Positions 1 to 64,000 of a stretch of 64,000 nt of DNA are shown here, one piece after another. Origin of the DNA: a virus; the IMG/VR virus record IMGVR_UViG_3300032294_001887, positions 1 through 64,000 of that record; one strand, 5' to 3'. The position numbers and the translations under genes are program-made. A model generated the notes under the pieces. That model did not search any database and had not been told where the DNA came from. It saw only the letters and a program-made list of their open reading frames with translations. Each line of letters begins with the position of its first letter. Positions within the stretch are counted from its first letter, which is position 1.

Positions 1-301
1 ACCTGTAACACCAACGGCAACACCTGTAACACCAACGGCAACACCTGTAACACCAACGGCAACACCTGTAACACCAACGGCAACACCTGTAACACCAACG
101 GCAACACCTGTAACACCAACGGCTACTCCTGTGGTACCAACGGCTACTCCTGTGGTACCAACGGCTACTCCTGTGGTACCAACGGCTACTCCTGTAACAC
201 CAACGGCTACTCCTGTAACACCAACGGCTACTCCTGTAACACCAACGGCTACTCCTGTAACACCAACGGCAACACCTATCACTCCAACACCAACACCTTA
301 A
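1..301 (+). CDS. C-terminal end of a Thr/Pro-repeat protein (5' end outside window)
   Basis: An open frame enters from the left edge and ends at tandem TAA TAA codons (299-304). All 99 visible residues are a low-complexity run built from the seven-residue unit PVTPTAT, with PVVPTAT variants in the middle and a final PITPTPT unit. There are no charged or aromatic residues, so the segment should be extended and mucin-like. Such Thr/Pro tails occur as linkers or stalks on secreted and virion proteins and are frequent O-glycosylation targets; that last point is general knowledge. The gene is followed by a strong terminator and then by a glycosyltransferase cluster. The function of the rest of the protein cannot be judged. 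A tail-fibre or capsid-decoration protein is a guess. Confidence 0.75.
   Translation, partial: PVTPTATPVTPTATPVTPTATPVTPTATPVTPTATPVTPTATPVVPTATPVVPTATPVVPTATPVTPTATPVTPTATPVTPTATPVTPTATPITPTPTP
2..298 (+). repeat. In-frame 21-bp tandem repeat, about 14 units
   Basis: Fourteen consecutive units of 21 bases begin at 2, 23, 44 and so on to 275, in register with the reading frame, so copy-number change by slippage would keep the frame open. Three consecutive units (128-190) carry GTGGTA in place of GTAACA. A GCAACA-to-GCTACT switch marks two sub-blocks, which suggests stepwise local duplication. The last unit is degenerate. The array may continue to the left of the window, and short-read assemblies may have collapsed it. 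Confidence 0.95.
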
Positions 302-328
302 TAATATTTAAAAACAATTATATTTTAG

Positions 329-364
329 AAACCCTTCACCTTTGTGGAGGGTTTTTTATTTTTA
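329..364 (+). terminator. Rho-independent terminator after the Thr/Pro-repeat gene
   Basis: An 11-bp stem (329-339 with 344-354, one G-T pair) closes on a CTTT loop and runs into a T-rich tract. It separates the repeat protein from the glycosyltransferase cluster. Confidence 0.85.
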
Positions 365-383
365 TGTATAAATTATAACATAC

Positions 384-1631
384 ATGAAAATATTCGTTCA
401 GATAGCATCTTACAGAGACCCTCAGTTGGTTCCCACTATTAAAGACATGTTGGCAAATGCCAAAAAACCAAAAAATCTTGTAATAGGTATAGCAAGACAA
501 TTTAGCCCTGAAGACGGATTCGATAATTTAGATGAATTTAGAAATGATAAAAGATTTAGAATATTAGATATTCCATATCAAGACGCTAAAGGAGTGTGTT
601 GGGCAAGACATCAAGTTCAACAATTATATGGTGGAGAAGAGTATACCTTACAAATAGATTCTCACATGAGATTCGTGAAGGATTGGGACGACATTCTAAT
701 TAAAATGATAAAAGGGTTACAAAAAGATGGGTATAAAAAACCATTACTTACAGGATATGTTTCTTCATTTGACCCCGATAATGACCCAGCAGGAAGAGCT
801 CAAGATGCTTGGAGAATGGTATTTGATAGATTTATTCCTGAAGGTGCGGTTTTCTTTTTACCTGAAACAATTCCGGGTTGGAGAGAAATGACGAAACCTA
901 TTACAGCTAGATTTTATTCGGCTCACTTCTGTTTCACTTTAGGTCAATTTTCACATGAAGTTCAACACAACCCTGAATATTATTTCCACGGAGAAGAAAT
1001 TTCAATTGCCGCTCGAGCGTATACTTGGGGTTATGATTTATTTCATCCACACATTCCGGTTGTTTACCATGAATATACTCGTAAGGGTAGAACAAAACAA
1101 TGGGATGACGATAAAACTTGGAGCCAGAAAAATAATTTGTCACATTTAACCAATAGAAAGTTATTTGGAATGGATGGTGAGACACAAGAAGGTCATGACG
1201 GACCTTATGGTTTCGGTTCGGTTAGAACTTTAAGAGATTATGAAAAATATGCCGGAATTCTTTTTGGAAAAAGGTCAGTACAAAAAGAGACTTTAGATAA
1301 AAAGTATCCACCAAATACCTATAATTTTGAAACGGAAGAAGAATGGATTAATAGTTTTTCTCAAATTTTTAAACATTGTATTGATATTAGTTTTAGCCAA
1401 ATACCTGAAATTGATTATGATTTTTGGGCGGTAGCGTTTCATAAAGAAAATGGTGAGACTTTATTTAGAAAAGATGTTAATAAAGATGAGATTACCATGT
1501 TAAAAAATGATAAAGACGGATATTGTAAAATTTGGAGGGAATTTTTAACCACAGAAAAACCATCTTATTGGGTTGTTTGGCCACATTCTGAAAGTAAAGG
1601 TTGGTGTGATAAAATAGAAGGAAAATTATAA
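384..1631 (+). CDS. Glycosyltransferase, GlcNAc-transferase (Skp1 GnT-like) family
   Basis: The 415-aa protein opens with MKIFVQIASYRDPQLVPTI, the characteristic N-terminus of the GlcNAc (PF11397) glycosyltransferases related to Skp1 hydroxyproline GlcNAc-transferase. The metal/nucleotide-sugar motif appears as LQIDSHMRF near residue 92, the DxH variant usual for this family in place of DxD. Residues after about 290 (beyond the FGMDGE and GFGSVRTLRDYEKYAG segments) form a C-terminal extension. No signal peptide or membrane segment is visible, so a cytoplasmic enzyme is likely. It is the first of five closely packed glycan-type genes. The acceptor is unknown and could be a virion protein or host glycan. 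Confidence 0.8.
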   Translation: MKIFVQIASYRDPQLVPTIKDMLANAKKPKNLVIGIARQFSPEDGFDNLDEFRNDKRFRILDIPYQDAKGVCWARHQVQQLYGGEEYTLQIDSHMRFVKDWDDILIKMIKGLQKDGYKKPLLTGYVSSFDPDNDPAGRAQDAWRMVFDRFIPEGAVFFLPETIPGWREMTKPITARFYSAHFCFTLGQFSHEVQHNPEYYFHGEEISIAARAYTWGYDLFHPHIPVVYHEYTRKGRTKQWDDDKTWSQKNNLSHLTNRKLFGMDGETQEGHDGPYGFGSVRTLRDYEKYAGILFGKRSVQKETLDKKYPPNTYNFETEEEWINSFSQIFKHCIDISFSQIPEIDYDFWAVAFHKENGETLFRKDVNKDEITMLKNDKDGYCKIWREFLTTEKPSYWVVWPHSESKGWCDKIEGKL

Positions 1632-1632
1632 A

Positions 1633-2202
1633 ATGAATTTAGTTGTAGTTATATGTCACTATAATCGAAGTTTAGATTGGGTATCTTCTTTAAGATATCC
1701 TTATGTGATTTATAATAAAAATCCTAAAAATAACGATAAATTTGAAAATAATTTACCAAATGTTGGGTTTGACACTATTGTATATTTAAAATACATAATC
1801 GACAATTATAATAATTTACCTGATTATGTGTGTTTTTCACAGGACTATCCTTTTGACCATTGTCCTTCATTTGTCGATAAAATTAATAATTTTGATTTTC
1901 AATCTGAATTTTACCCTTTAGGTTGTACATATATTCGAGACGGAAGAGAGTTAGACCTCACAATCAATTACGCAAATCAAAACGGCATTTTTTATGAAGA
2001 ACCGATTAAATTTATTAGTTCGGCACAATGTATCGTTTCAAAAAAATTAATATTAAAAAATGAGGTGGATTATTATATTAAGGTAATGAACACCCTTCCA
2101 ACAACTCAAATTATAACACATACAAATTATTGTGTTGAGTACTTATGGCCGACAATATTAAACTTTAATAAAGAATTAAATCTATCGTTACATAATTGTT
2201 AA
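1633..2202 (+). CDS. DUF3431-like protein (glycan-associated)
   Basis: The 189-aa protein starts MNLVVVICHYNRSLDWV and contains NLPDYVCFSQDYPFDHCP. This pattern resembles DUF3431 proteins, which carry a conserved 'bNE/HYxEdLsWl...Y.iYnK' start followed by 'P.y.iFlqg.pf.H'. DUF3431 members often sit beside glycosyltransferases in polysaccharide loci. The gene starts one base after the stop of the preceding glycosyltransferase, so the two are probably co-transcribed and perhaps translationally coupled. The catalytic role is not established. The alternative is a small, divergent GT-A-like transferase. Confidence 0.6.
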   Translation: MNLVVVICHYNRSLDWVSSLRYPYVIYNKNPKNNDKFENNLPNVGFDTIVYLKYIIDNYNNLPDYVCFSQDYPFDHCPSFVDKINNFDFQSEFYPLGCTYIRDGRELDLTINYANQNGIFYEEPIKFISSAQCIVSKKLILKNEVDYYIKVMNTLPTTQIITHTNYCVEYLWPTILNFNKELNLSLHNC

Positions 2203-2218
2203 ATAAAAATTAAAATAT

Positions 2219-3037
2219 ATGAAAAAAGCATTACTTGGACTATCAAATAACATATCCAACAATATCAATAAAATTAAAGTTTGGTCTAAAAGTTTTAGAG
2301 AACATTCTGATGGGGAAGTAATTTTACTTTGTGCGAATTCAAACGAACATGAAATTAATATGTGTCAAGAACTAGGTATTATCACAATACCAGTGTCAAT
2401 CGACGACACTTATCACATTAACCATAAAAGACTTGGAAGTACCTTGGAATTCTTAAAAACAACAGATATTGATTTGTTTTTAATTACGGATGTTTTTGAC
2501 GTTGTATTTCAATCTGACCCATTTATTAAAATGGATTTAAATTATGATATATTTGTAGGTTCCGAAGGGTTAAAACTATCCCAAGAACCATGGAATGTAG
2601 ATGTTATTAATAAAGTGTTTCCTGATTATTTTGGTAAATGTTTAGACCAAGATATTATTTGTTCAGGTGTTATTGGAGGTAAAAGAGAATCTTTAATTAA
2701 ACTATATGATAATTTATATTCGATGTGTGAAAATAGTTCAAATGGCCATAACATAAAAGACCAAGCGGCGTTGATAATATCTATATTTAATAATGAAATT
2801 GAAAATTTAAAAATATTTGAAGTAACGGAAGGATGGACATTACATTGCGCTGTTGCTGGACCAACTCAGTTTTTTGATAGTTGGGGATTTAGAAATAGTT
2901 TAATTAATAGATATGGTGGGATTGCCGAACTGAATGAAGGAAAAATATTTACTCACACCGGATTAAAGTACGATATAGTACATCAATTTAATAGAATTCC
3001 CGAATGGAATGAACTTTTAACTAAAGAATATGAATAA
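2219..3037 (+). CDS. Putative glycosyltransferase (GT-A-like, DxxD motif)
   Basis: The 272-aa protein has an N-terminal Rossmann-like half (MKKALLGLSNNIS... VILLCANSNE) and then DIDLFLITDVFDVVFQSDPF around residues 80-99. This hydrophobic-D-x-x-D arrangement is where GT-A enzymes hold the metal and nucleotide-sugar. A later 'QDIICSGVIGGKRESL' segment resembles the acceptor-side 'NsGv.ig' loop of nucleotide-diphospho-sugar transferases. The stop overlaps the next start by 8 bp. Donor and acceptor sugars cannot be told from the sequence. Confidence 0.65.
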   Translation: MKKALLGLSNNISNNINKIKVWSKSFREHSDGEVILLCANSNEHEINMCQELGIITIPVSIDDTYHINHKRLGSTLEFLKTTDIDLFLITDVFDVVFQSDPFIKMDLNYDIFVGSEGLKLSQEPWNVDVINKVFPDYFGKCLDQDIICSGVIGGKRESLIKLYDNLYSMCENSSNGHNIKDQAALIISIFNNEIENLKIFEVTEGWTLHCAVAGPTQFFDSWGFRNSLINRYGGIAELNEGKIFTHTGLKYDIVHQFNRIPEWNELLTKEYE

Positions 3038-3785
3038 TATACATTGTGTTTGTACAACACCAAATATTTACCCAAGTTATAGTCACAACTGGGAAAATTT
3101 TCCTAAGGATAAAAGAAAATTAACTTGGGTGACCGATATAACAAATGACCCGTCTTTTAATCTTGGTTTTAATTTTACTGAACAAGATATTCGAAAAGAG
3201 TTTAATTTTGATACTGAAGTGAGTAAAAGACACTATTGGAATTGTCAGGGAAATAGAAATATTATTTGGTTTTATGCTCACTTACGGATGTTATATTTTT
3301 ATATTAAAAATCCAAATTATGATTTTTATTGGTTTTTTGATGATGACATTAAAATAAATAATTGGGATGAGTTTTTTATAAAAACTGACAAGGATGATTC
3401 GGATTTTTTATCATATTTTTGTTTTAAAAAAGATGGAGTTACTTCACAAATAAATGTCCCTGTTATTGACGGCAGAACATTCTCTAAAAATCTTTGGTTT
3501 GAAAGATTTCCGGGGGACGGAGATATTCTACCTGAAAATACAAAGGACATGTTTGGTTCATTTTTTCCAACAACAAGATTTTCAAACAAATCTTTATCAA
3601 AGTTATTGGAGATTCATAATGAAGGATTTCATGGGTACTCTGAAGGATTTGTCCCCACTATATTAAACAAATATGGATTTAAATTATCCTCATTAATAAA
3701 CCCGGATAATACTTCAAATTATTTTGACGTAAATGAAGTTGATATCCTACATAAACATATTAAAGTAAATTGGGAATGGATATAA
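3030..3785 (+). CDS. Putative glycosyltransferase with DDD motif
   Basis: This 251-aa protein contains NYDFYWFFDDDIKINNWDEF around residues 92-111. The hydrophobic strand ending in DDD resembles the metal site of fringe-like and GT-A transferases. A conserved-looking 'DGDILPENTKDMFGSFFPTTRF' region and 'HNEGFHGYSEGFVPTILNKYG' follow. The ATG lies inside the end of the preceding gene (8-bp overlap), which indicates a tight operon. No signal peptide or membrane helix is visible. The function is inferred from the motif and the neighbouring genes, so it is less certain than the first gene of the cluster. Confidence 0.55.
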   Translation: MNNIHCVCTTPNIYPSYSHNWENFPKDKRKLTWVTDITNDPSFNLGFNFTEQDIRKEFNFDTEVSKRHYWNCQGNRNIIWFYAHLRMLYFYIKNPNYDFYWFFDDDIKINNWDEFFIKTDKDDSDFLSYFCFKKDGVTSQINVPVIDGRTFSKNLWFERFPGDGDILPENTKDMFGSFFPTTRFSNKSLSKLLEIHNEGFHGYSEGFVPTILNKYGFKLSSLINPDNTSNYFDVNEVDILHKHIKVNWEWI

Positions 3786-4573
3786 ATAACCCTGTTATAG
3801 TAATGGCTCTATATGATATTGGTAGAGAAAATTGGAATAATTTTAGAATGTCGTACCATACGTATGGTTGGTGGATGAGAAATACATTATCATTAGATTC
3901 TAATATTGTAATTTACACGGAACCCAAATTTGTTAATGAATTAACAAATTATAGGAAAGAATTTGACCCTAATCTTGAAAAAACCATTTTTGTTGAAAAT
4001 GAATTAAGTGATTTACCAACATATCAAAAATACTACGATTCTTTATCAAATTTAATGTTTTCTGATAATTTTAAATCCAAAGTAAGTTTTCCGGATGTCC
4101 CTGAAATGTGTCAACCTTTATATAACATAATAATGTTTAATAAAGTTTTTTTCCTTAAAGACACCATAGAAAAAAAATATTTTAATAACGATATGGTTAT
4201 TTGGGCAGATGCTGGAGGTTTAAGGGAAGATATAAATTCGTATAAAAACAATAAATGGCCTAATATTTCAAAAATTAAATCTTTAGACCCAAATAAAATA
4301 ACATTTTTTAGTCACAACCAAGACTTTACTATTAACAATAAAGAATTTCATAGTTTATCTCAAATTAGGAATATTCAAGGAACCTCATTTCTGTTACCAT
4401 CACATTTGATTGATAATCTATTAGATTTGGTGATTAACACAATTGATGAATCAATTAATGATGGGTATATTGGTAGCGATGAGAAAATATTTGACATTTG
4501 TTATACTAAAGAAAAAAATTTATTTCACTTAATAAAATCTGACTGGAGAGAATATTTTAATATATTATTGTAA
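3776..4573 (+). CDS. HtrL/YibB-family protein, putative glycosyltransferase
   Basis: The start is taken at ATG 3776 rather than the in-frame TTG at 3770, giving 265 aa and a 10-bp overlap with the preceding gene. The N-terminus PVIVMALYDIGRENWNNF followed by YTEPKFV matches the HtrL_YibB family (PF09612), in which the opening 'vTalyDIgRe.w..f' strand is diagnostic. DMVIWADAGGLRE (about residues 140-152) fits the family's metal-site region. E. coli YibB lies in the lipopolysaccharide core locus, and related proteins are treated as glycosyltransferase-like. This is the last gene of the glycan cluster; a promoter-like motif follows for the next gene. Confidence 0.75.
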   Translation: MDINNPVIVMALYDIGRENWNNFRMSYHTYGWWMRNTLSLDSNIVIYTEPKFVNELTNYRKEFDPNLEKTIFVENELSDLPTYQKYYDSLSNLMFSDNFKSKVSFPDVPEMCQPLYNIIMFNKVFFLKDTIEKKYFNNDMVIWADAGGLREDINSYKNNKWPNISKIKSLDPNKITFFSHNQDFTINNKEFHSLSQIRNIQGTSFLLPSHLIDNLLDLVINTIDESINDGYIGSDEKIFDICYTKEKNLFHLIKSDWREYFNILL

Positions 4574-4590
4574 ACTTATATAATACTATG

Positions 4591-4598
4591 TATTTATT
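4591..4598 (+). promoter_or_regulatory. TATTTAT(T) motif, candidate late promoter element
   Basis: TATTTATT lies 12 bases before ATG 4611. It is one of sixteen gene-oriented copies seen in intergenic gaps of this window. Confidence 0.45.
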
Positions 4599-4610
4599 AT
4601 AAAAAGTTTG

Positions 4611-4988
4611 ATGGAATTTTATATTAAACAAAATGCAACATTACCTGTCTTAAAGATGCAAGTCGTAAAAGACGGAAGAGCAGGATATCAACAATTGATG
4701 GAAGATTTAGAAGTTTCCACAATCTTTTTTACAATGATTGATGTTGAAACAGGGATTCCAAAAATAGTTTCAGCCCCTTGTAGTATTGTTCCTCTAATTT
4801 TACCTGAAGGTGCTGCCCCCGAATACTATGTTTACTTTCAGTTCACTTCAAGAGATACAAATACTCCGGGTAGATATGAAGGTCAGTTCCTCATAAGAAA
4901 CGATGAAGGGAATTTAATTTTACCAATTAGAGAAAACTTATACATTAATATCCAACCAAGTTTTATTTCAGAAACAGCTTGTTGTTAA
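4611..4988 (+). CDS. Small beta-rich protein, possible baseplate/fibre adaptor domain
   Basis: The 125-aa reading uses ATG 4611; a TTG sits directly before it. The start 'MEFYIKQNATLPVLKMQVVK', a central 'VSTIFFTMID' and 'PEYYVYFQFTSRDTNTPGRY' give an alternating strand pattern like the immunoglobulin-like N-terminal domain of baseplate upper proteins (BppU-type). In that domain a 'P.l.f.v...g' strand and a 'pG.y..ef' hairpin are typical. The protein ends in CC. No close family was recognised. The TATTTATT motif upstream suggests late expression with virion genes, although the next gene is the DNA polymerase. Confidence 0.45.
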   Translation: MEFYIKQNATLPVLKMQVVKDGRAGYQQLMEDLEVSTIFFTMIDVETGIPKIVSAPCSIVPLILPEGAAPEYYVYFQFTSRDTNTPGRYEGQFLIRNDEGNLILPIRENLYINIQPSFISETACC

Positions 4989-5033
4989 TTTGATTATTTA
5001 AAGTTTTATTTTATATTTAGAGAATAAGGTAAA

Positions 5034-5051
5034 TTTCACGATGGTGTGAAA
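5034..5051 (+). promoter_or_regulatory. Hairpin upstream of DNA polymerase, possible translational operator
   Basis: The 6-bp stem TTTCAC (5034-5039) / GTGAAA (5046-5051) closes a six-base loop and ends 28 bases before the polymerase ATG. In T4 and RB69, gp43 represses its own translation by binding an RNA hairpin in the leader of its mRNA. Position and size make this a candidate equivalent, but the sequence differs and no Shine-Dalgarno overlaps it. Confidence 0.35.
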
Positions 5052-5079
5052 GCTAATGAACCACTTTAAATTATAAAAT

Positions 5080-7797
5080 ATGATATCAAACGAAGAGATA
5101 GAATCATTCTTGCATGGTAACGACCCTGAAGAATTTATTGTTGCAATTGAATACGATTATCGTGAAAATTGTATCTACAAAATTAAAGAAATCCCCGGAA
5201 AAGGAAAAGAAATCCGTAAAGACACATTTACCCCATTCGCATGGGTGGGAGATTTGCGTGGAATTAAATTCTACAATGACTCCAAAGGTGCTCAGAAAGA
5301 AGCAATGACCAAACATGGTATTGTTATCGAAAAATTAGAAACACATGGTAACGAGAGATTAGAAAAAGGATTAACCTACATCGTTAAATCTCTTAAAGGA
5401 TACCGAGAACTCATTCAGTTTTTTAGAGAGGGTGGTTGTGACCCGTGGGGTGAAAAGACCAAAGATAGGGTTATGATTCTACCTCCGGTGGAACAATACT
5501 TAATTTCCAAAGAGAAAAGACTTTTCAAAGGATTCGAGAATTACGATGAAGTTACCCGACTTGTATTCGACTTAGAGACGACCGCTCTTGAACCAAAGGA
5601 TGGTCGTATATTCATGATTGGAATCAAAACCAATAAAGGATACCACCGAGTTATTGAGTGTATGGATGAGAACGAAGAAAAGAATTCCATAATTGAGTTT
5701 TTCAAGGTAATCAACGAACTTAAACCAAGTATTATCGGGGGTTATAACTCCGCAAACTTCGACTGGCATTGGATATTTGAAAGATGTAATATCTTGGGAA
5801 TTGACCCCAAGAAAATATGTAGGTCATTACACCCCGACCATTCATTTACAAGAAAAGATAGTATGTTGAAATTAGCAAATGAGGTCGAGAATTTTACTCA
5901 AACTTCAATTTGGGGTTACAATGTAATCGATATTATTCATGCGGTTCGTAGGGCTCAAGCAATTAACTCAAGTATCAAGGCTGCGGGTTTGAAGTATATT
6001 ACCAAATACATTAACGCCGAATCACCAAGTCGGGTTTATATTGACCATTTGGATATTGGACCATTCTATGTAAAGAAAGAAGAGTATTGGTTAAACACCC
6101 AAAATGGGAATTACCGAAAAGTAGGACAAGACCTGAAGATTGATGAGATATGTGAAGGTAGAAAAGATGTTTATATCAAAACAACCGGAGATAACCTTGT
6201 GGAGAGATATCTCGATGATGACTTGGATGAAACCTTAAAAGTTGACCAAGAGTTTAATCAAGGTTCATTCCTACTTGCGGCGATGATTCCAACAACCTAT
6301 GAGAGAGTTTCTACTATGGGAACCGCAACTTTGTGGAAAATGCTCTTATTAGCTTGGTCTTACAAACACAACTTAGCAATTCCTGAAAAACAAGGTAAGA
6401 CAGATTTCGTGGGAGGTCTTTCGAGATTACTAAAAGTGGGATATTCCAAAGATGTTCTCAAACTTGACTTCTCGTCTCTATATCCATCAATTCAGTTGGT
6501 TCACGATGTTTTCCCTGATTGTGATGTTACCGGAGCAATGAAAGGAATGTTAACTTACTTCCGTAATACTCGTATTAAGTATAAAAATTTAGCATCAGAA
6601 TATAAAAATATTGATAAAAAGAAATCGGAGTCATATGGTAATAAACAATTACCGATTAAGATATTCATTAACTCGTTATTCGGAGCGTTATCTGCTCCTC
6701 AGGTTTTCCATTGGGGGGATATGTATATGGGAGAACAAATTACCACAACCGGGAGACAATACTTAAGACAAATGTTGTTTTTCTTCAAAAAAAGAGGTTA
6801 TACTCCTCTTGTTTGTGACACTGACGGTATGAACTTTTCTTTACCTGTGGGAGGTGTTGAAGATAGAAGATATATTGGTAAAGGAAATAATTGGTTGGTT
6901 GAGAAAGATAAAGTGTATACTGGTTACGATGCGGATGTTGCCGAATATAATGATATGTTTATGAAAGGTGCTATGGGTCTTGACTGTGATGGGACTTGGG
7001 TTTCGTGTATTAATTTAGCAAGAAAGAATTATGCGACTATGGAACATAATGGAAAAATCAAATTGACGGGTAATAGTATTAAATCTAAAAAACTTCCATT
7101 GTATATTGAGGAGTTTTTAGATAAAGGTATTAAGATGTTACTGGATGGTGATGGTAAAGCATTTGTGGAATATTATTATGAATACTTACAAAAGATTTAT
7201 GATAAACAAATTCCTTTAAGTAAGATTGCTCAAAGAGCTAAGGTGAAGTTAACTATCGAAGATTATAAAAAACGATTAACAGAGAAAACTAAGGCGGGTA
7301 ATAGTATGTCACGCATGGCTCACTTAGAACTGGCAATGCAAAATAATTTGAAAGTAAGTTTAGGTGATGTTATAATGTATGTTAATAATGGTCTTAAAGC
7401 GTCGCATGGTGATGTCCAAAAAAAGGGAGATGGGGTTCAGATAAATTGTTATATGTTGGATAAAGATATTTTGGATAATAATCCTGATTTAACCGGTGAT
7501 TATAATGTTCCTAGAGCGATAGTTACCTTTAATAAAAGAATTGAACCACTTATGGTGGTTTTTAAAGATGAAGTTAGAAATAACTTAATTGTAAATGAAC
7601 CGGAAAAAAGAGGTATATTTACAACTGCTCAATGTGAGTTAATTAACGGATATCCTTTAGGTGATGGAGACCAAGATAGTATTGAGGATTTATTAACATT
7701 ATCCGATGCGGAAATTAAATATTGGGAAAGACGAGGAATGAATTCAAATTATATTTACGACTTTGCTGAGGAAGGATGGGAAGAACATATTAAATAA
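5080..7797 (+). CDS. 43: Family B replicative DNA polymerase (T4 gp43-like)
   Basis: At 905 aa the protein is close to T4 gp43 (898 aa). The 3'-5' exonuclease Exo I motif is VFDLETT with D164 and E166. 'IGGYNSANFDWHW' (residues about 219-231) is the Exo II region. Polymerase motif A is DFSSLYPS starting at D463, motif B is KIFINSLFGALSA near 527, and motif C is CDTDG with D580 and D582. All expected catalytic acids are present, so both activities should be intact. The reading frame is uninterrupted: no intron or intein. A hairpin that could serve as an autogenous operator lies upstream, and an RHH-HNH mobile cassette follows directly downstream. It is expected to act with gp32, gp41 and RNase H encoded later in the window. 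Confidence 0.97.
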   Translation: MISNEEIESFLHGNDPEEFIVAIEYDYRENCIYKIKEIPGKGKEIRKDTFTPFAWVGDLRGIKFYNDSKGAQKEAMTKHGIVIEKLETHGNERLEKGLTYIVKSLKGYRELIQFFREGGCDPWGEKTKDRVMILPPVEQYLISKEKRLFKGFENYDEVTRLVFDLETTALEPKDGRIFMIGIKTNKGYHRVIECMDENEEKNSIIEFFKVINELKPSIIGGYNSANFDWHWIFERCNILGIDPKKICRSLHPDHSFTRKDSMLKLANEVENFTQTSIWGYNVIDIIHAVRRAQAINSSIKAAGLKYITKYINAESPSRVYIDHLDIGPFYVKKEEYWLNTQNGNYRKVGQDLKIDEICEGRKDVYIKTTGDNLVERYLDDDLDETLKVDQEFNQGSFLLAAMIPTTYERVSTMGTATLWKMLLLAWSYKHNLAIPEKQGKTDFVGGLSRLLKVGYSKDVLKLDFSSLYPSIQLVHDVFPDCDVTGAMKGMLTYFRNTRIKYKNLASEYKNIDKKKSESYGNKQLPIKIFINSLFGALSAPQVFHWGDMYMGEQITTTGRQYLRQMLFFFKKRGYTPLVCDTDGMNFSLPVGGVEDRRYIGKGNNWLVEKDKVYTGYDADVAEYNDMFMKGAMGLDCDGTWVSCINLARKNYATMEHNGKIKLTGNSIKSKKLPLYIEEFLDKGIKMLLDGDGKAFVEYYYEYLQKIYDKQIPLSKIAQRAKVKLTIEDYKKRLTEKTKAGNSMSRMAHLELAMQNNLKVSLGDVIMYVNNGLKASHGDVQKKGDGVQINCYMLDKDILDNNPDLTGDYNVPRAIVTFNKRIEPLMVVFKDEVRNNLIVNEPEKRGIFTTAQCELINGYPLGDGDQDSIEDLLTLSDAEIKYWERRGMNSNYIYDFAEEGWEEHIK

Positions 7798-7824
7798 AAA
7801 CCCGACTTTTACTAAAAACTGATA

Positions 7825-7832
7825 TATTTATA
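7825..7832 (+). promoter_or_regulatory. TATTTATA motif before the first RHH gene
   Basis: TATTTATA ends three bases before ATG 7836. If it is a -10-type promoter element, the transcript would be leaderless or begin inside the gene. It could equally be an operator for the RHH protein. Confidence 0.4.
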
Positions 7833-7835
7833 GAT

Positions 7836-7991
7836 ATGGGAAGACCTAAAAAAGAAGAAACCGATAAAAAAATTAAAATTGGTATAACAATAGACCGAGA
7901 ACTTTATAGTTTAATTAAAAAAGACAACTTAAAACCTTCCCGTATCATTGAAAAATTGGTAAGAGAATATTATGGAAACAAAGATTTGTAG
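7836..7991 (+). CDS. Small ribbon-helix-helix-like protein, cassette 1
   Basis: The 51-aa protein begins MGRPKKEETDKKIKIGITID and continues through a predicted strand (KIGITID) and two short helices (RELYSLIKKD; KPSRIIEKLVREYY). This is the size and layout of Arc/CopG/MetJ-type RHH DNA-binding proteins. It overlaps the HNH endonuclease gene by 20 bp in another frame. A near-twin (MGRKKKEEIEKKVKIGVSVD) precedes the second HNH gene at 39589, which argues strongly that this short frame is a real gene. A repressor of its own cassette, or a DNA-targeting partner of the endonuclease, is an inference. Confidence 0.75.
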   Translation: MGRPKKEETDKKIKIGITIDRELYSLIKKDNLKPSRIIEKLVREYYGNKDL

Positions 7992-8625
7992 TAAATGTAG
8001 GGAAGATAAAAATATTTGTAATTTTTATAAAAATAGAAATGAGTGTAAGGAGTGTAAAAAGAAAAAATCTATGTTAGATTATAATTCTAATAAAGAAAAG
8101 TATAGAACATCCCAATTATTATATAGAGAAAGTAATAAGGAAACAATAAATGAGAAAAACCGAATTTATTATTATAATAATCACACCATATTAAGAGAAA
8201 AACAAAAAAAATATAGGGATGAAAATATCGAAAAAGAGAAGGAAAGAAATAAATCATGGAGAATTAATAATAAAAATTTAATTAATAATTATAGAGATAG
8301 TAGGAGAAAAAATGAGCCATTATATAAGATAACAGAAAATATTAGGAGAAGAATCAATAAATTCTTTAAATCGAAAAATATTGAGAAAAATAATAAAACA
8401 TTTGATATTGTAGGGTGTTCTCCCGAATTTCTTAAAGAATATATTGAAAATAAATTTACCGAAGGGATGTCTTGGGTTTTAATGGGTAAACATATTCATA
8501 TAGACCATATTATACCTTTATCTTCTGCTAAGACAAAAGAAGATATTTATAAACTTTGCCACTACACAAATTTACAACCTTTATGGGCTGAGGATAACTT
8601 AAAAAAAAGTTCTAAAATTATCTAA
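7972..8625 (+). CDS. HNH homing-type endonuclease, cassette 1
   Basis: The 217-aa protein has an N-terminal zinc-ribbon pattern (METKICSKC, then CKEC), a long Lys/Asn/Glu-rich helical middle, and a C-terminal HNH domain: FDIVGCSPEFLKEYIE, then HIDHIIPLSSAKT, HYTNLQPLWAEDN. The HIDH pair, the NLQ and the final N supply the catalytic and metal residues expected for HNH. It is a free-standing enzyme between intact genes, like T4 intergenic homing endonucleases. The C-terminal half is highly similar to the HNH protein at 39731-40348. The start lies inside the RHH gene. The stop overlaps the convergent minus-strand gene by 4 bp. Confidence 0.9.
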   Translation: METKICSKCREDKNICNFYKNRNECKECKKKKSMLDYNSNKEKYRTSQLLYRESNKETINEKNRIYYYNNHTILREKQKKYRDENIEKEKERNKSWRINNKNLINNYRDSRRKNEPLYKITENIRRRINKFFKSKNIEKNNKTFDIVGCSPEFLKEYIENKFTEGMSWVLMGKHIHIDHIIPLSSAKTKEDIYKLCHYTNLQPLWAEDNLKKSSKII

Positions 8626-8957
8626 GAACTTTTTAATCCGTCCGAACTGAGGATATACCAGTTACCTGCACAAAATCTAAATTCGATACAAGCGTATTTG
8701 TCGGCAACTACTTCATCAAATTCCTCATCTATTTTACCCACATCGGGTTTTATTGTGACATCGGTCATTGATTTAACTACGATGTGGTCTGTAGTTGTTG
8801 AGTCCAATATTACTACCGATTTCGCAACACTTCTAACCACTATACACCCTTCTCCATTTGTTTTATATTCACTCTCGGATATTACTGCAACCTCAGAGGT
8901 TTCAATAAATTCTCCGTTAATTAATCTTTTTGAAGGTATTGTTCTTAAAATTCCCAT
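8622..8957 (-). CDS. Small predicted virion protein, unknown function
   Basis: This 111-aa protein is rich in Val, Thr, Asp and Ser with an alternating beta pattern (VVRSVAKSVVILDSTTTD, HIVVKSMTDVTIKPD). It ends in an aromatic segment, CIEFRFCAGNWYILSSDG. The composition resembles small head-decoration or fibre-tip beta domains, but no family was recognised. It starts 3 bases after the stop of the gp13-like neck gene on the same strand, so the two are probably co-transcribed from the TATTTATA motif at 10099-10106. The 3' end overlaps the HNH gene end-to-end by 4 bp. Confidence 0.7.
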   Translation of the reverse strand: MGILRTIPSKRLINGEFIETSEVAVISESEYKTNGEGCIVVRSVAKSVVILDSTTTDHIVVKSMTDVTIKPDVGKIDEEFDEVVADKYACIEFRFCAGNWYILSSDGLKSS

Positions 8958-8960
8958 AAA

Positions 8961-10082
8961 TTAAATTACATATATTTGACGAGGCATTGCTCTGAATTTC
9001 ATTTGTTTGTTTAAGTTCTCGGCAATTAACGCTTCTTTTTCCATAACTTTTTCAGGTCTTAACCTTGTTAAAAAACCTTCAGGGCCAGTAAGTTCTTCCA
9101 ATAATTTTGTTTTCTCATCTTTACCCTCAGTTAATAAACTTGTATAATCCATCGTGATTTCGGAATCAGGCGTTTTTAAATTACCACTATATTTTCCTCT
9201 AACTCTACCTAAGGTTTCTTTCACATATGCGGTAAACCATCTTCTAACCCATTGTTTCGCAGGAACATTTAAATCAGTCCAAGTTAATTCCTCAAGTGGA
9301 ACATCGCTAGGTAATTTAATTACATCAGGATTATTTTTTAAACAATCCGCTCTACTATCAGGTGTTGTTTCGTAATACCAATACCAAACCGTTTTACCAA
9401 CGTAACTACTATAAGAATTCCAATTAAATTGACTACCAGGTGCGTTATATAACTGTAAATCTTTTTTACCATCAGGTAATGCTGTGATTCTATAAGTTAA
9501 AGAACCGCCAAGAATTCTATTTAAAATGTTTGATTGTTGCATTCTAATTAGATAGTCAAACCCTGACATCATAAAATAAGAACCTTGATATCCCATTTGA
9601 GCAAATCCAGCTTCACTTGCACCAAGACCTATACCTCCAAATCCACCAATACCACCCATACCAAATGCGGTAATAGGTCGATTACTAAACCATAACACTT
9701 CGTTAATTTCACGGCCAGCAGGTATTTCGTAGTTTTGTTTATTCTCTTCAAGAACTATGTAATCTTTTTTTAGAACCCAAGGTCCTTGAGCTTGAAGACC
9801 AACGATTTTAGAATATGAATATGAAAATTGTTGTTCAAAATCCATAGTTCTTGTTATAAGTGCGTTTGCAACTGATTTTTCAGTCATGTTCAAATTAACT
9901 AAATTAACCCATTGACTATCAATTAACCAATTAAGTATGTATTGTTCATAATCTTGAATAGATAGTTCCATTAATGAATCCATCATTTCATCCTCAATCT
10001 CAACACTCCTTATCGGTGCACCTAATAAGTGTTTAACTCTTGTATAAATTTTTGACCTTTCTGGTTCTGGAATAACTGCCAT
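8961..10082 (-). CDS. 13: Neck protein, T4 gp13-like
   Basis: The 373-aa protein opens with an Arg/Lys helix and LLGAPIRSVEIEDEMMDSLM, much like the 'k..LGaPv..vEl.d.qi...i' start of T4-type gp13 neck proteins. The C-terminal part has KQWVRRWFTAYVKETLGRVR followed by GKYSG and a helical 'LTEGKDEKTKLLEELTG', the arrangement seen at the end of gp13-family proteins. A glycine-rich insertion (FGMGGIGGFGGIGLGASEAG) interrupts the middle. gp13 sits at the head-tail junction with gp14. It is transcribed on the minus strand from a TATTTATA motif and is followed 3 bases later by the 111-aa gene. The assignment rests on pattern and not on a search. Confidence 0.6.
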   Translation of the reverse strand: MAVIPEPERSKIYTRVKHLLGAPIRSVEIEDEMMDSLMELSIQDYEQYILNWLIDSQWVNLVNLNMTEKSVANALITRTMDFEQQFSYSYSKIVGLQAQGPWVLKKDYIVLEENKQNYEIPAGREINEVLWFSNRPITAFGMGGIGGFGGIGLGASEAGFAQMGYQGSYFMMSGFDYLIRMQQSNILNRILGGSLTYRITALPDGKKDLQLYNAPGSQFNWNSYSSYVGKTVWYWYYETTPDSRADCLKNNPDVIKLPSDVPLEELTWTDLNVPAKQWVRRWFTAYVKETLGRVRGKYSGNLKTPDSEITMDYTSLLTEGKDEKTKLLEELTGPEGFLTRLRPEKVMEKEALIAENLNKQMKFRAMPRQIYVI

Positions 10083-10098
10083 AATACGTTATTTTATA

Positions 10099-10106
10099 TA
10101 TAAATA
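10099..10106 (-). promoter_or_regulatory. TATTTATA motif (minus strand), upstream of the neck gene
   Basis: On the plus strand this reads TATAAATA; on the coding strand it is TATTTATA, 16 bases before the ATG of the gp13-like gene. Confidence 0.5.
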
Positions 10107-10118
10107 TTTAAAATATGG

Positions 10119-11651
10119 CTATTGTATATTATATAACAAAGAATCTTTAGGAAAGACAAAATTACCTTTCACAATTTTTGGTTTTCTATTGAAAATTAAT
10201 ACATTTTTTCCTTTTTGGAAAATCATTAAATCTGTATTATAAATCTTAACACTTGCTGTCCCTTCCAAAGTAATCCCATCTTCAGATTCCACCATGTTTC
10301 TAAATGGTTTAATCTGTGCGGTATATTTTTGACCATCCTTGGTTAACTCTAAATCAATTCCTTGTATTGCATCTTTTTTACTACCCAACTCACCAACCAC
10401 CTGAACTTTGGCTTGTTTACCGAAAAATCTTTTAAGTATTGATGCAGTTATTTCTTCTCTTTTAGAGCCTGCCTTATCTTTTTCAGTTAAAGTTCTCAAT
10501 AAATTATGAAGAGTCGTACTATCTGTATCAAATATTCTATATTTGAAATAGTCAATTGTTTTAACAAATCTCTCAACTTCTTTCCTTTGTTCCGAAGGAG
10601 TTTTATCCATGAAATTAATAGGTTTTTTGCCCGGTATTGTTGCAATCACTTGATTCAAATCTTTTAATAAAATACAAAATGCAGTATAATTCGTATTCAA
10701 TTTATTAATTACTGACCTACCCGGACCTTCAAGATTATAAACGCCAGGTAATTGGTTATTTTCAAGCTTTGTAATATAGTTTTCGGAAAACACTTCTTTC
10801 ATGATTTTATTAATACCATTCATGTAAGTCCACTTAACATCCGAATTTACATTGAATAACATTCTGTAAAACTCATTCTCGGATTGAGAACACATTTCGG
10901 ACTTTCCCTCACTTAAAACTTGTTTCATTTTAGTTGATTCCGCCAATTTAGTTTCAATTTTCATTTCATACATCTTACTAACGAAATCCCAATTAACAAC
11001 TTTCCAAAAGTTTGTGATGTATTCATCTCTTTTATTTTTATACTTTAGGTAATATGCGTGTTCCCATAAGTCTAAACCTAGTAATGGGAATCCACCACCT
11101 TCGATTACATTCATTAATGGATTGTCTTGATTTGGAGTAGACATAATCTTTAAAGTATTTTTGGAAGTTAAAACCAACCATACCCATCCGGACCCGAAGC
11201 GTTCTTTGGCTTGTTTTTCAAATTCTTTTTTGAAATTACTAAAAGTTCCCCATTGTTTGGTTATTTTCTTATAAAGTTCACCATCCAATTTTTTTGGTTC
11301 AGGTGTCAACATATTCCAAAACAATGCGTGGTTAAATGCTCCACCGGCATTATTTCTAATGGTTTTGTCGAAACGGCTGATTGTTTTAATTATTTTTTCC
11401 AAATCTAAATCACCATATTTCTTTTTTGATAATGCGGCGTTTAATTTGTCTACATAACCTTTGTAATGTTTATTGTAGTGGAAGTTCATTGTCTCTGCGT
11501 CAATAAATGTCTTCAAGGCTGAATAGGCGTAAGGTAATTTTTCTATCCCTATTTTTTTCATTTCTGTAATCAACAACTCTTTTTCTTTTGTAACTTGTGA
11601 TTCAAGTATTTGTGACTCAAGTTGTTGGATTTTCTCTTGTGTTTTTTTCAT
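10119..11651 (-). CDS. Mn/Fe superoxide dismutase fused to a nuclease-like C-terminal region
   Basis: Residues about 38-232 of 510 form a complete Fe/Mn-type superoxide dismutase. Metal ligands are seen as H58 (NFHYNKHYKGYV), H108 (NNAGGAFNHALFW), D194 and H198 (LDLWEHAYYLKY). Gly104 four residues before H108 and Gln175 in STPNQDNPLM follow the manganese/cambialistic type rather than the iron type. FGSGWVWLVL and the VVNWDFV end are also standard. Residues 1-37 are a short charged helix. Residues 233-510 are unrelated. Within them a helix (REEITASILKRFFG), then GIDLEL with D433 and AQIKPF with Q446-x-K448 resemble a PD-(D/E)xK nuclease core with Gln in place of Glu. The SOD should dismutate superoxide; why it is joined to this domain is unknown. 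The promoter motif is at 11673. Confidence 0.88.
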   Translation of the reverse strand: MKKTQEKIQQLESQILESQVTKEKELLITEMKKIGIEKLPYAYSALKTFIDAETMNFHYNKHYKGYVDKLNAALSKKKYGDLDLEKIIKTISRFDKTIRNNAGGAFNHALFWNMLTPEPKKLDGELYKKITKQWGTFSNFKKEFEKQAKERFGSGWVWLVLTSKNTLKIMSTPNQDNPLMNVIEGGGFPLLGLDLWEHAYYLKYKNKRDEYITNFWKVVNWDFVSKMYEMKIETKLAESTKMKQVLSEGKSEMCSQSENEFYRMLFNVNSDVKWTYMNGINKIMKEVFSENYITKLENNQLPGVYNLEGPGRSVINKLNTNYTAFCILLKDLNQVIATIPGKKPINFMDKTPSEQRKEVERFVKTIDYFKYRIFDTDSTTLHNLLRTLTEKDKAGSKREEITASILKRFFGKQAKVQVVGELGSKKDAIQGIDLELTKDGQKYTAQIKPFRNMVESEDGITLEGTASVKIYNTDLMIFQKGKNVLIFNRKPKIVKGNFVFPKDSLLYNIQ

Positions 11652-11672
11652 AATTTTGAATTATCCATTGTA

Positions 11673-11680
11673 TATAAATA
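11673..11680 (-). promoter_or_regulatory. TATTTATA motif (minus strand), upstream of the SOD fusion
   Basis: TATTTATA on the coding strand, 21 bases before the ATG of the SOD fusion gene. Confidence 0.5.
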
Positions 11681-11692
11681 ATCCGTATTTCG

Positions 11693-13444
11693 TTATTTTC
11701 TCAAATGATTAATTCTTTTTAGAATTTCTTCTGCCGCATCGGCAGGGTTTTGATTGTCCCCCATGACAGTTGCAATCACTTGTTTTTTGTTGTTTAAAAT
11801 ATCATAGATGATTCCCTCAATTGTATTTTCGAAGATAGGGTAGTAAACTAAAACATTATTTTTTTGACCATAACGATAACTTCTATCTTCGGCTTGTGCG
11901 TGGTCTGAAGGTAAAAATGATAAATCGTTGAATATTGCAGCTTCACCGGCAGTTAAGGTAATTCCGGTTCCGGCCGCCTTTATGTTCCCAACAAAAACTT
12001 TAATCTTTTCATTTTCTTGGAATTGGTCAACACTATATTGTCTTTCGTGTTGAGACATTGACCCATCAAGTTTAACTGCTGTTTTACCAAAATGTTCTAC
12101 AATTTTATTTAATGAATCGGTAAAATTACAAAAGATGATAACTTTTTTTCCTTGCTCGATAATATTCTCAGCAATTTCAATTGTTTGTTGTATTTTTTCT
12201 TCAGCAATAATTTGTCTTACTTTTGTTAACTTTGAAAATTGAACAGTTAAAGATTTTGACTCTTCAGGATTCTTGTCATACCAATCATAATATTCACCCA
12301 TTACATCTTCATATGCTTTGGATTTCAATTTCAAATAAACCGGAGTTATAATTTTATCAGGTAAGTCAAGAACATTTTCTTTCAATCTTCTCAAAATGGT
12401 TCCCGATGTTCTTTCTCTTAATTCCTCAAGATTTGATGCTCCTGTTATGTTCCAAACTTTTCGGTTTCCGACTTTGAATTGATATCCGGCACAATACCTT
12501 ATCGCATATGCCATCCAGTTTTTACTGACCGGAGAATCAACCAAACTCAATAAATTAAAATAATCCATTGGTCTTGAAGTCATTGGTGTACCAGTTAATA
12601 ACCACAATCTTTCAGTGTTTTTAACAAGGTCGTTAATAAGTTTTGTTCTTTGAGCGGTTGCGTTTTTAATATAGTGAGCTTCATCCACAATCACCAAATC
12701 AAATTTGGAATTAAGAATTAACGACTCCTCTTTATTTTTTGGGTCATGAAAATTTTTGATAATATCATAATTCGCAATTACAAAATCATGTTCGGTTGAG
12801 AAGTTCTTACTTTCGGCAATGAATATTGGTCTATCAGAATAATTTTCAATTTCTCGTTTCCAATTAATCTTCAATGTTGCCGGACAAATAATTAATATTT
12901 TTTTAGACCCAGTTTCCAGTGCTCCGATGATTGTTGAGGTCGTTTTACCCAAACCCATATCGTCAGCCAATATAAATTTTTTATTTTCCAAAAGTTTTTG
13001 GATTGCCTCTTTTTGATGCTCCAATGGAGGTCTATTGGAATATTTTGAATAATCAACTACAACATTTTGAACGGAATTATCTTTTATTATGGCGGCTTTC
13101 GGTAACCAAAAATCGTGGAGTTCCTCATTCTCGAAAACTTTACCCCAAATATGATATGCCTTTTCTTTATCCGCCAATAATTTCTCAACCCAAACTTTTT
13201 GAGGAATTTCAGTGTATAGTTTATCGTCTGCCAATTTTTGAGCAAAATAAGCATCAAGAATCACCCACTTTCTGGCAACCTTTGGTTGTTTGTCGTGGAA
13301 TGAAATTATATAGTCCGATTGGCTCCTTGTAGGGTAAAATTTCTTGTTAATTTGTGACTTACGTCTCAACTCCAACAAATAGTTATTACCACCTTCATAG
13401 GTTTCAAGAATCGTCATTGCTTTTGATTCTAAACTTATTTCCAT
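11693..13444 (-). CDS. SNF2-family DNA-dependent ATPase/helicase
   Basis: The 583-aa protein has an N-terminal region of about 130 residues and then a two-lobed SF2 core. Q-like PPLEHQKEAIQ precedes motif I, DDMGLGKT (161-168). Motif II is VDEAH (DEAH at 254-257) and motif III is LLTGTPMT. In the C-terminal lobe, VIIFCNFTDSL, AGTGITLTAGEAAIFND and DHAQAEDRSYRYGQ correspond to motifs IV-VI of SNF2 proteins. The spacing is compact and SMARCAL1-like. It has no nuclease or bromo/chromo domain. T4 UvsW is also SF2 but not SNF2-like, so this is not an obvious UvsW. A role in fork remodelling, recombination or displacing DNA-bound proteins is inferred. The start faces the plus-strand operon across a 55-bp divergent gap. 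Confidence 0.93.
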   Translation of the reverse strand: MEISLESKAMTILETYEGGNNYLLELRRKSQINKKFYPTRSQSDYIISFHDKQPKVARKWVILDAYFAQKLADDKLYTEIPQKVWVEKLLADKEKAYHIWGKVFENEELHDFWLPKAAIIKDNSVQNVVVDYSKYSNRPPLEHQKEAIQKLLENKKFILADDMGLGKTTSTIIGALETGSKKILIICPATLKINWKREIENYSDRPIFIAESKNFSTEHDFVIANYDIIKNFHDPKNKEESLILNSKFDLVIVDEAHYIKNATAQRTKLINDLVKNTERLWLLTGTPMTSRPMDYFNLLSLVDSPVSKNWMAYAIRYCAGYQFKVGNRKVWNITGASNLEELRERTSGTILRRLKENVLDLPDKIITPVYLKLKSKAYEDVMGEYYDWYDKNPEESKSLTVQFSKLTKVRQIIAEEKIQQTIEIAENIIEQGKKVIIFCNFTDSLNKIVEHFGKTAVKLDGSMSQHERQYSVDQFQENEKIKVFVGNIKAAGTGITLTAGEAAIFNDLSFLPSDHAQAEDRSYRYGQKNNVLVYYPIFENTIEGIIYDILNNKKQVIATVMGDNQNPADAAEEILKRINHLRK

Positions 13445-13486
13445 TGTTTAAATAAAAGTTTGTATTAAATATAAGTGAAAATAAAG

Positions 13487-13494
13487 TATTTATC
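13487..13494 (+). promoter_or_regulatory. TATTTATC motif in the divergent gap
   Basis: It lies 5 bases before ATG 13500 (11 before the alternative ATG 13506). On the other strand only an imperfect TATTTAAT precedes the SNF2 gene. Confidence 0.4.
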
Positions 13495-13499
13495 AATAT

Positions 13500-13817
13500 A
13501 TGAAAATGTCACAAGAAAATTTAGAAACTGCAATTAGAAAAATGTTATCGGTAATTAAACCAACAGAAGTATCATTTGTTGATTTTGATTTAACACCAAT
13601 AGATGAAGATGAGTATTATATGTCAGTTAAGTATGTTGTTCCTGATGATAGTCCGATATTAAAAGTAAAAACAAGTCCAAGAGTATATGATGATTTAAGG
13701 ATGAAATGGAATGAAGAGATGAAAAAAAACCTTAAAAATTTTTTTAATGCGAAAGTAATAATTACTTCAACAGGGTTAAGTTCAGAATCATTCTATAAAC
13801 AAAAAAATTATAAATAA
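13500..13817 (+). CDS. Hypothetical protein, first gene of the connector operon
   Basis: The 105-aa protein has an N-terminal helix (ENLETAIRKMLSVIK), a strand-rich middle (VSFVDFDLTPIDEDEYYMSV) and a C-terminal helix and strand (EEMKKNLKNFFNAKVIITST). An ATG two codons in (13506) could also be the start. The helix-strand-helix layout is loosely shared with the 123-aa protein at 14339-14710 (both have a helix, a 'DEY' strand, then a basic helix ending in a hydrophobic strand), so the two could be distant relatives. It sits 5 bases before the next gene. The function is not recognised; the location in the neck/tail-completion operon suggests a virion assembly role. Confidence 0.7.
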   Translation: MKMSQENLETAIRKMLSVIKPTEVSFVDFDLTPIDEDEYYMSVKYVVPDDSPILKVKTSPRVYDDLRMKWNEEMKKNLKNFFNAKVIITSTGLSSESFYKQKNYK

Positions 13818-13822
13818 TTAAT

Positions 13823-14335
13823 ATGGAAAATTTAGTTCCAATAACAAGATTAGGAAAATTTTTTGGGGGTGAGGATTACTCATTAGAGATTGATATGGGC
13901 CAAGAGTGGTTAGAGGGAGACATGAACTTTACCATTGTATTATATCGTATTGATAGATATAAAACAAAGACCGATGATGTTTATGGTGAAGTTTTGGAAG
14001 ATGGTATTCAATTTATGGCACCTATCGAATTAAAAGGTCTTGTTCAGATTATGGCACCAACCGTTAAATTTATTGGTAATTCAAGAGTGGAACAGAAAGA
14101 ACCTGGTAATATGAAATTTTCAATCTATCAAAAACAACTTAATGATTTGGATGTTGAAATATTTTTGGGTGATTATATTGGATATTACGAATCTGAAGAC
14201 CGAGTTAGATATTATGTTGTAAGTGATGACGGATATGTTAAGTCGGACAATAAACATACATATGGGGGTTATAAACCATTCTATCGAACTATTACCGCAA
14301 CCTATGTTAGTGAAAATGAATTTAAAGGTATTTAA
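13823..14335 (+). CDS. Possible neck protein, gp14-like
   Basis: The 170-aa beta-rich protein has the segment VEIFLGDYIGYYESED followed by RYYVVSDDGYV and GYKPFYRTITATY. The order 'GD.i.y......y.V.........pfyr' resembles the part of T4 gp14 neck protein that has 'GDLIYFP...LFEI..V...DPFYQ'. An early acidic pair of strands (YSLEIDMGQEWLEGDMNF) precedes 'FMAPIELKGLVQIMAPTVKF'. Together with the gp13-like and gp15-like genes nearby this would complete the head-tail connector set. The similarity is weak and by eye. An unrelated tail-completion protein is possible. Confidence 0.4.
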   Translation: MENLVPITRLGKFFGGEDYSLEIDMGQEWLEGDMNFTIVLYRIDRYKTKTDDVYGEVLEDGIQFMAPIELKGLVQIMAPTVKFIGNSRVEQKEPGNMKFSIYQKQLNDLDVEIFLGDYIGYYESEDRVRYYVVSDDGYVKSDNKHTYGGYKPFYRTITATYVSENEFKGI

Positions 14336-14338
14336 GAT

Positions 14339-14710
14339 ATGCGAGATATTATTCACAAAATTTTAAGAGAGATGGAAAATTCTAATGAGAATAACATCAA
14401 AAAAATTGAAGACAATAAGAAGTATATTAAAAAATTACTACCAAGTATTATTAAATTTTTTAAAGATTCATTCTCCGAAGATTTGCTCGATATTGAGGTT
14501 ACAACTAAAAAGGTTCATTATGGGATGGAAAATTATTCAACAGATGAATATCTTTTAAAATTTTATTTTAATAAAATTCCCAAAGAACACGAATTTAATA
14601 TGAGAAGAACAATTATTAGGAATTTAGATAATATGTTTAATATCAATATTATAAATTATGCGGTTCCTTTAGATTTAGAGATTTATGTAAAAACATGGAA
14701 AAAATTATAA
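14339..14710 (+). CDS. Hypothetical protein in the connector operon
   Basis: This 123-aa, Lys/Asn/Ile-rich protein has a helical N-terminal half (MRDIIHKILREMENSNENNI... LPSIIKFFKDSF), then strand-rich DEYLLKFYFNKIP and a basic helix (MRRTIIRNLDNMF) leading into a hydrophobic strand. It starts 3 bases after the previous stop and ends 4 bases before the gp15-like gene, so it is co-transcribed with connector genes. The 'M..I...ILREM.....N' N-terminus is common in small accessory proteins of T4-like phages, but no function can be given. Confidence 0.65.
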   Translation: MRDIIHKILREMENSNENNIKKIEDNKKYIKKLLPSIIKFFKDSFSEDLLDIEVTTKKVHYGMENYSTDEYLLKFYFNKIPKEHEFNMRRTIIRNLDNMFNINIINYAVPLDLEIYVKTWKKL

Positions 14711-14714
14711 AATT

Positions 14715-15758
14715 ATGCCATTACCAAAAAATATAGTTAAACCAACCTTACCACTAGTTCCTCGAAAAGAGTTATCGGCTCGTAGACAAGAACTATTGCA
14801 ATATATCAACGAAGATGGAACTTATTTACCCAAATCGGTATTGCATGCGGATTTAGATAGAGGTATGTTGGACTTCGTTAAAAATGAATTGAAGGTCGTT
14901 ACCGCAGGAGAAATAGTTCCAATGGTTGATATTATTATTACCACTCAAAATTGGTCTCAATATGTCGAAACTTATAAATTCATAGACTTAGATTATAACC
15001 CAGACCCACCATATATTACAGTCGTTAGAAGTCCTGAAGTTAAATATGGTTCAAACCCATCACTTCAATATACAATTCCAAATAGAAAACAATTTTATTA
15101 CGCATCTGTTCCAACTTGGAATGGTAATGAACAAGGTATGGATATCTATACAATACCACAACCTGTCCCTGTCGATATCAAATATAATGTTAAAATCGTT
15201 TGTAATAGAATGAGGGAATTGAATCAATTAAATAAAATTGTAATGCAAACATTTGCGTCACGACAAGCATACACCTTTATTAAGGGTCAATATGTTCCAA
15301 TTATTTTAGATAATGTTTCTGACGAATCTCAAATGACCATAGACGCAAGAAAATATTATGTTCAGAATTATGATTTCACAATGTTAGGATATCTGATTGA
15401 TGAGGAAGAATTTGAGGTAAAACCGGCAATCCAAAGAGTTACCCAACTTATTGAAATGGATACCACAACAAGAAAACAAAAAAGAAATCAATTCCCAAAA
15501 AATCCGGACGAATTTAAATTAGATTTCTTATTTGTGACAGGTAATACAACATTGGTAGATATAATTGATTTTAGAGCCAACATGAGTGTTGCAAATTCAG
15601 ATAATGTTGACACATTCGATGTTTATATAAATAACAACTATTATGGTAGTAATGTTGGAGTGATTCAAATTACCACGAATGACATTTTAAGGATTGAAAT
15701 TACTAAAATAGATAATAATAACGAGGCGTTAATTGTCTTCGATAACAAGTTAGTTTAA
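14715..15758 (+). CDS. 15: Tail completion/sheath stabiliser, gp15-like
   Basis: The 347-aa protein contains PVPVDIKYNVKIVCNRMREL and then 'LNKIVMQTFASRQAYTFI', 'YVPIILDNVSDES' and a 'YDFTMLGYLIDEEEF' segment. This order (strand 'yel.i.t....d..qi.eqil..F.p...i', then 'ipv.l......d.........r....sltf...gyl') is that of T4 gp15/gp3-like tail terminator and sheath-stabilising proteins. The last ~90 residues are an extra beta-rich domain (VTGNTTLVDIIDF...), as if a small Ig-like domain were appended. T4 gp15 is 272 aa, so the protein is longer than usual. It lies two genes after the gp14-like candidate and before the sheath, which matches its presumed place at the top of the tail. Confidence 0.55.
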   Translation: MPLPKNIVKPTLPLVPRKELSARRQELLQYINEDGTYLPKSVLHADLDRGMLDFVKNELKVVTAGEIVPMVDIIITTQNWSQYVETYKFIDLDYNPDPPYITVVRSPEVKYGSNPSLQYTIPNRKQFYYASVPTWNGNEQGMDIYTIPQPVPVDIKYNVKIVCNRMRELNQLNKIVMQTFASRQAYTFIKGQYVPIILDNVSDESQMTIDARKYYVQNYDFTMLGYLIDEEEFEVKPAIQRVTQLIEMDTTTRKQKRNQFPKNPDEFKLDFLFVTGNTTLVDIIDFRANMSVANSDNVDTFDVYINNNYYGSNVGVIQITTNDILRIEITKIDNNNEALIVFDNKLV

Positions 15759-15916
15759 TCCTCACCATAGATATCTTTCTTCTCTTTACAATTTTCTATA
15801 ATTAAATTTTCCAAAAATTTATAAATTTTAATTCCTCGTTTATCACAATACTTTTTAAGGATATTGTGTGATTCGGGGGATATTTTAATGTTTTTAATTT
15901 GTTTCTTAGTTTTCAT
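15755..15916 (-). CDS. Small ribbon-helix-helix-like protein on the minus strand
   Basis: This 53-aa frame starts MKTKKQIKNIKISPESHNIL and continues KKYCDKRGIKIYKFLENLII. A basic N-terminus, one strand (KNIKISP) and two helices give the RHH layout shared with the 51-aa and 50-aa proteins that precede the two HNH genes. Here no endonuclease gene is attached. It is antisense to its surroundings, overlaps the gp15-like gene end-to-end by 4 bp, and has a minus-oriented TATTTATA motif 34 bases upstream. A local transcriptional regulator acting on the divergent promoter region before the sheath gene is plausible but unproven. Confidence 0.6.
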   Translation of the reverse strand: MKTKKQIKNIKISPESHNILKKYCDKRGIKIYKFLENLIIENCKEKKDIYGED

Positions 15917-15950
15917 GGTGAGAAAAAAGGCAGAATTAATTCATACCATT

Positions 15951-15958
15951 TATAAATA
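15951..15958 (-). promoter_or_regulatory. TATTTATA motif (minus strand), upstream of the lone RHH gene
   Basis: It lies 34 bases before the RHH start and 37 bases from the plus-oriented motif of the sheath gene, making 15917-16036 a divergent promoter region with no other gene. Confidence 0.45.
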
Positions 15959-15995
15959 CTTATTCAAAAGTAAAGTTTTTTCATAAAATATCGAA

Positions 15996-16003
15996 TATTT
16001 ATC
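15996..16003 (+). promoter_or_regulatory. TATTTATC motif upstream of the tail sheath gene
   Basis: It lies 33 bases before ATG 16037. The intervening leader is A/T-rich without a Shine-Dalgarno sequence. Confidence 0.5.
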
Positions 16004-16036
16004 TATAAAATAAATCTGTAATAGAATTAATAAATA

Positions 16037-19000
16037 ATGGCAACAGCACAAGCAAACCAAAAAGTATTCGTATCTCCGGGTGTGTATACATCAGAAACAG
16101 ACCTATCTTTCGTAGCCCAAAGTGTGGGTGTTACGACATTAGGTTTAGTGGGAGAAACAATTAAAGGACCGGCCTTTGAACCGATATTTATAACTAATTA
16201 TGATGAGTTCCAAGCCTATTTCGGAGGAACAGAACCTGTCAAATTTTATAATACCCAAATTCCAAAATATGAAGCAGCATACATTGCTAAATCATATTTA
16301 CAACAATCAAATCAATTATTTGTAACAAGAATTCTTGGATTATCGGGATATGATGCAGGACCATCTTGGTCACTTACTGTTACTGCTAATGTAGACCCAA
16401 CAACAATTGGTAATCCATCTACGGGAACATCATTCACGGCAAATTTTACAGGTAATTCATTAAATGATACTGTTGAGTTTATTGGGGGCGCATTACCTTC
16501 TTTTGTGTCGGCAAATTTAAATACTCAATATAGACTACAAGATGGTTCGATATCGACATTGCAAACTGATTTTAATAATTACATAAATTCTATTGTAAAT
16601 TCACCATCAACTTCAGCAACAACTGCAATTATATATGGAGCAATACCTCAAACCGATTATAATTCGGTAACAGGTCAATATACAACAATTAGAAATCCGT
16701 ATGGGTGTGTAAACAATTTTGATAACAATGATTTAACTGCAGGTTCAAATGACAGTTGGTATTATGCAAATTTTGAATTTGCAAATAATGATTCTACATT
16801 AGGTTATACAGGATATTCATTTAATTATGCGGTTTCTAGTTTAATTACAGGTGCGTCAAATACATTCACGGGTACAGTAACCGGTAATTCATATACATTC
16901 ACAGGTACGGCATATAGTGAGTTCAATAATATGGTTGTTGCAACCATTCGTTCAAGAGGTATTTCACTTTACACAAATCAAACTTCAAGTATTAACCATG
17001 GTCCGGTTTATCAAGTAGGAATAGATTATGATAATGGAGGAACTTCAGCACTAAATAATTTACAATTGATTTGTACTGGACAATATTCTGATATTTCAAA
17101 ATCACCTTTCTCAACATTTTTATTATCAGGGGTAACCAAAGATAATGATGTATTCTCATTCGAAACTTCAATGTTAGCGTCATCGTCAAAATACATTACA
17201 AAAGTTTTAGGAGTTGATAATTTTGGAAAATCAAGATTTGAAGTCCCAATTTATGTTGAGGAAGCTTATCAAGGTTCATTAAATTACGCATATAATCAAG
17301 GTTATATAAGAGGATTAGCGTGTGACTTAATTGCATTACCAGGTGCTAGAAGTCAAAACCCAACATCAATTGCTTATAATTTAGAAAGATATCAATCACC
17401 TGAAACACCATATTTGGTTTCGGAATTAAGAGGTAATAAAGTTTATAACTTATTTAAATTTATATCAATTTCTGATGGAGATTCTGCAAACACTGAAATA
17501 AAAGTGTCAATCGCAAATCTTTCATTTAACAATATGTCATTTGATGTGTTAGTTAGAAATTTCTTTGATACTGACTCAAATCCTGTGGTAATTGAAAAAT
17601 TCACAAATTGTAATTTAGACCCATTATCAAATAATTTTATAGCTAAAAAAATTGGTTCATCTGATGGAGAATACGCGTTAATCTCAAGATATATCATGGT
17701 TGAGATGTCTCCAGAAGCACCAATAGATGCTTTACCATGTGGATTTTACGGATATACTCAAAGAGAATATTTGGATTATGACACTTATCCTTCACCGTAT
17801 CCTAAATTTAAGACAAAATATTATTTCCCTGGTGAAGTTATTGCAAATCCACCATTTGGTGTAAATGCTGGAGGAGCACCTATAGAATCCTCAGGAGATA
17901 TTGTACGAAGAAGTTATTTAGGATTTTCAACACAATTTGGAATTGACGAATCTTTCTTAACATATAAGGGTAAACAAACACCTTCAAATTGGATATCCGA
18001 CCCGACGGCTGAAGGTCAACCTTGGAATGTAAGAAGTAAAGGATTCCACATGGATTCAGGTGCAACGGTTGTTACAATCGGAATCAGTTCTAAATCAAGC
18101 GGAGAAACAGCGTTTGAATGTGGTGTGGCTAATTTCACTAGCGACCCTGATACACAAGAAAGTCCATATTATTTCATATATTCAAGAAAATATACGGTAT
18201 GTTTCGCAGGAGGTTTTGACGGGTGGGATATCTACAGAGAATGGAGAACTAACGAAGACAGATTCCAATTAGGAGCAACAGGTTATTTAGCAGGAGCTTA
18301 TCCGGGTTCAAGATACCCAAATGCTACAGGAGACGGATTATTTAAAAGAATTGTTGTTCAAAATAATACTCAAGATTTCGCTAATACAGACTACTACGCT
18401 TACTTACTTGGTATTTTAACATTCGCAAATCCTGAATCTACAAACATTAACGTTTTTGCAACAACTGCGATTGATTATGTTAATAACTCAAACTTAGTAG
18501 AAGAAGCAATTGATATGATTCAATTCTCAAGAGCGGATTCAGTTTATATTGCAACAACACCTGACTATAGAATGTATACACCGGATGCGACTAACTCTCA
18601 AGACATTATTTATTCTCAAGAAGCGGTTGATAATCTAGACAACACAGGAATTGACTCTAACTATACCGCAACTTATTATCCTTGGATATTAGTTCGTGAT
18701 ACCGTTAACAATACACAAATTTATTTACCACCGACAGGTGAAGTTTGTAGAAACTTAGCATTGACTGATAATATATCATTCCCTTGGTTCGCATCAGCGG
18801 GTTACACGAGAGGTCTTGTAAGTTCAATCAAAGCTAGACAAAAACTTACACAGACAGATAGAGATACCTTGTATCAGGGTAGAATTAACCCTATCGCAAC
18901 TTTCTCAGATGTTGGAACTGTAATTTGGGGTAATAAAACTTTGCAAGTTGCTGACTCAGCACTTAACAGATTGAATGTAAGAAGATTATTACTTCAAGCT

Positions 19001-19276
19001 CGTAAATTGATTTCGGCGGTAGCGGTAAGATTATTATTTGAACAAAATGACCAAATCGTTAGACAACAATTCTTGGATAGTGTTAACCCAATCTTGGATT
19101 CAATCAGAAGAGATAGAGGTTTATATGATTTCCGTGTAACTGTATCTTCAACACCTGAAGATTTAGACAGAAATACATTAACAGGTAAAATATATTTGAA
19201 ACCTACTAAGGCGTTAGAGTTCATCGATATCGAGTTCTTCATAACTCCAACAGGTGCTTCATTTGAAAATATCTAA
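16037..19276 (+). CDS. 18: Contractile tail sheath protein (gp18-like)
   Basis: The 1,079-aa protein has the classical sheath N-terminus (KVFVSPGVYTSETDLSF, then TTLGLVGETIKGPAFEP and 'TNYDEFQAYFGG') and the sheath C-terminus ('GRINPIATFSDVGTVIWGNK', 'LNVRRLLLQARKLI', 'FLDSVNPILDSIRRDRGLYD'). T4 gp18 has 659 residues, so about 400 residues are inserted, mainly Ser/Thr/Asn-rich beta sequence between roughly 100 and 700. These should form exposed domains on the outside of the sheath, as the variable insertions of other sheath proteins do. The gene has its own promoter-like motif and is closed by a hairpin terminator. Confidence 0.95.
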   Translation: MATAQANQKVFVSPGVYTSETDLSFVAQSVGVTTLGLVGETIKGPAFEPIFITNYDEFQAYFGGTEPVKFYNTQIPKYEAAYIAKSYLQQSNQLFVTRILGLSGYDAGPSWSLTVTANVDPTTIGNPSTGTSFTANFTGNSLNDTVEFIGGALPSFVSANLNTQYRLQDGSISTLQTDFNNYINSIVNSPSTSATTAIIYGAIPQTDYNSVTGQYTTIRNPYGCVNNFDNNDLTAGSNDSWYYANFEFANNDSTLGYTGYSFNYAVSSLITGASNTFTGTVTGNSYTFTGTAYSEFNNMVVATIRSRGISLYTNQTSSINHGPVYQVGIDYDNGGTSALNNLQLICTGQYSDISKSPFSTFLLSGVTKDNDVFSFETSMLASSSKYITKVLGVDNFGKSRFEVPIYVEEAYQGSLNYAYNQGYIRGLACDLIALPGARSQNPTSIAYNLERYQSPETPYLVSELRGNKVYNLFKFISISDGDSANTEIKVSIANLSFNNMSFDVLVRNFFDTDSNPVVIEKFTNCNLDPLSNNFIAKKIGSSDGEYALISRYIMVEMSPEAPIDALPCGFYGYTQREYLDYDTYPSPYPKFKTKYYFPGEVIANPPFGVNAGGAPIESSGDIVRRSYLGFSTQFGIDESFLTYKGKQTPSNWISDPTAEGQPWNVRSKGFHMDSGATVVTIGISSKSSGETAFECGVANFTSDPDTQESPYYFIYSRKYTVCFAGGFDGWDIYREWRTNEDRFQLGATGYLAGAYPGSRYPNATGDGLFKRIVVQNNTQDFANTDYYAYLLGILTFANPESTNINVFATTAIDYVNNSNLVEEAIDMIQFSRADSVYIATTPDYRMYTPDATNSQDIIYSQEAVDNLDNTGIDSNYTATYYPWILVRDTVNNTQIYLPPTGEVCRNLALTDNISFPWFASAGYTRGLVSSIKARQKLTQTDRDTLYQGRINPIATFSDVGTVIWGNKTLQVADSALNRLNVRRLLLQARKLISAVAVRLLFEQNDQIVRQQFLDSVNPILDSIRRDRGLYDFRVTVSSTPEDLDRNTLTGKIYLKPTKALEFIDIEFFITPTGASFENI

Positions 19277-19286
19277 TAAATTTAAT

Positions 19287-19310
19287 GGGGATACAAAAGT
19301 ATCCCCTTTA
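19287..19310 (+). terminator. Hairpin terminator after the sheath gene
   Basis: A perfect 8-bp stem GGGGATAC (19287-19294) / GTATCCCC (19299-19306) with an AAAA loop is followed by TTTA. The T tract is short, so it may be an attenuator with partial read-through. Confidence 0.65.
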
Positions 19311-19320
19311 ATCGCCAAAT

Positions 19321-20148
19321 ATGGAAAGACAACTTAAAGAAGGATTTAAACTTGAAGGGACACCAGATATGAAATATTACGCATTCGATTGGGATGATAA
19401 TATTGTTCATATGCCAACTAAAATTATGTTAAAAACTGAAGATGGTGAGGAAATTGGTATGAGTACCGATGACTTTGCAGAGTATAGACATGATTTAGGT
19501 AAAACCCCTGTTCAATATAAAGGAGATACTATTGTCGGTTTTGCGGACAATCCATTTAGAAATTTTAGAACGGAAGGTGACAAAGATTTTTTAGTTGATG
19601 CGATGAGAGCAAAAAAAGGACCGGCATTTGATGACTTTAGAGAAGCAATTAACAATGGGTCTATTTTTTCAATAATTACCGCAAGAGGGCATAATCCTGA
19701 AACCTTAAAACAAGCTATTTATAATTACATTATAAGTGGTTTCAATGGAATAGATAAAAACATGTTAATTAAAAATTTAAAAAAATATAGAACATTTGTG
19801 GATGAAGATGAAATGAGTGACGATGAATTAATTAAATCATATTTAGAGTTAAATAAGTATCACCCTGTTAGTTTTGGTGATGAAGAAGGTGCTGCAAATC
19901 CCGAAGAATTAAAAGTTAAAGCGATGGAAGATTTTGTATCTTATATAAAAGGAATGGCAGGAATACTTAATAAAAGAGCCTTTATTAAAAATGATATCTC
20001 AAATAATTTCATACCAGACATTAGTATTGGTTTTTCAGATGATGATATGAAAAATGTAGAAGTAATGAGTAAACATTTTAAAGATAAACCAGATAATATA
20101 GTTAAGACTTATTCTACTGCTGGAGGTATTAAAAAGTTATATAACTAG
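19321..20148 (+). CDS. HAD-fold protein between sheath and tube genes
   Basis: The 275-aa protein has KYYAFDWDDNIVHMPT near residues 18-33. D23 and D25 form the DxD nucleophile motif I of the haloacid dehalogenase superfamily. IFSIITARGHNPETLKQ, around residue 115-131, gives the motif II Thr and the 'TaR' feature typical of HAD phosphatases and polynucleotide kinase 3'-phosphatases. An acidic HPVSFGDEEG at about residues 180-190 could be the motif IV region. No P-loop kinase domain is present, so it is not a T4 Pnk equivalent. A phosphatase on nucleotides or nucleic acid ends is possible. The position inside the tail cluster is unexplained by function. Confidence 0.75.
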   Translation: MERQLKEGFKLEGTPDMKYYAFDWDDNIVHMPTKIMLKTEDGEEIGMSTDDFAEYRHDLGKTPVQYKGDTIVGFADNPFRNFRTEGDKDFLVDAMRAKKGPAFDDFREAINNGSIFSIITARGHNPETLKQAIYNYIISGFNGIDKNMLIKNLKKYRTFVDEDEMSDDELIKSYLELNKYHPVSFGDEEGAANPEELKVKAMEDFVSYIKGMAGILNKRAFIKNDISNNFIPDISIGFSDDDMKNVEVMSKHFKDKPDNIVKTYSTAGGIKKLYN

Positions 20149-20200
20149 AGAATAATTTCTTAAAAAATAAAGTAAATAGAAAAATTTTCATCGAGACTAT

Positions 20201-20208
20201 ATTTATTA
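20201..20208 (+). promoter_or_regulatory. TATTTATT motif upstream of the tail tube gene
   Basis: It lies 34 bases before ATG 20243, the same distance as for the sheath gene (33). Confidence 0.5.
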
Positions 20209-20242
20209 GATATAAACACAAAAAAAACAAAATTGAAATAAC

Positions 20243-20731
20243 ATGGCTGATTTATTAATGAAAATGCCGATACCTTACGAACCGAAACGACAGAATCGTT
20301 TTATTTTAAGGTTTCCATCAAGCTTAGGAATAAATGAATGGTTCGTAGAAACTGCGGCAAGACCATCAATTAAAATTGGTTCAACTGAAATCCAATTTTT
20401 AAATACATCAACATTTGTTGCGGGTAGATTTAATTGGGACCCAATTTCGGTTAAATTCCGTGACCCGATTGGTCCTTCAGCGGCTCAAGCACTTATGGAG
20501 TGGGTTCGTCTACATGCAGAATCTGTTACCGGTCGTATGGGTTATGCCGCGGGTTATAAAAAAGATATCGACCTTGAAATGTTAGACCCAACAGGAGTTG
20601 TTGTTGAAAAATGGATATTATATGGAACTTTTTTAACTGATGTAAATTTTGGTCAATTAAGTTATAGTCAAGACGCATTAGCGGATATTACCGCACAACT
20701 TCGTATGGATAGATGTGTGTTAGTTTATTGA
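20243..20731 (+). CDS. 19: Tail tube protein (gp19-like)
   Basis: The 162-aa protein matches T4 gp19 (163 aa) in length and layout. MKMPIPYEPKRQNRFILRFP at the start is followed by 'INEWFVETAARPSIKIG', 'FNWDPISVKFRDPIGPSAA' and 'WILYGTFLTDVNFGQLSY'. The 'w.v..aarP.i' and 'DLeMLDPTG...e.W.l.G.f..dv.fg.ldys' elements are hallmarks of T4-type tube proteins, which stack as hexamers inside the sheath. It has its own upstream motif and a strong terminator directly downstream, as suits a high-copy structural protein. Confidence 0.95.
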   Translation: MADLLMKMPIPYEPKRQNRFILRFPSSLGINEWFVETAARPSIKIGSTEIQFLNTSTFVAGRFNWDPISVKFRDPIGPSAAQALMEWVRLHAESVTGRMGYAAGYKKDIDLEMLDPTGVVVEKWILYGTFLTDVNFGQLSYSQDALADITAQLRMDRCVLVY

Positions 20732-20772
20732 TTTACATTTAACATTTACAATTATTTTTATTTAACTTATAT

Positions 20773-20810
20773 TTAACCGTAAAGCAATAAACTTTACGGT
20801 TAATTTTTTT
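20773..20810 (+). terminator. Strong terminator between tube and chaperone genes
   Basis: A perfect 12-bp stem TTAACCGTAAAG (20773-20784) / CTTTACGGTTAA (20792-20803) with a seven-base loop is followed by seven Ts. It lies only five bases before the next ATG, so the chaperone-like gene would be expressed by read-through or from an unrecognised promoter, which would keep its level low. Confidence 0.9.
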
Positions 20811-20814
20811 ATAT

Positions 20815-21558
20815 ATGGACACACAATCAAGAGACTACGGTCAAGAAAATTTTACATTACCACACGACGTGGTGTTATTACCTTCACAGGGAATTTTTTA
20901 CAAAAACAAAAAGAAATCATTAAAAATTGGTTATCTTACGGCATCTGACGAAAATATTATAATGGCAGGAGCAAATGATTTAACTCTCAATTTATTAAGA
21001 GCAAAAATATATGAACCCGATATTAAAGTTGAAGAACTTATTGAGGGTGATGTTGAGGCTATCCTAATATTTTTGAGAAATACTGGGTTTGGACCTGAAA
21101 TTACTCTAAATTTAACTGACCCTGTTACAAAAAAACCTTTTCAATCAAATGTATTGTTAGACCAGTTACCTGTTATTAGTGGTCAAAAACCAAATGATGA
21201 TGGAACTTTTGTGATTACTCTACCAAAAACGCAATCATCAATTAAATTAAAACCATTAAACTATGGAGAGATTATGGAGATTAGTAAATTGGCGGATTCA
21301 TATCCTCAAGGTAGGGTTGTTCCAAAAATTACTTGGAGATTACAAAAAGAAATTGTTGAGGTTGATGGTTCTACCGATAAATCAGTTATTTCTAAGTTTG
21401 TTGAGTCCATGCCAATTGTGGATTCAAAACACATTAGAAAATTTATGAATGAAAATGAACCAAGATTAGATATGACTAAAACAATTATGGCCCCGTCCGG
21501 AGAAAAGCTAATAGTGAATGTTGGCTTTGGGGTGGACTTTTTTCGCCCTTTCTTCTGA
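20815..21558 (+). CDS. Tail assembly chaperone / gp26-like protein, zero-frame product
   Basis: The 247-aa zero-frame protein has 'FTLPHDVVLLPSQGIFYKNK', a long middle domain and 'IMAPSGEKLIVNVGFGVDFF'. This resembles T4-type gp26 baseplate-hub/assembly proteins, in which an 'aps.g.....p.. f..FF' element precedes a short C-terminal helical region. Here that helical region is present but in the +1 frame after a TTTTTT run (21538-21543), while the zero frame ends in the unusual RPFF. The gene lies exactly between the tube and tape measure genes, the standard position of frameshifted tail assembly chaperones in long-tailed phages. It probably escorts the tape measure during tail assembly. Confidence 0.75.
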   Translation: MDTQSRDYGQENFTLPHDVVLLPSQGIFYKNKKKSLKIGYLTASDENIIMAGANDLTLNLLRAKIYEPDIKVEELIEGDVEAILIFLRNTGFGPEITLNLTDPVTKKPFQSNVLLDQLPVISGQKPNDDGTFVITLPKTQSSIKLKPLNYGEIMEISKLADSYPQGRVVPKITWRLQKEIVEVDGSTDKSVISKFVESMPIVDSKHIRKFMNENEPRLDMTKTIMAPSGEKLIVNVGFGVDFFRPFF

Positions 21559-21697
21559 TTATAGGAAAAGTCAGATAGATGAATTTTACTATCTGAACAC
21601 ATTGATGAAGATTACTTATCAAGATTTTGAAAGAATGCCAATATTTGTTAGAAAATATTTATTGGATAAATGGATAGAAGATAATAAGAAGGACTAA
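21541..21697 (+). CDS. +1-frame extension of the chaperone (frameshift product C-terminus)
   Basis: Reading on in the +1 frame after the six-T run gives about 50 further residues: ALSSDYRKSQIDEFYYLN, then LMKITYQDFERMPIFVRKY and a charged end, stopping at TAA 21695-21697. The 'eef..L.......ydf..MPi..r.y...kl' pattern resembles the C-terminus of gp26-type proteins, so it looks like real coding sequence. The full product would be about 293 aa. Either a +1 (or -2) ribosomal frameshift occurs on UUUUUUC, or the run contains one extra T from sequencing. The terminator hairpin overlaps this extension's stop codon, as expected if the gene truly ends here. Confidence 0.65.
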
Positions 21698-21715
21698 TTT
21701 TTTAGTCCTTCTTCT
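21687..21715 (+). terminator. Terminator overlapping the stop of the chaperone extension
   Basis: The 11-bp stem AGAAGGACTAA (21687-21697) / TTAGTCCTTCT (21702-21712) has a TTTT loop. The 5' arm contains the stop codon. The hairpin is followed by the TATTTATA motif of the tape measure gene. Confidence 0.8.
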
Positions 21716-21722
21716 ATTTATA
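21715..21722 (+). promoter_or_regulatory. TATTTATA motif upstream of the tape measure gene
   Basis: It lies 19 bases before ATG 21742 and directly after a terminator stem, a typical end-of-unit/start-of-unit junction. Confidence 0.55.
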
Positions 21723-21741
21723 TATAAAGTTAAAATTAATT

Positions 21742-23589
21742 ATGGCAGATTATAATCCAGAAGACCAAGGTAGTTTTGACGAGGCTAAAAAAAGTTTAGA
21801 AGCTTTTAGTGACCTCGCTAACCAAACAGTACTTTCTATTTTTAAGATGTATGAGGGTGCTGATAAGATTAACAACGCCTTTCTACAAGGAAGAACTCGT
21901 TTAGACGAGATGAGTGACGCTGTTGCAAAATCGGCAGCCGGTGTCCTTCGTTTGGGTGGGAATCTTGGTGATGTTAATACCACTATGATAGGTATTGCTG
22001 ATGGTGCTAGAAGGAATGTAATTGCGACAGAAGACCAAGTTAGTAAGTTATATGCGGCATCTACAATTCTCAATACTACCTCAAGTTCCTTAGTTGAAAA
22101 TTTTGCGGAAGCGGGGTACGAGGTATCTCAAGTTGGAGTTAATTTACAGGATTCTATTCAGTATGTTCAAAGTGTCGGTCTTAACGCCAAAACAGTTGTA
22201 AAAGATGTTGCGAATAACATGGAGTTGATGAATAGATTCAACTTCAGTGACGGTGTTCAAGGATTGACAAAAATGGCTGCTCAAGCTTCAATGTTGAGAT
22301 TTGATATGCAAAACACTGCTAATTTCGCAGATAAAGTAATGAGTCCTGAGAAAGCAATTGAAGCGGCTGCCGGGTTCCAAAGACTAGGTGTTAATATTGG
22401 TAACTTGGTTGACCCATTTGCGTTAATGAATGACTCAATTAATAATCCTGGTGCATTACAAGATAGTATTATTAAAGCCACAAAAAAATATACAGAGTTT
22501 GACGAAAAAACAAAATCATTTAAGATAAACCCACAAGGTATTTTGATGTTAAAAGAATTGTCGGATGTTACTGGAATTAGTGCAAGAGAACTTTCAAAAA
22601 CCGCATTAGCTGCCGCCGATTTAGATAAAAGGTTATCGGCTATTAGTCCATCATTGAAATTTGAAAAAGAGGAAGACAGACAGTTGTTGGCTAATATGGC
22701 AACAAAGAAGGATGGTGAATATGTTATACAAATTAAAGATGACCAAGGGGCGATTGAATACAAAAAACTTGGAGATATTACGGCAGATGAATTTAAAGAG
22801 TTAAGAAAAAAACAAGATGAGGCACCTAAAACACTTGAAGAAATTCAAATTAGTCAATTAGATTATTTAAAAGACTCAAGTTCATCATTAAGGTCAATAC
22901 TTGCAAAAGGGACTTTTGGGGCTGCAGGGTCTGCATTCGTTAGGGGAAATTTTTTAGGCGCCGAAAGAATTAGTAGGGGATTTACGGGTTCACTTGATGA
23001 AAATATTCCTAAAAGTGCTGAAATAATAAAAGATATTAATAGTTCTATGGAGAAAATGAAGGAACTTTTTAATATAAAAGAACTTGGTAAAATAAGTGAT
23101 GCTGACTTTGCAACTAAACTCTCAAAACTTGAAAGTGAAGTTAAAAGTAAAGTAAATACTCTTGGTGAAAAAGGTATTGAAAAGTTAATAAAAACTTTTG
23201 AAGATACTAATAAAAAAATTGATGGAACAAGTGGGATTGAAGAAAAATTTAAAAAATATAGTTCAGATATGTTAGCCGAGATTGGAAGACCACAACAATC
23301 ATCTAATAAAATTTCTGGTACTGTAACCAAATCACCAATATCAAGAAATAGTTTTTTAGGTCAACAAAATGTTAACCAAACATCCGCAACAGGTTCTTTT
23401 GTAAAAGAAATTAACCAAAATATTAAGGTTGAAATTGACTACAAAACCCCGACAGGTGGAGATAGTGAACAAAAAATGAAAGATTATTTTGACAAACAAT
23501 TTAAACTAATGACTCAAACAGAAGAATTTAAAAGGATTAATTATGAATATCAGTTACAAATGAAAAAAGAACTTGGATTAAAAAGGTAA
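21742..23589 (+). CDS. Tail tape measure-like protein (gp29 position)
   Basis: The 615-aa protein is largely helical and Ala/Ser/Lys-rich: FDEAKKSLEAFSDLANQTVL, then repeated heptad-like stretches (LSKTALAAADLDKRL), and a long coiled region at residues ~440-520 (SSMEKMKELFNIKEL...). The length is close to T4 gp29 (590 aa), which is tape measure and hub component. The C-terminus (EFKRINYEYQLQMKKELGLK) is charged and helical. It follows the chaperone-like gene directly, as tape measures usually do. There are no obvious transmembrane segments or peptidoglycan-hydrolase domain. The ruler role is inferred from position and composition. Confidence 0.7.
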   Translation: MADYNPEDQGSFDEAKKSLEAFSDLANQTVLSIFKMYEGADKINNAFLQGRTRLDEMSDAVAKSAAGVLRLGGNLGDVNTTMIGIADGARRNVIATEDQVSKLYAASTILNTTSSSLVENFAEAGYEVSQVGVNLQDSIQYVQSVGLNAKTVVKDVANNMELMNRFNFSDGVQGLTKMAAQASMLRFDMQNTANFADKVMSPEKAIEAAAGFQRLGVNIGNLVDPFALMNDSINNPGALQDSIIKATKKYTEFDEKTKSFKINPQGILMLKELSDVTGISARELSKTALAAADLDKRLSAISPSLKFEKEEDRQLLANMATKKDGEYVIQIKDDQGAIEYKKLGDITADEFKELRKKQDEAPKTLEEIQISQLDYLKDSSSSLRSILAKGTFGAAGSAFVRGNFLGAERISRGFTGSLDENIPKSAEIIKDINSSMEKMKELFNIKELGKISDADFATKLSKLESEVKSKVNTLGEKGIEKLIKTFEDTNKKIDGTSGIEEKFKKYSSDMLAEIGRPQQSSNKISGTVTKSPISRNSFLGQQNVNQTSATGSFVKEINQNIKVEIDYKTPTGGDSEQKMKDYFDKQFKLMTQTEEFKRINYEYQLQMKKELGLKR

Positions 23590-23614
23590 TTTTTAAAAAA
23601 AAATAACATTAACC

Positions 23615-23622
23615 TATTTATA
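23615..23622 (+). promoter_or_regulatory. TATTTATA motif upstream of the 1,674-aa baseplate gene
   Basis: It lies 17 bases before ATG 23640, flanked by CC/GG that form a small ACCTATTTATAGGT palindrome. Confidence 0.5.
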
Positions 23623-23639
23623 GGTAAAGAAAAAGATAG

Positions 23640-26600
23640 ATGGGTAGTCCCTTAGATTTTATTAGTAGTGAAGGTTTTAGGAAAAAACTTATATCGAGAA
23701 ATTTAGTACCATATGCTAAATCTCCGACTAAAGTTACTCCTCCAACAACATACGAGATTGTTCAATCAGACCTAACACCCGTTGATAGTCCTGATTTTTT
23801 AATTGATACACCGTATTATGCGGATTTACTATACCCGTTAAATAAATGGGGTAATGATGGTGGTTATGAACAAGTACCTGCCTTATCAACAAATTTAAAC
23901 TCGGTATCAAATCAAGGGGAATATGGTCCTGGCCAACAAGACGCTAAATTATTAAATGATGCTCAAATCGCCGCTAAACTCGGATTTCCGGGGATTGCGC
24001 CACCATGGCAACCATTAAATGCTTATGGTCCTAATAGTTTACAACAATTAGACGCGGGAGATTATATAACAACACCTGACTCAATAAATAATGGTGTTAC
24101 AGGTGGGATACCAAATTTGTATAATAATCAACCATACCCCACAACATTTAACGCATCATCATATTCCCCACTATCTATTCTTTTAAATCCAGACCCCCAA
24201 GGTAGTAATGGATTACTTAGTTCTGATTCATTTATTGCTCGATTGGGTGCTAAAACTCTAAAGAGAGAATTTGAAGAAAGAATTGGAAGAGCCATTATTA
24301 GAGAAACGGTAGGACGAGCTAATTTTTTAAATATTAATAGTAGTACTAATGTTGTTAATATACTAACTGGCCGAGTTCCGTTAATTGAACCAAATTATCA
24401 GATTACAGTTCCTGCAAATCCAATAACAGCCGCTGCCGATTTTTCACTTAGATTGGCAGGAAGTTTACTACCATTTTCATTAATACCCGGTTCATATTTT
24501 GACCCAAACATTAATCCTCCAAGACCTTCAACAATTGCTCAATCATTACTCGCTAATCCAATTGCCGCGGTAGGTAACTTTGTTTCTAATTTATTAGGTG
24601 CGGGAAAAACAGGGTCTCAAATATTCTACAACAATACAGGTGGAGGACAAAAGTCTATATTGTGGAAAAATATTAACTTTAACAAGTATAAACCAAATTA
24701 TGATAGAACTTTACTTGATAGATTAGGGGGAGCTATCGTAGGTACCGAAACAAACAATGCTAATTTTTATGTTGGTTCAACAACATCAGACCCATCAAGA
24801 GTATTTTCTCCAAGTAGAGAGTTACCGGTTGATGCTTTTGGTAATGAACAACAATCACCAGTTTATGGACCTCAAGAATTGGCTCAATTATATGAAGGAC
24901 CAAGCAAGGAAATTCGTTTAGGCGCTAACGGTCCGACATATAGTAATGGTGGTGGTATTGAAGGAGGGTTTACATGGGTTTCTCCAAAATATAAAGGAAA
25001 CGCCGGTAAGAAAGTAGGTATTGGTGGTGAAATCATGGACCAAGATTCTGATTTTAAACCATCATCATATAACACAACGGAATCAACCGAAAGAACATTT
25101 AGAGAAGGTTCAATTCTTGATGATACCCAAAGAATTATTAATAGTCAACCACAAGGGGGTAAAAGACTACAACACGTTGGTAATGCAATTGACCAAGTTA
25201 GTAAAGTGTTTCATGATGGTTATAAAGAATTAACTAAAGGTTCAAGGGTTATTAGATATACTGGTTCAATTGGACAAGAAGTCGGGACTGAATATTGTAG
25301 AGTTTTTGCAAAAGATTTACCATACTTACAATACAATGATTTACAAAAAACAGATGGAATTGTTACTGAAGGTAGAAGATTTTCATATTCGGTATTAGAT
25401 AAAACATATAATCTTAACATTGCCCCAAATAAACAAGAGGGAGGACAAGATTCAACAAACTTAATTGGTTCAACAAATAATGCGTACGCTAAAAAATATA
25501 TGTTTTCTTTAGAAAATTTAGCGTGGAGGACATCTAACTCACCTGGATTTGCGGTGTCTGATTTACCGGTATGTGAGAGAGGACCTAATGGTGGTAGAGT
25601 TATGTGGTTTCCACCATATGGTTTAACTTTTAGTGAGAGTGTACAAGCTAATTGGCAACCAACCGATTTTATAGGTAGACCCGAACCAATTTATACTTAC
25701 AAAAATACTAGTAGAACAGGTAGTTTAACTTGGAAAATAGTTGTCGACCACCCATCAGTTTTAAATGTTATTGTTAATAAAGTTTTGGCGAACGAAACTA
25801 ATAAAACTAGAATTGATAGTATTTTAGAATCATTTTTTGCGGGATGTAGAAAATATGATTTATATGAATTGGCTAAGAAATATTATACAATACCACCAAA
25901 TGATTTATTTCAAATACAACAAGCAATTAGCTCCAAAGAATTAACTAAAGAACAGTTGGAATATACTATTTCAACAATAACCACGGCCCCACAAGTATCT
26001 AGTGATACGGGTACTGGTGGTTCTCCTGAGGTAACATTAAAAAAGTTTGAACAAGTTGGGTTTTATTTTGGCAATAATTTACCGCGAGAATTTAATGAAA
26101 ATTTTGGTAATCTATATGGTCCATATGTTGGACAAAAAACTTACTATGAAGAACAATCAAAGGGAACTGAAACTACCTCATTTTTTGATAATGTAATTAC
26201 TCCAAATAAAGATACAATTGATGAATTAATTAATGAAATTAAAAAACAATTTATAAGTAATACTGATGCGGAAGGTAATATAAACGGCACTATAACAATA
26301 ACATTTAATGCTAGTACATCTGCCAAGGCCAGCCAATCTTCTAATAATATTTTGGCAGCAAAAAGAATTAACTCCGCAATAATATACATTACAGGTGACA
26401 CGAGAGTAAGACAATATGTTCAGAATCAAAAATTACTTATAAAAATTGATGAAACATTAGGTGAAAATTCTCAAACACTTGCGTTTGATAAAACAACTAA
26501 AACTCTCACACCTAATACTCCGGTTTTTTGTGGTGATAGGGATGGAGATGGTCAAAATGAAAATAACGAAATTTATACGACAAAGGCAATGGCATGTAGA

Positions 26601-28664
26601 AGAGCATATATTTCTAATATCAAGTCAACATTAAAGGCACCTCCTGCGGTATTACCACCAAAAACTACAACAGTTGCAACTGGAAGGGTTGTAACAAAAA
26701 CCGAGACGACACCCGTTATTGAACCTAAAATAGTAGAAAGAGATAATATTAGTAAACGAGTATTACGTGCGTTATTATCAGAGTGTGATTATTTTGAAAC
26801 AATCAAAGAAGAGACTCCTATGGTTTACGATAATCTTAGAGATAAGTTAAAATTTTTCCAACCAGGGTTTCACTCAATGACTCCGGAAGGTCTTAATTCT
26901 AGATTAACGTTCTTACAACAATGTATGAGACCTGGAGACACAATACCAACAATTAAAACAGTTAATGGTACTCCTACACCTGATTATAGTAATGCTACAA
27001 ACACCTCTTTTGGTGCTCCACCTGTATTAATACTAAGAGTGGGAGATTTCTATAATACTAAAATAATTCCAACTAGTTTACAATTAACTTATGAGGAGTT
27101 AGATATAAATCCTGAAGGTATTGGTGTTCAACCTATGATTGCCAACGTAACTTTGGCATTTAACTTTGTTGGTGGTAGTGGATTAAAAGAATCTGTTGAT
27201 AAATTACAAAACGCGTTAACATTCAATTATTATGCTAATACTGAAATATATGATGATAGGGCCGATTCAACAGATTTAAGTTATAAAGTAATTGATAATG
27301 AGTTTATAAAGGCGGCTCAAAGTAATGTTGCTCCACCAACTGTTAATCAAGCACAAGTAAATAACGGACAAAGTAATGATAATACTGTAGGTAGTGTTAC
27401 AAGTAATATTGTTAGTCAATCGGGTCAAACAGGAACTCTTAATTATAGTTCGTTCATGGATAAATTAGTTGAAGAAACTCAATCATATTTTACTAACGTT
27501 GTTAATAAGAATAGAGAATCACTTAATCAGTATAATAATGCTGTTCGTCAACAATGGATGTTAGAAAGAATTTATCAAAATGGTAAATTTGAATTAACTA
27601 AAGATTCGGATACCGTTTTATTCGGTAAACCATATAATTTGGAACAAAGGACTGATGACATATTTGCTCAATTGGTTAAAGATATTAAAAACGAAGACGA
27701 AGGATTTATCAAATATCTTATCGACTCAAAGACATTTACAAATCGTTTAGTTAAACAAGTCCAAGAGAATTATTCAAATTTTGTTAGAAATAAAAGAAGT
27801 TCATTCCAAAGTGCAATAACTAACATCACAAATGGTATTGTTACAACTCAACAAAATTACATAAGTAATATTGGAAAAGTTAATACCATAACTTATAATG
27901 TTCCGGCATATCCTAATACAGGGACTGATGGGTATCAAACAAAAGATGGTAAAATTGTTTCATATATCACATCAGGAACCACTGAAGTTGACTCAAACTC
28001 ACAAGGTGTAACTAATACTTTAGATGAATTACAAAATGATATTTTAAAAATTAAGAGCGGTATTACCGATTTCAACAATGTTATTTGGACACCAACTGAA
28101 TTTACATATTCGGCGGATAAACAAAAATATACGGGAATTTTAGTATTTGAACCAAATTATAAAATTCCTACTAATAATGTATTCAACCCTTTTAGTTTTA
28201 ACACATTATTTGATAGTAAAAATGGGTATGTATTTAGAAGAGTATATATGATAGTATCAGACGATGTAACTGATACTAAAAAATATGAAACATTTAAAAA
28301 TGCATTAATTGGTAATATACTTAGTAATACAGGATTAATAGGTACAAGTACTGGTGATATTAGTAAATCATTTGATGAATATTGGATAACAACTGCAAAA
28401 CCTGCATTTGTGGAAGAAAACAATATCACTAAAGAGTTTATTGATTATATGGAAAAAGAAAAATTAAAAAATTTCTTAAAATACACTCCATTTAATTTAA
28501 AGAAGAAAAGAACATTTACCTATGATACTGAAGGTGCTAACACTGACGCTCAACAAAAATTAATTAAAGGTTTAGGTTGGGTTGAAAACCAAAACACAAA
28601 TAAAAAAACATGGAATGACGAAAGTCCTGCGAATGTATTTATATCAAAAGCAAAACTTAACTAA
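23640..28664 (+). CDS. Giant baseplate protein with tube-cap-like, OmpA-like and EF-hand-like segments
   Basis: In this 1,674-aa protein the first 600 residues are Asn/Pro/Tyr-rich and unrecognised. Around residues 650-710, GGRVMWFPPYGLTFSESVQA and 'FIGRPEPIYTYKNTSRTGSL' resemble the 'P....e..a..W....f.GR.ep.y.Y..t.R...l.f.' element of baseplate tube-cap/gp48-type proteins. Residues ~875-950 (TITITFNASTSAKA..., 'LAAKRINSAIIYI', 'LLIKIDETLGENSQTLAF') look OmpA-like. DRDGDGQNENNE near residue 965 has EF-hand loop spacing. The C-terminal third is helical then mixed. It runs into the LysM wedge gene (1-bp overlap). A central baseplate or tube-initiating role is inferred; several T4 proteins may be merged here. 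Confidence 0.6.
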   Translation: MGSPLDFISSEGFRKKLISRNLVPYAKSPTKVTPPTTYEIVQSDLTPVDSPDFLIDTPYYADLLYPLNKWGNDGGYEQVPALSTNLNSVSNQGEYGPGQQDAKLLNDAQIAAKLGFPGIAPPWQPLNAYGPNSLQQLDAGDYITTPDSINNGVTGGIPNLYNNQPYPTTFNASSYSPLSILLNPDPQGSNGLLSSDSFIARLGAKTLKREFEERIGRAIIRETVGRANFLNINSSTNVVNILTGRVPLIEPNYQITVPANPITAAADFSLRLAGSLLPFSLIPGSYFDPNINPPRPSTIAQSLLANPIAAVGNFVSNLLGAGKTGSQIFYNNTGGGQKSILWKNINFNKYKPNYDRTLLDRLGGAIVGTETNNANFYVGSTTSDPSRVFSPSRELPVDAFGNEQQSPVYGPQELAQLYEGPSKEIRLGANGPTYSNGGGIEGGFTWVSPKYKGNAGKKVGIGGEIMDQDSDFKPSSYNTTESTERTFREGSILDDTQRIINSQPQGGKRLQHVGNAIDQVSKVFHDGYKELTKGSRVIRYTGSIGQEVGTEYCRVFAKDLPYLQYNDLQKTDGIVTEGRRFSYSVLDKTYNLNIAPNKQEGGQDSTNLIGSTNNAYAKKYMFSLENLAWRTSNSPGFAVSDLPVCERGPNGGRVMWFPPYGLTFSESVQANWQPTDFIGRPEPIYTYKNTSRTGSLTWKIVVDHPSVLNVIVNKVLANETNKTRIDSILESFFAGCRKYDLYELAKKYYTIPPNDLFQIQQAISSKELTKEQLEYTISTITTAPQVSSDTGTGGSPEVTLKKFEQVGFYFGNNLPREFNENFGNLYGPYVGQKTYYEEQSKGTETTSFFDNVITPNKDTIDELINEIKKQFISNTDAEGNINGTITITFNASTSAKASQSSNNILAAKRINSAIIYITGDTRVRQYVQNQKLLIKIDETLGENSQTLAFDKTTKTLTPNTPVFCGDRDGDGQNENNEIYTTKAMACRRAYISNIKSTLKAPPAVLPPKTTTVATGRVVTKTETTPVIEPKIVERDNISKRVLRALLSECDYFETIKEETPMVYDNLRDKLKFFQPGFHSMTPEGLNSRLTFLQQCMRPGDTIPTIKTVNGTPTPDYSNATNTSFGAPPVLILRVGDFYNTKIIPTSLQLTYEELDINPEGIGVQPMIANVTLAFNFVGGSGLKESVDKLQNALTFNYYANTEIYDDRADSTDLSYKVIDNEFIKAAQSNVAPPTVNQAQVNNGQSNDNTVGSVTSNIVSQSGQTGTLNYSSFMDKLVEETQSYFTNVVNKNRESLNQYNNAVRQQWMLERIYQNGKFELTKDSDTVLFGKPYNLEQRTDDIFAQLVKDIKNEDEGFIKYLIDSKTFTNRLVKQVQENYSNFVRNKRSSFQSAITNITNGIVTTQQNYISNIGKVNTITYNVPAYPNTGTDGYQTKDGKIVSYITSGTTEVDSNSQGVTNTLDELQNDILKIKSGITDFNNVIWTPTEFTYSADKQKYTGILVFEPNYKIPTNNVFNPFSFNTLFDSKNGYVFRRVYMIVSDDVTDTKKYETFKNALIGNILSNTGLIGTSTGDISKSFDEYWITTAKPAFVEENNITKEFIDYMEKEKLKNFLKYTPFNLKKKRTFTYDTEGANTDAQQKLIKGLGWVENQNTNKKTWNDESPANVFISKAKLN

Positions 28665-28987
28665 TGGCATATCAATATTGGAATCGATATAGTGACTTTT
28701 TAATTAACGGTGAACAAACTGTCGTACCTTTTGTACAAATACCTCAAAAGACGACAGATAAAACATTCATCTACAAAGTTGGTAGAAGTAGATTAGATGT
28801 CGTGTCTCAAGAGTTCTACGATTCACCATACTTTGGATGGTTAATTCTCCAAGCAAATCCTGAATTTGGTGGTTTGGAAAATTACATATATGATGGTGCA
28901 GTATTGATTATTCCGTATCCTCTATTACCTTCTTTACAAGACTATAAAACTTCATTAGACAATTATTTTTATTATTATGGCAGGTAA
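28664..28987 (+). CDS. 53: LysM-domain baseplate wedge protein (gp53-like)
   Basis: The 107-aa protein 'YWNRYSDFLINGEQTVVPF' followed by TFIYKVGRSRLDVVSQEFYD, 'GWLILQANPEFGG' and 'DGAVLIIPYP' matches the small LysM-type baseplate proteins related to T4 gp53. The 'y.vg...rLD.iA..fY....yWw.Il.aN' string is typical. T4 gp53 is 196 aa, so this is a short form. It is translationally coupled to both neighbours (1-bp and 11-bp overlaps), which suggests the three products are made in fixed proportion for one subassembly. Confidence 0.85.
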   Translation: MAYQYWNRYSDFLINGEQTVVPFVQIPQKTTDKTFIYKVGRSRLDVVSQEFYDSPYFGWLILQANPEFGGLENYIYDGAVLIIPYPLLPSLQDYKTSLDNYFYYYGR

Positions 28988-31900
28988 CTTGGTGGGGGAT
29001 AATAGTGGTAATATTTTAGTAGAATTTGATTACAATAATATTATTGTTGTTGACCCTAATAAAACTATTGACAATTTAAGGAATATTAGAGAAAGATTGG
29101 TTGACCATGAAAATTTGGTTATGTTTGCCAATCTTGAAGCGGAGGTTGTACCTAGAACCAAATTGTCTGTTGGAGGAAGCCCTGAAGATAGAAATAGGAC
29201 CATATCTGTTGCTAAAATGAATTTTTTAAGACCAACCGAAGAAAAATTCTTAACTACTGGTTATTATGATGAGTTAACAGGTAAAGACACTAAAAATGGT
29301 TTGGGGGTTAATCAGTTACAAGAACAAATTATTGACCCTAAAGATGGGACTAAACCATATTCAAAAATGGTGGTTACCGACCCCGGAGGAACCGCAACTG
29401 ATAATGGACTATTAGGTATTACCAGTATTAGTGTGAGGACAAACAGTTCATTTGTCCCAAGTGTTAGTATGACTCTTGAAGATATTCAAGGAAGGGCGTT
29501 GTTTCAACTTGGAGATAATTCACCATATTCCGCATTTTTTAACTTACCTTATTGTCCATTTTATTTAACTTTAAAAGGTTATTATGGTCAAGCTATCAGA
29601 TACCAATTAAATCTTAAAACATTTAATGCTAGATTTAATACTTTTAGTGGTAATTATCTAATTGAATTAGAATTTGTGGGATACAAGTTTAATATTTTGA
29701 ATGAAATATCAATGGGGAGTTTACTTGCGACTCCACACATGTATAGTAAAAGATTTAATATATCGAAGTCGCCGACATCGCCTGAAGGAGGTTCTAACAA
29801 AAATATTGAAGCTCAATCAAAAAGTAATGCAATTTCTAAAGAATCAACAATATCATCAGATAATGTTACAACTGAATTAGTTACGGAAAAAGGATATCAA
29901 AAAATTATTGAAGTATATAGTGAATACAAAGCCAAAGGATTAATTAGTCCTGATTTTCCTGAACTTACATTAACTCAGTTAATGAATAAACTTTTAACTT
30001 TTGAACAATCAGTTATTGACAGATACACTAAAGTTGATGTTGAACCTTTAACTAATATCAGAGCTTATAATGAAACTTTGGTGAACTATTTTAATGAAAT
30101 TTATGGAAATAAAGATTCGTGGTTTAATATATATATGAATCCAAATCCAATCATATTAAATGGTAGTGGTCAAGAAGTATACGTGTTTAAACAAGAATTT
30201 ATTAATAATCCAACAAAAAAAGAAGAAGCTAAAACACTATTAAGTGGATATACTACAGAGTTTAATAAACTATTGGCGGATAACCCAACATTAGGGATAT
30301 CAAGTCAAACACCTATTAAGAATAGTATTACTTACAATACTATGGTTAAAAATGTTATCTTTTCAGAAATAGATTTAGTAAAAACTACAACATCTCAAAC
30401 CGGTGTATTACAACCGACAAGTGAGGATATTAAACGAATTAATGAATTACTAACAAGTGCGTTTACTCCATCGCTGGAAAAGGAAGCATCAAATTCTAAA
30501 TTGGAAACTTCAGTAGGTAATGTTGTTAACCCCCCAATATTTTATTTCAGTGAATTTCAAACTTTATTGTCTAAAATGGAAGCGGAATCTAATAAAAAAT
30601 TATCTGAAGTTGAGACAATATTAACGGCTGGATTGGCTAAAAAAATACAAGAAAATATTGGATTTAGTCCAACAGTTCGAAACATTTCTGCGGTTATTAT
30701 GGCATCGGCAGAAGCATTTATTAGACTTTTAGACGATGTACACACTAATGCTTGGAATGTAAAATATGACCCAATAAGACAACTTGCTATATTAGACAAT
30801 CCATCATCGGCACCTGGTACTGATACGGTAGATAATTTTAAGATATCTGAAACCGCTCAATCATCTAATCAAGGATTAGTGAACGGTAAAATTCCCGTTT
30901 ACCCATGGCCTCAATTTTTCGTGGAAACTCCTGACGATAAAAAAGGTAGATTTCAATTGAAATATCTTGCAGACCCATCTGTAGTTAATATAACTAAGGG
31001 GTATCTTTATGAAAAATGGCCTGAAGTTGAATTTGTTGAAGAATATATGAAAGGATTAACACAAAAATTTAATCCTCCAATATCTCAACCACCAACAGAC
31101 GCTCAAAACACTACAAATATAATTAACGTAAACGCGATTGAATATCCGTCTCAAGGTATTGCATACGTTAATAAAGAAGAAGTTAAGTTTTTTTATGAGA
31201 TATGGGAAAGACAATTTTTAACTTCAAATTATTCGGGATTCATAAGAGGTAATAGTAATCAATTAAATCAATTAACTAATTTAATTGTTAGTGCGGAAAC
31301 AAATAATATTGTGACCGGATTAGGGGTTAGTTCTCCATTTTTAGCCCTAAAACTTAGAAATTATAACTTAACTTCTCAAGATTATCCTTCATTCTTATCG
31401 AGCATTTCAAATCAAGGAACCGGGCGAGCCTACCAAGACTATATTCGAGATTTTTATGTCACACCATATATTAGAAATTTAACTTCAAATTCTTTTAATA
31501 TTTTAAGTTTAACTGATTTGGGAAGAGAACCTCAAACAAGTACAAAGTCTCAAGGTCTTTTACAATTAGTTAATAATGCCCCTAATGAACCATTAGTTAT
31601 TGATACATATCCATTTACAGACCCAACATGGGTATCGACAAATATGGCGAATAGTACAACCAACACTAAAAATTTTGTATATAATACGAATAGAGTGTTA
31701 ACGGTGTTTGAAGATAGGGATGTTATTTCAAACTTCAATAGTGTTTACGATTATAGTAAAAATAGACCAGTCACAAACTTTTCATATTTAAAGGTTTCTA
31801 ATCCGACAAATCAAATAACCTCTATTGGTTTATCAGGATTTTATAACATAAGAAAAGACCCAACATTTTTTATTCCTACCGAAGGATTCGTAAATTACTT

Positions 31901-34900
31901 TTCACCAAGTAAGAACTTATCAGTCGAAACCACAACTTCAATGTTGAACACACCATATTTTATTAATGCAATTCAAAATGGGGTGTATAATTGGAGAAGA
32001 AAGGACCCACATCCATACACACAAGCGGCTTACTTATTTATTAATTCATTACCATTAGCGTCCTTAAAAGAAAAATATAAGACATTAGACGCTTCAAGTG
32101 ACTTAGATTATATCGCTACTTGTTTTAAAAAGTTTGGCGCGATACATAAGATGCCATACGCTTGGGTTTTGAAGATGGGTTCAATATGGCATAGATATAA
32201 AACATATAAGGCAAGTAATGTTGATATTTTAGATTCTGTTTGGAAAGACTTTAATTATAAAGAAAACTTTGACCCAATAGCCAGTGCCGATACAAAAACA
32301 TATACTTTTAATTTTGACGGAACAAATAATATAACACTACAAAACACTTCAAACAATATTAATAGGATTCAAACAGGATTTTATCCAAAAGTTATAAATG
32401 ACTTTAACGTATTTTACAATGGGTATGATTTGTATAGTGGATACACAAATGATGAAATACAAAAAAGTGTGGATAATGGTGTTAAAGTTTATAATTTTAC
32501 GGATTCAAATATTAATATCCAAAGTGGGACATCATATTCAAATATTCAAACATGGTCTGTAGTAATACCTAACGGTATTTTTAGTCTAACAAATGTTGGG
32601 TCGGTTTGTAATCCAAGTAATAACACTCTTTCTGATACATATTATATTGCTCCATCGTTTGGAACTCAACTTAACCAAGTAAGTGTTGAATGTATTAGTA
32701 ATAATGTTCAGGTTTGTCCTTTCATTAATAATCCTTCAATATATAATGGTTCTGTTAGATTACTATGGTCAGCACCGAACTATGGATATTTTAATAATAG
32801 TGAAATCTCAAAACCACAACCGGATTCATATGTTAATAAAATTAAAACTGGTTCAGAACAACAATCTTCGTTTAGGTTATTGATGGACAAAGATTATTCT
32901 AATATAGAGGAGATATTTTCAGTTTTCAGTAAAGATATTTTGGATAAATTTGAACAAGAATTCTTAAATTTCTCTAAACCGGTTGCTAATATTGATTTAG
33001 GTCCTCAAGTCGTTGTTCCTATTGGTGTATCACCTACTGACCCAAATGGGTTATTTAAAAACTTCCAATATCTTTTTAGAAATTTAATGGAAGTTAATTC
33101 CAATAATCCTTCAGTTACAACCGCAGAGTATTTTAAAACAATTGGAGAGGCCCAACTAACGGTATTTTCAAATACCATAAAATCGTTTTTAGAGTATGAT
33201 GTTATTTTAAAATATGGTAACCCCGCACAATATAACCGAAGAGTAATGGATTCTTATCTCGCTCAAGGAGGAGGTAATAATCCAATTGTTGACCCAATAG
33301 TTTTTAACCCATATGTTAGAAATAGTTTACCGTCTAAATTAAATACTACTACTCTTGCGGCATCTAAATCTAGTAATCCACAAGCTTGGTTTGAATTGGA
33401 AACTCAAGTCGGGTTCTCAACAATTACTAATTTAAAATATACTGATTCTGGTTCGTATATTACAGACTTTTTCATTGATAATGATATTGAATTTACTCAA
33501 AACAATGTAATATTATTGGTACCAATCATTAAAATGTTTGCAACTCAAAAATTATATACACCAACTTTATCAAGAAATGAATTTAAAAATAGATTACAAA
33601 TTTATCTAAATTCGACAACTGAGTTTCAAAGTAATCTCTTAAACTTGATATTAAGTCAAGTTAGAGGTAACTTACCTGACCAACAAGAATTACCTGAAAG
33701 AGTTATTCAAAGTTCAATTGATGGACAACAAAGTAAAGTTGAAAATTATGAGGTATTTAAGGCATTAAATGATAAGTGGGTTGCTGGTTCTGATTATACA
33801 TCTAAAACTTTATTTGAGGATGTTATGTTCTTAGATAGGGCATCAAGAAATATTGGAGACACAATTCTTGTTGATATATTTGATTTGAAAGACACATTAA
33901 GTGAAAATTCTCTTAATATGGAAATGAGTGTGTTCACATTTTTAAGCGGTATTTTAATTAAAAATAAATTTAATATCATGCCACTTCCGGCGTATGTTAA
34001 TTTTTATAATATACAGGAAGTTGACGGAACAACAACGGCACAAGCTGACGGAAGTTTAGAATTTGCTGACAATATGTGGGGAACATTTTTGAATGTTGAT
34101 TATAGAAAATCGGGACCTAAAATGATTTGTTTTTATGCTGGAATGCCTTCATCTTACTTGGCATTACCAAAAGGTAATTCAAGATTTAGAGACGACGCTT
34201 TTGATTTAAGAAGAGCCTCGGATAATCCTTTAATTGAAAATCAAACAAATAAAAAAGATTGGGCGGTATCAAACAAGTGTGTTGGATTTAATGTCGATTT
34301 TGGTATTAGAAATCAAAATATTTTTACGTCACTTCAAGTTTCTATGGATAGTGGTAAGGCAACATCGGAAACTATTGAAACTCAGTTAAATATGGTTAAT
34401 CAAGCTTCAGGTAGAAATGTTGCAACACAAAATGTTGGTCTATATAACTTGTATAAACAGAGAAGTTATGGTTGTCAAGTTCAATCTTTAGGTAATGCAT
34501 TATTACAACCTACAATGTATTTTAATTTAAGACACGTCCCAATGTTTAACGGGCCTTATTTTATAACTGAAGTTAATCATAACATTACTCCCGGTAATTT
34601 TGAAACAACATTCAATGGAGTTAGACAAGGTATTTATGATTTACCATCAATTGATAGTTTCTTACAGAGTGTTAATCAAAATTTATTAACTCAAATTGAA
34701 ACTATAGTTAAGAATAGAAAAGATAGTGTCACCGGAAAAGCAATTACCAATATAGATAAATCTAAATACATAACCCAAACTGCTAATAACACTGCGGCCG
34801 CTCAAAATTCATGTATTGTAAATTTACAAGGAACTCCATATGTTACTTGGGCTGACGTACAAACATCAGTTAGTACGACCATAACTCCACAAGAATTTGC

Positions 34901-36569
34901 TAATGAACTTATAAAGAAAACTAGTAACGTGGAATTACAACAACTAATTTACTCAATATGTTATGTTAATACGTTCCCTCAGAAAGGTGCTAAGTTTGAA
35001 GGGTATAACAACAATTATGCTAATATAACATTAACTAATGACTATGGGTATAGTGCGGGTGATTTCATACAAAAAAAATGTGCGTGCGTTAATATCTCAA
35101 ATTCAACTGGTAACCCAACATCACAACCAATTGCCATTTTTGAAACAATTGGTAAGTTTTTTGATTTTATGATTGCTAGATTAAGGGCAAATGTTAATAG
35201 AGTTTATGGTGAAACCAATATTGGTGTTCCTAAATATTATGTATGTTATTGGCCGGTATCAAAAATTTCGGAATCATATTACGATAGTCATTTGAGTGAA
35301 TATAGTGAATTAATAAAAAGATTTAATGCTTCTTTTGATGCTGCCAAAGAAGTTGGAATAAATGTTGCAAAACCTATAACACCAACCACCCCAACCACAA
35401 CACCAGTACCAAATAATTTAAATACAACCACAACGGTTGTTCCATCTTGTCCTTCACCTACCATAACATCATTCTCACCATTAACAGGTATTAGTGGAAC
35501 TATATTAACAATAGTTGGTAAAGATTTAGACCAAATAACGGGAGTTACAATTAATAATGTTACAACAAATAGTAACATAACGATTAATAATCCATTTAAT
35601 ATTAGTGTTGTAGTACCATTTAGTAATACACCGGTTCAACAACAAAATCCAATAATAGTTAGAGGAGTTAATGGAAATGCTACGAGTCAAAGTGGATTTA
35701 CATATAATCCAGCTCAGGTTACACCAGTCCCAAGTAATTCTACGAATACAAATGTACAACCACAACAATCCGGGCCTGTTACTTTAAATGCTCAGACACA
35801 AACATCTCCGGGTGGAGTCACTCAACAATTAACGGTTTCGGTTAACCCACAAGCTGCGGCATTAAACACATGGGTTTTAGAACAAAATGTCACAATGATT
35901 ATTTCTGTTTACAATAATTCCGTTGTTAACAATGTTACAACGCAAACATTAAATAGAACGGTAACAACAACGGTATCTAATTATGTTTCGGGTAATGTGT
36001 TCACCATGACTTATAATAATGTTGCAGATATGTTAGTTAATAACCCAATACCTCAATTCCAAACAGCACCTATTGAAGATGGTCAAACCGCTAATATTAA
36101 ATTTACGGTTACTGCGGTTCCTGTGGATAAAGTTGAAAACCCTCAAAATGTGTCACAAACATTTAATTTCGCATTTACACCAATATCCTCAACAACACAA
36201 ACAAAACCAGGTGCATTATTTAAAGTTTCCGAAACATATGGAGGAAATGTACCAAATTTTAATGGTAGTGATTACTACAATATTAAAAAACCTACTGGAG
36301 GATACATTACATACCAATTTACTTGTACAAAACTAATTTCTAAGGGAAAAGTTGAAGTATATTCAATACCTGACCTTGTTAAACAAAATATTACGATAAC
36401 CAATAACTCAGGCACAAAATACACAAATGTTATTGAATTTAATACTTTAGGAACATTCCAACTTTCGGTTGAGTACACATCAGAAGATTATGTGGGAACC
36501 AATACAACTTTATTAAGCTTTGGTAAACCAATTTCTGTATTTGCAACATCACCACCATTCACTTTATAA
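28977..36569 (+). CDS. Giant baseplate hub-like protein with C-terminal IPT/TIG domain
   Basis: This 2,530-aa protein is the largest in the window. Its N-terminus includes 'LLGITSISVRTNSSFVPSVS' and 'CPFYLTLKGYYGQAIRY', a beta-barrel-like pattern seen at the start of hub proteins. Near residues 1840-1900, 'YGCQVQSLGNALLQPTMYFN' and 'MFNGPYFITEVNHNITPGNF' match the hub element 'G.p.l.pG..v.v.......g.y.V..v.H.i..g.f.t.f.g.r'. This supports a gp27/gpD-like hub. Residues ~2160-2250 contain an IPT/TIG fold (PTITSFSPLTGISGTILTIV), and the last 270 residues are Ig-like and Thr-rich. No lysozyme or peptidase motif was found. The protein probably joins hub and surrounding wedge functions. Confidence 0.65.
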   Translation: MAGNLVGDNSGNILVEFDYNNIIVVDPNKTIDNLRNIRERLVDHENLVMFANLEAEVVPRTKLSVGGSPEDRNRTISVAKMNFLRPTEEKFLTTGYYDELTGKDTKNGLGVNQLQEQIIDPKDGTKPYSKMVVTDPGGTATDNGLLGITSISVRTNSSFVPSVSMTLEDIQGRALFQLGDNSPYSAFFNLPYCPFYLTLKGYYGQAIRYQLNLKTFNARFNTFSGNYLIELEFVGYKFNILNEISMGSLLATPHMYSKRFNISKSPTSPEGGSNKNIEAQSKSNAISKESTISSDNVTTELVTEKGYQKIIEVYSEYKAKGLISPDFPELTLTQLMNKLLTFEQSVIDRYTKVDVEPLTNIRAYNETLVNYFNEIYGNKDSWFNIYMNPNPIILNGSGQEVYVFKQEFINNPTKKEEAKTLLSGYTTEFNKLLADNPTLGISSQTPIKNSITYNTMVKNVIFSEIDLVKTTTSQTGVLQPTSEDIKRINELLTSAFTPSLEKEASNSKLETSVGNVVNPPIFYFSEFQTLLSKMEAESNKKLSEVETILTAGLAKKIQENIGFSPTVRNISAVIMASAEAFIRLLDDVHTNAWNVKYDPIRQLAILDNPSSAPGTDTVDNFKISETAQSSNQGLVNGKIPVYPWPQFFVETPDDKKGRFQLKYLADPSVVNITKGYLYEKWPEVEFVEEYMKGLTQKFNPPISQPPTDAQNTTNIINVNAIEYPSQGIAYVNKEEVKFFYEIWERQFLTSNYSGFIRGNSNQLNQLTNLIVSAETNNIVTGLGVSSPFLALKLRNYNLTSQDYPSFLSSISNQGTGRAYQDYIRDFYVTPYIRNLTSNSFNILSLTDLGREPQTSTKSQGLLQLVNNAPNEPLVIDTYPFTDPTWVSTNMANSTTNTKNFVYNTNRVLTVFEDRDVISNFNSVYDYSKNRPVTNFSYLKVSNPTNQITSIGLSGFYNIRKDPTFFIPTEGFVNYFSPSKNLSVETTTSMLNTPYFINAIQNGVYNWRRKDPHPYTQAAYLFINSLPLASLKEKYKTLDASSDLDYIATCFKKFGAIHKMPYAWVLKMGSIWHRYKTYKASNVDILDSVWKDFNYKENFDPIASADTKTYTFNFDGTNNITLQNTSNNINRIQTGFYPKVINDFNVFYNGYDLYSGYTNDEIQKSVDNGVKVYNFTDSNINIQSGTSYSNIQTWSVVIPNGIFSLTNVGSVCNPSNNTLSDTYYIAPSFGTQLNQVSVECISNNVQVCPFINNPSIYNGSVRLLWSAPNYGYFNNSEISKPQPDSYVNKIKTGSEQQSSFRLLMDKDYSNIEEIFSVFSKDILDKFEQEFLNFSKPVANIDLGPQVVVPIGVSPTDPNGLFKNFQYLFRNLMEVNSNNPSVTTAEYFKTIGEAQLTVFSNTIKSFLEYDVILKYGNPAQYNRRVMDSYLAQGGGNNPIVDPIVFNPYVRNSLPSKLNTTTLAASKSSNPQAWFELETQVGFSTITNLKYTDSGSYITDFFIDNDIEFTQNNVILLVPIIKMFATQKLYTPTLSRNEFKNRLQIYLNSTTEFQSNLLNLILSQVRGNLPDQQELPERVIQSSIDGQQSKVENYEVFKALNDKWVAGSDYTSKTLFEDVMFLDRASRNIGDTILVDIFDLKDTLSENSLNMEMSVFTFLSGILIKNKFNIMPLPAYVNFYNIQEVDGTTTAQADGSLEFADNMWGTFLNVDYRKSGPKMICFYAGMPSSYLALPKGNSRFRDDAFDLRRASDNPLIENQTNKKDWAVSNKCVGFNVDFGIRNQNIFTSLQVSMDSGKATSETIETQLNMVNQASGRNVATQNVGLYNLYKQRSYGCQVQSLGNALLQPTMYFNLRHVPMFNGPYFITEVNHNITPGNFETTFNGVRQGIYDLPSIDSFLQSVNQNLLTQIETIVKNRKDSVTGKAITNIDKSKYITQTANNTAAAQNSCIVNLQGTPYVTWADVQTSVSTTITPQEFANELIKKTSNVELQQLIYSICYVNTFPQKGAKFEGYNNNYANITLTNDYGYSAGDFIQKKCACVNISNSTGNPTSQPIAIFETIGKFFDFMIARLRANVNRVYGETNIGVPKYYVCYWPVSKISESYYDSHLSEYSELIKRFNASFDAAKEVGINVAKPITPTTPTTTPVPNNLNTTTTVVPSCPSPTITSFSPLTGISGTILTIVGKDLDQITGVTINNVTTNSNITINNPFNISVVVPFSNTPVQQQNPIIVRGVNGNATSQSGFTYNPAQVTPVPSNSTNTNVQPQQSGPVTLNAQTQTSPGGVTQQLTVSVNPQAAALNTWVLEQNVTMIISVYNNSVVNNVTTQTLNRTVTTTVSNYVSGNVFTMTYNNVADMLVNNPIPQFQTAPIEDGQTANIKFTVTAVPVDKVENPQNVSQTFNFAFTPISSTTQTKPGALFKVSETYGGNVPNFNGSDYYNIKKPTGGYITYQFTCTKLISKGKVEVYSIPDLVKQNITITNNSGTKYTNVIEFNTLGTFQLSVEYTSEDYVGTNTTLLSFGKPISVFATSPPFTL

Positions 36570-36579
36570 CATAACGATA

Positions 36580-36587
36580 TATTTATA
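36580..36587 (+). promoter_or_regulatory. TATTTATA motif upstream of the 74-aa gene
   Basis: It lies 15 bases before ATG 36603, within an alternating AT run. Confidence 0.5.
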
Positions 36588-36602
36588 TATAAAAATAATT
36601 TT

Positions 36603-36827
36603 ATGAATTTAAAAGCAACATTAGACAACTATCTTGGAAAATCGGTTAGATATTCTGAAGAGGACAATGGAGACGGAACTAAACAAGTTTGTGATTTAGA
36701 TACTGGTGATTGTTATGTGGTTAGAGAAAGAGACGGTCTGATTGAAAGAGCCGGACATCAAACAACTGCCAATAGAAGAGTTAGAGTTGAAACTTCAAGA
36801 GGAATTAAACAATTATTAAACGGATAA
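36603..36827 (+). CDS. Hypothetical 74-aa protein
   Basis: The short acidic-then-basic protein carries 'DNGDGTKQVCDLDTGDCYVV' (two Cys seven residues apart, six between) and ends in an Arg-rich stretch (RRVRVETSRGIKQLL). The CxxxxxxC spacing alone is too little for a zinc site. It has a candidate late promoter motif and sits five bases before the next gene, so the pair is likely co-expressed. The function is unknown. Confidence 0.65.
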   Translation: MNLKATLDNYLGKSVRYSEEDNGDGTKQVCDLDTGDCYVVRERDGLIERAGHQTTANRRVRVETSRGIKQLLNG

Positions 36828-36831
36828 TAAA

Positions 36832-37482
36832 ATGAGTTTAGATAAAAAAATATTAGAAGAAATCCAAAGATATAAAAGTATTAATAACTATATCTCAGAA
36901 CAGGATGCAATTGATGATTTAACTGCACCATTACCTGGAGCTGAAACAGCACCGGCACCCGGAGCAGAAGCAACACCACCGGCATCCGGAGCAGATACAA
37001 CACCACAACCAATTGATGTTGAAACTGACCCTGATGTTGAAAAAATTGATGATGAAGGAAAATCTGAAGAAGGTGAAGAATCTGATTCGGAAGAATTGGA
37101 CATCACCGAATTGGTCGATGCTCAAAAAAATATCTCAACCAAACAAGATGATTATTTTGAAAATTTATTTAATCAATTAAATAGTTTGGAACAAAAATTG
37201 GGTGAGATGGATACCATTATGAATAAACTTAATTCACTTGAAAATAAAATTGAGAAATACAGAGAAAAAACACCTCAAGAAAAATTAGAATTAAGAAGTT
37301 ATGACTCATACCCATTCAATCAAAAACTATCACAATTTTTTGATGACAAACAAGAGGAGATGGAAAAAACAGGAAAAAATGATTATGTTTTAACATCAGA
37401 TGATGTGACAGACATAAATGTAAGTGATATCAAAAATTCATTTCAAGGTGGAGGATTTAAAGACGATTTAAAATACAGATAA
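36832..37482 (+). CDS. Acidic coiled-coil protein, unknown function
   Basis: The 216-aa protein has three parts. The N-terminal helix (MSLDKKILEEIQRYKSINNY) resembles the start of small structural proteins of this phage type. An Ala/Pro/Thr then Asp/Glu-rich linker (about 30-95) contains a triplicated 'PGAE/ASGA' element. A coiled coil at about 105-150 (NLFNQLNSLEQKLGEMDTIM) leads to a mixed C-terminus. The composition suggests a virion scaffold or tether rather than an enzyme. The gene ends before a clear terminator that isolates it from the replication block. Confidence 0.7.
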   Translation: MSLDKKILEEIQRYKSINNYISEQDAIDDLTAPLPGAETAPAPGAEATPPASGADTTPQPIDVETDPDVEKIDDEGKSEEGEESDSEELDITELVDAQKNISTKQDDYFENLFNQLNSLEQKLGEMDTIMNKLNSLENKIEKYREKTPQEKLELRSYDSYPFNQKLSQFFDDKQEEMEKTGKNDYVLTSDDVTDINVSDIKNSFQGGGFKDDLKYR

Positions 37483-37502
37483 AGAGAAAAAAAATAAATG
37501 AG

Positions 37503-37529
37503 AAAACCACCCAAAAGGTGGTTTTTTTT
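37503..37529 (+). terminator. Terminator before gene 32
   Basis: The 9-bp stem AAAACCACC (37503-37511) / GGTGGTTTT (37517-37525) with a CAAAA loop continues into a T run. It ends the late structural unit. Confidence 0.9.
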
Positions 37530-37596
37530 ATTTGACAAAGAGACTAATTTCAGTTATTATTAACTTAATTATTATAACATTTAAAATTTAAAACAC

Positions 37597-38460
37597 ATGA
37601 TGAGTTCATTAGACGCCGTATTGGCACAGTACGAAAAAGCACAACAAGCAGGGGGCGGGGCCCAAAGTAAAATGTCTCAAGATGAAAGAATGAAAAAGTA
37701 TTTCGCTCTTATTCTTGGGGAAAAAGAAAAATCAGGACAACGAAGAGTTCGTATCCTACCAACACAAGATGGTAGTTCACCATTTAAAGAAGCTTGGTAT
37801 CACGAAATCCAAGTAGGTGGACAATGGCAAAAATTCTATGACCCGGGAAAGAATGACAATGAGCGTTCTCCATTAAACGAAGTTTATGAGGAGTTGATGT
37901 CTACGGGTAAAGAGTCTGACAAAGAATTAGCAAAACAATATAAATCTCGTAAATTTTACATCGTTAAAGTTATCGATAGAGATAATGAAGCAGATGGACC
38001 AAAATTTTGGAGATTCAAACATAACTATAAAAATGATGGTATCTTGGATAAGATTATTCCTATTTGGAGAAACAAAGGAGACATCACAGACCCTGAAAAA
38101 GGTCGTGACCTTATCATTGAACTTGCAAAGTCTAAAACACCGGCAGGTAAAGAATATACAAGTGTGTCGACGATTATGTATGATGACCCGACTCAGGTTC
38201 ATGAAGAAAAAGAACAAGCTAACTCTTGGATTAATGATGAATTGACTTGGTTGGATGTTTATTCTAAAAAACCTGTTGAATATCTTGAAGCTATCGCTCG
38301 TGGAGAAACTCCAAAATGGGATAGTGAGAAAGGTGGATATGTTTATGGTAATGATACAGAATCTACCACAACTATGGGTGGCTCTAAAAAAACAGAAACA
38401 AAAACAACAATCGTTGACCCTCAAGTAAATGATGTGGTCGATGGTGATTTACCATTCTAA
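37597..38460 (+). CDS. 32: Single-stranded DNA-binding protein (gp32-like), zinc site absent
   Basis: The 287-aa protein compares with T4 gp32 at 301. The core is recognisable from 'MKKYFALILGEKEKSGQRRV', 'KFYIVKVIDRDNEADGPKFW' and 'GRDLIIELAKSKTPAGKEYT', which parallel the gp32 strands. The C-terminus is acidic and ends DVVDGDLPF, like the protein-recruiting acidic tips of SSBs. The whole protein contains no cysteine, so the structural zinc site of T4 gp32 is missing, and SPLN occupies the place where CPxC is expected. ATG 37597 is followed by a second ATG. No TATTTATA motif precedes it, so early or middle expression is likely. It works with gp43, UvsX and gp41. Confidence 0.92.
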   Translation: MMSSLDAVLAQYEKAQQAGGGAQSKMSQDERMKKYFALILGEKEKSGQRRVRILPTQDGSSPFKEAWYHEIQVGGQWQKFYDPGKNDNERSPLNEVYEELMSTGKESDKELAKQYKSRKFYIVKVIDRDNEADGPKFWRFKHNYKNDGILDKIIPIWRNKGDITDPEKGRDLIIELAKSKTPAGKEYTSVSTIMYDDPTQVHEEKEQANSWINDELTWLDVYSKKPVEYLEAIARGETPKWDSEKGGYVYGNDTESTTTMGGSKKTETKTTIVDPQVNDVVDGDLPF

Positions 38461-38473
38461 TAACTCATCGAAG

Positions 38474-38514
38474 ACATTCTCAAAGACATTTTGTCCTTGA
38501 GAATGTTTTTTTTA
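38474..38514 (+). terminator. Strong terminator between gene 32 and uvsX
   Basis: The 10-bp stem ACATTCTCAA (38474-38483) / TTGAGAATGT (38497-38506), extended inward by GAC/GTC across one mismatch, is followed by a T tract. It would allow gp32 to be made in excess over UvsX. Confidence 0.9.
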
Positions 38515-38530
38515 AATAAAAACAAAAATT

Positions 38531-39538
38531 ATGGCAATAAAGAAAAATGATTTCAGTTCGTTGAAGAAAAAGTTCTCAACATCTGCAAAATATAAACCAC
38601 AAAGATTTTTTGATTTGGGTCCTGACTTCTTGGATGCGGTAGGATTACCAGGTCCGGCAATTGGACATTTGAATATGTTATTGGGTCACTCTGATACGGG
38701 TAAAACAACGGCATTAGTTAAAACTGCGGTTGACGCTCAAAAGAAAGGTATTCTTCCTGTATTCATTATTACAGAACAGAAATGGAGCTTTGAACATGCT
38801 AAACTTATGGGATTCCAATGTGAAGAAGTTGTTGATGAAGAAACAGGTGAACTTGATTGGGATGGATTCTTTATAATAAACAATAATTTTGAGTATATTG
38901 AACAGATTACAGATTACATAAATGAATTATTAGATGCTCAAGAGAAAGGTGAGTTAGATTATGATTTGTGTATAATGTGGGATTCGGTAGGTTCAATTCC
39001 GTGTAAAATGACTTATGACGGAAAGGGAGGTAAGCAACATACGGCAGGTGTTCTATCAGATAAAATTGGTATGGGAATCAACCAAAGAATATCAGGTTCT
39101 CGTAGAGCAGATTCAAAATATGAAAACACTTTAGTAATTGTTAACCAACCATGGGTGAGTTTACCTGATAACCCTTTTAGTCAGCCTAAAATTATGTCTA
39201 AAGGAGGTAATGCGGTTTGGCTTAACTCATCTTTAGTTTTCCTATTTGGAAATCAAAAAGATGCTGGTACTTCTAAAATTACCGCTACAAAAGATAAACG
39301 CTCAATTAAATTTGCAATACGAAGTAAGGTGTCTGTCTTAAAAAATCACATATCAGGATTAGGTTATGATGATGGTAAAATAATTGTTACGCCACATGGA
39401 TTTTTGGCTGGTAAAGATTCTACTGAAGAAAAATCTAATATTGAAAAATACAAAAAAGAGTATGCGGAATATTGGAAAGACATTATTGGTGTTGATGGTG
39501 ATTTTGATTTGAAAGAAGAATTTGAGGAAGATAAATAA
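38531..39538 (+). CDS. uvsX: UvsX/RecA-like recombinase
   Basis: The 335-aa protein has Walker A GHSDTGKT (52-59), a catalytic-Glu region (FIITEQKW, E82) and Walker B CIMWDSVGS with D151. It also has a DNA-binding L1/L2 area 'GKQHTAGVLSDKIGMGINQR' and 'VIVNQPWVSLPDNPF'. T4 UvsX is 391 aa; this is somewhat shorter, mainly at the N-terminus. The C-terminus is acidic (DLKEEFEEDK), as in T4 UvsX. It should form filaments on ssDNA and drive strand exchange, replacing gp32 with the help of a mediator; no clear UvsY gene is in the window. An RHH-HNH cassette is inserted directly after it. Confidence 0.93.
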   Translation: MAIKKNDFSSLKKKFSTSAKYKPQRFFDLGPDFLDAVGLPGPAIGHLNMLLGHSDTGKTTALVKTAVDAQKKGILPVFIITEQKWSFEHAKLMGFQCEEVVDEETGELDWDGFFIINNNFEYIEQITDYINELLDAQEKGELDYDLCIMWDSVGSIPCKMTYDGKGGKQHTAGVLSDKIGMGINQRISGSRRADSKYENTLVIVNQPWVSLPDNPFSQPKIMSKGGNAVWLNSSLVFLFGNQKDAGTSKITATKDKRSIKFAIRSKVSVLKNHISGLGYDDGKIIVTPHGFLAGKDSTEEKSNIEKYKKEYAEYWKDIIGVDGDFDLKEEFEEDK

Positions 39539-39577
39539 AAAAAGTTGTAATTATTCTACTTTTATTATATTTGCAGA

Positions 39578-39585
39578 TATTTATT
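39578..39585 (+). promoter_or_regulatory. TATTTATT motif before the second RHH gene
   Basis: It ends three bases before ATG 39589, the same placement as before the first RHH gene. Confidence 0.4.
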
Positions 39586-39588
39586 AAT

Positions 39589-39741
39589 ATGGGAAGAAAG
39601 AAAAAAGAAGAAATTGAAAAAAAAGTTAAGATTGGAGTTTCGGTTGACCCCGAGCTTCCACAATACTTTAAAGACAAATCTATTAATCTATCTTCTCTTG
39701 TTAATAAGTTGTTAAAAGAATATATTAAAAATGGAAACTAA
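39589..39741 (+). CDS. Small ribbon-helix-helix-like protein, cassette 2
   Basis: The 50-aa protein MGRKKKEEIEKKVKIGVSVD continues PELPQYFKDKSINLSSLVNK and LLKEYI. It keeps the basic tail, single strand and two helices of its counterpart at 7836, with about half the residues identical by eye. It overlaps the HNH gene by 11 bp in a different frame. Conservation of this short frame in front of both endonuclease genes, while the DNA has diverged, is the best evidence that it is translated. A DNA-binding regulator is likely. Confidence 0.75.
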   Translation: MGRKKKEEIEKKVKIGVSVDPELPQYFKDKSINLSSLVNKLLKEYIKNGN

Positions 39742-40348
39742 AGTTTGTAGTAAATGTTCTGTTGATAAACCACTATTGAAATATAATGTATGTTCTAGAG
39801 TGAAAGATGGGAGGAAAGCTGAATGTAGAGAGTGTCAAAGACTTGGAACTAAAGAATATAAGTTTAAAAATAAGGAAAAAATAAAAGAATATAATTCTAA
39901 ATGGAATTCCGAAAACAAATCCTATTATCAAGAATATCGTAAAATATGGGAGGTTAAAAATTATGATAAAGTTTTAGAAAAAAGAAAAAGATTCAAAGAA
40001 AAAAATCCTAGTTATATTAACAATTATAATAAACAAAGGAAAAAAGAAGATATCTTATTCAGGCTTATATCTGATATGAGAAATTCTGTTAATCGATACC
40101 TGAAATATAGGTCAAAAAAAACTTTCGAAATCGTTGGATGTACTCCGGAATTTCTTAAGGAACATTTAGAAAAACAATTTGTTGATGGCATGACTTGGGA
40201 GAATAGGGGTGAATGGCATATTGACCACAAAATTCCATTATCTTCTGCGAAAACAGAAGAAGAACTTTACAAGTTGTGTCATTATACAAACCTTCAACCA
40301 TTATGGGCTGAAGAAAATTTGAAAAAAGGTAACAAAATTATTGTCTAA
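39731..40348 (+). CDS. HNH homing-type endonuclease, cassette 2
   Basis: The 205-aa protein has the same order as the one at 7972: zinc ribbon (METKVCSKC ... CREC), Lys-rich helical middle, 'FEIVGCTPEFLKEHLE', then HIDHKIPLSSAKTEEELY and HYTNLQPLWAEENLKK. The middle region has diverged much more than the two ends, as expected when the ends carry zinc-binding and catalysis and the middle contacts a specific target. It lies between intact uvsX and the RNase H gene, so it is an intergenic homing enzyme and not intron-borne. Confidence 0.9.
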   Translation: METKVCSKCSVDKPLLKYNVCSRVKDGRKAECRECQRLGTKEYKFKNKEKIKEYNSKWNSENKSYYQEYRKIWEVKNYDKVLEKRKRFKEKNPSYINNYNKQRKKEDILFRLISDMRNSVNRYLKYRSKKTFEIVGCTPEFLKEHLEKQFVDGMTWENRGEWHIDHKIPLSSAKTEEELYKLCHYTNLQPLWAEENLKKGNKIIV

Positions 40349-40365
40349 CCAATAAATGAAAAAAA

Positions 40366-41367
40366 TTGAAAAAAACATTATTAGTCGATGGAAACAATGC
40401 TCTTTTAATAGGGTTCTACGGGGCTAGAGATTTATACAACAATGGTGAACACTTAGGTGGAATTTACCATTTTATTAATACCTTAAGAAAATTTCTTGAA
40501 GAACATAATCACGATAAGGTTATCGTCTTTTGGGATGGAGAATCAAACTCATCCATTAGAAAGTCCATTTACCCCCAATATAAAGCGAACCGAAGACAAG
40601 ATATGAACGAGTTCAAATACGAGTCGTATCTTCAACAAAAAGTTCGTGTAAAACAATACTTGGAAGAAATCTTTGTTAGACAGGTTGAGATGGTTGATAA
40701 CGAAGCCGATGACCTCATGGCATTTTACACACAAATCGCAACCGATGAGGATATTATAATCTTCTCTGCGGACAAAGACCTCACCCAACTTATTTCCGAA
40801 CGAGTAACCATTTATTCACCAATTTCAAAACAATATTACAAGAATGGTGATATGATATCAATTAATAAAGTTGATATTCCCCACTATAATGTGTTGTTAA
40901 CCAAAATCTTTACTGGTGACAAATCCGATAACATTTATGGTATTGAAGGATTGGGAGAAAAAACATTGATTAAATATTTCCCTCAAGTGCAGGAGAAACC
41001 ATGCACTATCGAAGAAATCTTGGACTACGCACGAAATATCGAGCAAAAGAAACCTATTAAAACTCTGAATAATATTTTGACTGGTAAGACAAAATTGTCT
41101 ATACTTGGAGAAGAGTTCTATAATACGAACAAAAAAATTGTTGACCTTAAAAACCCCCTAATTACAGATGACGGAAAAGACTTAGTAGAACAGATTTTAA
41201 CAGACGATATAGACCCTACAGATAGGGGATATAAAAACTTAATGAGAATGATGATGGAGGATGGTCTCTTTAAGTATTTACCAAAAGACGATGACGCTTG
41301 GGTAAATTTCCTCAAACCATTTATGAAATTAACAAGAAAAGAAAAAAGAAACACAAACAAAAATTAA
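40366..41367 (+). CDS. rnh: RNase H / 5'-3' exonuclease (T4 rnh-like)
   Basis: The 333-aa protein has the FEN/5'-3' exonuclease signature: LLVDGNNALL, VIVFWDGESN, 'RQVEMVDNEADDLMAFY' and 'FSADKDLTQL', plus the helix-3-turn region 'FTGDKSDNIYGIEGLGEKTL'. These supply the clustered metal-binding Asp residues. T4 RNase H (305 aa) removes lagging-strand RNA primers. The start is a problem: the in-frame start is TTG 40366, while ATG 40356 is out of frame by one base across an A run. Removing one A would give MKKLKKTLLVDG. Either TTG initiation or a homopolymer miscall is possible. Confidence 0.9.
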   Translation: MKKTLLVDGNNALLIGFYGARDLYNNGEHLGGIYHFINTLRKFLEEHNHDKVIVFWDGESNSSIRKSIYPQYKANRRQDMNEFKYESYLQQKVRVKQYLEEIFVRQVEMVDNEADDLMAFYTQIATDEDIIIFSADKDLTQLISERVTIYSPISKQYYKNGDMISINKVDIPHYNVLLTKIFTGDKSDNIYGIEGLGEKTLIKYFPQVQEKPCTIEEILDYARNIEQKKPIKTLNNILTGKTKLSILGEEFYNTNKKIVDLKNPLITDDGKDLVEQILTDDIDPTDRGYKNLMRMMMEDGLFKYLPKDDDAWVNFLKPFMKLTRKEKRNTNKN

Positions 41368-41372
41368 AAATT

Positions 41373-41825
41373 ATGGCAGAACAAGAAAGCACAAAAATTG
41401 AATTTTTATTGAAATTGAATGATAACATTATTGTTCAAAGATTTTTCAATGTGAGGGGGTTTAACCCAAAAGCAAAGAATTCGTTGGAATTACATTATTT
41501 TATGAAATATTTTAAAGATGAACTCCAATATCATTTGAAAATGAAAACCGTAACTTATATGATGGACAATCAAGATTTAATATCAAATGACCCAACAGTT
41601 ATGAATACATCGTTTACCGATGGTCCGGAAATCTTCAATATGTATATAAAAATTGGAGAACAGACAATTTGTCATAGAATGTTTGATGGAAAATTATTTC
41701 CGCCAAAAGTTCGTTATACGGTTGATATACGACCTATTTTGAAAGATGCCCTTCGTGAATTGACTGACATTTTTTCCTCAAAAAAATTAAATTTTAATTA
41801 TTTGGAGTTTGACTTGAGCAAGTAA
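41373..41825 (+). CDS. Hypothetical protein in the replication block
   Basis: The start is taken at ATG 41373 (MAEQESTKIEFLLKLNDN), giving 150 aa; a longer frame reaching back into rnh is less likely. The protein is mixed alpha/beta: 'IIVQRFFNVRGFNPKAKNSL', 'HYFMKYFKDELQYHLKMKT', 'GEQTICHRMFDGKLFPPKVR' and 'DIRPILKDALRELTDIF'. No family was recognised. Its place between rnh and gene 41, 5 bases after the former, suggests a replisome accessory role (T4 has small proteins such as gp59 here), but there is no clear sequence support for a helicase loader. Confidence 0.75.
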   Translation: MAEQESTKIEFLLKLNDNIIVQRFFNVRGFNPKAKNSLELHYFMKYFKDELQYHLKMKTVTYMMDNQDLISNDPTVMNTSFTDGPEIFNMYIKIGEQTICHRMFDGKLFPPKVRYTVDIRPILKDALRELTDIFSSKKLNFNYLEFDLSK

Positions 41826-41860
41826 CTATTTAATAAAACAGGTAAACTTACAAACGATAT

Positions 41861-43237
41861 ATGAACAAGAATTTTGACTACTTAGGTAATACATTTCAAA
41901 TACAACTTTTAAATCAGATTATAGTAGATAAAGAATTTTCAATGACAATTATGGATGTTATTGAAAGCTCTTATTTTGACAACAAATACTTCAAAATCAT
42001 TTTACAAATGGTTAAAGAGTATTATGTGAAATATCAATCAACACCTAATTTTGATACTCTTGAGCAAATCGTTAAATCAGAAATCTCACAAGAATTGGTT
42101 GCAAAAATCGTTCTTGATACTATTACACAAATTAAAGACGCTCCATTTGAAGGAACAATGTTCGTTCAAGAAAAGGCGTTGAAGTTTTGTAAACAACAAG
42201 AACTCCAAAAGGCGATGGATAAGGCTCAAAAGATTATCACTGAAGGTGATTTTGAATCTTATGATAAGGTCGAAGGATTGGTTCGTGAAGCATTACAAGT
42301 TGGAGAAAGAGAAACCGGCTTAACCGATATCTTCTCCAATCTTGATAGTGTTTTGGATGAGGATTTTAGACACCCAATACCTATGGGAATACCTGGTATT
42401 GATAAGTTATTAAAAGGTGGTTTGGCTAAAGGTGAGATTGGGGTTATCCTTGCTCCAACCGGAGTTGGTAAGACGACCATCTTAACTAAAATTGCAAACA
42501 CTGCATTTAATCTTGGGTATAATGTTCTTCAAATATTTTTTGAAGACAACCCAAAGATTGTTCAAAGAAAACATTTTACCCTTTGGACTGGTATTGAACC
42601 GGATAATTTGGTTCAACATAAAGAAGAGGTTATGGGTAAAATTACTGAGATTAAGGAAACAATGAAGAATGAGTTAATCTTGAAAAAACTCCCTTCAGAT
42701 TCAATAACAATGAGTCATATCAAAAATCAACTTAGAAAAATGATTGCTGATGGAACTAAAATTGATTTGGTCTTGTTAGATTATATTGATTGTGTGGTTC
42801 CTGAAAGTTCAAGTAAGGATGAGTGGAAAGCTGAAGGGTCGGTAATGAGAGGTTTTGAAGCAATGTGTCATGAACTTAATTTGGTTGGTTGGACTGCAAC
42901 ACAAGGGAATAGGTCTTCAATCTCATCTGAGGTTGTAACGACAGACCAAATGGGTGGGTCAATCAAAAAAGCACAAGTTGGGCATGTTATTATATCTGTT
43001 GCCAAAACATTGCAACAAAAAGAAATGAATTTGGCAACAATTGCAATCACCAAGTCACGTCTTGGTAAAGATGGTGTCGTTTTTGAAAATTGTAAATTCA
43101 ATAACGAATTACTTGAAATAGATACTGAAAGTTCTGTAACATTCTTGGGATTTGAAGAACAACAAGAAGAAAGAAAGCGTGATAGAGTTAAAGAACTTTT
43201 GGAAAAAAGAAAATTAAGAGAACAACAAAATAATTAA
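41861..43237 (+). CDS. 41: Replicative DNA helicase (gp41, DnaB-type)
   Basis: The 458-aa protein is close to T4 gp41 (475 aa). An N-terminal helical domain (residues 1-150) is followed by a RecA-like core: IPMGIPGIDKLLKGGL, Walker A APTGVGKTT (198-206), 'LQIFFEDNPKIVQRKH' and Walker B 'IDLVLLDYIDCVVP'. GWTATQGNRSS with the Gln of motif H3 and an 'AITKSRLGKDG' arginine-finger region complete the DnaB-type motifs. It should form a hexamer on the lagging strand and recruit a primase; no primase is in the window. The C-terminus is a charged helix rich in Arg, Lys and Glu. Confidence 0.93.
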   Translation: MNKNFDYLGNTFQIQLLNQIIVDKEFSMTIMDVIESSYFDNKYFKIILQMVKEYYVKYQSTPNFDTLEQIVKSEISQELVAKIVLDTITQIKDAPFEGTMFVQEKALKFCKQQELQKAMDKAQKIITEGDFESYDKVEGLVREALQVGERETGLTDIFSNLDSVLDEDFRHPIPMGIPGIDKLLKGGLAKGEIGVILAPTGVGKTTILTKIANTAFNLGYNVLQIFFEDNPKIVQRKHFTLWTGIEPDNLVQHKEEVMGKITEIKETMKNELILKKLPSDSITMSHIKNQLRKMIADGTKIDLVLLDYIDCVVPESSSKDEWKAEGSVMRGFEAMCHELNLVGWTATQGNRSSISSEVVTTDQMGGSIKKAQVGHVIISVAKTLQQKEMNLATIAITKSRLGKDGVVFENCKFNNELLEIDTESSVTFLGFEEQQEERKRDRVKELLEKRKLREQQNN

Positions 43238-43247
43238 ATTATAAAAA

Positions 43248-44195
43248 ATGGAAAAAATATTAAAAGAAAATCCCAACCGATTTGTTATCTTCCCAATAGA
43301 ACATGATGATATTTGGGAGTATTATAAGCAACACCAAGCAGCTTTCTGGACGGCAGAAGAAGTTGATTTAACAAATGATATCCGTGATTGGGAAAATTTA
43401 TCGGATAATGAGAAATACTTCGTTAAGAATGTTTTATCGTTTTTTGCTGCATCAGATGGAATCGTTAATGAGAATTTAGCGGAAAACTTTTTGAAGGAAG
43501 TTCAATATCCTGAAGCGAAATTCTTTTATGGATTTCAACTTATGATGGAGAATATTCACTCGTTAATGTATTCACTTTTGATTGATACATATGTTTCAAA
43601 TCCTAAAGAAAAAGATGAGTGTTTCCATGCGATTGATAGATTACCGGCGGTTCAGAAGAAAGCATCATGGGCTCTCGATTGGATTAAGAATGCATCTTTC
43701 CAAGAAAGATTGGTTGCGTTCGCCGCGGTTGAAGGTATCTTCTTCTCAGGTTCATTCTGTTCAATCTTCTGGTTGAAATCAAGAGGAATCATGCAAGGAT
43801 TATGTAACGCTAATTCATTAATCTTTAAAGACGAGAACTTACATTGTGATTTTGCAATTCACTTGTTAAATAATCACATAGAGGATAAACCAAGTGAAAA
43901 AAGAATTAAAGAAATCTTATTATCTGCTTTGGAAATTGAAAAAGAATTTATCACAGAATCTTTACCGGTTTCACTTATTGGTATGAACTCAAACTTGATG
44001 AAACAATATCTTGAGTTTGTTGTTGACGGACTTTTGGTTAAACTTGGATGTAAAAAAGAGTTTAATGTTGAACAACCATTTAAGTTCATGGAACAAATTG
44101 CGGTTGAGACCAAAGGTAATTTCTTCGAGTCAAGAACGATGGAATACCAAAAGGCAAAATTGAACGAAACAATAACATTTACAGAAGATTTCTAA
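43248..44195 (+). CDS. nrdB: Ribonucleotide reductase small subunit (class I, NrdB)
   Basis: The 315-aa protein carries the di-iron site in '[13 protein letters not shown]' (D70), '[13 protein letters not shown]' (E101, H104) and later '[11 protein letters not shown]' and '[12 protein letters not shown]'. The radical tyrosine is Y108 in the HSLMYS element, the arrangement of the eukaryotic/Bacteroidetes-type R2 rather than E. coli NrdB. The C-terminal tail ([10 protein letters not shown]) should bind the large subunit. The gene is 13 bases before nrdA and both follow gene 41, so dNTP supply is co-expressed with replication. Confidence 0.95.
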
Positions 44196-44207
44196 ACCAT
44201 ATAAATT

Positions 44208-46628
44208 ATGATGTCATTAAGAATTAAAAAAAGAGGTGGAGAGGATGCTCCCTTTAATCCTCAAAAAATTTACAATAGAATTAAAAGAGCGGCAAAAGGA
44301 TTAAATGTTAATTCTGACGAGATTTTTATAAAAGTAATAACTTCAGTTCCAACTGAAGGTTTGATTACAACTAAAGAATTGGATAAACTTGTTTATGAAA
44401 TCGCTGCGGCATATACGGGTAGTCACCACGACTACTCAAGACTAGCATCATCAGTTGCTATTTCAGCGTATCATAAGGAAACTAAAGATAGTTTTTCAGA
44501 GACAATGATGGAACTCCATGAAACGGGGGTGGTTAATGACAAGTTTATTGAGACTATCAATAACTACGGACCGGAAAAAATTGATGAAGTTATTAATCAT
44601 GAGAATGATTATAATTTCGACTATTTTGCTTGGAGGTCATTACAGGAAATGTATTTGTTAAAAACACCACAAGGTAAAGTGATTGAAAGACCTCAACATA
44701 TGTATATGAGGGTTGCGATATGGGTTACAAATTCATTTGAAGAAGCGATGGATTATTACAATTCATTATCGAACCAATTAATATCACCAGCAACTCCAAT
44801 TATGATTAATTCGGGGACTAAAGTTCCTCAATTGGCTTCTTGTGTATTACATTACAACAATTCAGATTCTCGTAATGGTTTATTACAAACTTTGAATGAT
44901 ATCTCAACTTATTCTTCGGATGCTGCGGGTATTGGATTATCAATGTCTAATATTAGAAGTAAAGAAAGTAGAATTAATTCATCAGGTGGATTTGCCGGTG
45001 GATTATTGAAATACCTTAAGATTGTTAATGAGTCATTGAGATTTTTTAACCAACAAGGAAGAAGACCTGGTAGTGCGGCGATTTACCTTGAACCATGGCA
45101 TAAAGATATTATTGACTTACTTGAAATTAAAAAGAATACAGGTGCTGAGGAGTTGAGGGCAAGAGACTTGTTCACGGCATTATGGATACCGGATAATTTT
45201 ATGAGAGCGGTTAGAGAAGGTGGAGATTGGTATCTATTTTGTCCTAATGAAATTATTAAGGCGGGAATTAAACCACTACAAGAATGTTATGGGGATGAAT
45301 ATGAATCAAATTATGATAAAGCTGTTGAAATGGGACTTGGAAAAAAAATCAAGGCTCAAGAGATTTGGACAAAAATTGTAGAGTCTCAAATTGAAACAGG
45401 AGTTCCATATCTATGTTCAAAAGACAATGCTAATAGAAAGACAAATCACCAAAACATTGGAGTAATCAAACAATCTAATCTTTGTAATGAGATTTACCAA
45501 TATACGGATGAGAAAACTACTGCAATTTGTACCCTATCATCAATGGTGTTAAAGAATTTCATTAAGGATGGTAAATTCGATTATAACTTGTTAATCAGTG
45601 AAGTAAGGAAAGTTGTTAGAGCGTTGAATAATGTGGTTGATAAGAATAACTATTCAACAGAAAAAGGTTTAAAAGGTGGTCTTGAACAAAGAGCAATTGC
45701 AATTGGAACACAAGGATTGGCGGATGTATTCTACTTGATGGATTATATTTTCACTTCAGAAGATGCGAAAACTTTAAATAAAAACATTTTTGAAGCAATT
45801 TATTTCGCAGCGGTTACTGAAAGTATGGAATTATGTAAGTCAGGAGTTAGAACTCCTTATAAGTTTTTTGAAGGTTCTCCGATGTCTAAAGGTATTCTTC
45901 AATTCGATATGTGGGGATTAAGTGAAACTGATTTATTTTTGGATTGGTCATTACTAAAAGAAGATGTTAAAAAATATGGTGTTTGTAATAGTTTGTTCAC
46001 TGCTCAAATGCCTGTGGCGTCTTCAGCTAAGATTACAGGTTCATTTGAAATGACCGAACCAGCTCACTCTGCCTTATTTAATAGACGAGTTGTTGGAGGG
46101 GAAATATTAATCGTAAACAAATACTTAATTAATGATTTTGAGAAGATGGGTATTTGGAGTGAAGATTTGAAAAATGAAATCATTATGAATGAAGGGTCTA
46201 TCCAAAATATTAATTTTAACAACTACCTTGACCCGGAAGATAAAAATTATCTTAAGAAAGTTAAAAGAGCTGAACACCTGATTAGTAAGTATAAAACAAT
46301 TTGGGAGATATCTCAAAGAGAATTGATTGATATGGCGGCAGACAGAGCACCATTCGTTGACCAATCACAATCAATGAATATCTATATGGCTAATCCAACA
46401 TTATCAAAAATTACATCATCACATTTCCATTCATGGGAAAAAGGTTTGAAAACTTTATGTTATTATGTAAGAACTAAAGCGATTTCAACAGGAGCAAAAC
46501 ACTTGGCGGTTGATGTTTCAAAAATACAACAAGTTAAAAATAAAGTCGAAATACCTAAAGTGGATATTATTAATACATCGGTTAAACCCGAAGATAGTCC
46601 ATTTGAATGTTTCGGTTGTTCTTCTTAA
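44208..46628 (+). CDS. nrdA: Ribonucleotide reductase large subunit (class I, NrdA)
   Basis: The 806-aa protein has an N-terminal ATP-cone (LRIKKRGGEDAPFNPQKIYN, residues about 3-95), so it should be allosterically regulated by ATP/dATP. The catalytic barrel shows 'PQLASCVLHYN' (first redox Cys), 'NLCNEIYQYTDEKTTAIC' (the N-x-C-x-E site and second redox Cys) and 'RPGSAAIYLEPWH'. The C-terminal tail ends FECFGCSS, with the CxxC pair (C801, C804) that is re-reduced by thioredoxin or glutaredoxin. All key cysteines are present. No thioredoxin gene is in the window. A terminator follows. Confidence 0.96.
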   Translation: MMSLRIKKRGGEDAPFNPQKIYNRIKRAAKGLNVNSDEIFIKVITSVPTEGLITTKELDKLVYEIAAAYTGSHHDYSRLASSVAISAYHKETKDSFSETMMELHETGVVNDKFIETINNYGPEKIDEVINHENDYNFDYFAWRSLQEMYLLKTPQGKVIERPQHMYMRVAIWVTNSFEEAMDYYNSLSNQLISPATPIMINSGTKVPQLASCVLHYNNSDSRNGLLQTLNDISTYSSDAAGIGLSMSNIRSKESRINSSGGFAGGLLKYLKIVNESLRFFNQQGRRPGSAAIYLEPWHKDIIDLLEIKKNTGAEELRARDLFTALWIPDNFMRAVREGGDWYLFCPNEIIKAGIKPLQECYGDEYESNYDKAVEMGLGKKIKAQEIWTKIVESQIETGVPYLCSKDNANRKTNHQNIGVIKQSNLCNEIYQYTDEKTTAICTLSSMVLKNFIKDGKFDYNLLISEVRKVVRALNNVVDKNNYSTEKGLKGGLEQRAIAIGTQGLADVFYLMDYIFTSEDAKTLNKNIFEAIYFAAVTESMELCKSGVRTPYKFFEGSPMSKGILQFDMWGLSETDLFLDWSLLKEDVKKYGVCNSLFTAQMPVASSAKITGSFEMTEPAHSALFNRRVVGGEILIVNKYLINDFEKMGIWSEDLKNEIIMNEGSIQNINFNNYLDPEDKNYLKKVKRAEHLISKYKTIWEISQRELIDMAADRAPFVDQSQSMNIYMANPTLSKITSSHFHSWEKGLKTLCYYVRTKAISTGAKHLAVDVSKIQQVKNKVEIPKVDIINTSVKPEDSPFECFGCSS

Positions 46629-46632
46629 AATA

Positions 46633-46666
46633 AAAATCCCAACATATGTTGGGATTTTCTTTTTTA
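46633..46666 (+). terminator. Terminator after nrdA
   Basis: The 11-bp stem AAAATCCCAAC (46633-46643) / GTTGGGATTTT (46648-46658) with an ATAT loop is followed by CTTTTTT. It ends the replication/nucleotide block. Confidence 0.92.
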
Positions 46667-46669
46667 ATC

Positions 46670-46677
46670 TATTTATA
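46670..46677 (+). promoter_or_regulatory. TATTTATA motif, distal copy upstream of gene 25
   Basis: It lies directly after the nrdA terminator and 29 bases before the gene 25 start; one of two copies in this gap. Confidence 0.5.
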
Positions 46678-46695
46678 AGAAAAAACAGAAGAGTA

Positions 46696-46703
46696 TATTT
46701 ATA
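46696..46703 (+). promoter_or_regulatory. TATTTATA motif, proximal copy upstream of gene 25
   Basis: It ends three bases before ATG 46707. The two copies are 26 bases apart. Confidence 0.4.
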
Positions 46704-46706
46704 GTT

Positions 46707-47177
46707 ATGGCTAATGGTGTTACATATGGTATTAATTTTCCGTTTAGAGATTCTCTAAGAGGAGACTACTTACAATTAACAGAATTACAATCAGAAGAAA
46801 TTAAAGCTGATTTAATTCATCTATTGTTAACTAGAAAGGGTTCGAGATATTTTCTACCTGAATTTGGAACAAGATTATATGAATTTCTTTTTGAACCATT
46901 TGATGGATTAACATTTAATGCTATTGAATCTGATATAAGAGATGCGATTGAAAACTTTATGCCAAATTTATTGGTTAATAGTTTAAGTATAACACCGGCC
47001 GACCCACAAGAAGAAGTTGATATTGCAACAGGTCAAAATTTTGTGGGAACAAGTGAATCGTCAGTATATCGATTTCCGGGAAAAGGAACTTCAGAATATA
47101 CTGCAAAAATAAGGATAGATTACTCAACCAATGGTTCTACTTTTGGTCAAAGTGATTTTGTGATTATTAATATTTAA
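46707..47177 (+). CDS. 25: Baseplate wedge protein gp25-like
   Basis: The 156-aa protein 'YGINFPFRDSLRGDYLQL' with 'LIHLLLTRKGSRYFLPEFGT' and 'RLYEFLFEPFDGLTFNAIES' is the conserved gp25/W-like fold. The 'l..Ll.Tr.GeR...PefGs.l...lFe' string is diagnostic. gp25 initiates sheath polymerisation at the baseplate. The protein is longer than T4 gp25 (132 aa) through a beta insertion (about 105-135). Two TATTTATA motifs precede it, and it leads the second structural operon with gp6 five bases downstream. Confidence 0.95.
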   Translation: MANGVTYGINFPFRDSLRGDYLQLTELQSEEIKADLIHLLLTRKGSRYFLPEFGTRLYEFLFEPFDGLTFNAIESDIRDAIENFMPNLLVNSLSITPADPQEEVDIATGQNFVGTSESSVYRFPGKGTSEYTAKIRIDYSTNGSTFGQSDFVIINI

Positions 47178-47182
47178 ATAAG

Positions 47183-49021
47183 ATGGCAAACAACAGAATA
47201 TCATACGCTAGTAGAGATTATCAGTCGATTAGAACTGAACTTTTAAATTATACTAGAACATATTACCCTGAATTAATCCAAGACTTTAACGACGCTTCGG
47301 TATTTTCGGTATTTCTTGATTTAAATGCTGCGGTTGCAGATAATTTACATTATAATATTGACCGAAGTATTCAAGAAACGGTTCTACAATATGCTCAACA
47401 AAGGTCGTCAATTTATAACATAGCAAGAACCTACGGGTTAAAATTACCGGGACAAAGACCGTCTGTTTCATTGGTAGACTTCTCAATCACAGTCCCTGCT
47501 TTTGGGGATAAAGAGGATGAGAGATATCTTGGAACATTGGCTCGAGGGTCTCAAGTTGTTGGTGCGGGTGTTGTATTTGAGAATGTTTACGATATTGATT
47601 TTGCGTCACCATATAATGCTCAAGGATTCCCAAATCGTTTAAAGATTCCAAACTTCAATGCTAATAATATTTTAATAAATTACACAATAACAAAGAGAGA
47701 AATTGTTGTGAATGGTATTACTAAAGTTTTCAAGAAGGTTATTGGTGCGAATGATGTTAAACCTTTCTTTGAATTATTTTTACCTGAAAAAAATGTTTTA
47801 GGAATTACAAGTGTATTATTGAAGAATGGAACGAACTATACCAATACTCCTACAGTCGCAGAATTTTTAGGTTTGGATAATAGATGGTATGAGGTTGACG
47901 CATTGGCTGAAGATAGGGTATTTGTTGAAGACCCGACAAAAGTATCTGACCAACCGGGTATTAAAGTTGGTAGATATATTCAAACCCAAAATAGATTTAT
48001 TACTGAATATACACCAGAAGGATTTAAAAAAATGACATTTGGAGGAGGAACCAATACTGCTCAAGACCAATTGAATCAATTTACAACTTTAGGTACTACA
48101 TTAGAATTACAAAAATATTCAAATAACTTTTCATTGGGGTCAACTTTAACTCCAAATTCGACATTATTTATTCAGTATAGAGTTGGAGGAGGATTGGCAA
48201 CTAACTTGGGAACAAATGTTATCAATCAAATTGGAACCGTATCGTTTTTTGTTAATGGTCCGTCAGAAACAACTAATTCATCTGTTGTTAACTCATTGAG
48301 ATGTGTCAATGTAACCGCAGCGGTTGGAGGGGCAGGTATTCCATCATTGGAAGAAATTAGAAATTATGTTTCATTTAACTTCTCAGCACAAAAAAGAGCG
48401 GTAACCGTTCAAGATTATGAATCATTAATTCGAAATATGCCGGCTCAATTCGGAGCGCCAGCTAAAGTATCAATTACAGAAAATGATAATAAAATTTTAA
48501 TTCAAATATTATCATATGACACTTCAGGTAAGTTAACAAACATTGTTTCAAATACTTTGAGACAAAATATTGCAAATTATTTATCAAACTATAGAATGAT
48601 GAATGATTATATTTCAATCTTTAGTGCTGAAGTTATTGATTTAAGTTTGGATGTCTCAATAGTGTTAGATTCGGCTCAAAATTCAGGACAAGTAATTTCA
48701 AGTGTTGTTGATAAAATATCTGCATATTTTAATGCACAAACAAGACAATTAGGACAGAATGTTTATTTATCTGAACTTAGAAGTTTAGTTCAAAATACTA
48801 ATGGGGTATTAACGGTTGCAAGTATGGATGTATTTAATGAGGTTGGAGGACAATACTCGTCAGCAGAAACTTCAATGACTTATAGGGACGAAGCGACAAG
48901 ATTAATTGAACCTGTTGATGATACAATTTTTGCGCAACCTTCACAAGTTTATCAAGTTAGATATCCGAATAAGGATATTAGAGTTTCAGTTAAAAATTTC
49001 CAATCAGTTACTTTTTCATAA
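47183..49021 (+). CDS. 6: Baseplate wedge protein gp6-like
   Basis: The 612-aa protein starts with ISYASRDYQSIRTELLNYTR, then 'DFNDASVFSVFLDLNAAVAD' and 'LHYNIDRSIQETVLQYAQQR', the classic gp6/J-like wedge N-terminus. The C-terminal half shows 'NYVSFNFSAQKRAVTVQDYE' and 'LIRNMPAQFGAPAKVSITEN', matching the conserved 'a....l...nRaVT..DYe' core. gp6 forms the inner iris of the baseplate and pairs with gp25, as the gene order reflects. It is the size of T4 gp6 (660 aa). Confidence 0.93.
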   Translation: MANNRISYASRDYQSIRTELLNYTRTYYPELIQDFNDASVFSVFLDLNAAVADNLHYNIDRSIQETVLQYAQQRSSIYNIARTYGLKLPGQRPSVSLVDFSITVPAFGDKEDERYLGTLARGSQVVGAGVVFENVYDIDFASPYNAQGFPNRLKIPNFNANNILINYTITKREIVVNGITKVFKKVIGANDVKPFFELFLPEKNVLGITSVLLKNGTNYTNTPTVAEFLGLDNRWYEVDALAEDRVFVEDPTKVSDQPGIKVGRYIQTQNRFITEYTPEGFKKMTFGGGTNTAQDQLNQFTTLGTTLELQKYSNNFSLGSTLTPNSTLFIQYRVGGGLATNLGTNVINQIGTVSFFVNGPSETTNSSVVNSLRCVNVTAAVGGAGIPSLEEIRNYVSFNFSAQKRAVTVQDYESLIRNMPAQFGAPAKVSITENDNKILIQILSYDTSGKLTNIVSNTLRQNIANYLSNYRMMNDYISIFSAEVIDLSLDVSIVLDSAQNSGQVISSVVDKISAYFNAQTRQLGQNVYLSELRSLVQNTNGVLTVASMDVFNEVGGQYSSAETSMTYRDEATRLIEPVDDTIFAQPSQVYQVRYPNKDIRVSVKNFQSVTFS

Positions 49022-49089
49022 AAAGTTCACTTTATTTTTCTTTAGTTTATTATTTAGTGGTGTGAGCGTTTTAAAAATCTCTCATAAAC

Positions 49090-49097
49090 TATTTATA
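49090..49097 (+). promoter_or_regulatory. TATTTATA motif upstream of the 1,826-aa gene
   Basis: It lies 15 bases before ATG 49113. The 91-base gap after gp6 holds nothing else recognised. Confidence 0.5.
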
Positions 49098-49112
49098 AAT
49101 TAAAGTAACTTG

Positions 49113-52100
49113 ATGGGTCAATCATATAGAATAAGAACTGAATTAGGGGTTAATAAATCGATTAACGTACAACTAGACCAAGAGTTTGAATTTTTAGAGA
49201 TTTTATCTTTAAAACTTCAACAAGAAGACATCTATACAAAAAGTTGTGCCGAATATGGGGTAGTTGTAGGTAGAGTAACTGCAAATAATGGATTCGGAAT
49301 ACCTAATGCTAGAGTTTCAATTTTTATCCCAATAGATTCGGTAGACGAATCAAATCCTATAATTTCAAGTATATATCCATATAAATCACCAAGTGATAAA
49401 AATGAAGATGGTTATAGATATAACTTACTTCCGTATGAAAAATCATATTCAACTCATGCTGCAACAGGGACATTACCATCAAGATTAGATGTTTTGACGG
49501 GTGGTACCGCAGTTGAAATTTATGACAAATATTACAAATTTAGTGTAAAAACTAATGAAAGTGGTGACTATATGATAATGGGAGTCCCACAAGGAGAACG
49601 GACTATAGTTATGGATGTTGACTTATCCGATATTGGAGAATTTTCTTTAACACCTCAAGATTTAATTAGAATGGGATTAGCAACCGAATCCCAAGTTGCC
49701 GGAGGAAGATTTAGAACATCAAATGATTTAAATTCTTTACCTCAAATTATTAATCTTGTTAAAAATTTAGAAGTATCTCCATTATGGGGAGACCCTGAAT
49801 TATGTACTATCGCAATTAACCGAGTTGATTTTGATTTGAGAGATGATGCAAATGTCGACATCCAACCAACATCGGTATTCATGGGGTCAATTTATTCTAC
49901 TGCTGACACATATAGAATTAGACCAAACGCAAAACCTGCGGATGATATGGGTAATCTTTGTGCATTAGTTGCGGGACCCGGACAAATTTTGGCGATTAGA
50001 CAAACAATTTACCAAGATAATGATGGTAATCCTGTGTTAGAACAACATCAGTTAGAACAATCCGGAAATATTATCGATGGGAATGGAGTTTGGTTAACTG
50101 AATTACCTATGAACTTGGATTATTTCATTACCAATGAATTTGGTGAAAAAGTTTTATCTAATGACCCAACAATTGGTATACCAACTAAAGCAAAATATAG
50201 GTTTAAGATAAAATGGCAACAATCACCTGGTTTAACTGAACAGGTGAGGAGACCATACTATTTAGTTCCAAATATTAAAGAATATGGTTGGTCATCAGGA
50301 GGTGGAGGAATAAGTGATGTTAATGAGCAGCAAAGTTCATATTATTTTGGGTTGGCGTGGAGTGGATACACCAATGGATTTACAGGGACTCAAAAAAATA
50401 ATAGACTAAACGAAATCATTAATTGTGAGGATACTTTTTATGAATTCCAATTTAACAAAGTTTACACAATTGCGGGATTAATTGATGAATTTAAAAATGG
50501 TGGAAGAGGAAACTTTATTGGTATAAAAGAAATTGATAGTCCGGATTGTGCGAACACAATTAATAAATTCCCGGTTAACGATGGTTTTAAAAATTTTGAT
50601 TTAATTTACTTTATTTTTGCAATAATTCTTCAAATAATACAAATACTTGGAATCCCTTTATTAATAGTGTTTCATTTTTTAGCTTTTCTTTGGAATAATT
50701 TTGCCACACCAATTTTATTATTTTTTATTGGGTTGTTAGTTAAAGCTGCGGTTCAACAAGGAATTTTAGTTATTGCGGCAATTGCGGGTTCCGCGGCATT
50801 TGGTGCGACGCTTGCAATGATTGCGCCACACGCCTTACTTGCAATTTTATATAGCGTCAGTGCAATTTTCTTAACAATTAATTTTAGACAAATTGTAAGT
50901 TATACATTTGGTCGACTTAAATTACCTATGATGACATATCCTGATTGTCAATCTTGTGAGTGTGACCCTGAAACTACTGCTCCGGGAGGAGGAGACCAAG
51001 AGAGTGTGCCACCATCAGGATTTTTGACACAATTATCTAATGGGGGATTATATATTGATAATCTTGAGGTTAATTTTTTTGACCCTAGTGGAACTAATGA
51101 AGATAATGAAGATAACGCTCAATTAAGTGCGGTTACAATTTCACAAGCAATTTCGGGAAAATTTAGTAGGAAAACACCCACGATATATAAATCAACCTTT
51201 ACAGAGCCATTTACTTTTCCTGACCCAATTCCGGATAGTAGTGGTGGTAAAAAGCTCATTGCCGCAGGTATTACCTTACCTCCGGGAGAAAGAGTTAATA
51301 AGTATAATACAAGAAAAAAATATTTTGATAATGTTAACAAAATAAAAGTAACGTTTAATTATCCAAGTAATATTGGAAAATCTCACGACGATAACACATT
51401 AACCGTTTTGGCGTCACAAGCTCTTGAACCAGGAACTCTATTAACTTTTATTGACCCTCTTAAAACTAAAGACGTTAATTTTTTATGGACAGGAACAACC
51501 TCAATCGGAGCTAATAAATTAACCGGAATTAATGGTATTATAAAAAATAATCAATTTAATGCGGATGTCATATATGCGAAAACACAGACAACTTCCGATA
51601 TGGTTTCATATATCATACCATCAGGTAATTCAACTTGTTTTTTATCAATAACATTTGATGTGGTGTCTACGGGAACCACAACTTATTTTAGTTGTGCCAA
51701 CGAAAAAGTAACGGTAACCGCGACAACAACTGGTTCTAAAACAATAACCAATGCAAATGGTATAGACATCACAACATTAGGAGGAACCGCCGAAATAAGT
51801 GGAATTACTTATGGACAGGCTTGTCAAAGATATATTTATCCTTCAGACCTTGAATATTATCAAGTATTAACTGCAATCACCATTAACACAAATGTTGACC
51901 CTGGCACCGGCAAGACAATTTATTCATTACCCGGTCAAGGAGACCCAACAAAAGGATTTTGGAATGATTTAATAGCGGATAATAAAATGTTTTTATTAGC
52001 AAACTGGGCTTTAGATGGTTATGAAAATTATGGATATGTTAAAGGAACGGATGCAGGAAATTTGATTGGTCGTTACACACCACCAAATACCCCTAGTTAT

Positions 52101-54593
52101 AGTTTCCCCACATCAATACTTGACGGATTTAGTGAACAAGTTGTGTTGATTCTGCAAAGAGGGGTTGACCCATACTCACCAAAATTACCAAATAGTTATG
52201 GTATTGGAAGAATATTGGGTCACTCAAGTGAAAATGCGGTGGTGATATCGGGAATGACGAGAATGAATACACCAATTCAGCCATTACCTCCGACTTCAAC
52301 TATTTCAGTACAAAACCATAAAAATGTTAATGAAATATTCTCGGGGTCACATTTTTATACTCCGGGAATTCCGAACAGTATAATACCAAATGCGTCATCA
52401 ACTCCAGGTCTTGCTTTTTCATCCTATACTACGAGTAATGTAGGGTATTACGGAGCGTTAGATAGTCGATATACGACGACAACACCACCTCGATTAACTA
52501 TCAAATCAGTTTTAAATCAAGTGTTTTATGGAAATGGAATCAATCAAAGTACTTTTGGTGAACAGAAAGCTGGAACTTTTGGGTTTAAAGCAGGTACGAC
52601 AACTAGAAGTACTAATTATGGTGTCTATCCTATTTCTGTTGGAGGTCCCACAACCATGAAAGGGGTTGCGGTAACCCAACCATCACAAAATGTTTTTGGG
52701 GTTCAAACCACAACATTTACAAATAATATTACGTCTGTTAGTTATGGTGGAAATACTCTTTTAAACCCAAGTACTAGATATCGTTTGGATGAGGATTTAT
52801 CCGGTGCTGCATATATGTTTAGAGGACCTTTGGAAGTGTTCCTTGCGGAATATAGGGTTGCTAAAACTGATTTTTATGGTTATAAAGCAACTGAAGGTCA
52901 ACCTTTTAGTCTATATTTTAGTCCATTATTATTACCTGAATTTACAGGAGGTACCACAGGACCTAATGCCGGATTAACTATTAGTAACCCAACAACTCAA
53001 ATGGTAATGAGGACTGACCGATTACCATCTTCTGATGAATTTGATGTTCAGAGAAGAGCAACAGATTTTGCGTTTTTAAATGGTAGTGTTGGATTATTGC
53101 AACAAAATTTGTCATTTGCGGTTTATTCTACCGAGGTTGGTTTAAGTTTTGGTGCACCTAGCTTTTCAACAGGTGCGGAACAAGTTACGGCGGATATTCA
53201 AGGTCAAGTATTACAAGCAACCGTTTTTGAAACTATGAATGATTGTGAAAAAATGGTTGGACTTGATTATTATGAAGGTAATGGTTCCACATTTAGAGTA
53301 AAACCTGGAGCATTACAAAATGATAATGTTGAAAACGGGTGTTATGTGATGATGAATAGACCATTATTAGATTTAACAAAAGATTTAGATACATTTGGAG
53401 AGTGGGGATATAGATTTAGATTTTATTATGGATTATGTAGGGGGGTTTTATCTCAATCATTTGTTAATAATTGGGTAAATGGGTCATTATATATGTTCCC
53501 GATGCAAATTGACACTTATTTCGACACTAATAATCAACCATTAAGACCTAGATTTGCTGAAGAAATTGTTTATTTTGATGATAAAACAAATAATTTCTAT
53601 TATAGGAGTTCACCATATATAAATTCTATTAGTAACCCAAGATTTGTTGGTGCACCCACAAATAGCACTGCGGTAAATAAACGCAACTTATTGTTTCCAA
53701 CAACGATAATAAATTTAGGATATAAGGATGATTTTTACGGGGAAGTATTATTCGACCCAGCAGCTAAAGGGTATATTATGAAAAGTTTATCACCAACGAC
53801 ATATTCAGATACTTCAGATTTGGTTAATTTATTTGTTATTAGTAGAATTACGGATAGTGGATTTTTAACTAGAATTTTATCCGGTTTAAATAGTTCACTT
53901 AATATCTTATTCTCAAGAAAACAACTTAGAATTGATGGTGATTTAGCTCAAGCTATGTCAATTAATTCAGAGTATGGTGTTATACCATTCTCACCACAAT
54001 ATTATAGTCCTGAAAGTGGTTCTGTTGTGGTATTACCGGGTCCAACTATGGGAGTTTTCTTTTCATCTACCACAATTGATTTACAAAATAAAGATTTTTT
54101 AAGTCCGGGAATTATTAATTTTAGGTCACCATTTAATTCTAATGTAAACACATATGAATATGGGATAAAATCACAAGTTGTCCCATTTTATCAATGGGGA
54201 TTATTTACTGGTAACACTACAAATACAATATTTGGGAGTGAAAGAAATGATTGGGATACAAGTCAGAGTGCCTCGAATCTTAGTGAAGGTATTTTTAGTG
54301 AAAGATATCAATCCTTGAATAGAAGAAATCCTGATGTTCCGGGAAATCCAAGTTATTTTATGACTTCAAATGTGATAAGCTCTAGTGTTAGTGATATATA
54401 TAAACGAGGTTATATCTTTGCGGTTAATTCGAATGGGGGTTATGCATATAGTCTTAACCCAAGTCTCTCAAATTATGCTGGAGGTACAACACCTAAATTT
54501 TTAGTTGGAGCTCCTAATCATTTTTATTTTGGTATAATCCAAGGTGAAACTGCATTGGATAAATTTAAAACAAAATATTCGGTTGATGAATAA
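49113..54593 (+). CDS. Giant baseplate-periphery protein with internal multi-pass hydrophobic region
   Basis: The start is taken at ATG 49113 (1,826 aa); a TTG precedes it. Residues ~45-150 (CAEYGVVVGRVTANNGFGIP, 'YKFSVKTNESGDYMIMGVPQ') look like a carboxypeptidase-regulatory/CnaB-type beta-sandwich. Residues ~497-592 are strongly hydrophobic, enough for about four membrane spans (LIYFIFAIILQIIQILGIPL ... AILYSVSAIFLTI). They are followed by a Cys cluster, CQSCEC, at 612-617. The rest is Thr/Asn/Ser/Gly-rich beta sequence with segments such as 'AEYRVAKTDFYGYKATEGQP'. The position after gp6 is that of T4 gp7, a wedge scaffold, but no clear similarity is seen. A membrane-active domain used at DNA entry is an inference. 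Confidence 0.6.
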   Translation: MGQSYRIRTELGVNKSINVQLDQEFEFLEILSLKLQQEDIYTKSCAEYGVVVGRVTANNGFGIPNARVSIFIPIDSVDESNPIISSIYPYKSPSDKNEDGYRYNLLPYEKSYSTHAATGTLPSRLDVLTGGTAVEIYDKYYKFSVKTNESGDYMIMGVPQGERTIVMDVDLSDIGEFSLTPQDLIRMGLATESQVAGGRFRTSNDLNSLPQIINLVKNLEVSPLWGDPELCTIAINRVDFDLRDDANVDIQPTSVFMGSIYSTADTYRIRPNAKPADDMGNLCALVAGPGQILAIRQTIYQDNDGNPVLEQHQLEQSGNIIDGNGVWLTELPMNLDYFITNEFGEKVLSNDPTIGIPTKAKYRFKIKWQQSPGLTEQVRRPYYLVPNIKEYGWSSGGGGISDVNEQQSSYYFGLAWSGYTNGFTGTQKNNRLNEIINCEDTFYEFQFNKVYTIAGLIDEFKNGGRGNFIGIKEIDSPDCANTINKFPVNDGFKNFDLIYFIFAIILQIIQILGIPLLIVFHFLAFLWNNFATPILLFFIGLLVKAAVQQGILVIAAIAGSAAFGATLAMIAPHALLAILYSVSAIFLTINFRQIVSYTFGRLKLPMMTYPDCQSCECDPETTAPGGGDQESVPPSGFLTQLSNGGLYIDNLEVNFFDPSGTNEDNEDNAQLSAVTISQAISGKFSRKTPTIYKSTFTEPFTFPDPIPDSSGGKKLIAAGITLPPGERVNKYNTRKKYFDNVNKIKVTFNYPSNIGKSHDDNTLTVLASQALEPGTLLTFIDPLKTKDVNFLWTGTTSIGANKLTGINGIIKNNQFNADVIYAKTQTTSDMVSYIIPSGNSTCFLSITFDVVSTGTTTYFSCANEKVTVTATTTGSKTITNANGIDITTLGGTAEISGITYGQACQRYIYPSDLEYYQVLTAITINTNVDPGTGKTIYSLPGQGDPTKGFWNDLIADNKMFLLANWALDGYENYGYVKGTDAGNLIGRYTPPNTPSYSFPTSILDGFSEQVVLILQRGVDPYSPKLPNSYGIGRILGHSSENAVVISGMTRMNTPIQPLPPTSTISVQNHKNVNEIFSGSHFYTPGIPNSIIPNASSTPGLAFSSYTTSNVGYYGALDSRYTTTTPPRLTIKSVLNQVFYGNGINQSTFGEQKAGTFGFKAGTTTRSTNYGVYPISVGGPTTMKGVAVTQPSQNVFGVQTTTFTNNITSVSYGGNTLLNPSTRYRLDEDLSGAAYMFRGPLEVFLAEYRVAKTDFYGYKATEGQPFSLYFSPLLLPEFTGGTTGPNAGLTISNPTTQMVMRTDRLPSSDEFDVQRRATDFAFLNGSVGLLQQNLSFAVYSTEVGLSFGAPSFSTGAEQVTADIQGQVLQATVFETMNDCEKMVGLDYYEGNGSTFRVKPGALQNDNVENGCYVMMNRPLLDLTKDLDTFGEWGYRFRFYYGLCRGVLSQSFVNNWVNGSLYMFPMQIDTYFDTNNQPLRPRFAEEIVYFDDKTNNFYYRSSPYINSISNPRFVGAPTNSTAVNKRNLLFPTTIINLGYKDDFYGEVLFDPAAKGYIMKSLSPTTYSDTSDLVNLFVISRITDSGFLTRILSGLNSSLNILFSRKQLRIDGDLAQAMSINSEYGVIPFSPQYYSPESGSVVVLPGPTMGVFFSSTTIDLQNKDFLSPGIINFRSPFNSNVNTYEYGIKSQVVPFYQWGLFTGNTTNTIFGSERNDWDTSQSASNLSEGIFSERYQSLNRRNPDVPGNPSYFMTSNVISSSVSDIYKRGYIFAVNSNGGYAYSLNPSLSNYAGGTTPKFLVGAPNHFYFGIIQGETALDKFKTKYSVDE

Positions 54594-56277
54594 GTACACA
54601 ATTATTCCAAGTAGTTTACAATTTAAGTCGGCACCATTTGTTGACCAAGAAATTTCATTGTCTTTGGAACAACAAAGTCAACAGATTACTGAATATGATA
54701 GAAGTCAGAGTATTAGTTTGGCTCAAATATTTGACAATGAAAGACAGACCTGTTCAATATTTAGACCTACATTTAAATTAAATTATTTGTACGCCAACAC
54801 TTATACAGGAACTACTGAATATATTCCATTTAGAAATACCTTATATTATGTTCAACCCGAACAATCTTCTTTTAATAATGTTTGGTTTGGGTACCCACAA
54901 TATTATGAGTTTGATTTTTATAGACCTGATGTTAGTGACCAACATATTAGATATCAAGCAAAAAGTGCTTATACTTACAATTGGACTTATTATGTTAGTT
55001 ATGCTCACCAAAACAATTATAATAAGAAATTATTTTATGAATTAAATAACACTAGTTTAACATGGACTGCTTCCGAAGGAATCCCATTCTCAATTTTTAA
55101 CACAACCCAAAATGGAAATAGTGTTATTGGATTCCAATGTATTGCACCACACGGATTAAATGTTGGAGAATATGTTGAGTTGTCATTTGATTATGACAAA
55201 ATAAAATTATTCCAAGTTTATTCATTAGGAAATGGTTTATTGGATAGTGATGAATATATTTTTAATATTTATAATGTTGGTTACCGCGGAGGAACATTCT
55301 CAAATCAAAAAACAGGTACATTCAAGAGAGTTATAAATCCTGAAAATATTTTGGAAACAAAATCAAAATATTATGTGAGAGAACATAAGATTTTAACAAA
55401 TCTTGAGGATTGTGTTATGACAAAAAATGCGTTTGAAAAAAATGTATTTAATGAGGAAAGACAACTTGAATTAAGTTCAATTACACCAAATAAAATTACT
55501 AGAATTTCTCAAAAAACAAGTAGTAATTCATATAACATCACAATTAAACGTGACTTAGACCTTGCAAATGTATTGGATAATCAGAAAAGACCTGTTAGTG
55601 AGTTATTTTTAACCATAATAAATAAAGGTTATACGGGATATTTTAATTACCCGACAAATGGTAACATTGCGTTAAAACAAGGTTGGAAATTTAATTTAAC
55701 TAATTCACCAAATTCTTGGTGGGACAACACTAATCCGGAATCAAATACTAAGATTCCAACATCAAGTTATTCATTAAGTAATAAAACATTTTATTATAAT
55801 CAAAATTTAATTTCGGGAGATACCATAGATGGAGATTTTTGTGAGTGGAACGACTATGAACAATTGGAAAGGGTTATTTCTCCGTATTATCAAAAAATTA
55901 AATATAACCAGAGTGTATTTCAATCGTCTGACATTCCGGGTGATACTAATTCACCAGGGTTCTATTACCAACCACATACACCAATGACTATTAGAGTGTT
56001 TTCGGATTATATTGAAACAGGTGATTTAGAATTTATTGAAGGAATACCAAACTATGCCTATTTCTCCAATTCAGACCAACAATTTAGATGGAGAGATTTG
56101 TACACTTATGGGTTTAATGATAATTTAGGTAGAGGTGTTGATTATCCTTTTTTAAATTTTGCTCAATACCCATTTAAGGATGTTCAATTTAGATTGATAC
56201 CTGAAGGAATAAACTATAACTCCGTAATAACTGGAGTTGATTTCCCAATAAAACCTTTGATAGATGGATGTGAATAA
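54586..56277 (+). CDS. Tail-periphery structural protein, unknown
   Basis: The start is taken at ATG 54586 (MNKYTIIPSSLQFKSAPFVD), giving 563 aa and an 8-bp overlap with the previous gene. A longer frame from 54544 lies wholly inside that gene. The protein is Asn/Tyr/Phe-rich and beta-type throughout, for example 'VIGFQCIAPHGLNVGEYVEL', a hydrophobic-G-L-x-x-G-D/E element common in baseplate and fibre-adaptor proteins. No catalytic motif or family was recognised. Its place in the operon suggests a wedge or fibre-attachment role (the T4 gp8-gp10 region by order). Confidence 0.65.
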   Translation: MNKYTIIPSSLQFKSAPFVDQEISLSLEQQSQQITEYDRSQSISLAQIFDNERQTCSIFRPTFKLNYLYANTYTGTTEYIPFRNTLYYVQPEQSSFNNVWFGYPQYYEFDFYRPDVSDQHIRYQAKSAYTYNWTYYVSYAHQNNYNKKLFYELNNTSLTWTASEGIPFSIFNTTQNGNSVIGFQCIAPHGLNVGEYVELSFDYDKIKLFQVYSLGNGLLDSDEYIFNIYNVGYRGGTFSNQKTGTFKRVINPENILETKSKYYVREHKILTNLEDCVMTKNAFEKNVFNEERQLELSSITPNKITRISQKTSSNSYNITIKRDLDLANVLDNQKRPVSELFLTIINKGYTGYFNYPTNGNIALKQGWKFNLTNSPNSWWDNTNPESNTKIPTSSYSLSNKTFYYNQNLISGDTIDGDFCEWNDYEQLERVISPYYQKIKYNQSVFQSSDIPGDTNSPGFYYQPHTPMTIRVFSDYIETGDLEFIEGIPNYAYFSNSDQQFRWRDLYTYGFNDNLGRGVDYPFLNFAQYPFKDVQFRLIPEGINYNSVITGVDFPIKPLIDGCE

Positions 56278-57106
56278 AATACAAATAAGGAAAGACGGAT
56301 TTACAAATAAAGAATTGGTTATACCTATTCAATTAACTTGGGATTATCTTGGGTTAGACCAAAGTATTGATGAATATGAAGCTGAAATCATTAAACAAGT
56401 TACTGGCGATTATGGTGATTTTGAAGTTGATAGATTCGCTCATGCTCCAATAACCATTCAAGACCCGTTAAGTAATACACCTTTTGAGTTTACTGACATT
56501 CAGTATGAATTTAATTTTTGGTCAGGAGGGTCTTTAAATACTCCATTAAGTTGGAGCGGTACATACCTTTACGAAGGATTCACCACTCAAGAAATATATT
56601 ATTACACAAATAATTTCTCAAATTCTTTTTTCAAGTTAGATTTATACGATAGTGTTGATGAAAAACAACAAACGAACTATATTACAATAATAATACCAAC
56701 ACAACAAGGGTTAACTCAGGATGCTTTGCTGGATAGGACTCCCGTTAAAATTAAAAGACCTTATTTTGTTTTGGATTATGTCGGAGATAAAGAAGGGTTT
56801 TTTATCTATTGGTTAAAGAAAAGAAATTTCTTGGACATATCAACATTCTATATGACCGCAAAATTTTATGATGCTAGACTAGGGTTTTTCACAAAAATGA
56901 TGAACATGCCTCAATCATCAATATCGGGAGATAAATACGTTTTTGATTATAAAAATTATTTCTATTATAGAGTTGACTTAGATTATGAAAAACAAAACTA
57001 TCAAGTTTTTAATATAAACAAATATCAGAATATATATAGTAACTTAAATAACAGGGCGGGTGCGACTATACCCATAAAATGGTATGAATATGTTAATCCT
57101 CAATAA
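56264..57106 (+). CDS. Tail-periphery structural protein, unknown
   Basis: The 280-aa protein overlaps its upstream neighbour by 14 bp and shares a base with the next start (TAATG). It is Tyr/Phe/Asp-rich: 'VIPIQLTWDYLGLDQSIDEY', 'FEFTDIQYEFNFWSGGSLNT' and 'FFIYWLKKRNFLDISTFYMT'. The layout suggests two beta domains joined near residue 165. No family was recognised. Tight coupling on both sides indicates fixed stoichiometry within one baseplate or fibre subassembly. Confidence 0.65.
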   Translation: MDVNKIQIRKDGFTNKELVIPIQLTWDYLGLDQSIDEYEAEIIKQVTGDYGDFEVDRFAHAPITIQDPLSNTPFEFTDIQYEFNFWSGGSLNTPLSWSGTYLYEGFTTQEIYYYTNNFSNSFFKLDLYDSVDEKQQTNYITIIIPTQQGLTQDALLDRTPVKIKRPYFVLDYVGDKEGFFIYWLKKRNFLDISTFYMTAKFYDARLGFFTKMMNMPQSSISGDKYVFDYKNYFYYRVDLDYEKQNYQVFNINKYQNIYSNLNNRAGATIPIKWYEYVNPQ

Positions 57107-58215
57107 TGGAAGATTTTTATAAAATAATAGTTTCACCTGAGACAATAAAAGGTGATTTATTTTTAGTAAATTTACAAGGAAACAATGTAAGTGGTAGTTC
57201 TACCGGACAAACTGTCGGTGTTTACTCTGCAATGACCCAAGTTCTTAGTTCCGGGCCAAACGGGTCTTCATTATTAACGGGGTTAACGGTTCCAATACTA
57301 ATTAGACAAACCGCAATAGATGTAGGATATTATAGTCCGTTTGACGGAGCGGTATTACAAAAAGATGTTGTTACGAATTTTATATTCTCATCAACAACTT
57401 CAAATCCTTATAGATATAATATCTATAATACTTCAAGTGAATTTCAAAAATTTTTGGACTTATCTTCATATCAGGTAGATTGGGGTGATGGCTCACCAAA
57501 ACAACGCATAACGACATATACACCAAATTCCCTAAATCATACATATCCTACGGCAAATAAAACATATACAATTACATTAGAACAGACAAATCCTTGGGGG
57601 ATTACAAGAGTAAGTAAAACGATTACAACACCTTATACTAATGTTGTCCCAACCAATCCAAACGGTGAAGCATTTTTCACACCTGCTGGCGGTAACTGGG
57701 TTCAGACCCCTGTTAGTTACGATTATATATTTTCGGGTGACTCGGTTAATGAAGTTCAACCTCAAACATCAATTAATTATGTGACCATACCATATACGGT
57801 TTCCGGAATAACAAAATCAAGTATTACTGATTTGGCGTTATATGGGTCGGTGAAATATCAGGTTAATACACCTGTAATTAAGAACGGACAAATTTGGGGT
57901 GTAATTACAGATATAGACGATATTTTTACCGCCTATACTATTAACTCCGTTAATTACGTTGATTATATTGATGGGACAACAATATTTTTTGAACAATCTT
58001 CAGGTTTTACCGATAGTAACTTAACTGCAGTTCCTATTACTAAAGATGAGGTTTTGTTAAAAGTTGTTGCTCAGGCACAAATACAATCCGATATTTTTAT
58101 TGAACGCGGAAAGAATTCTGCATATGAAAGAATTCAAAGATTAGGAGAAGTTGATAATTTAGGTGATATGATAAACTATGGGTATGGATTTTTTAATGTT
58201 GAAAAAAAGAACTAA
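57106..58215 (+). CDS. PKD-domain structural protein
   Basis: The 369-aa protein has a PKD (polycystic kidney disease-type Ig-like) domain at roughly residues 115-185. 'YQVDWGDGSPKQRITTYTP' contains the WGDG turn, and 'SLNHTYPTANKTYTITLEQ' supplies the HtY...YtItL strand. Such domains mediate carbohydrate or protein contacts on surfaces and are frequent in phage fibre components. The rest is Thr/Ser/Val-rich beta sequence. The start codon overlaps the preceding stop by one base. A role at the baseplate rim is inferred from context. Confidence 0.7.
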   Translation: MEDFYKIIVSPETIKGDLFLVNLQGNNVSGSSTGQTVGVYSAMTQVLSSGPNGSSLLTGLTVPILIRQTAIDVGYYSPFDGAVLQKDVVTNFIFSSTTSNPYRYNIYNTSSEFQKFLDLSSYQVDWGDGSPKQRITTYTPNSLNHTYPTANKTYTITLEQTNPWGITRVSKTITTPYTNVVPTNPNGEAFFTPAGGNWVQTPVSYDYIFSGDSVNEVQPQTSINYVTIPYTVSGITKSSITDLALYGSVKYQVNTPVIKNGQIWGVITDIDDIFTAYTINSVNYVDYIDGTTIFFEQSSGFTDSNLTAVPITKDEVLLKVVAQAQIQSDIFIERGKNSAYERIQRLGEVDNLGDMINYGYGFFNVEKKN

Positions 58216-58217
58216 AC

Positions 58218-58225
58218 TATTTATA
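58218..58225 (+). promoter_or_regulatory. TATTTATA motif upstream of the 302-aa gene
   Basis: It lies 14 bases before ATG 58240. It overlaps TATAAATA, so both orientations of the motif are present here. Confidence 0.5.
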
Positions 58226-58239
58226 AATAAAAAGACAAA

Positions 58240-59148
58240 ATGGCAATTGGAAGCTACGGCACGATAAGACCTTCAGACGTAAGTCCTGAAGATGTTCAAA
58301 TCATAATGAACTATACACCATCAAGGGATGTTACGGATAATTTCATCCTAACAGAACTTGATGCTCAAACATTACTAAAACCATATTTTAATAATACAGA
58401 AACAGGTGGGAATGCGAATGTTGAAATTTTGGGGGGGTTATATAATTTAACATTACCTGCCGAACAATTTAACGCTCTTGGAATTTATACTTTATATCTA
58501 AGACCTGCTCAAATTAGAACCGTAATAACAGATTGTGGTGTGTTAAGTGCATTACCAAATGTTAAAGGTATTGTAATTGACATTACAAATGTACCGGTTC
58601 AATATCAGAATAAATTTGTTCCACAAGGTTTGGTTGGATTTAGAATTGAATATTTGAATCCAGATGGCTCAAAAATACCAAATTTCTTTAGAGTTGTGAC
58701 TTCATCTTTCTTTTGTGAGCCGGTTGTATCTAATGAAGTAAATACAACTCAAAAGTCAATAAGATATAGATATGTTGATGGTAGTTCAAATTTAATTTTT
58801 TTAACACTATCACCATCATCTTCTCCGACAAATAAACCAAATGCAACACCTTTTATTGGACAACCTGACCAAAATATTATAATCACAAATACATTTTTCA
58901 ATCCGGTTACATTAGAGGTTGAAATGGTTGAATATGACATATCATCTCTTGCAATTGCTCTTTATGGTAATCAGACTAAATCTATTGATGATGGTATCTA
59001 CACAATTTACGATTCTGAAAATAATATTTACAGACAATACAATCTATACGAAATTAGAGACCAATTTAACGCTCTTCTTTATGAGGTTAGACAAAGTAGA
59101 GGAAATAATATTGATTTTAGTAAAAACTTCACAACAATAACGAGTTAA
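58240..59148 (+). CDS. Conserved-looking tail protein, unknown function
   Basis: The 302-aa protein begins 'SYGTIRPSDVSPEDVQIIMN' and contains 'NVEILGGLYNLTLPAEQFNA', 'GIYTLYLRPAQIRTVITDCG' and 'QGLVGFRIEYLNPDGSKIPN'. It ends in a helix, 'LYEIRDQFNALLYEVRQSRG'. The ordered, low-insert sequence contrasts with the loose neighbours and suggests a compact, conserved virion part. No named family can be given. It has its own promoter-like motif and is coupled by a 1-bp overlap to the tail protein I-like gene, so the two products may interact. Confidence 0.65.
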   Translation: MAIGSYGTIRPSDVSPEDVQIIMNYTPSRDVTDNFILTELDAQTLLKPYFNNTETGGNANVEILGGLYNLTLPAEQFNALGIYTLYLRPAQIRTVITDCGVLSALPNVKGIVIDITNVPVQYQNKFVPQGLVGFRIEYLNPDGSKIPNFFRVVTSSFFCEPVVSNEVNTTQKSIRYRYVDGSSNLIFLTLSPSSSPTNKPNATPFIGQPDQNIIITNTFFNPVTLEVEMVEYDISSLAIALYGNQTKSIDDGIYTIYDSENNIYRQYNLYEIRDQFNALLYEVRQSRGNNIDFSKNFTTITS

Positions 59149-62100
59149 TGGCGGTAGAGATAAAAAATACTAAATACTTTTATCCGCCGCGTCCTGGTAA
59201 TGGCGCGGGGACTTTTTCTGACAACATTGTAGGATTACAAACCGTTGAAGGAGGAGGACTTACGCAAGGTAATTTTGAGTTTACTACGGGTGTAACGGAA
59301 AAGGTGAACAGAACCTTCAATGTCGGAGCTTTCTCCGAACCAATATCGTTAGACATGTTGGGTGTAGACAGTTTGGAACAAAGTAGACTAATACTTGCAA
59401 CACAATTTAGAGTTTATCCTAATTACGATATTTCCCAAGTTCTTAATTTTTCAATGTATGGTTCACTATCTAAAAGATTTAGTGTGTCGATAACAAAAAT
59501 TATTAATTACTTTCCGGCATCATTAGATGTAATGTTCACTAATGATGACTATGTTACAGGTAATACCGCTTATGATATTGTGTATGATAGGGAAGCTGAT
59601 GAAACTTATTTTAAAGTAAATGTGGATAGAATTAGTAACCCTTTTGATATTGATTATTCTATAAACGCTACAACTAATTTAAACATCAGAGAGATTAGTG
59701 TATCACCATATAGAAATCTATATAATACTTACTTGGATTATTGTGTTAGTATTAATGATAATATTTTTAATATATTGGCGTTTGTTCCATCAGAAACATT
59801 ATCATTAGGATACATTCAACTTTACGCTTCAGGGGCACCATTCGGAACCACCGCAACAACAATTAATGATGAGTTCCAAGTTAGACCCAACGACTATATC
59901 GTTGATAAAACTTTCCAAGAATCTTTTGACGAAGTTGAAAAATTCTTGGTTAATAGATTAGTAAGACCTGAATATACTGCAGTATTCCAAGTCCCACAAC
60001 AAAATGAATATGGTCAAACATATACTGAATACAAACAAGTTACTTGGCCGAAAAAAGGACCTTGGAATTTAGATATTAGTTCATTTCTATTCGACAACTA
60101 TCTTGAAGAAATTCAGGCAATTGCGATTAATTTAGATTCTTTCAAAACAAACTTAATCTCAAGATTTTTAGTTACAGATTCTTTAAAAGAATTTGATACT
60201 TTAGGTCAAAAAGTTGAAAAAATATTTCAAATCTATGGTAGAAGTTTTGACCAAGTAAAACAATTCATTGACGGATTAGCTTATATGAATTCGGTTAACT
60301 ATAACCCTTCAAATGACATCCCTTCAGAATTGTTGGTGAATTTGTCAAGAACATTAGGGTGGTCATCAAACTTTTCTCCAATAACAAATGAGGATTTTTT
60401 AAGTTCAGTTTTTGGTAATACCTCAACTCCAACATATCCTGGATATGCAAGAGCCCTGACTCCAACAGAGTTAAATTATGCTTATTATCGTAATTTAATT
60501 CTCAATGCTTCCTATCTTTTTAAATCAAAAGGAACAAGAAGGTCAATTGAGTTTTTATTAAGATTAATCGGAGCACCTGATTCATTAATCGAATACAATG
60601 AGCACATCTATTTGGCTGACCAAAAAATTAATCTTGAACAATTCGATACTCAATGGGCGGCTATATCAGGTGGAACTTATGTTAATAATGTTCCTAGTTA
60701 TTTACCAAATGACACATACAAGATTCAAGGAAATTTATATACCGCATTTACATCAAGTGCGATATACCAAGATGTTAATGTAAATTTAACTGATTACCCT
60801 ATTGATACTGAAGGGTATCCAAAAGCACCTCAAAATACGGAAACATTCTTTTTTCAAATTGGTGCAGGTTGGTATGAAGTAACACCACAACATAGAAGTC
60901 CTGATGCTGTCCAAATAACCGGAAATGTATACACAGGGCAAAATTTTAATGTCCAAACTCAACTAACACCGTTCACTTATGGTCAGACTTATCTTAACCG
61001 ATACCGAAACTTTCCATATATGAGTGAAGGTTTCAAATTACAAAAAGTTGTTGATAATAATAAATCTTGGTTATCTAGCGACGATAAAATAAGAATATCG
61101 ACTCAAGGGGATTATAACGCTTATTATTTTGTGGATAATGAAAAATTAGTGTTGAATGTTAAAAATGTTGATATTTTCTTAAATCCCGCGCAAGGTCTCG
61201 TATATGATGTTTGGGACCAATCAAGACAATATGATTATCCAATACCTGAATCGGGATTAACGGTGGGATATCCGGTACCTGGAGGAGTCGATTGGACATA
61301 CATTAATCCTGAACCAAAGAAAAAAACATTCTTTGAATTTTCTCAAACATTTTGGGAGAATATGATTAACACAAGAAATAGACAATATATTTCAGATGGA
61401 AAAACCGGAGGATACCCAACACTCCAATCAATCTTTTGGAAATATATCGAATCGGAACAAACAGTTGGATTACCAAATAACCAATATACTTATCAAAAGT
61501 TAATTGATTATGTAAATGGAATTGGACCATATTGGACAAAGTTGGTGGAACAAATGGTTCCTGCAACTACAATATGGAATGGGGGAGTTAGATTGGAAAA
61601 TTCTATTTTCCACAAACAAAAGTTGGCGTATAGACGACAACGAGGTTGTGAATTTATTTTAGTTCCTGTCAATCCATGTTATATAAATTCAGGTATTTTT
61701 GATTACACTTGTAATTCAGAAGAGGCTACCTTTAACATTTATCCATGGTTTAATCAGGATATAAAAGTTTCAAACTTCAGTAGTATCTTAGGTTATACAC
61801 TTAATAATATGTTATCACAACAAGGTTTAACCCTAAATGATTGTAACCAAAATTCAGTATTAACTGAATGGTATGTAGATTTAGTTATTGATGGGCAACA
61901 AATAATAAAAGAACTTTTTTATACTGGATACGGTATATTAGATGTCCCAACTCCAAATCAATGGAGATTTGCATTGCTTAATTATTTACCACAATTAATA
62001 AATTATGGATATTCTTATTCGTTTAATAGTGACAATTTAGTAAGTGGTAATATATTAACAATAACGAATTTAAATTGTTTGAATAATACAACAATTAGTT

Positions 62101-62150
62101 CAGTTTCACTCTATGTAGGAATAAACATTAATATTAATTGTGCTCGATAA
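59148..62150 (+). CDS. Baseplate protein with tail protein I-like domain
   Basis: In this 1,000-aa protein, residues about 345-490 contain 'DIPSELLVNLSRTLGW', 'YAYYRNLILNASYLFKSKGT' and 'RRSIEFLLRLIGAPDSLIEY'. This is the 'P...L..la..lGW ... yR.ll.na..l.rsKGT...ie..l.llG' pattern of P2 gpI-like tail proteins, which sit at the wedge tip and connect fibres. The N-terminal 340 residues and the remaining 500 are beta-rich and unrecognised. It lies directly before the SprB-repeat fibre gene (1-bp overlap), which fits a gpI-like protein carrying the fibre. Confidence 0.75.
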   Translation: MAVEIKNTKYFYPPRPGNGAGTFSDNIVGLQTVEGGGLTQGNFEFTTGVTEKVNRTFNVGAFSEPISLDMLGVDSLEQSRLILATQFRVYPNYDISQVLNFSMYGSLSKRFSVSITKIINYFPASLDVMFTNDDYVTGNTAYDIVYDREADETYFKVNVDRISNPFDIDYSINATTNLNIREISVSPYRNLYNTYLDYCVSINDNIFNILAFVPSETLSLGYIQLYASGAPFGTTATTINDEFQVRPNDYIVDKTFQESFDEVEKFLVNRLVRPEYTAVFQVPQQNEYGQTYTEYKQVTWPKKGPWNLDISSFLFDNYLEEIQAIAINLDSFKTNLISRFLVTDSLKEFDTLGQKVEKIFQIYGRSFDQVKQFIDGLAYMNSVNYNPSNDIPSELLVNLSRTLGWSSNFSPITNEDFLSSVFGNTSTPTYPGYARALTPTELNYAYYRNLILNASYLFKSKGTRRSIEFLLRLIGAPDSLIEYNEHIYLADQKINLEQFDTQWAAISGGTYVNNVPSYLPNDTYKIQGNLYTAFTSSAIYQDVNVNLTDYPIDTEGYPKAPQNTETFFFQIGAGWYEVTPQHRSPDAVQITGNVYTGQNFNVQTQLTPFTYGQTYLNRYRNFPYMSEGFKLQKVVDNNKSWLSSDDKIRISTQGDYNAYYFVDNEKLVLNVKNVDIFLNPAQGLVYDVWDQSRQYDYPIPESGLTVGYPVPGGVDWTYINPEPKKKTFFEFSQTFWENMINTRNRQYISDGKTGGYPTLQSIFWKYIESEQTVGLPNNQYTYQKLIDYVNGIGPYWTKLVEQMVPATTIWNGGVRLENSIFHKQKLAYRRQRGCEFILVPVNPCYINSGIFDYTCNSEEATFNIYPWFNQDIKVSNFSSILGYTLNNMLSQQGLTLNDCNQNSVLTEWYVDLVIDGQQIIKELFYTGYGILDVPTPNQWRFALLNYLPQLINYGYSYSFNSDNLVSGNILTITNLNCLNNTTISSVSLYVGINININCAR

Positions 62151-64000
62151 TGAATTATAATCTATTAATAACTGGAGATTGTCAAAGTAACGGTTCAGGC
62201 GCAATATCTCTTTCAATTAATGGTGGTAATGAACCATATATTGTCCAATGGACATTACTTACTACTCCTCCAACAAGTTTGGGGACAGATACAATAACAT
62301 CTCTGTATCCATCAATAAGAACTTCATTAAGTTCCGGTAATTACCTAGCCACCGTTAGTGATAGTACTGCACCTGTTCAACAAACTTTAAATATTAGTAT
62401 ACCTGTATCATCAGGAGTATGTGCTAGTATTCTTGGAGTCCAAGGGACAACCTGTTCTTTAGATAATGGTTCGGTTACAGGAACCTCATCCTCAAATTTT
62501 TCAACTACACAATTTTATTTATATGATTCTAATGATAACGAAATCACGAATCAAAGTACTAATATAAATGTCAATGATGTTATTTTTGGTACTTTAAGCG
62601 CCGGAACGTATTATATGAAAGTGGTTGATATTGGAGGTTGTACAGGATATAGTCAAAATTTCATTATTGAAGACTCAACTCCTTTAGATTTTGGAATATA
62701 TAATGTGCCAAATTCTTCTTGTGGAGGAACACCTATAGGTAAACTTTTTGTTACAGGAGTCACTGGGTCTCCCCCGTATAGTTATATTTGGTCTAATGGA
62801 GCGACAGGGTCTACGATAACTGGTCTAACTTCGGGAGCCTATTCGGTAACTGTTACGGATTCTTTAGGGTGTTCACAAACTAAAGGGGTAAATGTGGTTA
62901 ATGTACCTCAAGTGGGTTTAGGTGCATTTACTGCAGTACCGCCAAGTTGTTTTGCCGCGGATGGGTCATTGACCATTCAAATTACAGGAGGTACTGCACC
63001 ATTCTACTATTCTGCGTCCACAGGAGAAGTATCAATTCAATATGGGACATCTTGGACTTTAAATGGATTATCACCCGGGTTTTATTCTATCCAAGTTACA
63101 GATGCGGCACTGTGTTCATTTGTAGCAGGTACCACATTAATATCTCCTCAAGGAATGGTCTCCGTCACTATTGATACGAGTGGGTCAACTTGTTCAAGTT
63201 CTGACGGGTCAATAAAAGTATCTGTGGTTGGAGGTGTTACACCATACACATATACTTTAATTTATCCTAATGGTAATACAAAAAACATTGGCGGAAATAA
63301 TACGGTTCAAATATTCCCAAATTTAACGTCAGGGACTTATTCAGTCGCGGTTCAAGATTCTTCGTCTTGTTATTACATGGAAGAGGTTACTTTATTTGCA
63401 ACAGATACTTACACAATCTCAACAAATACGACTGGAACAACTTGTAATTTAAACAATGGAATTGTCTCGGTAACAAGAACTAATGGTGGAGTATCACCAT
63501 ATAATTACTCTTTGGATGGAATTCAGAATGTTCCAAATACCGCGTTATCTGCGGTTACATTTTCAAATGTTAGTTCAGGACAACATACCGTAACCGTTAC
63601 GGATGCCGCGGGTTGTGTTCAAACCACTCAAGTTTATGTTAATCCAAGTAGTTCTTTAGATTTTAGTTTGTATAGTACATCTTGCGGAAATGGTTCTAAT
63701 GGGATGATTAATGCTTTAATATCTTCAGGAACACCACCATTTACGTTTTATTGGTCAAATAATGTTATTGGCAATCCTCAAGAAATTCAAGTTGAAGGAT
63801 TAAGTGCCGGTACATATACTCTAAGAATAGTTGATGATATAGGATGTTCTTTAGAAAGGTCAACAACTATAAATTGTGATAAACTCTATGTTTCCTACCA
63901 GAGATATCTTATGGGTGGGGAAAACTTTACAATAAATAGTCAAACCAAGTTTGGGTTAGTTCAAATGTTAAATGAAGGGTTTAAAGATTTGACAGTAGGA
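62150..64000 (+). CDS. SprB-repeat tail fibre/adhesin-like protein (3' end outside window)
   Basis: The frame is open from ATG 62150 (TAATG overlap) to the window edge, at least 617 aa. It consists of about seven repeats of 55-75 residues with the SprB pattern: an opening Cys, 'DGS' strand, 'GG..PY.Y.WSNG', 'L.SG.Y.VTVTD..GC'. Examples are SPPYSYIWSNGATGSTITGL with SGAYSVTVTDSLGC, and later SGQHTVTVTDAAGC. Repeat ends fall near 62425, 62640, 62875, 63117, 63370, 63616 and 63845. SprB repeats are named for the Flavobacterium gliding adhesin. Paired cysteines could form disulfides outside the cell. After the last repeat the sequence changes (YVSYQRYLMGGENF), so another domain begins. A receptor-binding or fibre-stalk role is likely. 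Confidence 0.85.
   Translation, partial: MNYNLLITGDCQSNGSGAISLSINGGNEPYIVQWTLLTTPPTSLGTDTITSLYPSIRTSLSSGNYLATVSDSTAPVQQTLNISIPVSSGVCASILGVQGTTCSLDNGSVTGTSSSNFSTTQFYLYDSNDNEITNQSTNINVNDVIFGTLSAGTYYMKVVDIGGCTGYSQNFIIEDSTPLDFGIYNVPNSSCGGTPIGKLFVTGVTGSPPYSYIWSNGATGSTITGLTSGAYSVTVTDSLGCSQTKGVNVVNVPQVGLGAFTAVPPSCFAADGSLTIQITGGTAPFYYSASTGEVSIQYGTSWTLNGLSPGFYSIQVTDAALCSFVAGTTLISPQGMVSVTIDTSGSTCSSSDGSIKVSVVGGVTPYTYTLIYPNGNTKNIGGNNTVQIFPNLTSGTYSVAVQDSSSCYYMEEVTLFATDTYTISTNTTGTTCNLNNGIVSVTRTNGGVSPYNYSLDGIQNVPNTALSAVTFSNVSSGQHTVTVTDAAGCVQTTQVYVNPSSSLDFSLYSTSCGNGSNGMINALISSGTPPFTFYWSNNVIGNPQEIQVEGLSAGTYTLRIVDDIGCSLERSTTINCDKLYVSYQRYLMGGENFTINSQTKFGLVQMLNEGFKDLTVG

Follow-up and report, generated by a model that had tools for sequence, protein, structure and literature searches.

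Overlapping RHH and HNH nuclease genes as a putative two-gene homing cassette beside replication genes of an uncultured phage

Among gene drives, homing endonucleases are the simplest, and the way in which they spare their carriers from harm is a standing question. What is the role of a small, putatively DNA-binding gene that precedes and overlaps a homing-type nuclease gene, and does so twice in one viral genome? The window analyzed here, 64,000 nucleotides of the IMG/VR record IMGVR_UViG_3300032294_001887, carries two such pairs. In cassette B, an RHH gene at 7836..7991 (+), encoding 51 aa and class III-like, overlaps by 20 nt an HNH homing-endonuclease-like gene at 7972..8625 (+), whose 217-aa product contains a CxxC...CxxC zinc finger, 15-aa helical repeats, and an HNH domain. 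In cassette A, a class I RHH gene of 50 aa at 39589..39741 (+) overlaps by 11 nt an HNH homing-endonuclease-like gene of 205 aa at 39731..40348 (+). The two HNH copies share 43% identity (E 7e-56) and the two RHH copies 44% (E 3e-07), and no RHH+HNH copy beyond these two was found in the 74,767-bp uncultured virus record. Cassette B (7798..8622, +) extends from the stop of a family-B DNA polymerase gene (7797) to the stop of a convergent gene at 8622-8957 (-), and cassette A (39539..40365, +) is an insertion between a UvsX-like recombinase gene on its 5′ side and a 5′-3′ exonuclease gene on its 3′ side. The initial annotation had described a 51-aa RHH-like gene overlapping an HNH gene by 20 bp, a second pair after uvsX that is homologous in both genes and again overlapping, and the location of both directly after replication or recombination genes; the open reading frames match this description exactly. 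Of the phages with a name, Flavobacterium phage immuto is the closest by its UvsX (43%), and the host is therefore probably a member of Bacteroidota. A glycosyltransferase-like run (GlcNAc transferase, DUF3431, HtrL/YibB) at 384-4573 adjoins the polymerase gene.

Family searches and structure prediction both point to an RHH protein. Pfam CcdA, an RHH family, matched 35 of 57 RHH relatives, together with hits to BrnA, RHH_3, and CopG-type families; the match covers the DNA-binding half of CcdA (profile positions 1-37 of 71), and the RHH protein ends there. Its AlphaFold monomer model (pLDDT 81, pTM 0.43) comprises an extended N-terminal strand followed by two helices, and the top five PDB matches are all RHH proteins (CopG, CdbA, and Arc), with weak E-values of 4-7, which is not surprising for a query of 50 residues that makes up half of an intertwined dimer. 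Sequence searches of the PDB returned designed proteins and other low-complexity matches, with CcdA and 2kel at E 0.5-0.65. Conservation of the frame at the protein level, a check named beforehand, was confirmed by a dN/dS of ~0.09 across 72 and 19 distinct sequences, for codons 1-46, a stretch that ends ahead of most of the overlap; the gene is under strong purifying selection. Since the RHH+HNH pair also recurs in more than 100 distinct loci (the informative loci are all metagenomic contigs, and counts of distinct sequences do not equal independent events), the RHH frame is not a product of chance.

The larger protein matched phrog_1035 (endonuclease VII) at 1.1e-13 for the 217-aa copy and 9.5e-21 for the 205-aa copy. 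H163, D165, H166, N187, and N196, as well as the four zinc-finger cysteines, are invariant among 68 HNH relatives, and by sequence the catalytic residues of an HNH (beta-beta-alpha-metal) nuclease are intact; the Pfam HNH score lies below the Pfam cut-off. The model of a homologue of the 217-aa protein has a pLDDT of 87. The best sensible PDB match of the HNH protein was Hpy99I (probability 0.96, E ~0.9), and Foldseek with the full HNH model returned mostly autotaxin, which contains a nuclease-like domain, with poor E-values. The protein is laid out as a zinc finger, helices at an exact 15-residue spacing, and the HNH domain. The helical repeats lie at 39830-40055 and 8060-8310 in the window and vary in length among relatives; self-similarity of this linker is strongest at lags 15 and 30, and the proteins range from 179 to 294 aa. 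The repeats possibly form a DNA-reading ruler, and the zinc finger could add an autorepressor function of its own in the style of I-TevI, which the model proposed below does not require. HNH genes are frameshifted or broken in loci L037, L098, L122, and L186, with the RHH gene in front intact in L037, L098, and L122; these broken copies would represent the decay stage of the homing cycle. A search of 84,980 bacterial and archaeal genomes yielded no close HNH relative and three distant ones, none of them with a convincing RHH gene.

Comparison with empty sites in relatives, as the initial annotation had suggested, defined the ends of the cassette. In L254, the closest empty relative, a single nucleotide stands where the window has 824 nt, the polymerase and the downstream neighbor each being 97% identical to those of the window; the block absent from L254 consists of the promoter, the RHH gene, and the HNH gene, and nothing more. 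At the other site, the spacing between uvsX and the exonuclease gene is ~28 nt in the empty locus L188 versus 827 nt in the window. When the sites were sampled by their flanking genes, the uvsX site was represented by 50 distinct empty alleles, 8 alleles with RHH and nuclease, 5 with HNH alone, and 0 with RHH alone, the polymerase site by 57 empty and 4 filled alleles, and a third site, in divergent orientation to the gene that precedes the polymerase, was filled in 10 of 51 cases; related loci were the best 80 matches per query, and these frequencies are sample values. The cassette of L154 is 82-87% identical to that of the window, with flanking genes merely 53-57% identical. As in free-standing homing genes, presence and absence alternate at one site in close relatives (L254 versus the window; 50 empty versus 13 nuclease-bearing uvsX sites), with no intron or intein. 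At the level of sequence, these comparisons show a two-gene mobile unit with precise ends that occupies at least three places, namely after uvsX, after the DNA polymerase gene, and divergently upstream of the polymerase region. The earlier suggestion that the small protein is part of the mobile unit stands: empty sites lack both genes, and every RHH gene found was accompanied by a nuclease. The gap between uvsX and the exonuclease gene can also contain a C5-cytosine DNA methyltransferase-like gene, whether or not a nuclease cassette is present (L179 3620-4615, L244 4998-6005, and L139 3850-4863).

Within the unit, the two genes appear as separable modules. Among the matches listed, 123 distinct RHH genes were found, none of which stands alone: 120 precede an HNH gene, and 3 precede a gene for a NUMOD3 + TnsA-like nuclease, which they also overlap. 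This second nuclease family (zinc ribbon + NUMOD3 + TnsA-like PD-(D/E)XK) occurs at the site between uvsX and the exonuclease gene in L139 (2910-3806), L142 (3143-4039), and L383-L392, in most cases behind the same RHH gene; among these TnsA-type loci, the RHH gene is present in L386-L389 and absent in L390-L392. PADLOC gave no defence-system match except a weak one for the TnsA-like nuclease. Judging from these loci, the nuclease has been exchanged while the RHH gene stays, which argues that the RHH protein acts on DNA rather than on one nuclease. The constant pairing described earlier proved to be common but not constant, as several HNH genes lie directly behind uvsX without an RHH gene. RHH-less HNH genes are found at several positions of the HNH tree, with ~6 changes between the RHH-plus and RHH-less states, and the RHH gene is therefore dispensable, at least in the short term. 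In most RHH-less alleles the HNH gene starts 2 nt after the uvsX stop, and they look as if deletion at a short stretch of shared sequence had removed the promoter and the RHH gene. Apparently the RHH gene depends on the nuclease, and not vice versa. Within a site, the two genes recombine almost freely: the within-site correlation of RHH and HNH identity is 0.11, and L006 and L008 have HNH genes that are 97% identical and RHH genes that are 56% identical. The inspected relatives of the HNH gene in GenBank phages lack this RHH gene. A search of 50,697 GenBank phage records for relatives of the window RHH found none; the arrangement of RHH and nuclease seems to be absent from sequenced cultured phages, and this may explain how it escaped notice.

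A promoter-like element, ACTTTT-N14-TATTTAT, precedes the RHH gene in both cassette B (7805..7831, +) and cassette A (39558..39584, +). These are the two exact occurrences in the window (0.34 expected; 8 of 100 shuffles reach two), and the element is found before 93 of 99 distinct RHH copies, 4-5 nt from the RHH start, with a spacer of 14 in 89 of 94. The initial annotation had named the upstream TATTTAT region as a candidate for RHH binding. As an RHH-specific operator this motif was rejected: it forms the -10 box of a phage promoter, a close variant of which also occurs at 36561..36588 (+) before a 74-aa gene at 36603, at the head of the ssb-uvsX run, with a PWM score of 20.2 there versus 24.4 and 19.6 at the two cassettes. 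Close variants likewise precede a few non-cassette genes in relatives, and since the element also precedes non-cassette genes, we regard it as a phage promoter and not, by itself, as an RHH site.

The promoter -35 is overlaid by inverted repeats that differ by RHH class and not by site. The class I repeat, AAAGT-N12-ACTTT, was present in 42 of 77 cases versus 4% expected, the motifs having been picked by eye and then counted; 44 copies lie at most 90 nt before an RHH gene, compared with 2 elsewhere in 258 kb and 0 in 69 kb of empty sites. In cassette A it lies at ~39540-39563, with AAAAGT 12 nt upstream of ACTTTT. The class II repeat, TGTG-N6-CACA, is found at the polymerase site, and also at the uvsX site in L006, which has a class II RHH gene. 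For class III the repeat is AAAGT-N3-ACTTT, and in L369 its whole core is reversed, as would be expected if the protein reading it is symmetric. No class repeats were found around 58 empty uvsX sites, none is evident at the 36561 promoter, and the polymerase-site copy of the window has no clear repeat. In an unbiased inverted-repeat scan the enrichment was no more than modest, with 21% of class I reaching p<=0.05, and promoter and RHH gene, being adjacent, are co-inherited even without function. The RHH genes of the window belong to classes I and III, and all three classes (I, II, and III) are present on the contigs from which L040/L271 and L042/L304 come; L277, with two class III copies, is an exception. 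Differing RHH classes within one genome would presumably keep the switches from cross-talk.

The reading we lean towards is a homing cassette in which a separate autorepressor limits, in trans, a translationally coupled HNH endonuclease. A phage-type promoter, switched on at infection, would drive a leader-poor transcript that starts with the ~50-aa RHH gene. Because the HNH start lies inside the RHH 3′ end, we propose that the nuclease is translated at a low level by coupling to the RHH gene. RHH dimers would then shut this promoter by binding to the inverted repeats that overlie its -35, so that the nuclease would be made in a limited burst. The nuclease would then cut cassette-free alleles of the flanking replication or recombination genes, and the cassette would be copied in by recombination after cleavage. 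The steps of this model, from RHH binding to DNA and promoter shut-off to coupled translation, target cleavage, and homing, are inferred. The initial annotation had offered either an autorepressor or a targeting subunit; the former is supported by the class-specific promoter repeats and the nuclease exchange, and falls short of proof.

The targeting alternative, in which the RHH protein docks close to the homing site and brings in or positions the nuclease, appears unlikely. It draws on the observations that the RHH class tracks the site better than HNH does (same-/different-site identity 0.80/0.46 for RHH and 0.58/0.51 for HNH) and that the same RHH gene occurs at the same site with two unrelated nucleases. 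However, class II RHH genes are found at the uvsX site as well as at the polymerase site, the polymerase-site RHH gene of the window is class III-like whereas others there are class II, the repeats follow the class and sit at the promoter instead of around the 58 empty uvsX sites, and RHH-less nucleases persist at the same site.

It is still less probable that the small frame serves mainly as a translational leader feeding low-level re-initiation, with a protein that matters little. The overlap is indeed nearly invariant (present in 109 of 110 measured pairs, of 11, 20, or 23 nt in 106 of 110, and always in the same relative frame), RHH-less alleles would keep coupling through the HNH start 2 nt after the uvsX stop, and T4 homing genes overlap phage genes (PMC2988022). 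This reading is difficult to reconcile with the low dN/dS in RHH codons 1-46, the conserved predicted RHH fold, the class-specific promoter repeats, and the independent DNA-binding families that occupy the same position in another HNH lineage, described below.

A toxin-antitoxin-like pair, in which the RHH protein neutralizes the nuclease by direct contact, would fit the best-matching family, the Pfam CcdA antitoxin, and the placement of a small, overlapping gene first, as in toxin-antitoxin operons. We consider it very improbable, as the match stops at CcdA position 37 of 71 and the C-terminal toxin-binding region has no counterpart in the 50-aa protein, and as two unrelated nuclease families, a correlation of 0.11, and solo nucleases argue against a fixed cognate partner. 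A type II system such as CcdAB was accordingly rejected for want of its two defining features, the toxin-binding tail and the fixed partner. We give the least credence to the proposal that the RHH protein serves the phage by regulating resident promoters of this type, with the nuclease hitchhiking: such promoters do precede the 74-aa gene heading the ssb-uvsX run and a few other genes, but the RHH gene was never found without a nuclease, most related genomes have no RHH gene at these sites, and the 36561 promoter has no evident class repeat. The idea that nucleases insert next to an RHH gene native to the phage was rejected because no RHH-only allele occurred among ~130 distinct uvsX and polymerase loci.

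How does the autorepressor cassette relate to known systems? In predicted fold and in size, its RHH protein resembles Arc, CopG, the N-domain of CcdA, and SvtR, and RHH repressors of this type usually control the operon that encodes them by binding to inverted or tandem repeats; it differs from them in having a homing nuclease as partner and no toxin-binding tail, and its sequence is too distant for one family. T4 controls its homing genes through hairpins in the RNA, processing of transcripts, overlap with resident genes, or the nuclease as its own regulator: I-TevI represses its own late promoter by means of its DNA-binding domain, and the starts of segC, segF, mobA, and mobC lie 20, 11, 23, and 24 bp inside the preceding gene, which is thought to lower translation (PMC2988022). 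The proposed cassette would share with I-TevI, a GIY-YIG enzyme of an intron, the limitation of homing endonuclease expression by DNA binding over the promoter; here, however, the role of repressor would fall to a separate gene, the ~50-aa RHH gene in front of that for the nuclease; the latter is of HNH or TnsA-like type, and there is no intron. T4 mobA-E and phage HNH genes annotated as "endonuclease VII" (phrog_1035) likewise lie beside conserved nucleotide or replication genes and start within the preceding gene, but the overlapping frame in T4 is a resident phage gene, in contrast to the dedicated mobile RHH gene found here, which the inspected GenBank relatives lack. In Rhizobium phage 16-3, p099-p100 (XRE HTH + HNH) similarly consists of a small DNA-binding gene overlapping an HNH start, although the XRE fold is unrelated to RHH and this is a single case.

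A comparable arrangement was seen in another, distant HNH lineage, to which a 642-kb uncultured phage had led and of which 64 distinct loci were examined. About 12 of these have a ~50-aa RHH frame (L401, L411, L413, L421, L431, L438, L439, L442, L453, L454, L455, and L470) and 6 a ~48-aa MerR/IS607-like HTH frame (L410, L415, L422, L443, L460, and L472), directly upstream of the HNH gene and overlapping it or a few nucleotides away. The RHH proteins belong to several unrelated families, and L411, L421, L442, and L454 have two tandem RHH frames. Because overlaps in both frames and gaps of 2-5 nt occur in this lineage, a programmed RHH-HNH frameshift fusion is disfavored. We consider it possible, with rather less confidence than the autorepressor reading itself, that two-gene homing cassettes combining an interchangeable nuclease (HNH or TnsA-like) with an exchangeable small DNA-binding regulator (RHH families, MerR/IS607-type HTH, or XRE) form a widespread, repeatedly assembled selfish class in which homing control evolves as a module of its own. 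Our literature search found no paper describing a pair of RHH and homing endonuclease genes. If the autorepressor reading is true, a mobile, separable regulator that survives replacement of its nuclease would be a new and easily testable solution to homing control, and would account for a class of "hypothetical" 50-aa frames before phage nucleases.

Two further observations concern genes outside the cassettes. A further HNH family (CFKC...HLHHWSY) lies upstream of uvsX in L129/L130 (1152-1686) and L241 (2048-2582). In the window, the gene at 10119-11651 (-) encodes a 510-aa phage protein that begins with a complete Fe/Mn superoxide dismutase, its N domain matching Pfam at E 1.5e-23 and its C domain at 2.7e-40, and has ~280 further residues, which is unusual in a tailed phage.

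Follow-up and report, generated by a model that had tools for sequence, protein, structure and literature searches.

A superoxide dismutase and a putative PD-(D/E)xK nuclease encoded in one open reading frame of uncultured T4-like phages, with two predicted prohead-protease-type sites in the linker

The window considered here is the whole stretch of 64,000 nucleotides that was analyzed, taken from the 74.8-kb viral record IMGVR_UViG_3300032294_001887. Between a gene for a neck protein and a gene for a SNF2-family ATPase, its minus strand carries a single open reading frame (ORF) whose product combines a Mn-type superoxide dismutase (SOD) with a unit resembling PD-(D/E)xK nucleases. This architecture is well supported and can be stated with high confidence. 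The parts of the gene and its two conserved neighbors are listed below; the vertical bar in a protease-type site marks the predicted cut.

10119..11651 (-): SOD-nuclease fusion gene, 510 amino acids with an ATG start; an ORF of ~510 amino acids is present in all intact relatives
11547..11651 (-): extra N-terminal helix before the SOD domain, residues 1-35; a helix is predicted with low confidence for residues 2-33
10962..11546 (-): Mn-type Fe/Mn superoxide dismutase domain, residues 36-230; identified by PF00081/PF02777, matches to MnSODs in the PDB, fold Z and invariant ligands
10902..10949 (-): predicted flexible linker joining the two enzymes, residues 235-250; pLDDT < 50 in the full-length model
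10935..10946 (-): predicted prohead-protease-type site 1, LAE|S, residues 236-239; pattern in 32 of 32 sequences, residue 237 free
10905..10916 (-): predicted prohead-protease-type site 2, LSE|G, residues 246-249; pattern in 32 of 32 sequences, located inside MKQVLSE|G, a stretch that resembles an internal capsid-targeting sequence
10476..10901 (-): helical subdomain of the C-terminal unit, residues 251-392; conserved N..NT...F motif, as in a standalone homologue from a huge phage
10122..10475 (-): PD-(D/E)xK nuclease-like core, residues 393-510; identified by fold search, with invariant E399, D433 and Q446-x-K448
8961..10082 (-): neck/head-completion protein, conserved downstream neighbor; PHROG 211 and synteny
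11693..13444 (-): SNF2-family ATPase, conserved upstream neighbor; domain match and synteny

Both Pfam domains of Fe/Mn superoxide dismutases are found far above cut-off in the N-terminal part of the protein, Sod_Fe_N at residues 37-115 (E 1.5e-23) and Sod_Fe_C at residues 124-226 (E 2.7e-40). The original prediction had named four metal ligands (H58, H108, D194 and H198) and a Gly/Gln second sphere; all of them lie where they had been placed and are invariant in 32 homologues, the Mn-type second-sphere pair being G104/Q175. H62, Y66, W196 and E197 align with the PDB entry 6gsc and are invariant in the same 32 homologues. The solved structures nearest to the SOD part are bacterial MnSODs, the first of which is 6gsc (E 1e-59), the MnSOD of Sphingobacterium, and the full-length model reaches a Z of about 15 against Fe/MnSODs in a fold comparison. 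The phage domain has in common with 6gsc and with E. coli MnSOD (1vew) both Pfam domains, the four ligands, G104, Q175, H62, Y66 and the WEHAYYL dimer segment, whereas the fusion adds a helix of 35 residues in front and, via the linker with its protease-type sites, a nuclease-like unit of ~260 residues behind. Nothing in its sequence suggests decay of the SOD half, for which an active dimer is expected. Fe/Mn SODs are also encoded by two other large phages, Vibrio phage 2.275.O (AUS02630) and Pseudomonas phage Callisto (WMI31805). Unlike the fusion, these proteins consist of the SOD only (about 182-189 amino acids), are about 28-30% identical to the SOD of the fusion, and are encoded by genes that do not adjoin a neck gene.

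The C-terminal unit was modeled with AlphaFold2 from 22 homologues (pLDDT 87.5, pTM 0.81). When the model was compared with the PDB, residues ~392-510 matched archaeal (Archaeoglobus) Hjc, 2wcw, with a Z of 8.4 over 101 residues at 3.4 A, followed by I-Ssp6803I (Z 7.2), the nuclease domain of SPARDA (7.2), NhoI (6.9), and then RecU and others. The leading rows are almost all PD-(D/E)xK nucleases, most of them resolvases or restriction enzymes, which bears out the nuclease-related fold that had been proposed for this half. Foldseek returned I-Ssp6803I as the top match (E 0.019, probability 1.0). These Z values, with 8.4 as the best, are moderate, and the case rests on the agreement of fold and motif. 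Within the core, a Glu in helix 1 is followed by an Asp and then by QxK, the order that PD-(D/E)xK requires. The D433 ... Q446-x-K448 arrangement of the original prediction is present and invariant in 34 representatives sharing <95% identity, among which the C-terminal unit as a whole drops to 52% identity. E399 is a further motif residue that the original prediction had missed, and it is invariant in the same set. The core fold and the order E ... D ... QxK are shared with Hjc, I-Ssp6803I, NhoI and the SPARDA nuclease domain, whereas identity to these nucleases is about 8-14% and the phage unit has its own helical subdomain and the fusion to SOD. Identity to Hjc is about 8-16% (11-12% in the best rows), a level at which the substrate of the unit cannot be read from the fold.

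No curated nuclease or defence family in Pfam, NCBIfam or PADLOC exceeded its cut-off for the C-terminal unit; weak sub-threshold matches were obtained to EcoO109I (0.017), DUF6602 and the PADLOC family PD_DExK (0.0024), of which EcoO109I and PD_DExK point toward the PD-(D/E)xK group. Because such families do not span the whole superfamily, this miss does not contradict the fold, and naming stops at the superfamily level. A sequence-profile search of the PDB with the unit gave a single chance match. For the helical part, MC4 (ABC-3C) and Maf were considered and rejected, since these matches are weak, sub-threshold and absent from the standalone homologue described below. From the model and the motif, the C-terminal half is expected to be a putative metal-dependent nuclease of the PD-(D/E)xK superfamily, with a fold that suggests DNA as the substrate.

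The C-terminal unit also occurs outside the fusion. A 735-kb uncultured phage encodes an unannotated standalone homologue of 290 amino acids (LR756501.1, 692651-693520; L226:5950-6822), which aligns with the unit in hhalign at a probability of 97 (E 8e-11, 222 columns) and in an HMM search at E 2.8e-17. At about 20-28% identity, this protein retains the equivalents of E399, D433, Q446 and K448 and also has the N..NT...F motif of the helical part. The whole unit is contained in the model of a 1113-amino-acid marine-phage protein (A0A8D9CCA0, TM-score 0.79), and the model of the UniProt entry A0A6J5L953 aligns across all of it (36% identity, TM-score 0.82 by query). Since the unit occurs alone and the other phage SODs examined are SOD only, the C-terminal unit is, as judged from sequence, a separate module, and the fusion gene joins two independent modules. 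Searches with degenerate patterns, which distant homologues may escape, found no bacterial homologue of the unit in genome contigs. No convincing match was found in the cultured T4-like phages immuto and Mel-JY01 or in other SOD phages, where Callisto gave a match of 35 residues (E 0.005). In single-protein searches for other architectures, a divergent member (L071) recovered only itself, and the standalone homologue found none.

The fusion claimed in the original prediction recurs in dozens of independent contigs when homologues are searched for: one scan of IMG/VR yielded 80 loci, and a second, for which only the C-terminal part was used, yielded 48. The relatives are about 69-99% identical, nearly all have the ~510-amino-acid ORF, and every long ORF among them contains both halves. 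An assembly error or chimera at residue 233 is ruled out by the identical ORF in dozens of independent contigs. In one record (L119/L186), the C-terminal frame of the fusion and the SNF2 gene are split over two frames, for which a sequencing error or decay is possible. The order SNF2 > SOD-nuclease > neck is held wherever the contig extends, apart from HNH insertions, and each of nine long contigs has exactly one copy of the fusion. Both neighbors had been named correctly from the start, the neck protein at 8961-10082 and the SNF2 ATPase at 11693-13444. The few database matches of the neck protein include the head completion protein of Flavobacterium phage immuto; because of this match, and because the closest SOD is that of Sphingobacterium, a host among the Bacteroidota is likely though unproven.

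Two features of the wider gene cluster can be noted. HNH/endonuclease VII-like proteins, probably homing endonucleases, are encoded at positions 7972-8625 and 39731-40348 of the window and in L013-L015, L002 and L039; they are inserted at variable positions of the cluster and, in some relatives, directly between the SNF2 gene and the fusion gene. Downstream of the baseplate genes, positions 62000-74767 of the record (L187) encode very long low-complexity repeats of the SSGTSG type and a protein with a repeated NQIVTFNPSIALPT unit, which are probably fibre proteins.

Two further elements lie just before the start codon of the fusion.

11673..11680 (-): TATTTATA box, putative late promoter element, 29 nt upstream of the ATG of the fusion
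11658..11684 (-): inverted repeat GGATTAT ... ATAATTC/ATAATCC around TATTTATA; one G-T mismatch between the arms in the copy of the window

The TATTTATA box is found 23-29 nt upstream of the fusion start in 29 of 31 relatives. Its other occurrences in the window, again on the coding strand, precede the starts of the neck gene and several tail genes by 11-37 nt (genes at 8961-10082, 21742, 23640, 28664, 46707, 49110 and 58240). The late-type promoter motif of the original prediction is thus a real and conserved box, but, read along the coding strand, it corresponds to the T4 late consensus TATAAATA in reverse complement. From its recurrent placement, TATTTATA looks like the late promoter element of this phage lineage. 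The arms of the inverted repeat are retained in the relatives while the loop shortens from 13 to 5-7 nt, and the repeat could act as an operator, or form an RNA hairpin, immediately before the start codon.

The linker between the two halves comprises 16 residues (235-250) with pLDDT < 50 in the full-length model, one of five such stretches, the others being residues 15-24, 26-28, 34-42 and 76-83. The pattern [LIMVF]xE[AGST] is present in 32 of 32 sequences at exactly two columns of the 510-residue alignment, and both columns are in the linker. Site 1 (236-239) reads LxE|S/T and site 2 (246-249) reads [LIM]xE|G/S/A; the residue before the Glu is free in both, and the two sites are 10 residues apart. 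When seven control sets drawn from these loci (SNF2, neck, the SOD part, DNA polymerase and three small proteins) were put through this column test, two of 2748 columns fitted. Between two relatives, the pattern [LIM]xE[AGS] is shared at 42 places across 31,190 aligned residues; these include several sites in gp23, a scaffold-like protein and the protease, as well as some in non-head proteins. The pattern is short, and since the linker sites were noticed after the fact, no formal probability is attached to these counts; two protease-type sites in one linker by chance nevertheless looks unlikely.

Prohead proteases of the S77 type cut after Glu behind a short motif (PMC9026906), and gp21 of T4 trims 65 residues off gp23 and short N-terminal peptides off internal proteins (PMC9958956). 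With their conserved motif, which fits the T4-gp21-type pattern [LI]xE|small, and their predicted accessibility, the two linker sites look like targets of such a protease. The capsid-targeted proteins of T4 that are processed by gp21, IPI-III and Alt, are similar to the fusion in having a short stretch that ends in hydrophobic-x-Glu followed by a small residue, and in being encoded by late genes of a T4-like phage with an S77 protease. In contrast, the T4 stretches are N-terminal, whereas the stretch of the fusion, a putative packaging signal, is located between two enzyme domains.

The relatives encode proteins that such processing would involve. An S77 prohead protease (PF03420) is found in the relatives G001, G002 and G008 (E 1e-23 to 1e-26), and the relatives also encode gp23. 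Around residue 60 this gp23 carries FLINE|A or YLINE|A, a position that compares with the 65 residues of the propeptide in T4 gp23. This gp23 site is kept in all four contigs that reach that end. Because gp23 and the S77 prohead protease are encoded, the relatives can be regarded as T4-like; both genes were found in the relatives and not in the 74.8-kb record itself. A parallel to the linker is found elsewhere in the window.

19321..20148 (+): HAD-like enzyme with the N terminus MERQLKE|GF, a comparison case for the packaging idea

The gene for this enzyme, assigned as HAD-like by its FDWDDN sequence motif only and with no Pfam match, sits between those for the tail sheath and tube. Its N terminus has [LIF]xE|G in 16 of 16 relatives, mostly as MKxxLxE|G, which makes it a candidate for a second packaged enzyme. 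The linker sequence MKQVLSE|G of the fusion resembles this N terminus. It is a reasonable inference from the sequences that the nuclease once started at the linker Met with a capsid-targeting sequence of its own and that the SOD was later added in front. In a 182-kb relative (G001, L196-L205), many proteins begin with a sequence like MK...[LI]xE|A/G, for example those at 129480, 133936, 148191, 154798 and 177076, which gives the impression that capsid targeting extends to a large set of proteins.

The reading preferred here, which is held tentatively, is that the gene may encode a late two-enzyme precursor that is packaged in the capsid and cut in the prohead. The precursor would be expressed from the late promoter together with the SNF2 ATPase and the neck protein and would enter the prohead core, where a protease of the T4-gp21 type (S77) would cut the linker after E238 and/or E248. 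After cutting, the SOD and the nuclease would be separate proteins within the head, and both enzymes would stay near the packaged genome and be delivered with it. The SOD would clear superoxide, either that which harms the DNA of the virion or that which arises early in infection, and the nuclease would cut host or branched DNA. A free nuclease in a DNA-filled head would need restraint, which could come from structure specificity, a missing metal or modified phage DNA. The earlier suggestion that the protein may be packaged gains new and independent support from the conserved prohead-protease-like sites in the joint; packaging itself, along with cutting, both activities, delivery and the nuclease target, is what we infer. 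Nothing was found in support of the redox-gated cleavage of DNA that had also been suggested. A bolder form of the preferred reading is possible and more doubtful. It describes an antioxidant and DNA-cutting polyprotein that would be split by the head protease in the capsid to give equal amounts of the two enzymes per virion, with the linker as a relic of the capsid-targeting sequence (MKQVLSE|G) that the nuclease once had at its own N terminus; the linker would now pull the SOD into the head too.

The main rival describes a permanently joined, cytosolic late enzyme and is considered rather unlikely. Its nuclease would be a Hjc-like branched-DNA endonuclease that readies replicated DNA for packaging, the role of gp49 in T4, while the SOD dimer would bring two nuclease domains together as the dimer on which Hjc-type enzymes depend, and would shield the replication/packaging site from superoxide. 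The best fold match is indeed archaeal Hjc and resolvases or restriction enzymes fill most of the leading rows, but an identity to Hjc of about 8-16% means that the fold does not give the substrate. In its favor, searches of the relatives recovered neither RuvC nor RusA, nor any Endonuclease VII (PF02945) that exceeded the cut-off; a conserved HNH protein (phrog_1035; G001:151461-151949, G002:135271-135759) could, however, be the resolvase. A joined enzyme of this kind is consistent with the single copy in each of the nine long contigs and with a position adjoining the SNF2 ATPase and neck genes, yet it leaves the two protease-type sites in a flexible linker unexplained, and the invariant catalytic residues of the SOD exceed the needs of a scaffold.

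A second alternative is improbable. It takes the SOD as a normal auxiliary enzyme that shields the infected cell at a late stage and that became joined by chance to a nuclease for breaking down host DNA; the two activities would be unrelated and neither enzyme would be packaged. Free SOD genes in Vibrio phage 2.275.O and Pseudomonas phage Callisto count in its favor, as does the proposal that SOD, found among viral genes, acts as a buffer against oxidative stress when viruses infect Microcystis (PMC12542629). Had the fusion arisen by chance, its splitting or loss would be expected in some homologues, whereas it is kept in essentially all homologues found, at one fixed place by the neck gene, and the linker sites are again left unexplained. 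It is very improbable that the C-terminal half is a non-nuclease relative of the fold, DNA-binding or structural, serving to anchor the SOD on DNA or on the head. The idea draws on the lack of a curated nuclease family above cut-off and on the replacement of E by Q in the (E/Q)xK motif, but QxK is found in active PD-(D/E)xK enzymes of the Mrr type, and E399, D433, Q446 and K448 are all invariant despite the drop of the region to 52% identity and persist in the standalone homologue at about 20-28% identity.

No published description of a phage SOD-nuclease fusion was found in the literature searched. The original prediction, which knew of no described fusion, therefore holds for papers, but the database entry A0A6J5L953 (uncultured Caudovirales phage, 501 amino acids, named superoxide dismutase) appears to have the same architecture. 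Its annotation covers the SOD only, and the nuclease part and linker sites are unremarked in anything found. Each half of the protein belongs to an established class of enzyme; the fusion itself, its constant position next to the neck gene and the linker with protease-type sites appear to be undescribed in the papers searched.

Giant viruses of eukaryotes have been reported to contain SOD in their virions (PMC9405923). If the linker of the fusion is cut in the prohead, SOD would also be carried inside the heads of phages, and the gene would show how a polyprotein can bring equal amounts of two enzymes into the capsid. A signature of the linker type would provide a simple way to search uncultured T4-like phages for packaged enzymes by sequence, and the reason for which phages carry SOD becomes open to direct testing.

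Follow-up and report, generated by a model that had tools for sequence, protein, structure and literature searches.

In the window, the stretch of 64,000 nt analysed here (positions 1 to 64,000 of IMGVR_UViG_3300032294_001887), one gene most likely yields two tail assembly chaperones: a short product, TAC-N, by termination and a long product, TAC-NC, by a minority +1 slip of tRNA-Phe. We put the probability of this reading at roughly 0.86. The features of the locus, from the tube gene to the ORF in the tape-measure position, lie on the plus strand. TAC-N (247 amino acids) is encoded in the zero frame at 20815-21558, which terminates as GVDFFRPFF followed by TGA (21556-21558), 12 bases beyond a TTTTTT run at 21538-21543. 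The +1 frame is open across this TGA. Its extension, TAC-C (21545-21697), comprises 50 codons plus the stop codon TAA at 21695-21697, which is located within a 12-pair hairpin (21686-21713). For a +1 shift, with GAC TTT followed by TTC GCC CTT TCT, the fused product has 293 amino acids. The tryptic peptide expected at the joint is LIVNVGFGVDFFALSSDYR for a +1 and LIVNVGFGVDFFFALSSDYR for a -2 shift, and LIVNVGFGVDFFRPFF for the short form. The original prediction had placed the end of the zero frame just after the T run and had described a +1 frame of 50 residues with its stop in a terminator stem; both descriptions are right in coordinates and sequence.

The +1-frame extension is real and reflects neither a sequencing error nor chance. 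A first scan of viral contigs gave 80 close relatives, 79 of which reach the junction; site and stop are identical in all 79, and the +1 frame is open to each contig's limit. After further scans the survey comprised 336 loci, window included, with 166 distinct junctions; the window clade contributes 125 distinct haplotypes, mostly from independent metagenomes. An extension profile was used to place the frame of TAC-C relative to TAC-N. The extension was found in the +1 frame in 327 of the 336 loci; three loci have it in the +2 (-1) frame, five, on cut contigs, gave no extension match and one gave no TAC-N match. With homologous +1-frame extensions at 327/336 loci, this is more than a chance open frame. 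These comparative data support the proposal, made from the window alone, that translation is programmed to enter the +1 frame at the tail assembly chaperone position.

The same proposal had named a single extra T as an alternative, i.e. a sequencing or assembly error that splits one continuous gene, and had suggested that raw reads be checked for five versus six Ts and that the junction be compared in related phages. The site is indeed a homopolymer run, and a single frame could be restored by one base. However, the sequence is TTTTTTC (shift site TTT TTT C, 21538-21544) in 124 of the 125 haplotypes and TTCTTTC in the remaining one, and the frame change is present in every one of them. It is also found where there is no long T run, in relatives with AGC TTT CTT TGG, and in isolated, finished phage genomes. 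Furthermore, the zero-frame codons 3' of the site are conserved too. An error of this kind is therefore rejected, with a probability close to nil.

Variability along the gene was compared among the 125 window-clade haplotypes. Downstream of the zero-frame stop, the entropies of codon positions 1/2/3 in the +1 frame are 0.48/0.27/0.96, next to 0.48/0.28/1.08 for the zero frame upstream. Pairwise pN/pS of the downstream region is 0.18 in the +1 frame compared with 1.6 and 0.9 in the other two frames, and the upstream gene has a value of 0.29 in its own frame. From the codon-position entropies and the pN/pS of 0.18 it follows that the extension codes for protein in the +1 frame.

There is hardly any variation at the end of the zero frame and in its codons either, so that both frames appear to be under selection. 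Only 7 of 87 degenerate columns with an invariant amino acid are also codon-invariant in the 125 haplotypes, and five of these seven lie within -9 to +15 of the shift site. They are CAA near the start, GGA at -39, GGG at -9, TTT at +3 and CCT, TTC and TTC at +9 to +15. The last three are located where both frames overlap, and some changes that would be silent for the long product never occur there. Consequently, the tail read in the zero frame, RPFF or LPFF, matters too, or else the nucleotides as such do. The zero-frame stop codon is TGA in 102 haplotypes, TAA in 21 and GGA in two; in the latter two the zero frame is closed two codons further on by the next in-frame TAG.

A coding extension could also be expressed as a separate gene, by an internal start or by re-initiation and without any fusion. 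An ATG in the +1 frame is present at 21518 in the window and in most haplotypes, and two relatives, L286 and L291, carry TAC-C in a frame of its own that opens with an ATG directly at the stop of TAC-N. Nevertheless, a separate gene is very unlikely for the window. A TAG in the +1 frame lies 5 nt 5' of the site in three haplotypes (L047, L153 and L154), and 8 of the 125 haplotypes have no +1-frame start codon before +55, which is well inside the conserved extension. In addition, this C-terminal domain is part of a single-frame fusion in T4 gp51.

Several properties of the junction bear on how ribosomes could pass from TAC-N into the extension. In the window clade the conserved site, TTT_TTT_C or in one case TTC_TTT_C, is followed by CGT in 73, CGC in 45 and CTC in 7 haplotypes as the A-site codon. 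Per 1000 codons of the window, CGC is used 0.37 times, CTC 1.6 times and CGT 2.57 times. The window contains an in-frame UUU_CGN motif (TTT_CGC, 21541-21546) inside the overlap, and CGY is the A-site codon in 118/125 haplotypes. The 166 junctions have TTT TTT, TTT CTT, TTC TTT or TTT CTA as joint codons, with CGT, CGC, CTC, TGG, AGT or CAC after TTT TTT; the L058 and L151 types (four rows) were assigned by eye as TTT TTT C. In the immuto clade TGG or CTT takes the place of CGY. This indicates that the P-site UUU is the constant element and the A-site codon the variable one, and that the rare-codon part is not general. The locus does not conform to a -1 frameshift at X_XXY_YYZ, since the window and the 327 loci all carry their extension in the +1 frame.

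The direction of the slip had been left as +1 or -2. The window's TTTTTTC by itself allows both with pairing. A -2 slippage on the T run, as known for phage Mu (PMC5009743), would lead to an identical frame and to the same fusion with one additional phenylalanine, and a fully paired -2 slip on UUU_UUU can be formed in 122 of the 166 junctions, including that of the window. It is impossible, however, in the other 44, which comprise TTT CTT TGG, TTC TTT TGG, TTC TTT CGT, TTT CTA and similar sequences (e.g. AGC TTT CTT TGG, GGC TTC TTT TGG and GAA TTC TTT CGT). One of these, L156 with TTC TTT CGT, bars a fully paired -2 slip within the window clade itself. In contrast, full re-pairing of tRNA-Phe after a slip of one base forward, from UUU to UUU or UUC, is possible in 166/166 junctions. 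Since +1 is open to all junctions and a fully paired -2 is barred in 44, parsimony favours +1 for all of them. Of the two directions originally considered, +1 is hence the better backed, and -2 is unlikely.

The T run could also provoke slippage of the RNA polymerase, which would yield mixed mRNAs without any shift of the ribosome. The run has six T, and suitable insertions or deletions would give the same product frame. Six T are short for polymerase slippage, though, and the frame relation is kept in relatives with three or four consecutive T (AAC TTT CTA, AGC TTT CTT TGG, GGC TTC TTT TGG), which makes this explanation extremely unlikely.

We therefore prefer the +1 slip of tRNA-Phe on the ribosome, for which the following sequence of events is proposed. 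The majority of ribosomes would terminate at the TGA at 21556-21558 and release TAC-N. A minority would pause with peptidyl-tRNA-Phe on the second UUU (21541-21543) of UUU_UUU_CGC, probably because the A-site codon CGC is very rare. The tRNA-Phe (anticodon GAA) would then move one base forward, from UUU at 21541-21543 to UUC at 21542-21544, where it would pair better. Reading would continue with GCC CUU UCU and produce the 293-residue TAC-NC. What the comparison shows is conserved dual coding, the frame of the extension, the conservation of the site and the homology; we infer the slippage, its rate, the +1 direction for exactly this sequence and the part played in tail assembly. By analogy with lambda gpG/gpGT, many short copies may bind the tape measure during tail assembly, and a few long copies may recruit tube subunits.

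A candidate stimulator of the shift is a GGGG run at 21529-21532, which consists of a Gly codon (GGG, 21529-21531) and the first base of the next codon. The GGG codon is found in 125/125 haplotypes and the GGGG is invariant; at the adjacent Gly position all four synonymous codons occur. In the window, GGG accounts for 12.5% of the Gly codons and is thus a minor one. The run ends 8 nt 5' of the presumed P codon, the second TTT, compared with a spacing of 3 nt in prfB. A stimulator of the Shine-Dalgarno type was considered and discarded: GGGG is not invariant in the immuto clade, where GGA, GGT, GGC and AAT occur too, and the spacing does not fit prfB. A search for downstream RNA structure gave no convincing stimulator (z -1.4, not significant).

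The identity of TAC-N was assessed with sequence profiles and a structural model. TAC-N matches the Pfam family T4_baseplate (PF12322) above the cut-off with an E-value of 2.6e-6 and phrog_150 with an E-value of 5.5e-11. Of the 282 positions of phrog_150, T4 gp26 covers 14-235 and T4 gp51 covers 13-280; the short form from the window covers 18-233, and the fused form covers 19-252 with a higher score. According to this coverage, the short form is comparable to gp26 and the long form to gp51. The product of the window is a member of the T4 gp26/gp51 family (phrog_150/PF12322), its long form reaching into the C-terminal part. A direct HMMER search based on the first fused profile missed T4 gp51 and reached gp26 only with an E-value of 1.3; the link to both is provided by phrog_150 and by a profile-profile comparison. 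In the latter, a profile of 90 fused +1 products was set against one of the fused products of S-PM2, P-SSM2, Cr30 and PhiW-14 together with gp51. The two profiles align over both TAC-N and TAC-C with a probability of 98.8 and an E-value of 5e-17.

The AlphaFold model (pLDDT 86) covers TAC-N only. It matches the baseplate hub subunit of SP-15, CP220 and many other T4 gp26-like proteins. Among PDB entries, supportive but modest scores were obtained for YqbN (3klu; Z 5.7, rmsd 3.6 over 83 residues), which we take to be a prophage tail-chaperone-type protein of B. subtilis, and for the tail assembly chaperone of HK97 (2ob9; Z 5.1, rmsd 4.8 over 95 residues), whose fold may be somewhat similar; the other matches have Z-scores of 2.6 and below. 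Judged by its protein family, the locus most likely encodes a short/long tail assembly chaperone pair (TAC-N/TAC-NC, of the lambda gpG/gpGT type) of a T4-like phage.

The position of the gene fits a tail assembly chaperone. The gene for a gp19-like tail tube protein (20243-20731; phrog_4542, E-value 2e-24) lies directly 5' of the chaperone gene. On the 3' side, a 615-residue ORF (21742-23589) occupies the tape-measure position and is identified by position only; it gave no significant match in Pfam or PHROGs and none to the downstream ORFs of the relatives. In immuto, LIS04 and SP-15 annotated tape measures come after the chaperone gene. Terminator-like hairpins flank the chaperone gene on both sides. 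One (20773-20803; a 12-pair stem and a T run) lies in the gap between the tube gene and TAC-N, and the other is the hairpin at 21686-21713, which overlaps the TAC-C stop codon and is followed by a T-rich tail. They suggest a transcription unit of its own or controlled read-through for the chaperone gene. This resembles Listeria phage CKA15, for which terminators after the tube and chaperone genes were reported (PMC12282133). Further upstream, the tail sheath (16037-19276) has 1079 residues, which is much longer than T4 gp18, and sheath families match its C-terminal part only (about 850-1077). Between the sheath and tube genes there is an ORF of 275 residues (19321-20148, YAFDWDDNIVHMPTKI...) without a clear family match in Pfam or PHROGs; its DWDDN motif resembles HAD-type proteins.

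Programmed frameshifting of tail assembly chaperones is known. A conserved tail-assembly frameshift was reportedly described by Xu, Hendrix and Duda in 2004. As here, lambda gpG/gpGT are encoded beside the tube gene in two overlapping frames and give a short and an extended chaperone, but the shift in lambda is -1. Different phages use -1, -2 or +1 shifts for their chaperones, and the feature was called conserved "except T4" (PMC5009743). The original remark that such shifts are not well documented for T4-type phages is right in part: T4-like chaperone genes have been identified by Vladimirov, Gautam and Davidson (2022, Virology 566:9-15), according to whom, as summarised in PMC10885494 and cited in PMC12846349, T4-like phages have two chaperone genes, a short one and a long one. 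The TAC-N/TAC-NC proteins of T4 (genes 26/51), S-PM2 and P-SSM2 share with the window the family (phrog_150/PF12322), the short/long pair and the Phe-Phe joint. In T4, however, the two forms come from two genes instead of one, and S-PM2, P-SSM2, Cr30 and PhiW-14 have T_TTT_TTC-type sites with a -1-frame extension.

The site itself has counterparts in other systems. A +1 shift at UUU_CGN is backed by peptide evidence for influenza A PA-X (PMC3498833) and was inferred in amalgaviruses (PMC5052127). As in the window, a UUU in the P site is followed by a CGN Arg codon, and re-pairing from UUU to UUC leads into the +1 frame. Since these are eukaryotic RNA viruses with unrelated genes, and the window belongs to a dsDNA phage, the likeness is convergent; moreover, the UCC codon preceding UUU in PA-X is absent here. 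In haloviruses of the HF1 group, a +1 shift between the tube and tape-measure genes was likewise proposed for the tail chaperone, at TTT-CGC within a perfectly conserved stretch of 15 bp (PMC7230728); these are archaeal viruses, unlike the phage of the window. prfB (RF2), including that of Flavobacterium johnsoniae (PMC8710568), also shows a +1 slip, on a P codon rich in pyrimidines and with a G-rich element on its 5' side. In prfB, however, a stop codon occupies the A site and the Shine-Dalgarno-like element is 3 nt from the P codon, whereas the window clade has a sense codon (CGY or CTC) in the A site and the GGGG 8 nt 5' of the second TTT, so that the site is not of the prfB type.

The arrangement seen in the window extends to distant relatives. 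At 22-33% identity, the same +1 arrangement is found in Flavobacterium phage immuto, SP-15, LIS04, Streptococcus phage GXN1 and LR756508, and Rhodothermus phage RM378 has it as well. A homologous extension starts at the same Phe-Phe but in the -1 frame in S-PM2 (TCT TTT TTC), P-SSM2 (AGT TTT TTC), Cr30 (GAT TTT TTT C) and PhiW-14 (GAT TTT TTC). In a tree of 29 rows the -1/T4 and the +1 lineages part with support of 100/100; its details are unsure due to the long branches of T4 gp51 and RM378. Within the +1 lineage the tree contains one -1 case (LR756511) and one loss (L286/L291). LR756511 (locus L087), an uncultured phage of 595 kb, carries a -1-frame extension, apparently joined at GGT TTT TTC TTC, and its zero frame continues for more than 20 codons past this sequence. 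In L286 (at about 2226) and L291 (at about 2214, both in locus coordinates), TAC-C is in the +2 frame and its initial ATG sits at the stop of TAC-N (TAGAAATCATGA in L291), and the slippery TTT is changed to TTC. Their sequences point to an apparent replacement of the frameshift by a separate, possibly coupled gene.

The 74.8-kb record and six related contigs of 100-182 kb each hold a single copy of the family, with the limitation that the records may be fragments. With one family member each, the six contigs seemingly do not use the two-gene arrangement of T4. It is probable that the T4-related phages infecting Bacteroidota, Firmicutes and related hosts constitute a single old lineage, in which +1 slippage of tRNA-Phe on UUU (UUU_CGY, UUU_UGG, UUU_CUU) gives rise to the long chaperone, as a bacterial equivalent of the shift in influenza PA-X. 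In the sister lineage the slip at these Phe-Phe codons would be -1; T4 would have given up the shift for a duplicated gene, and L286/L291 for a separate ORF. This points to a conserved frameshift whose direction can vary from one sister lineage to the other, with protein and joint unchanged.

The new part, judged by the literature consulted, is apparently the forward-frame extension at UUU across a whole T4-like lineage, including phages of Flavobacterium, Rhodothermus, Bacillus, Listeria and Streptococcus, for which the comparative evidence is strong. A literature search found no description of a Flavobacterium phage case. The locus offers a clean prokaryotic example of +1 shifting of the UUU_CGN type with more than 100 natural variants. 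In the annotation of known relatives (SP-15, immuto) the long chaperone is missing and the extension is unrecognised, from which a simple rule for re-annotation follows. Within the stretch of the chaperone extension, small hypothetical genes are annotated in SP-15 (SP15_046 in NC_031245; L086:3240-3359) and in immuto (KNV73_gp038 in NC_055915; L084:3336-3446).
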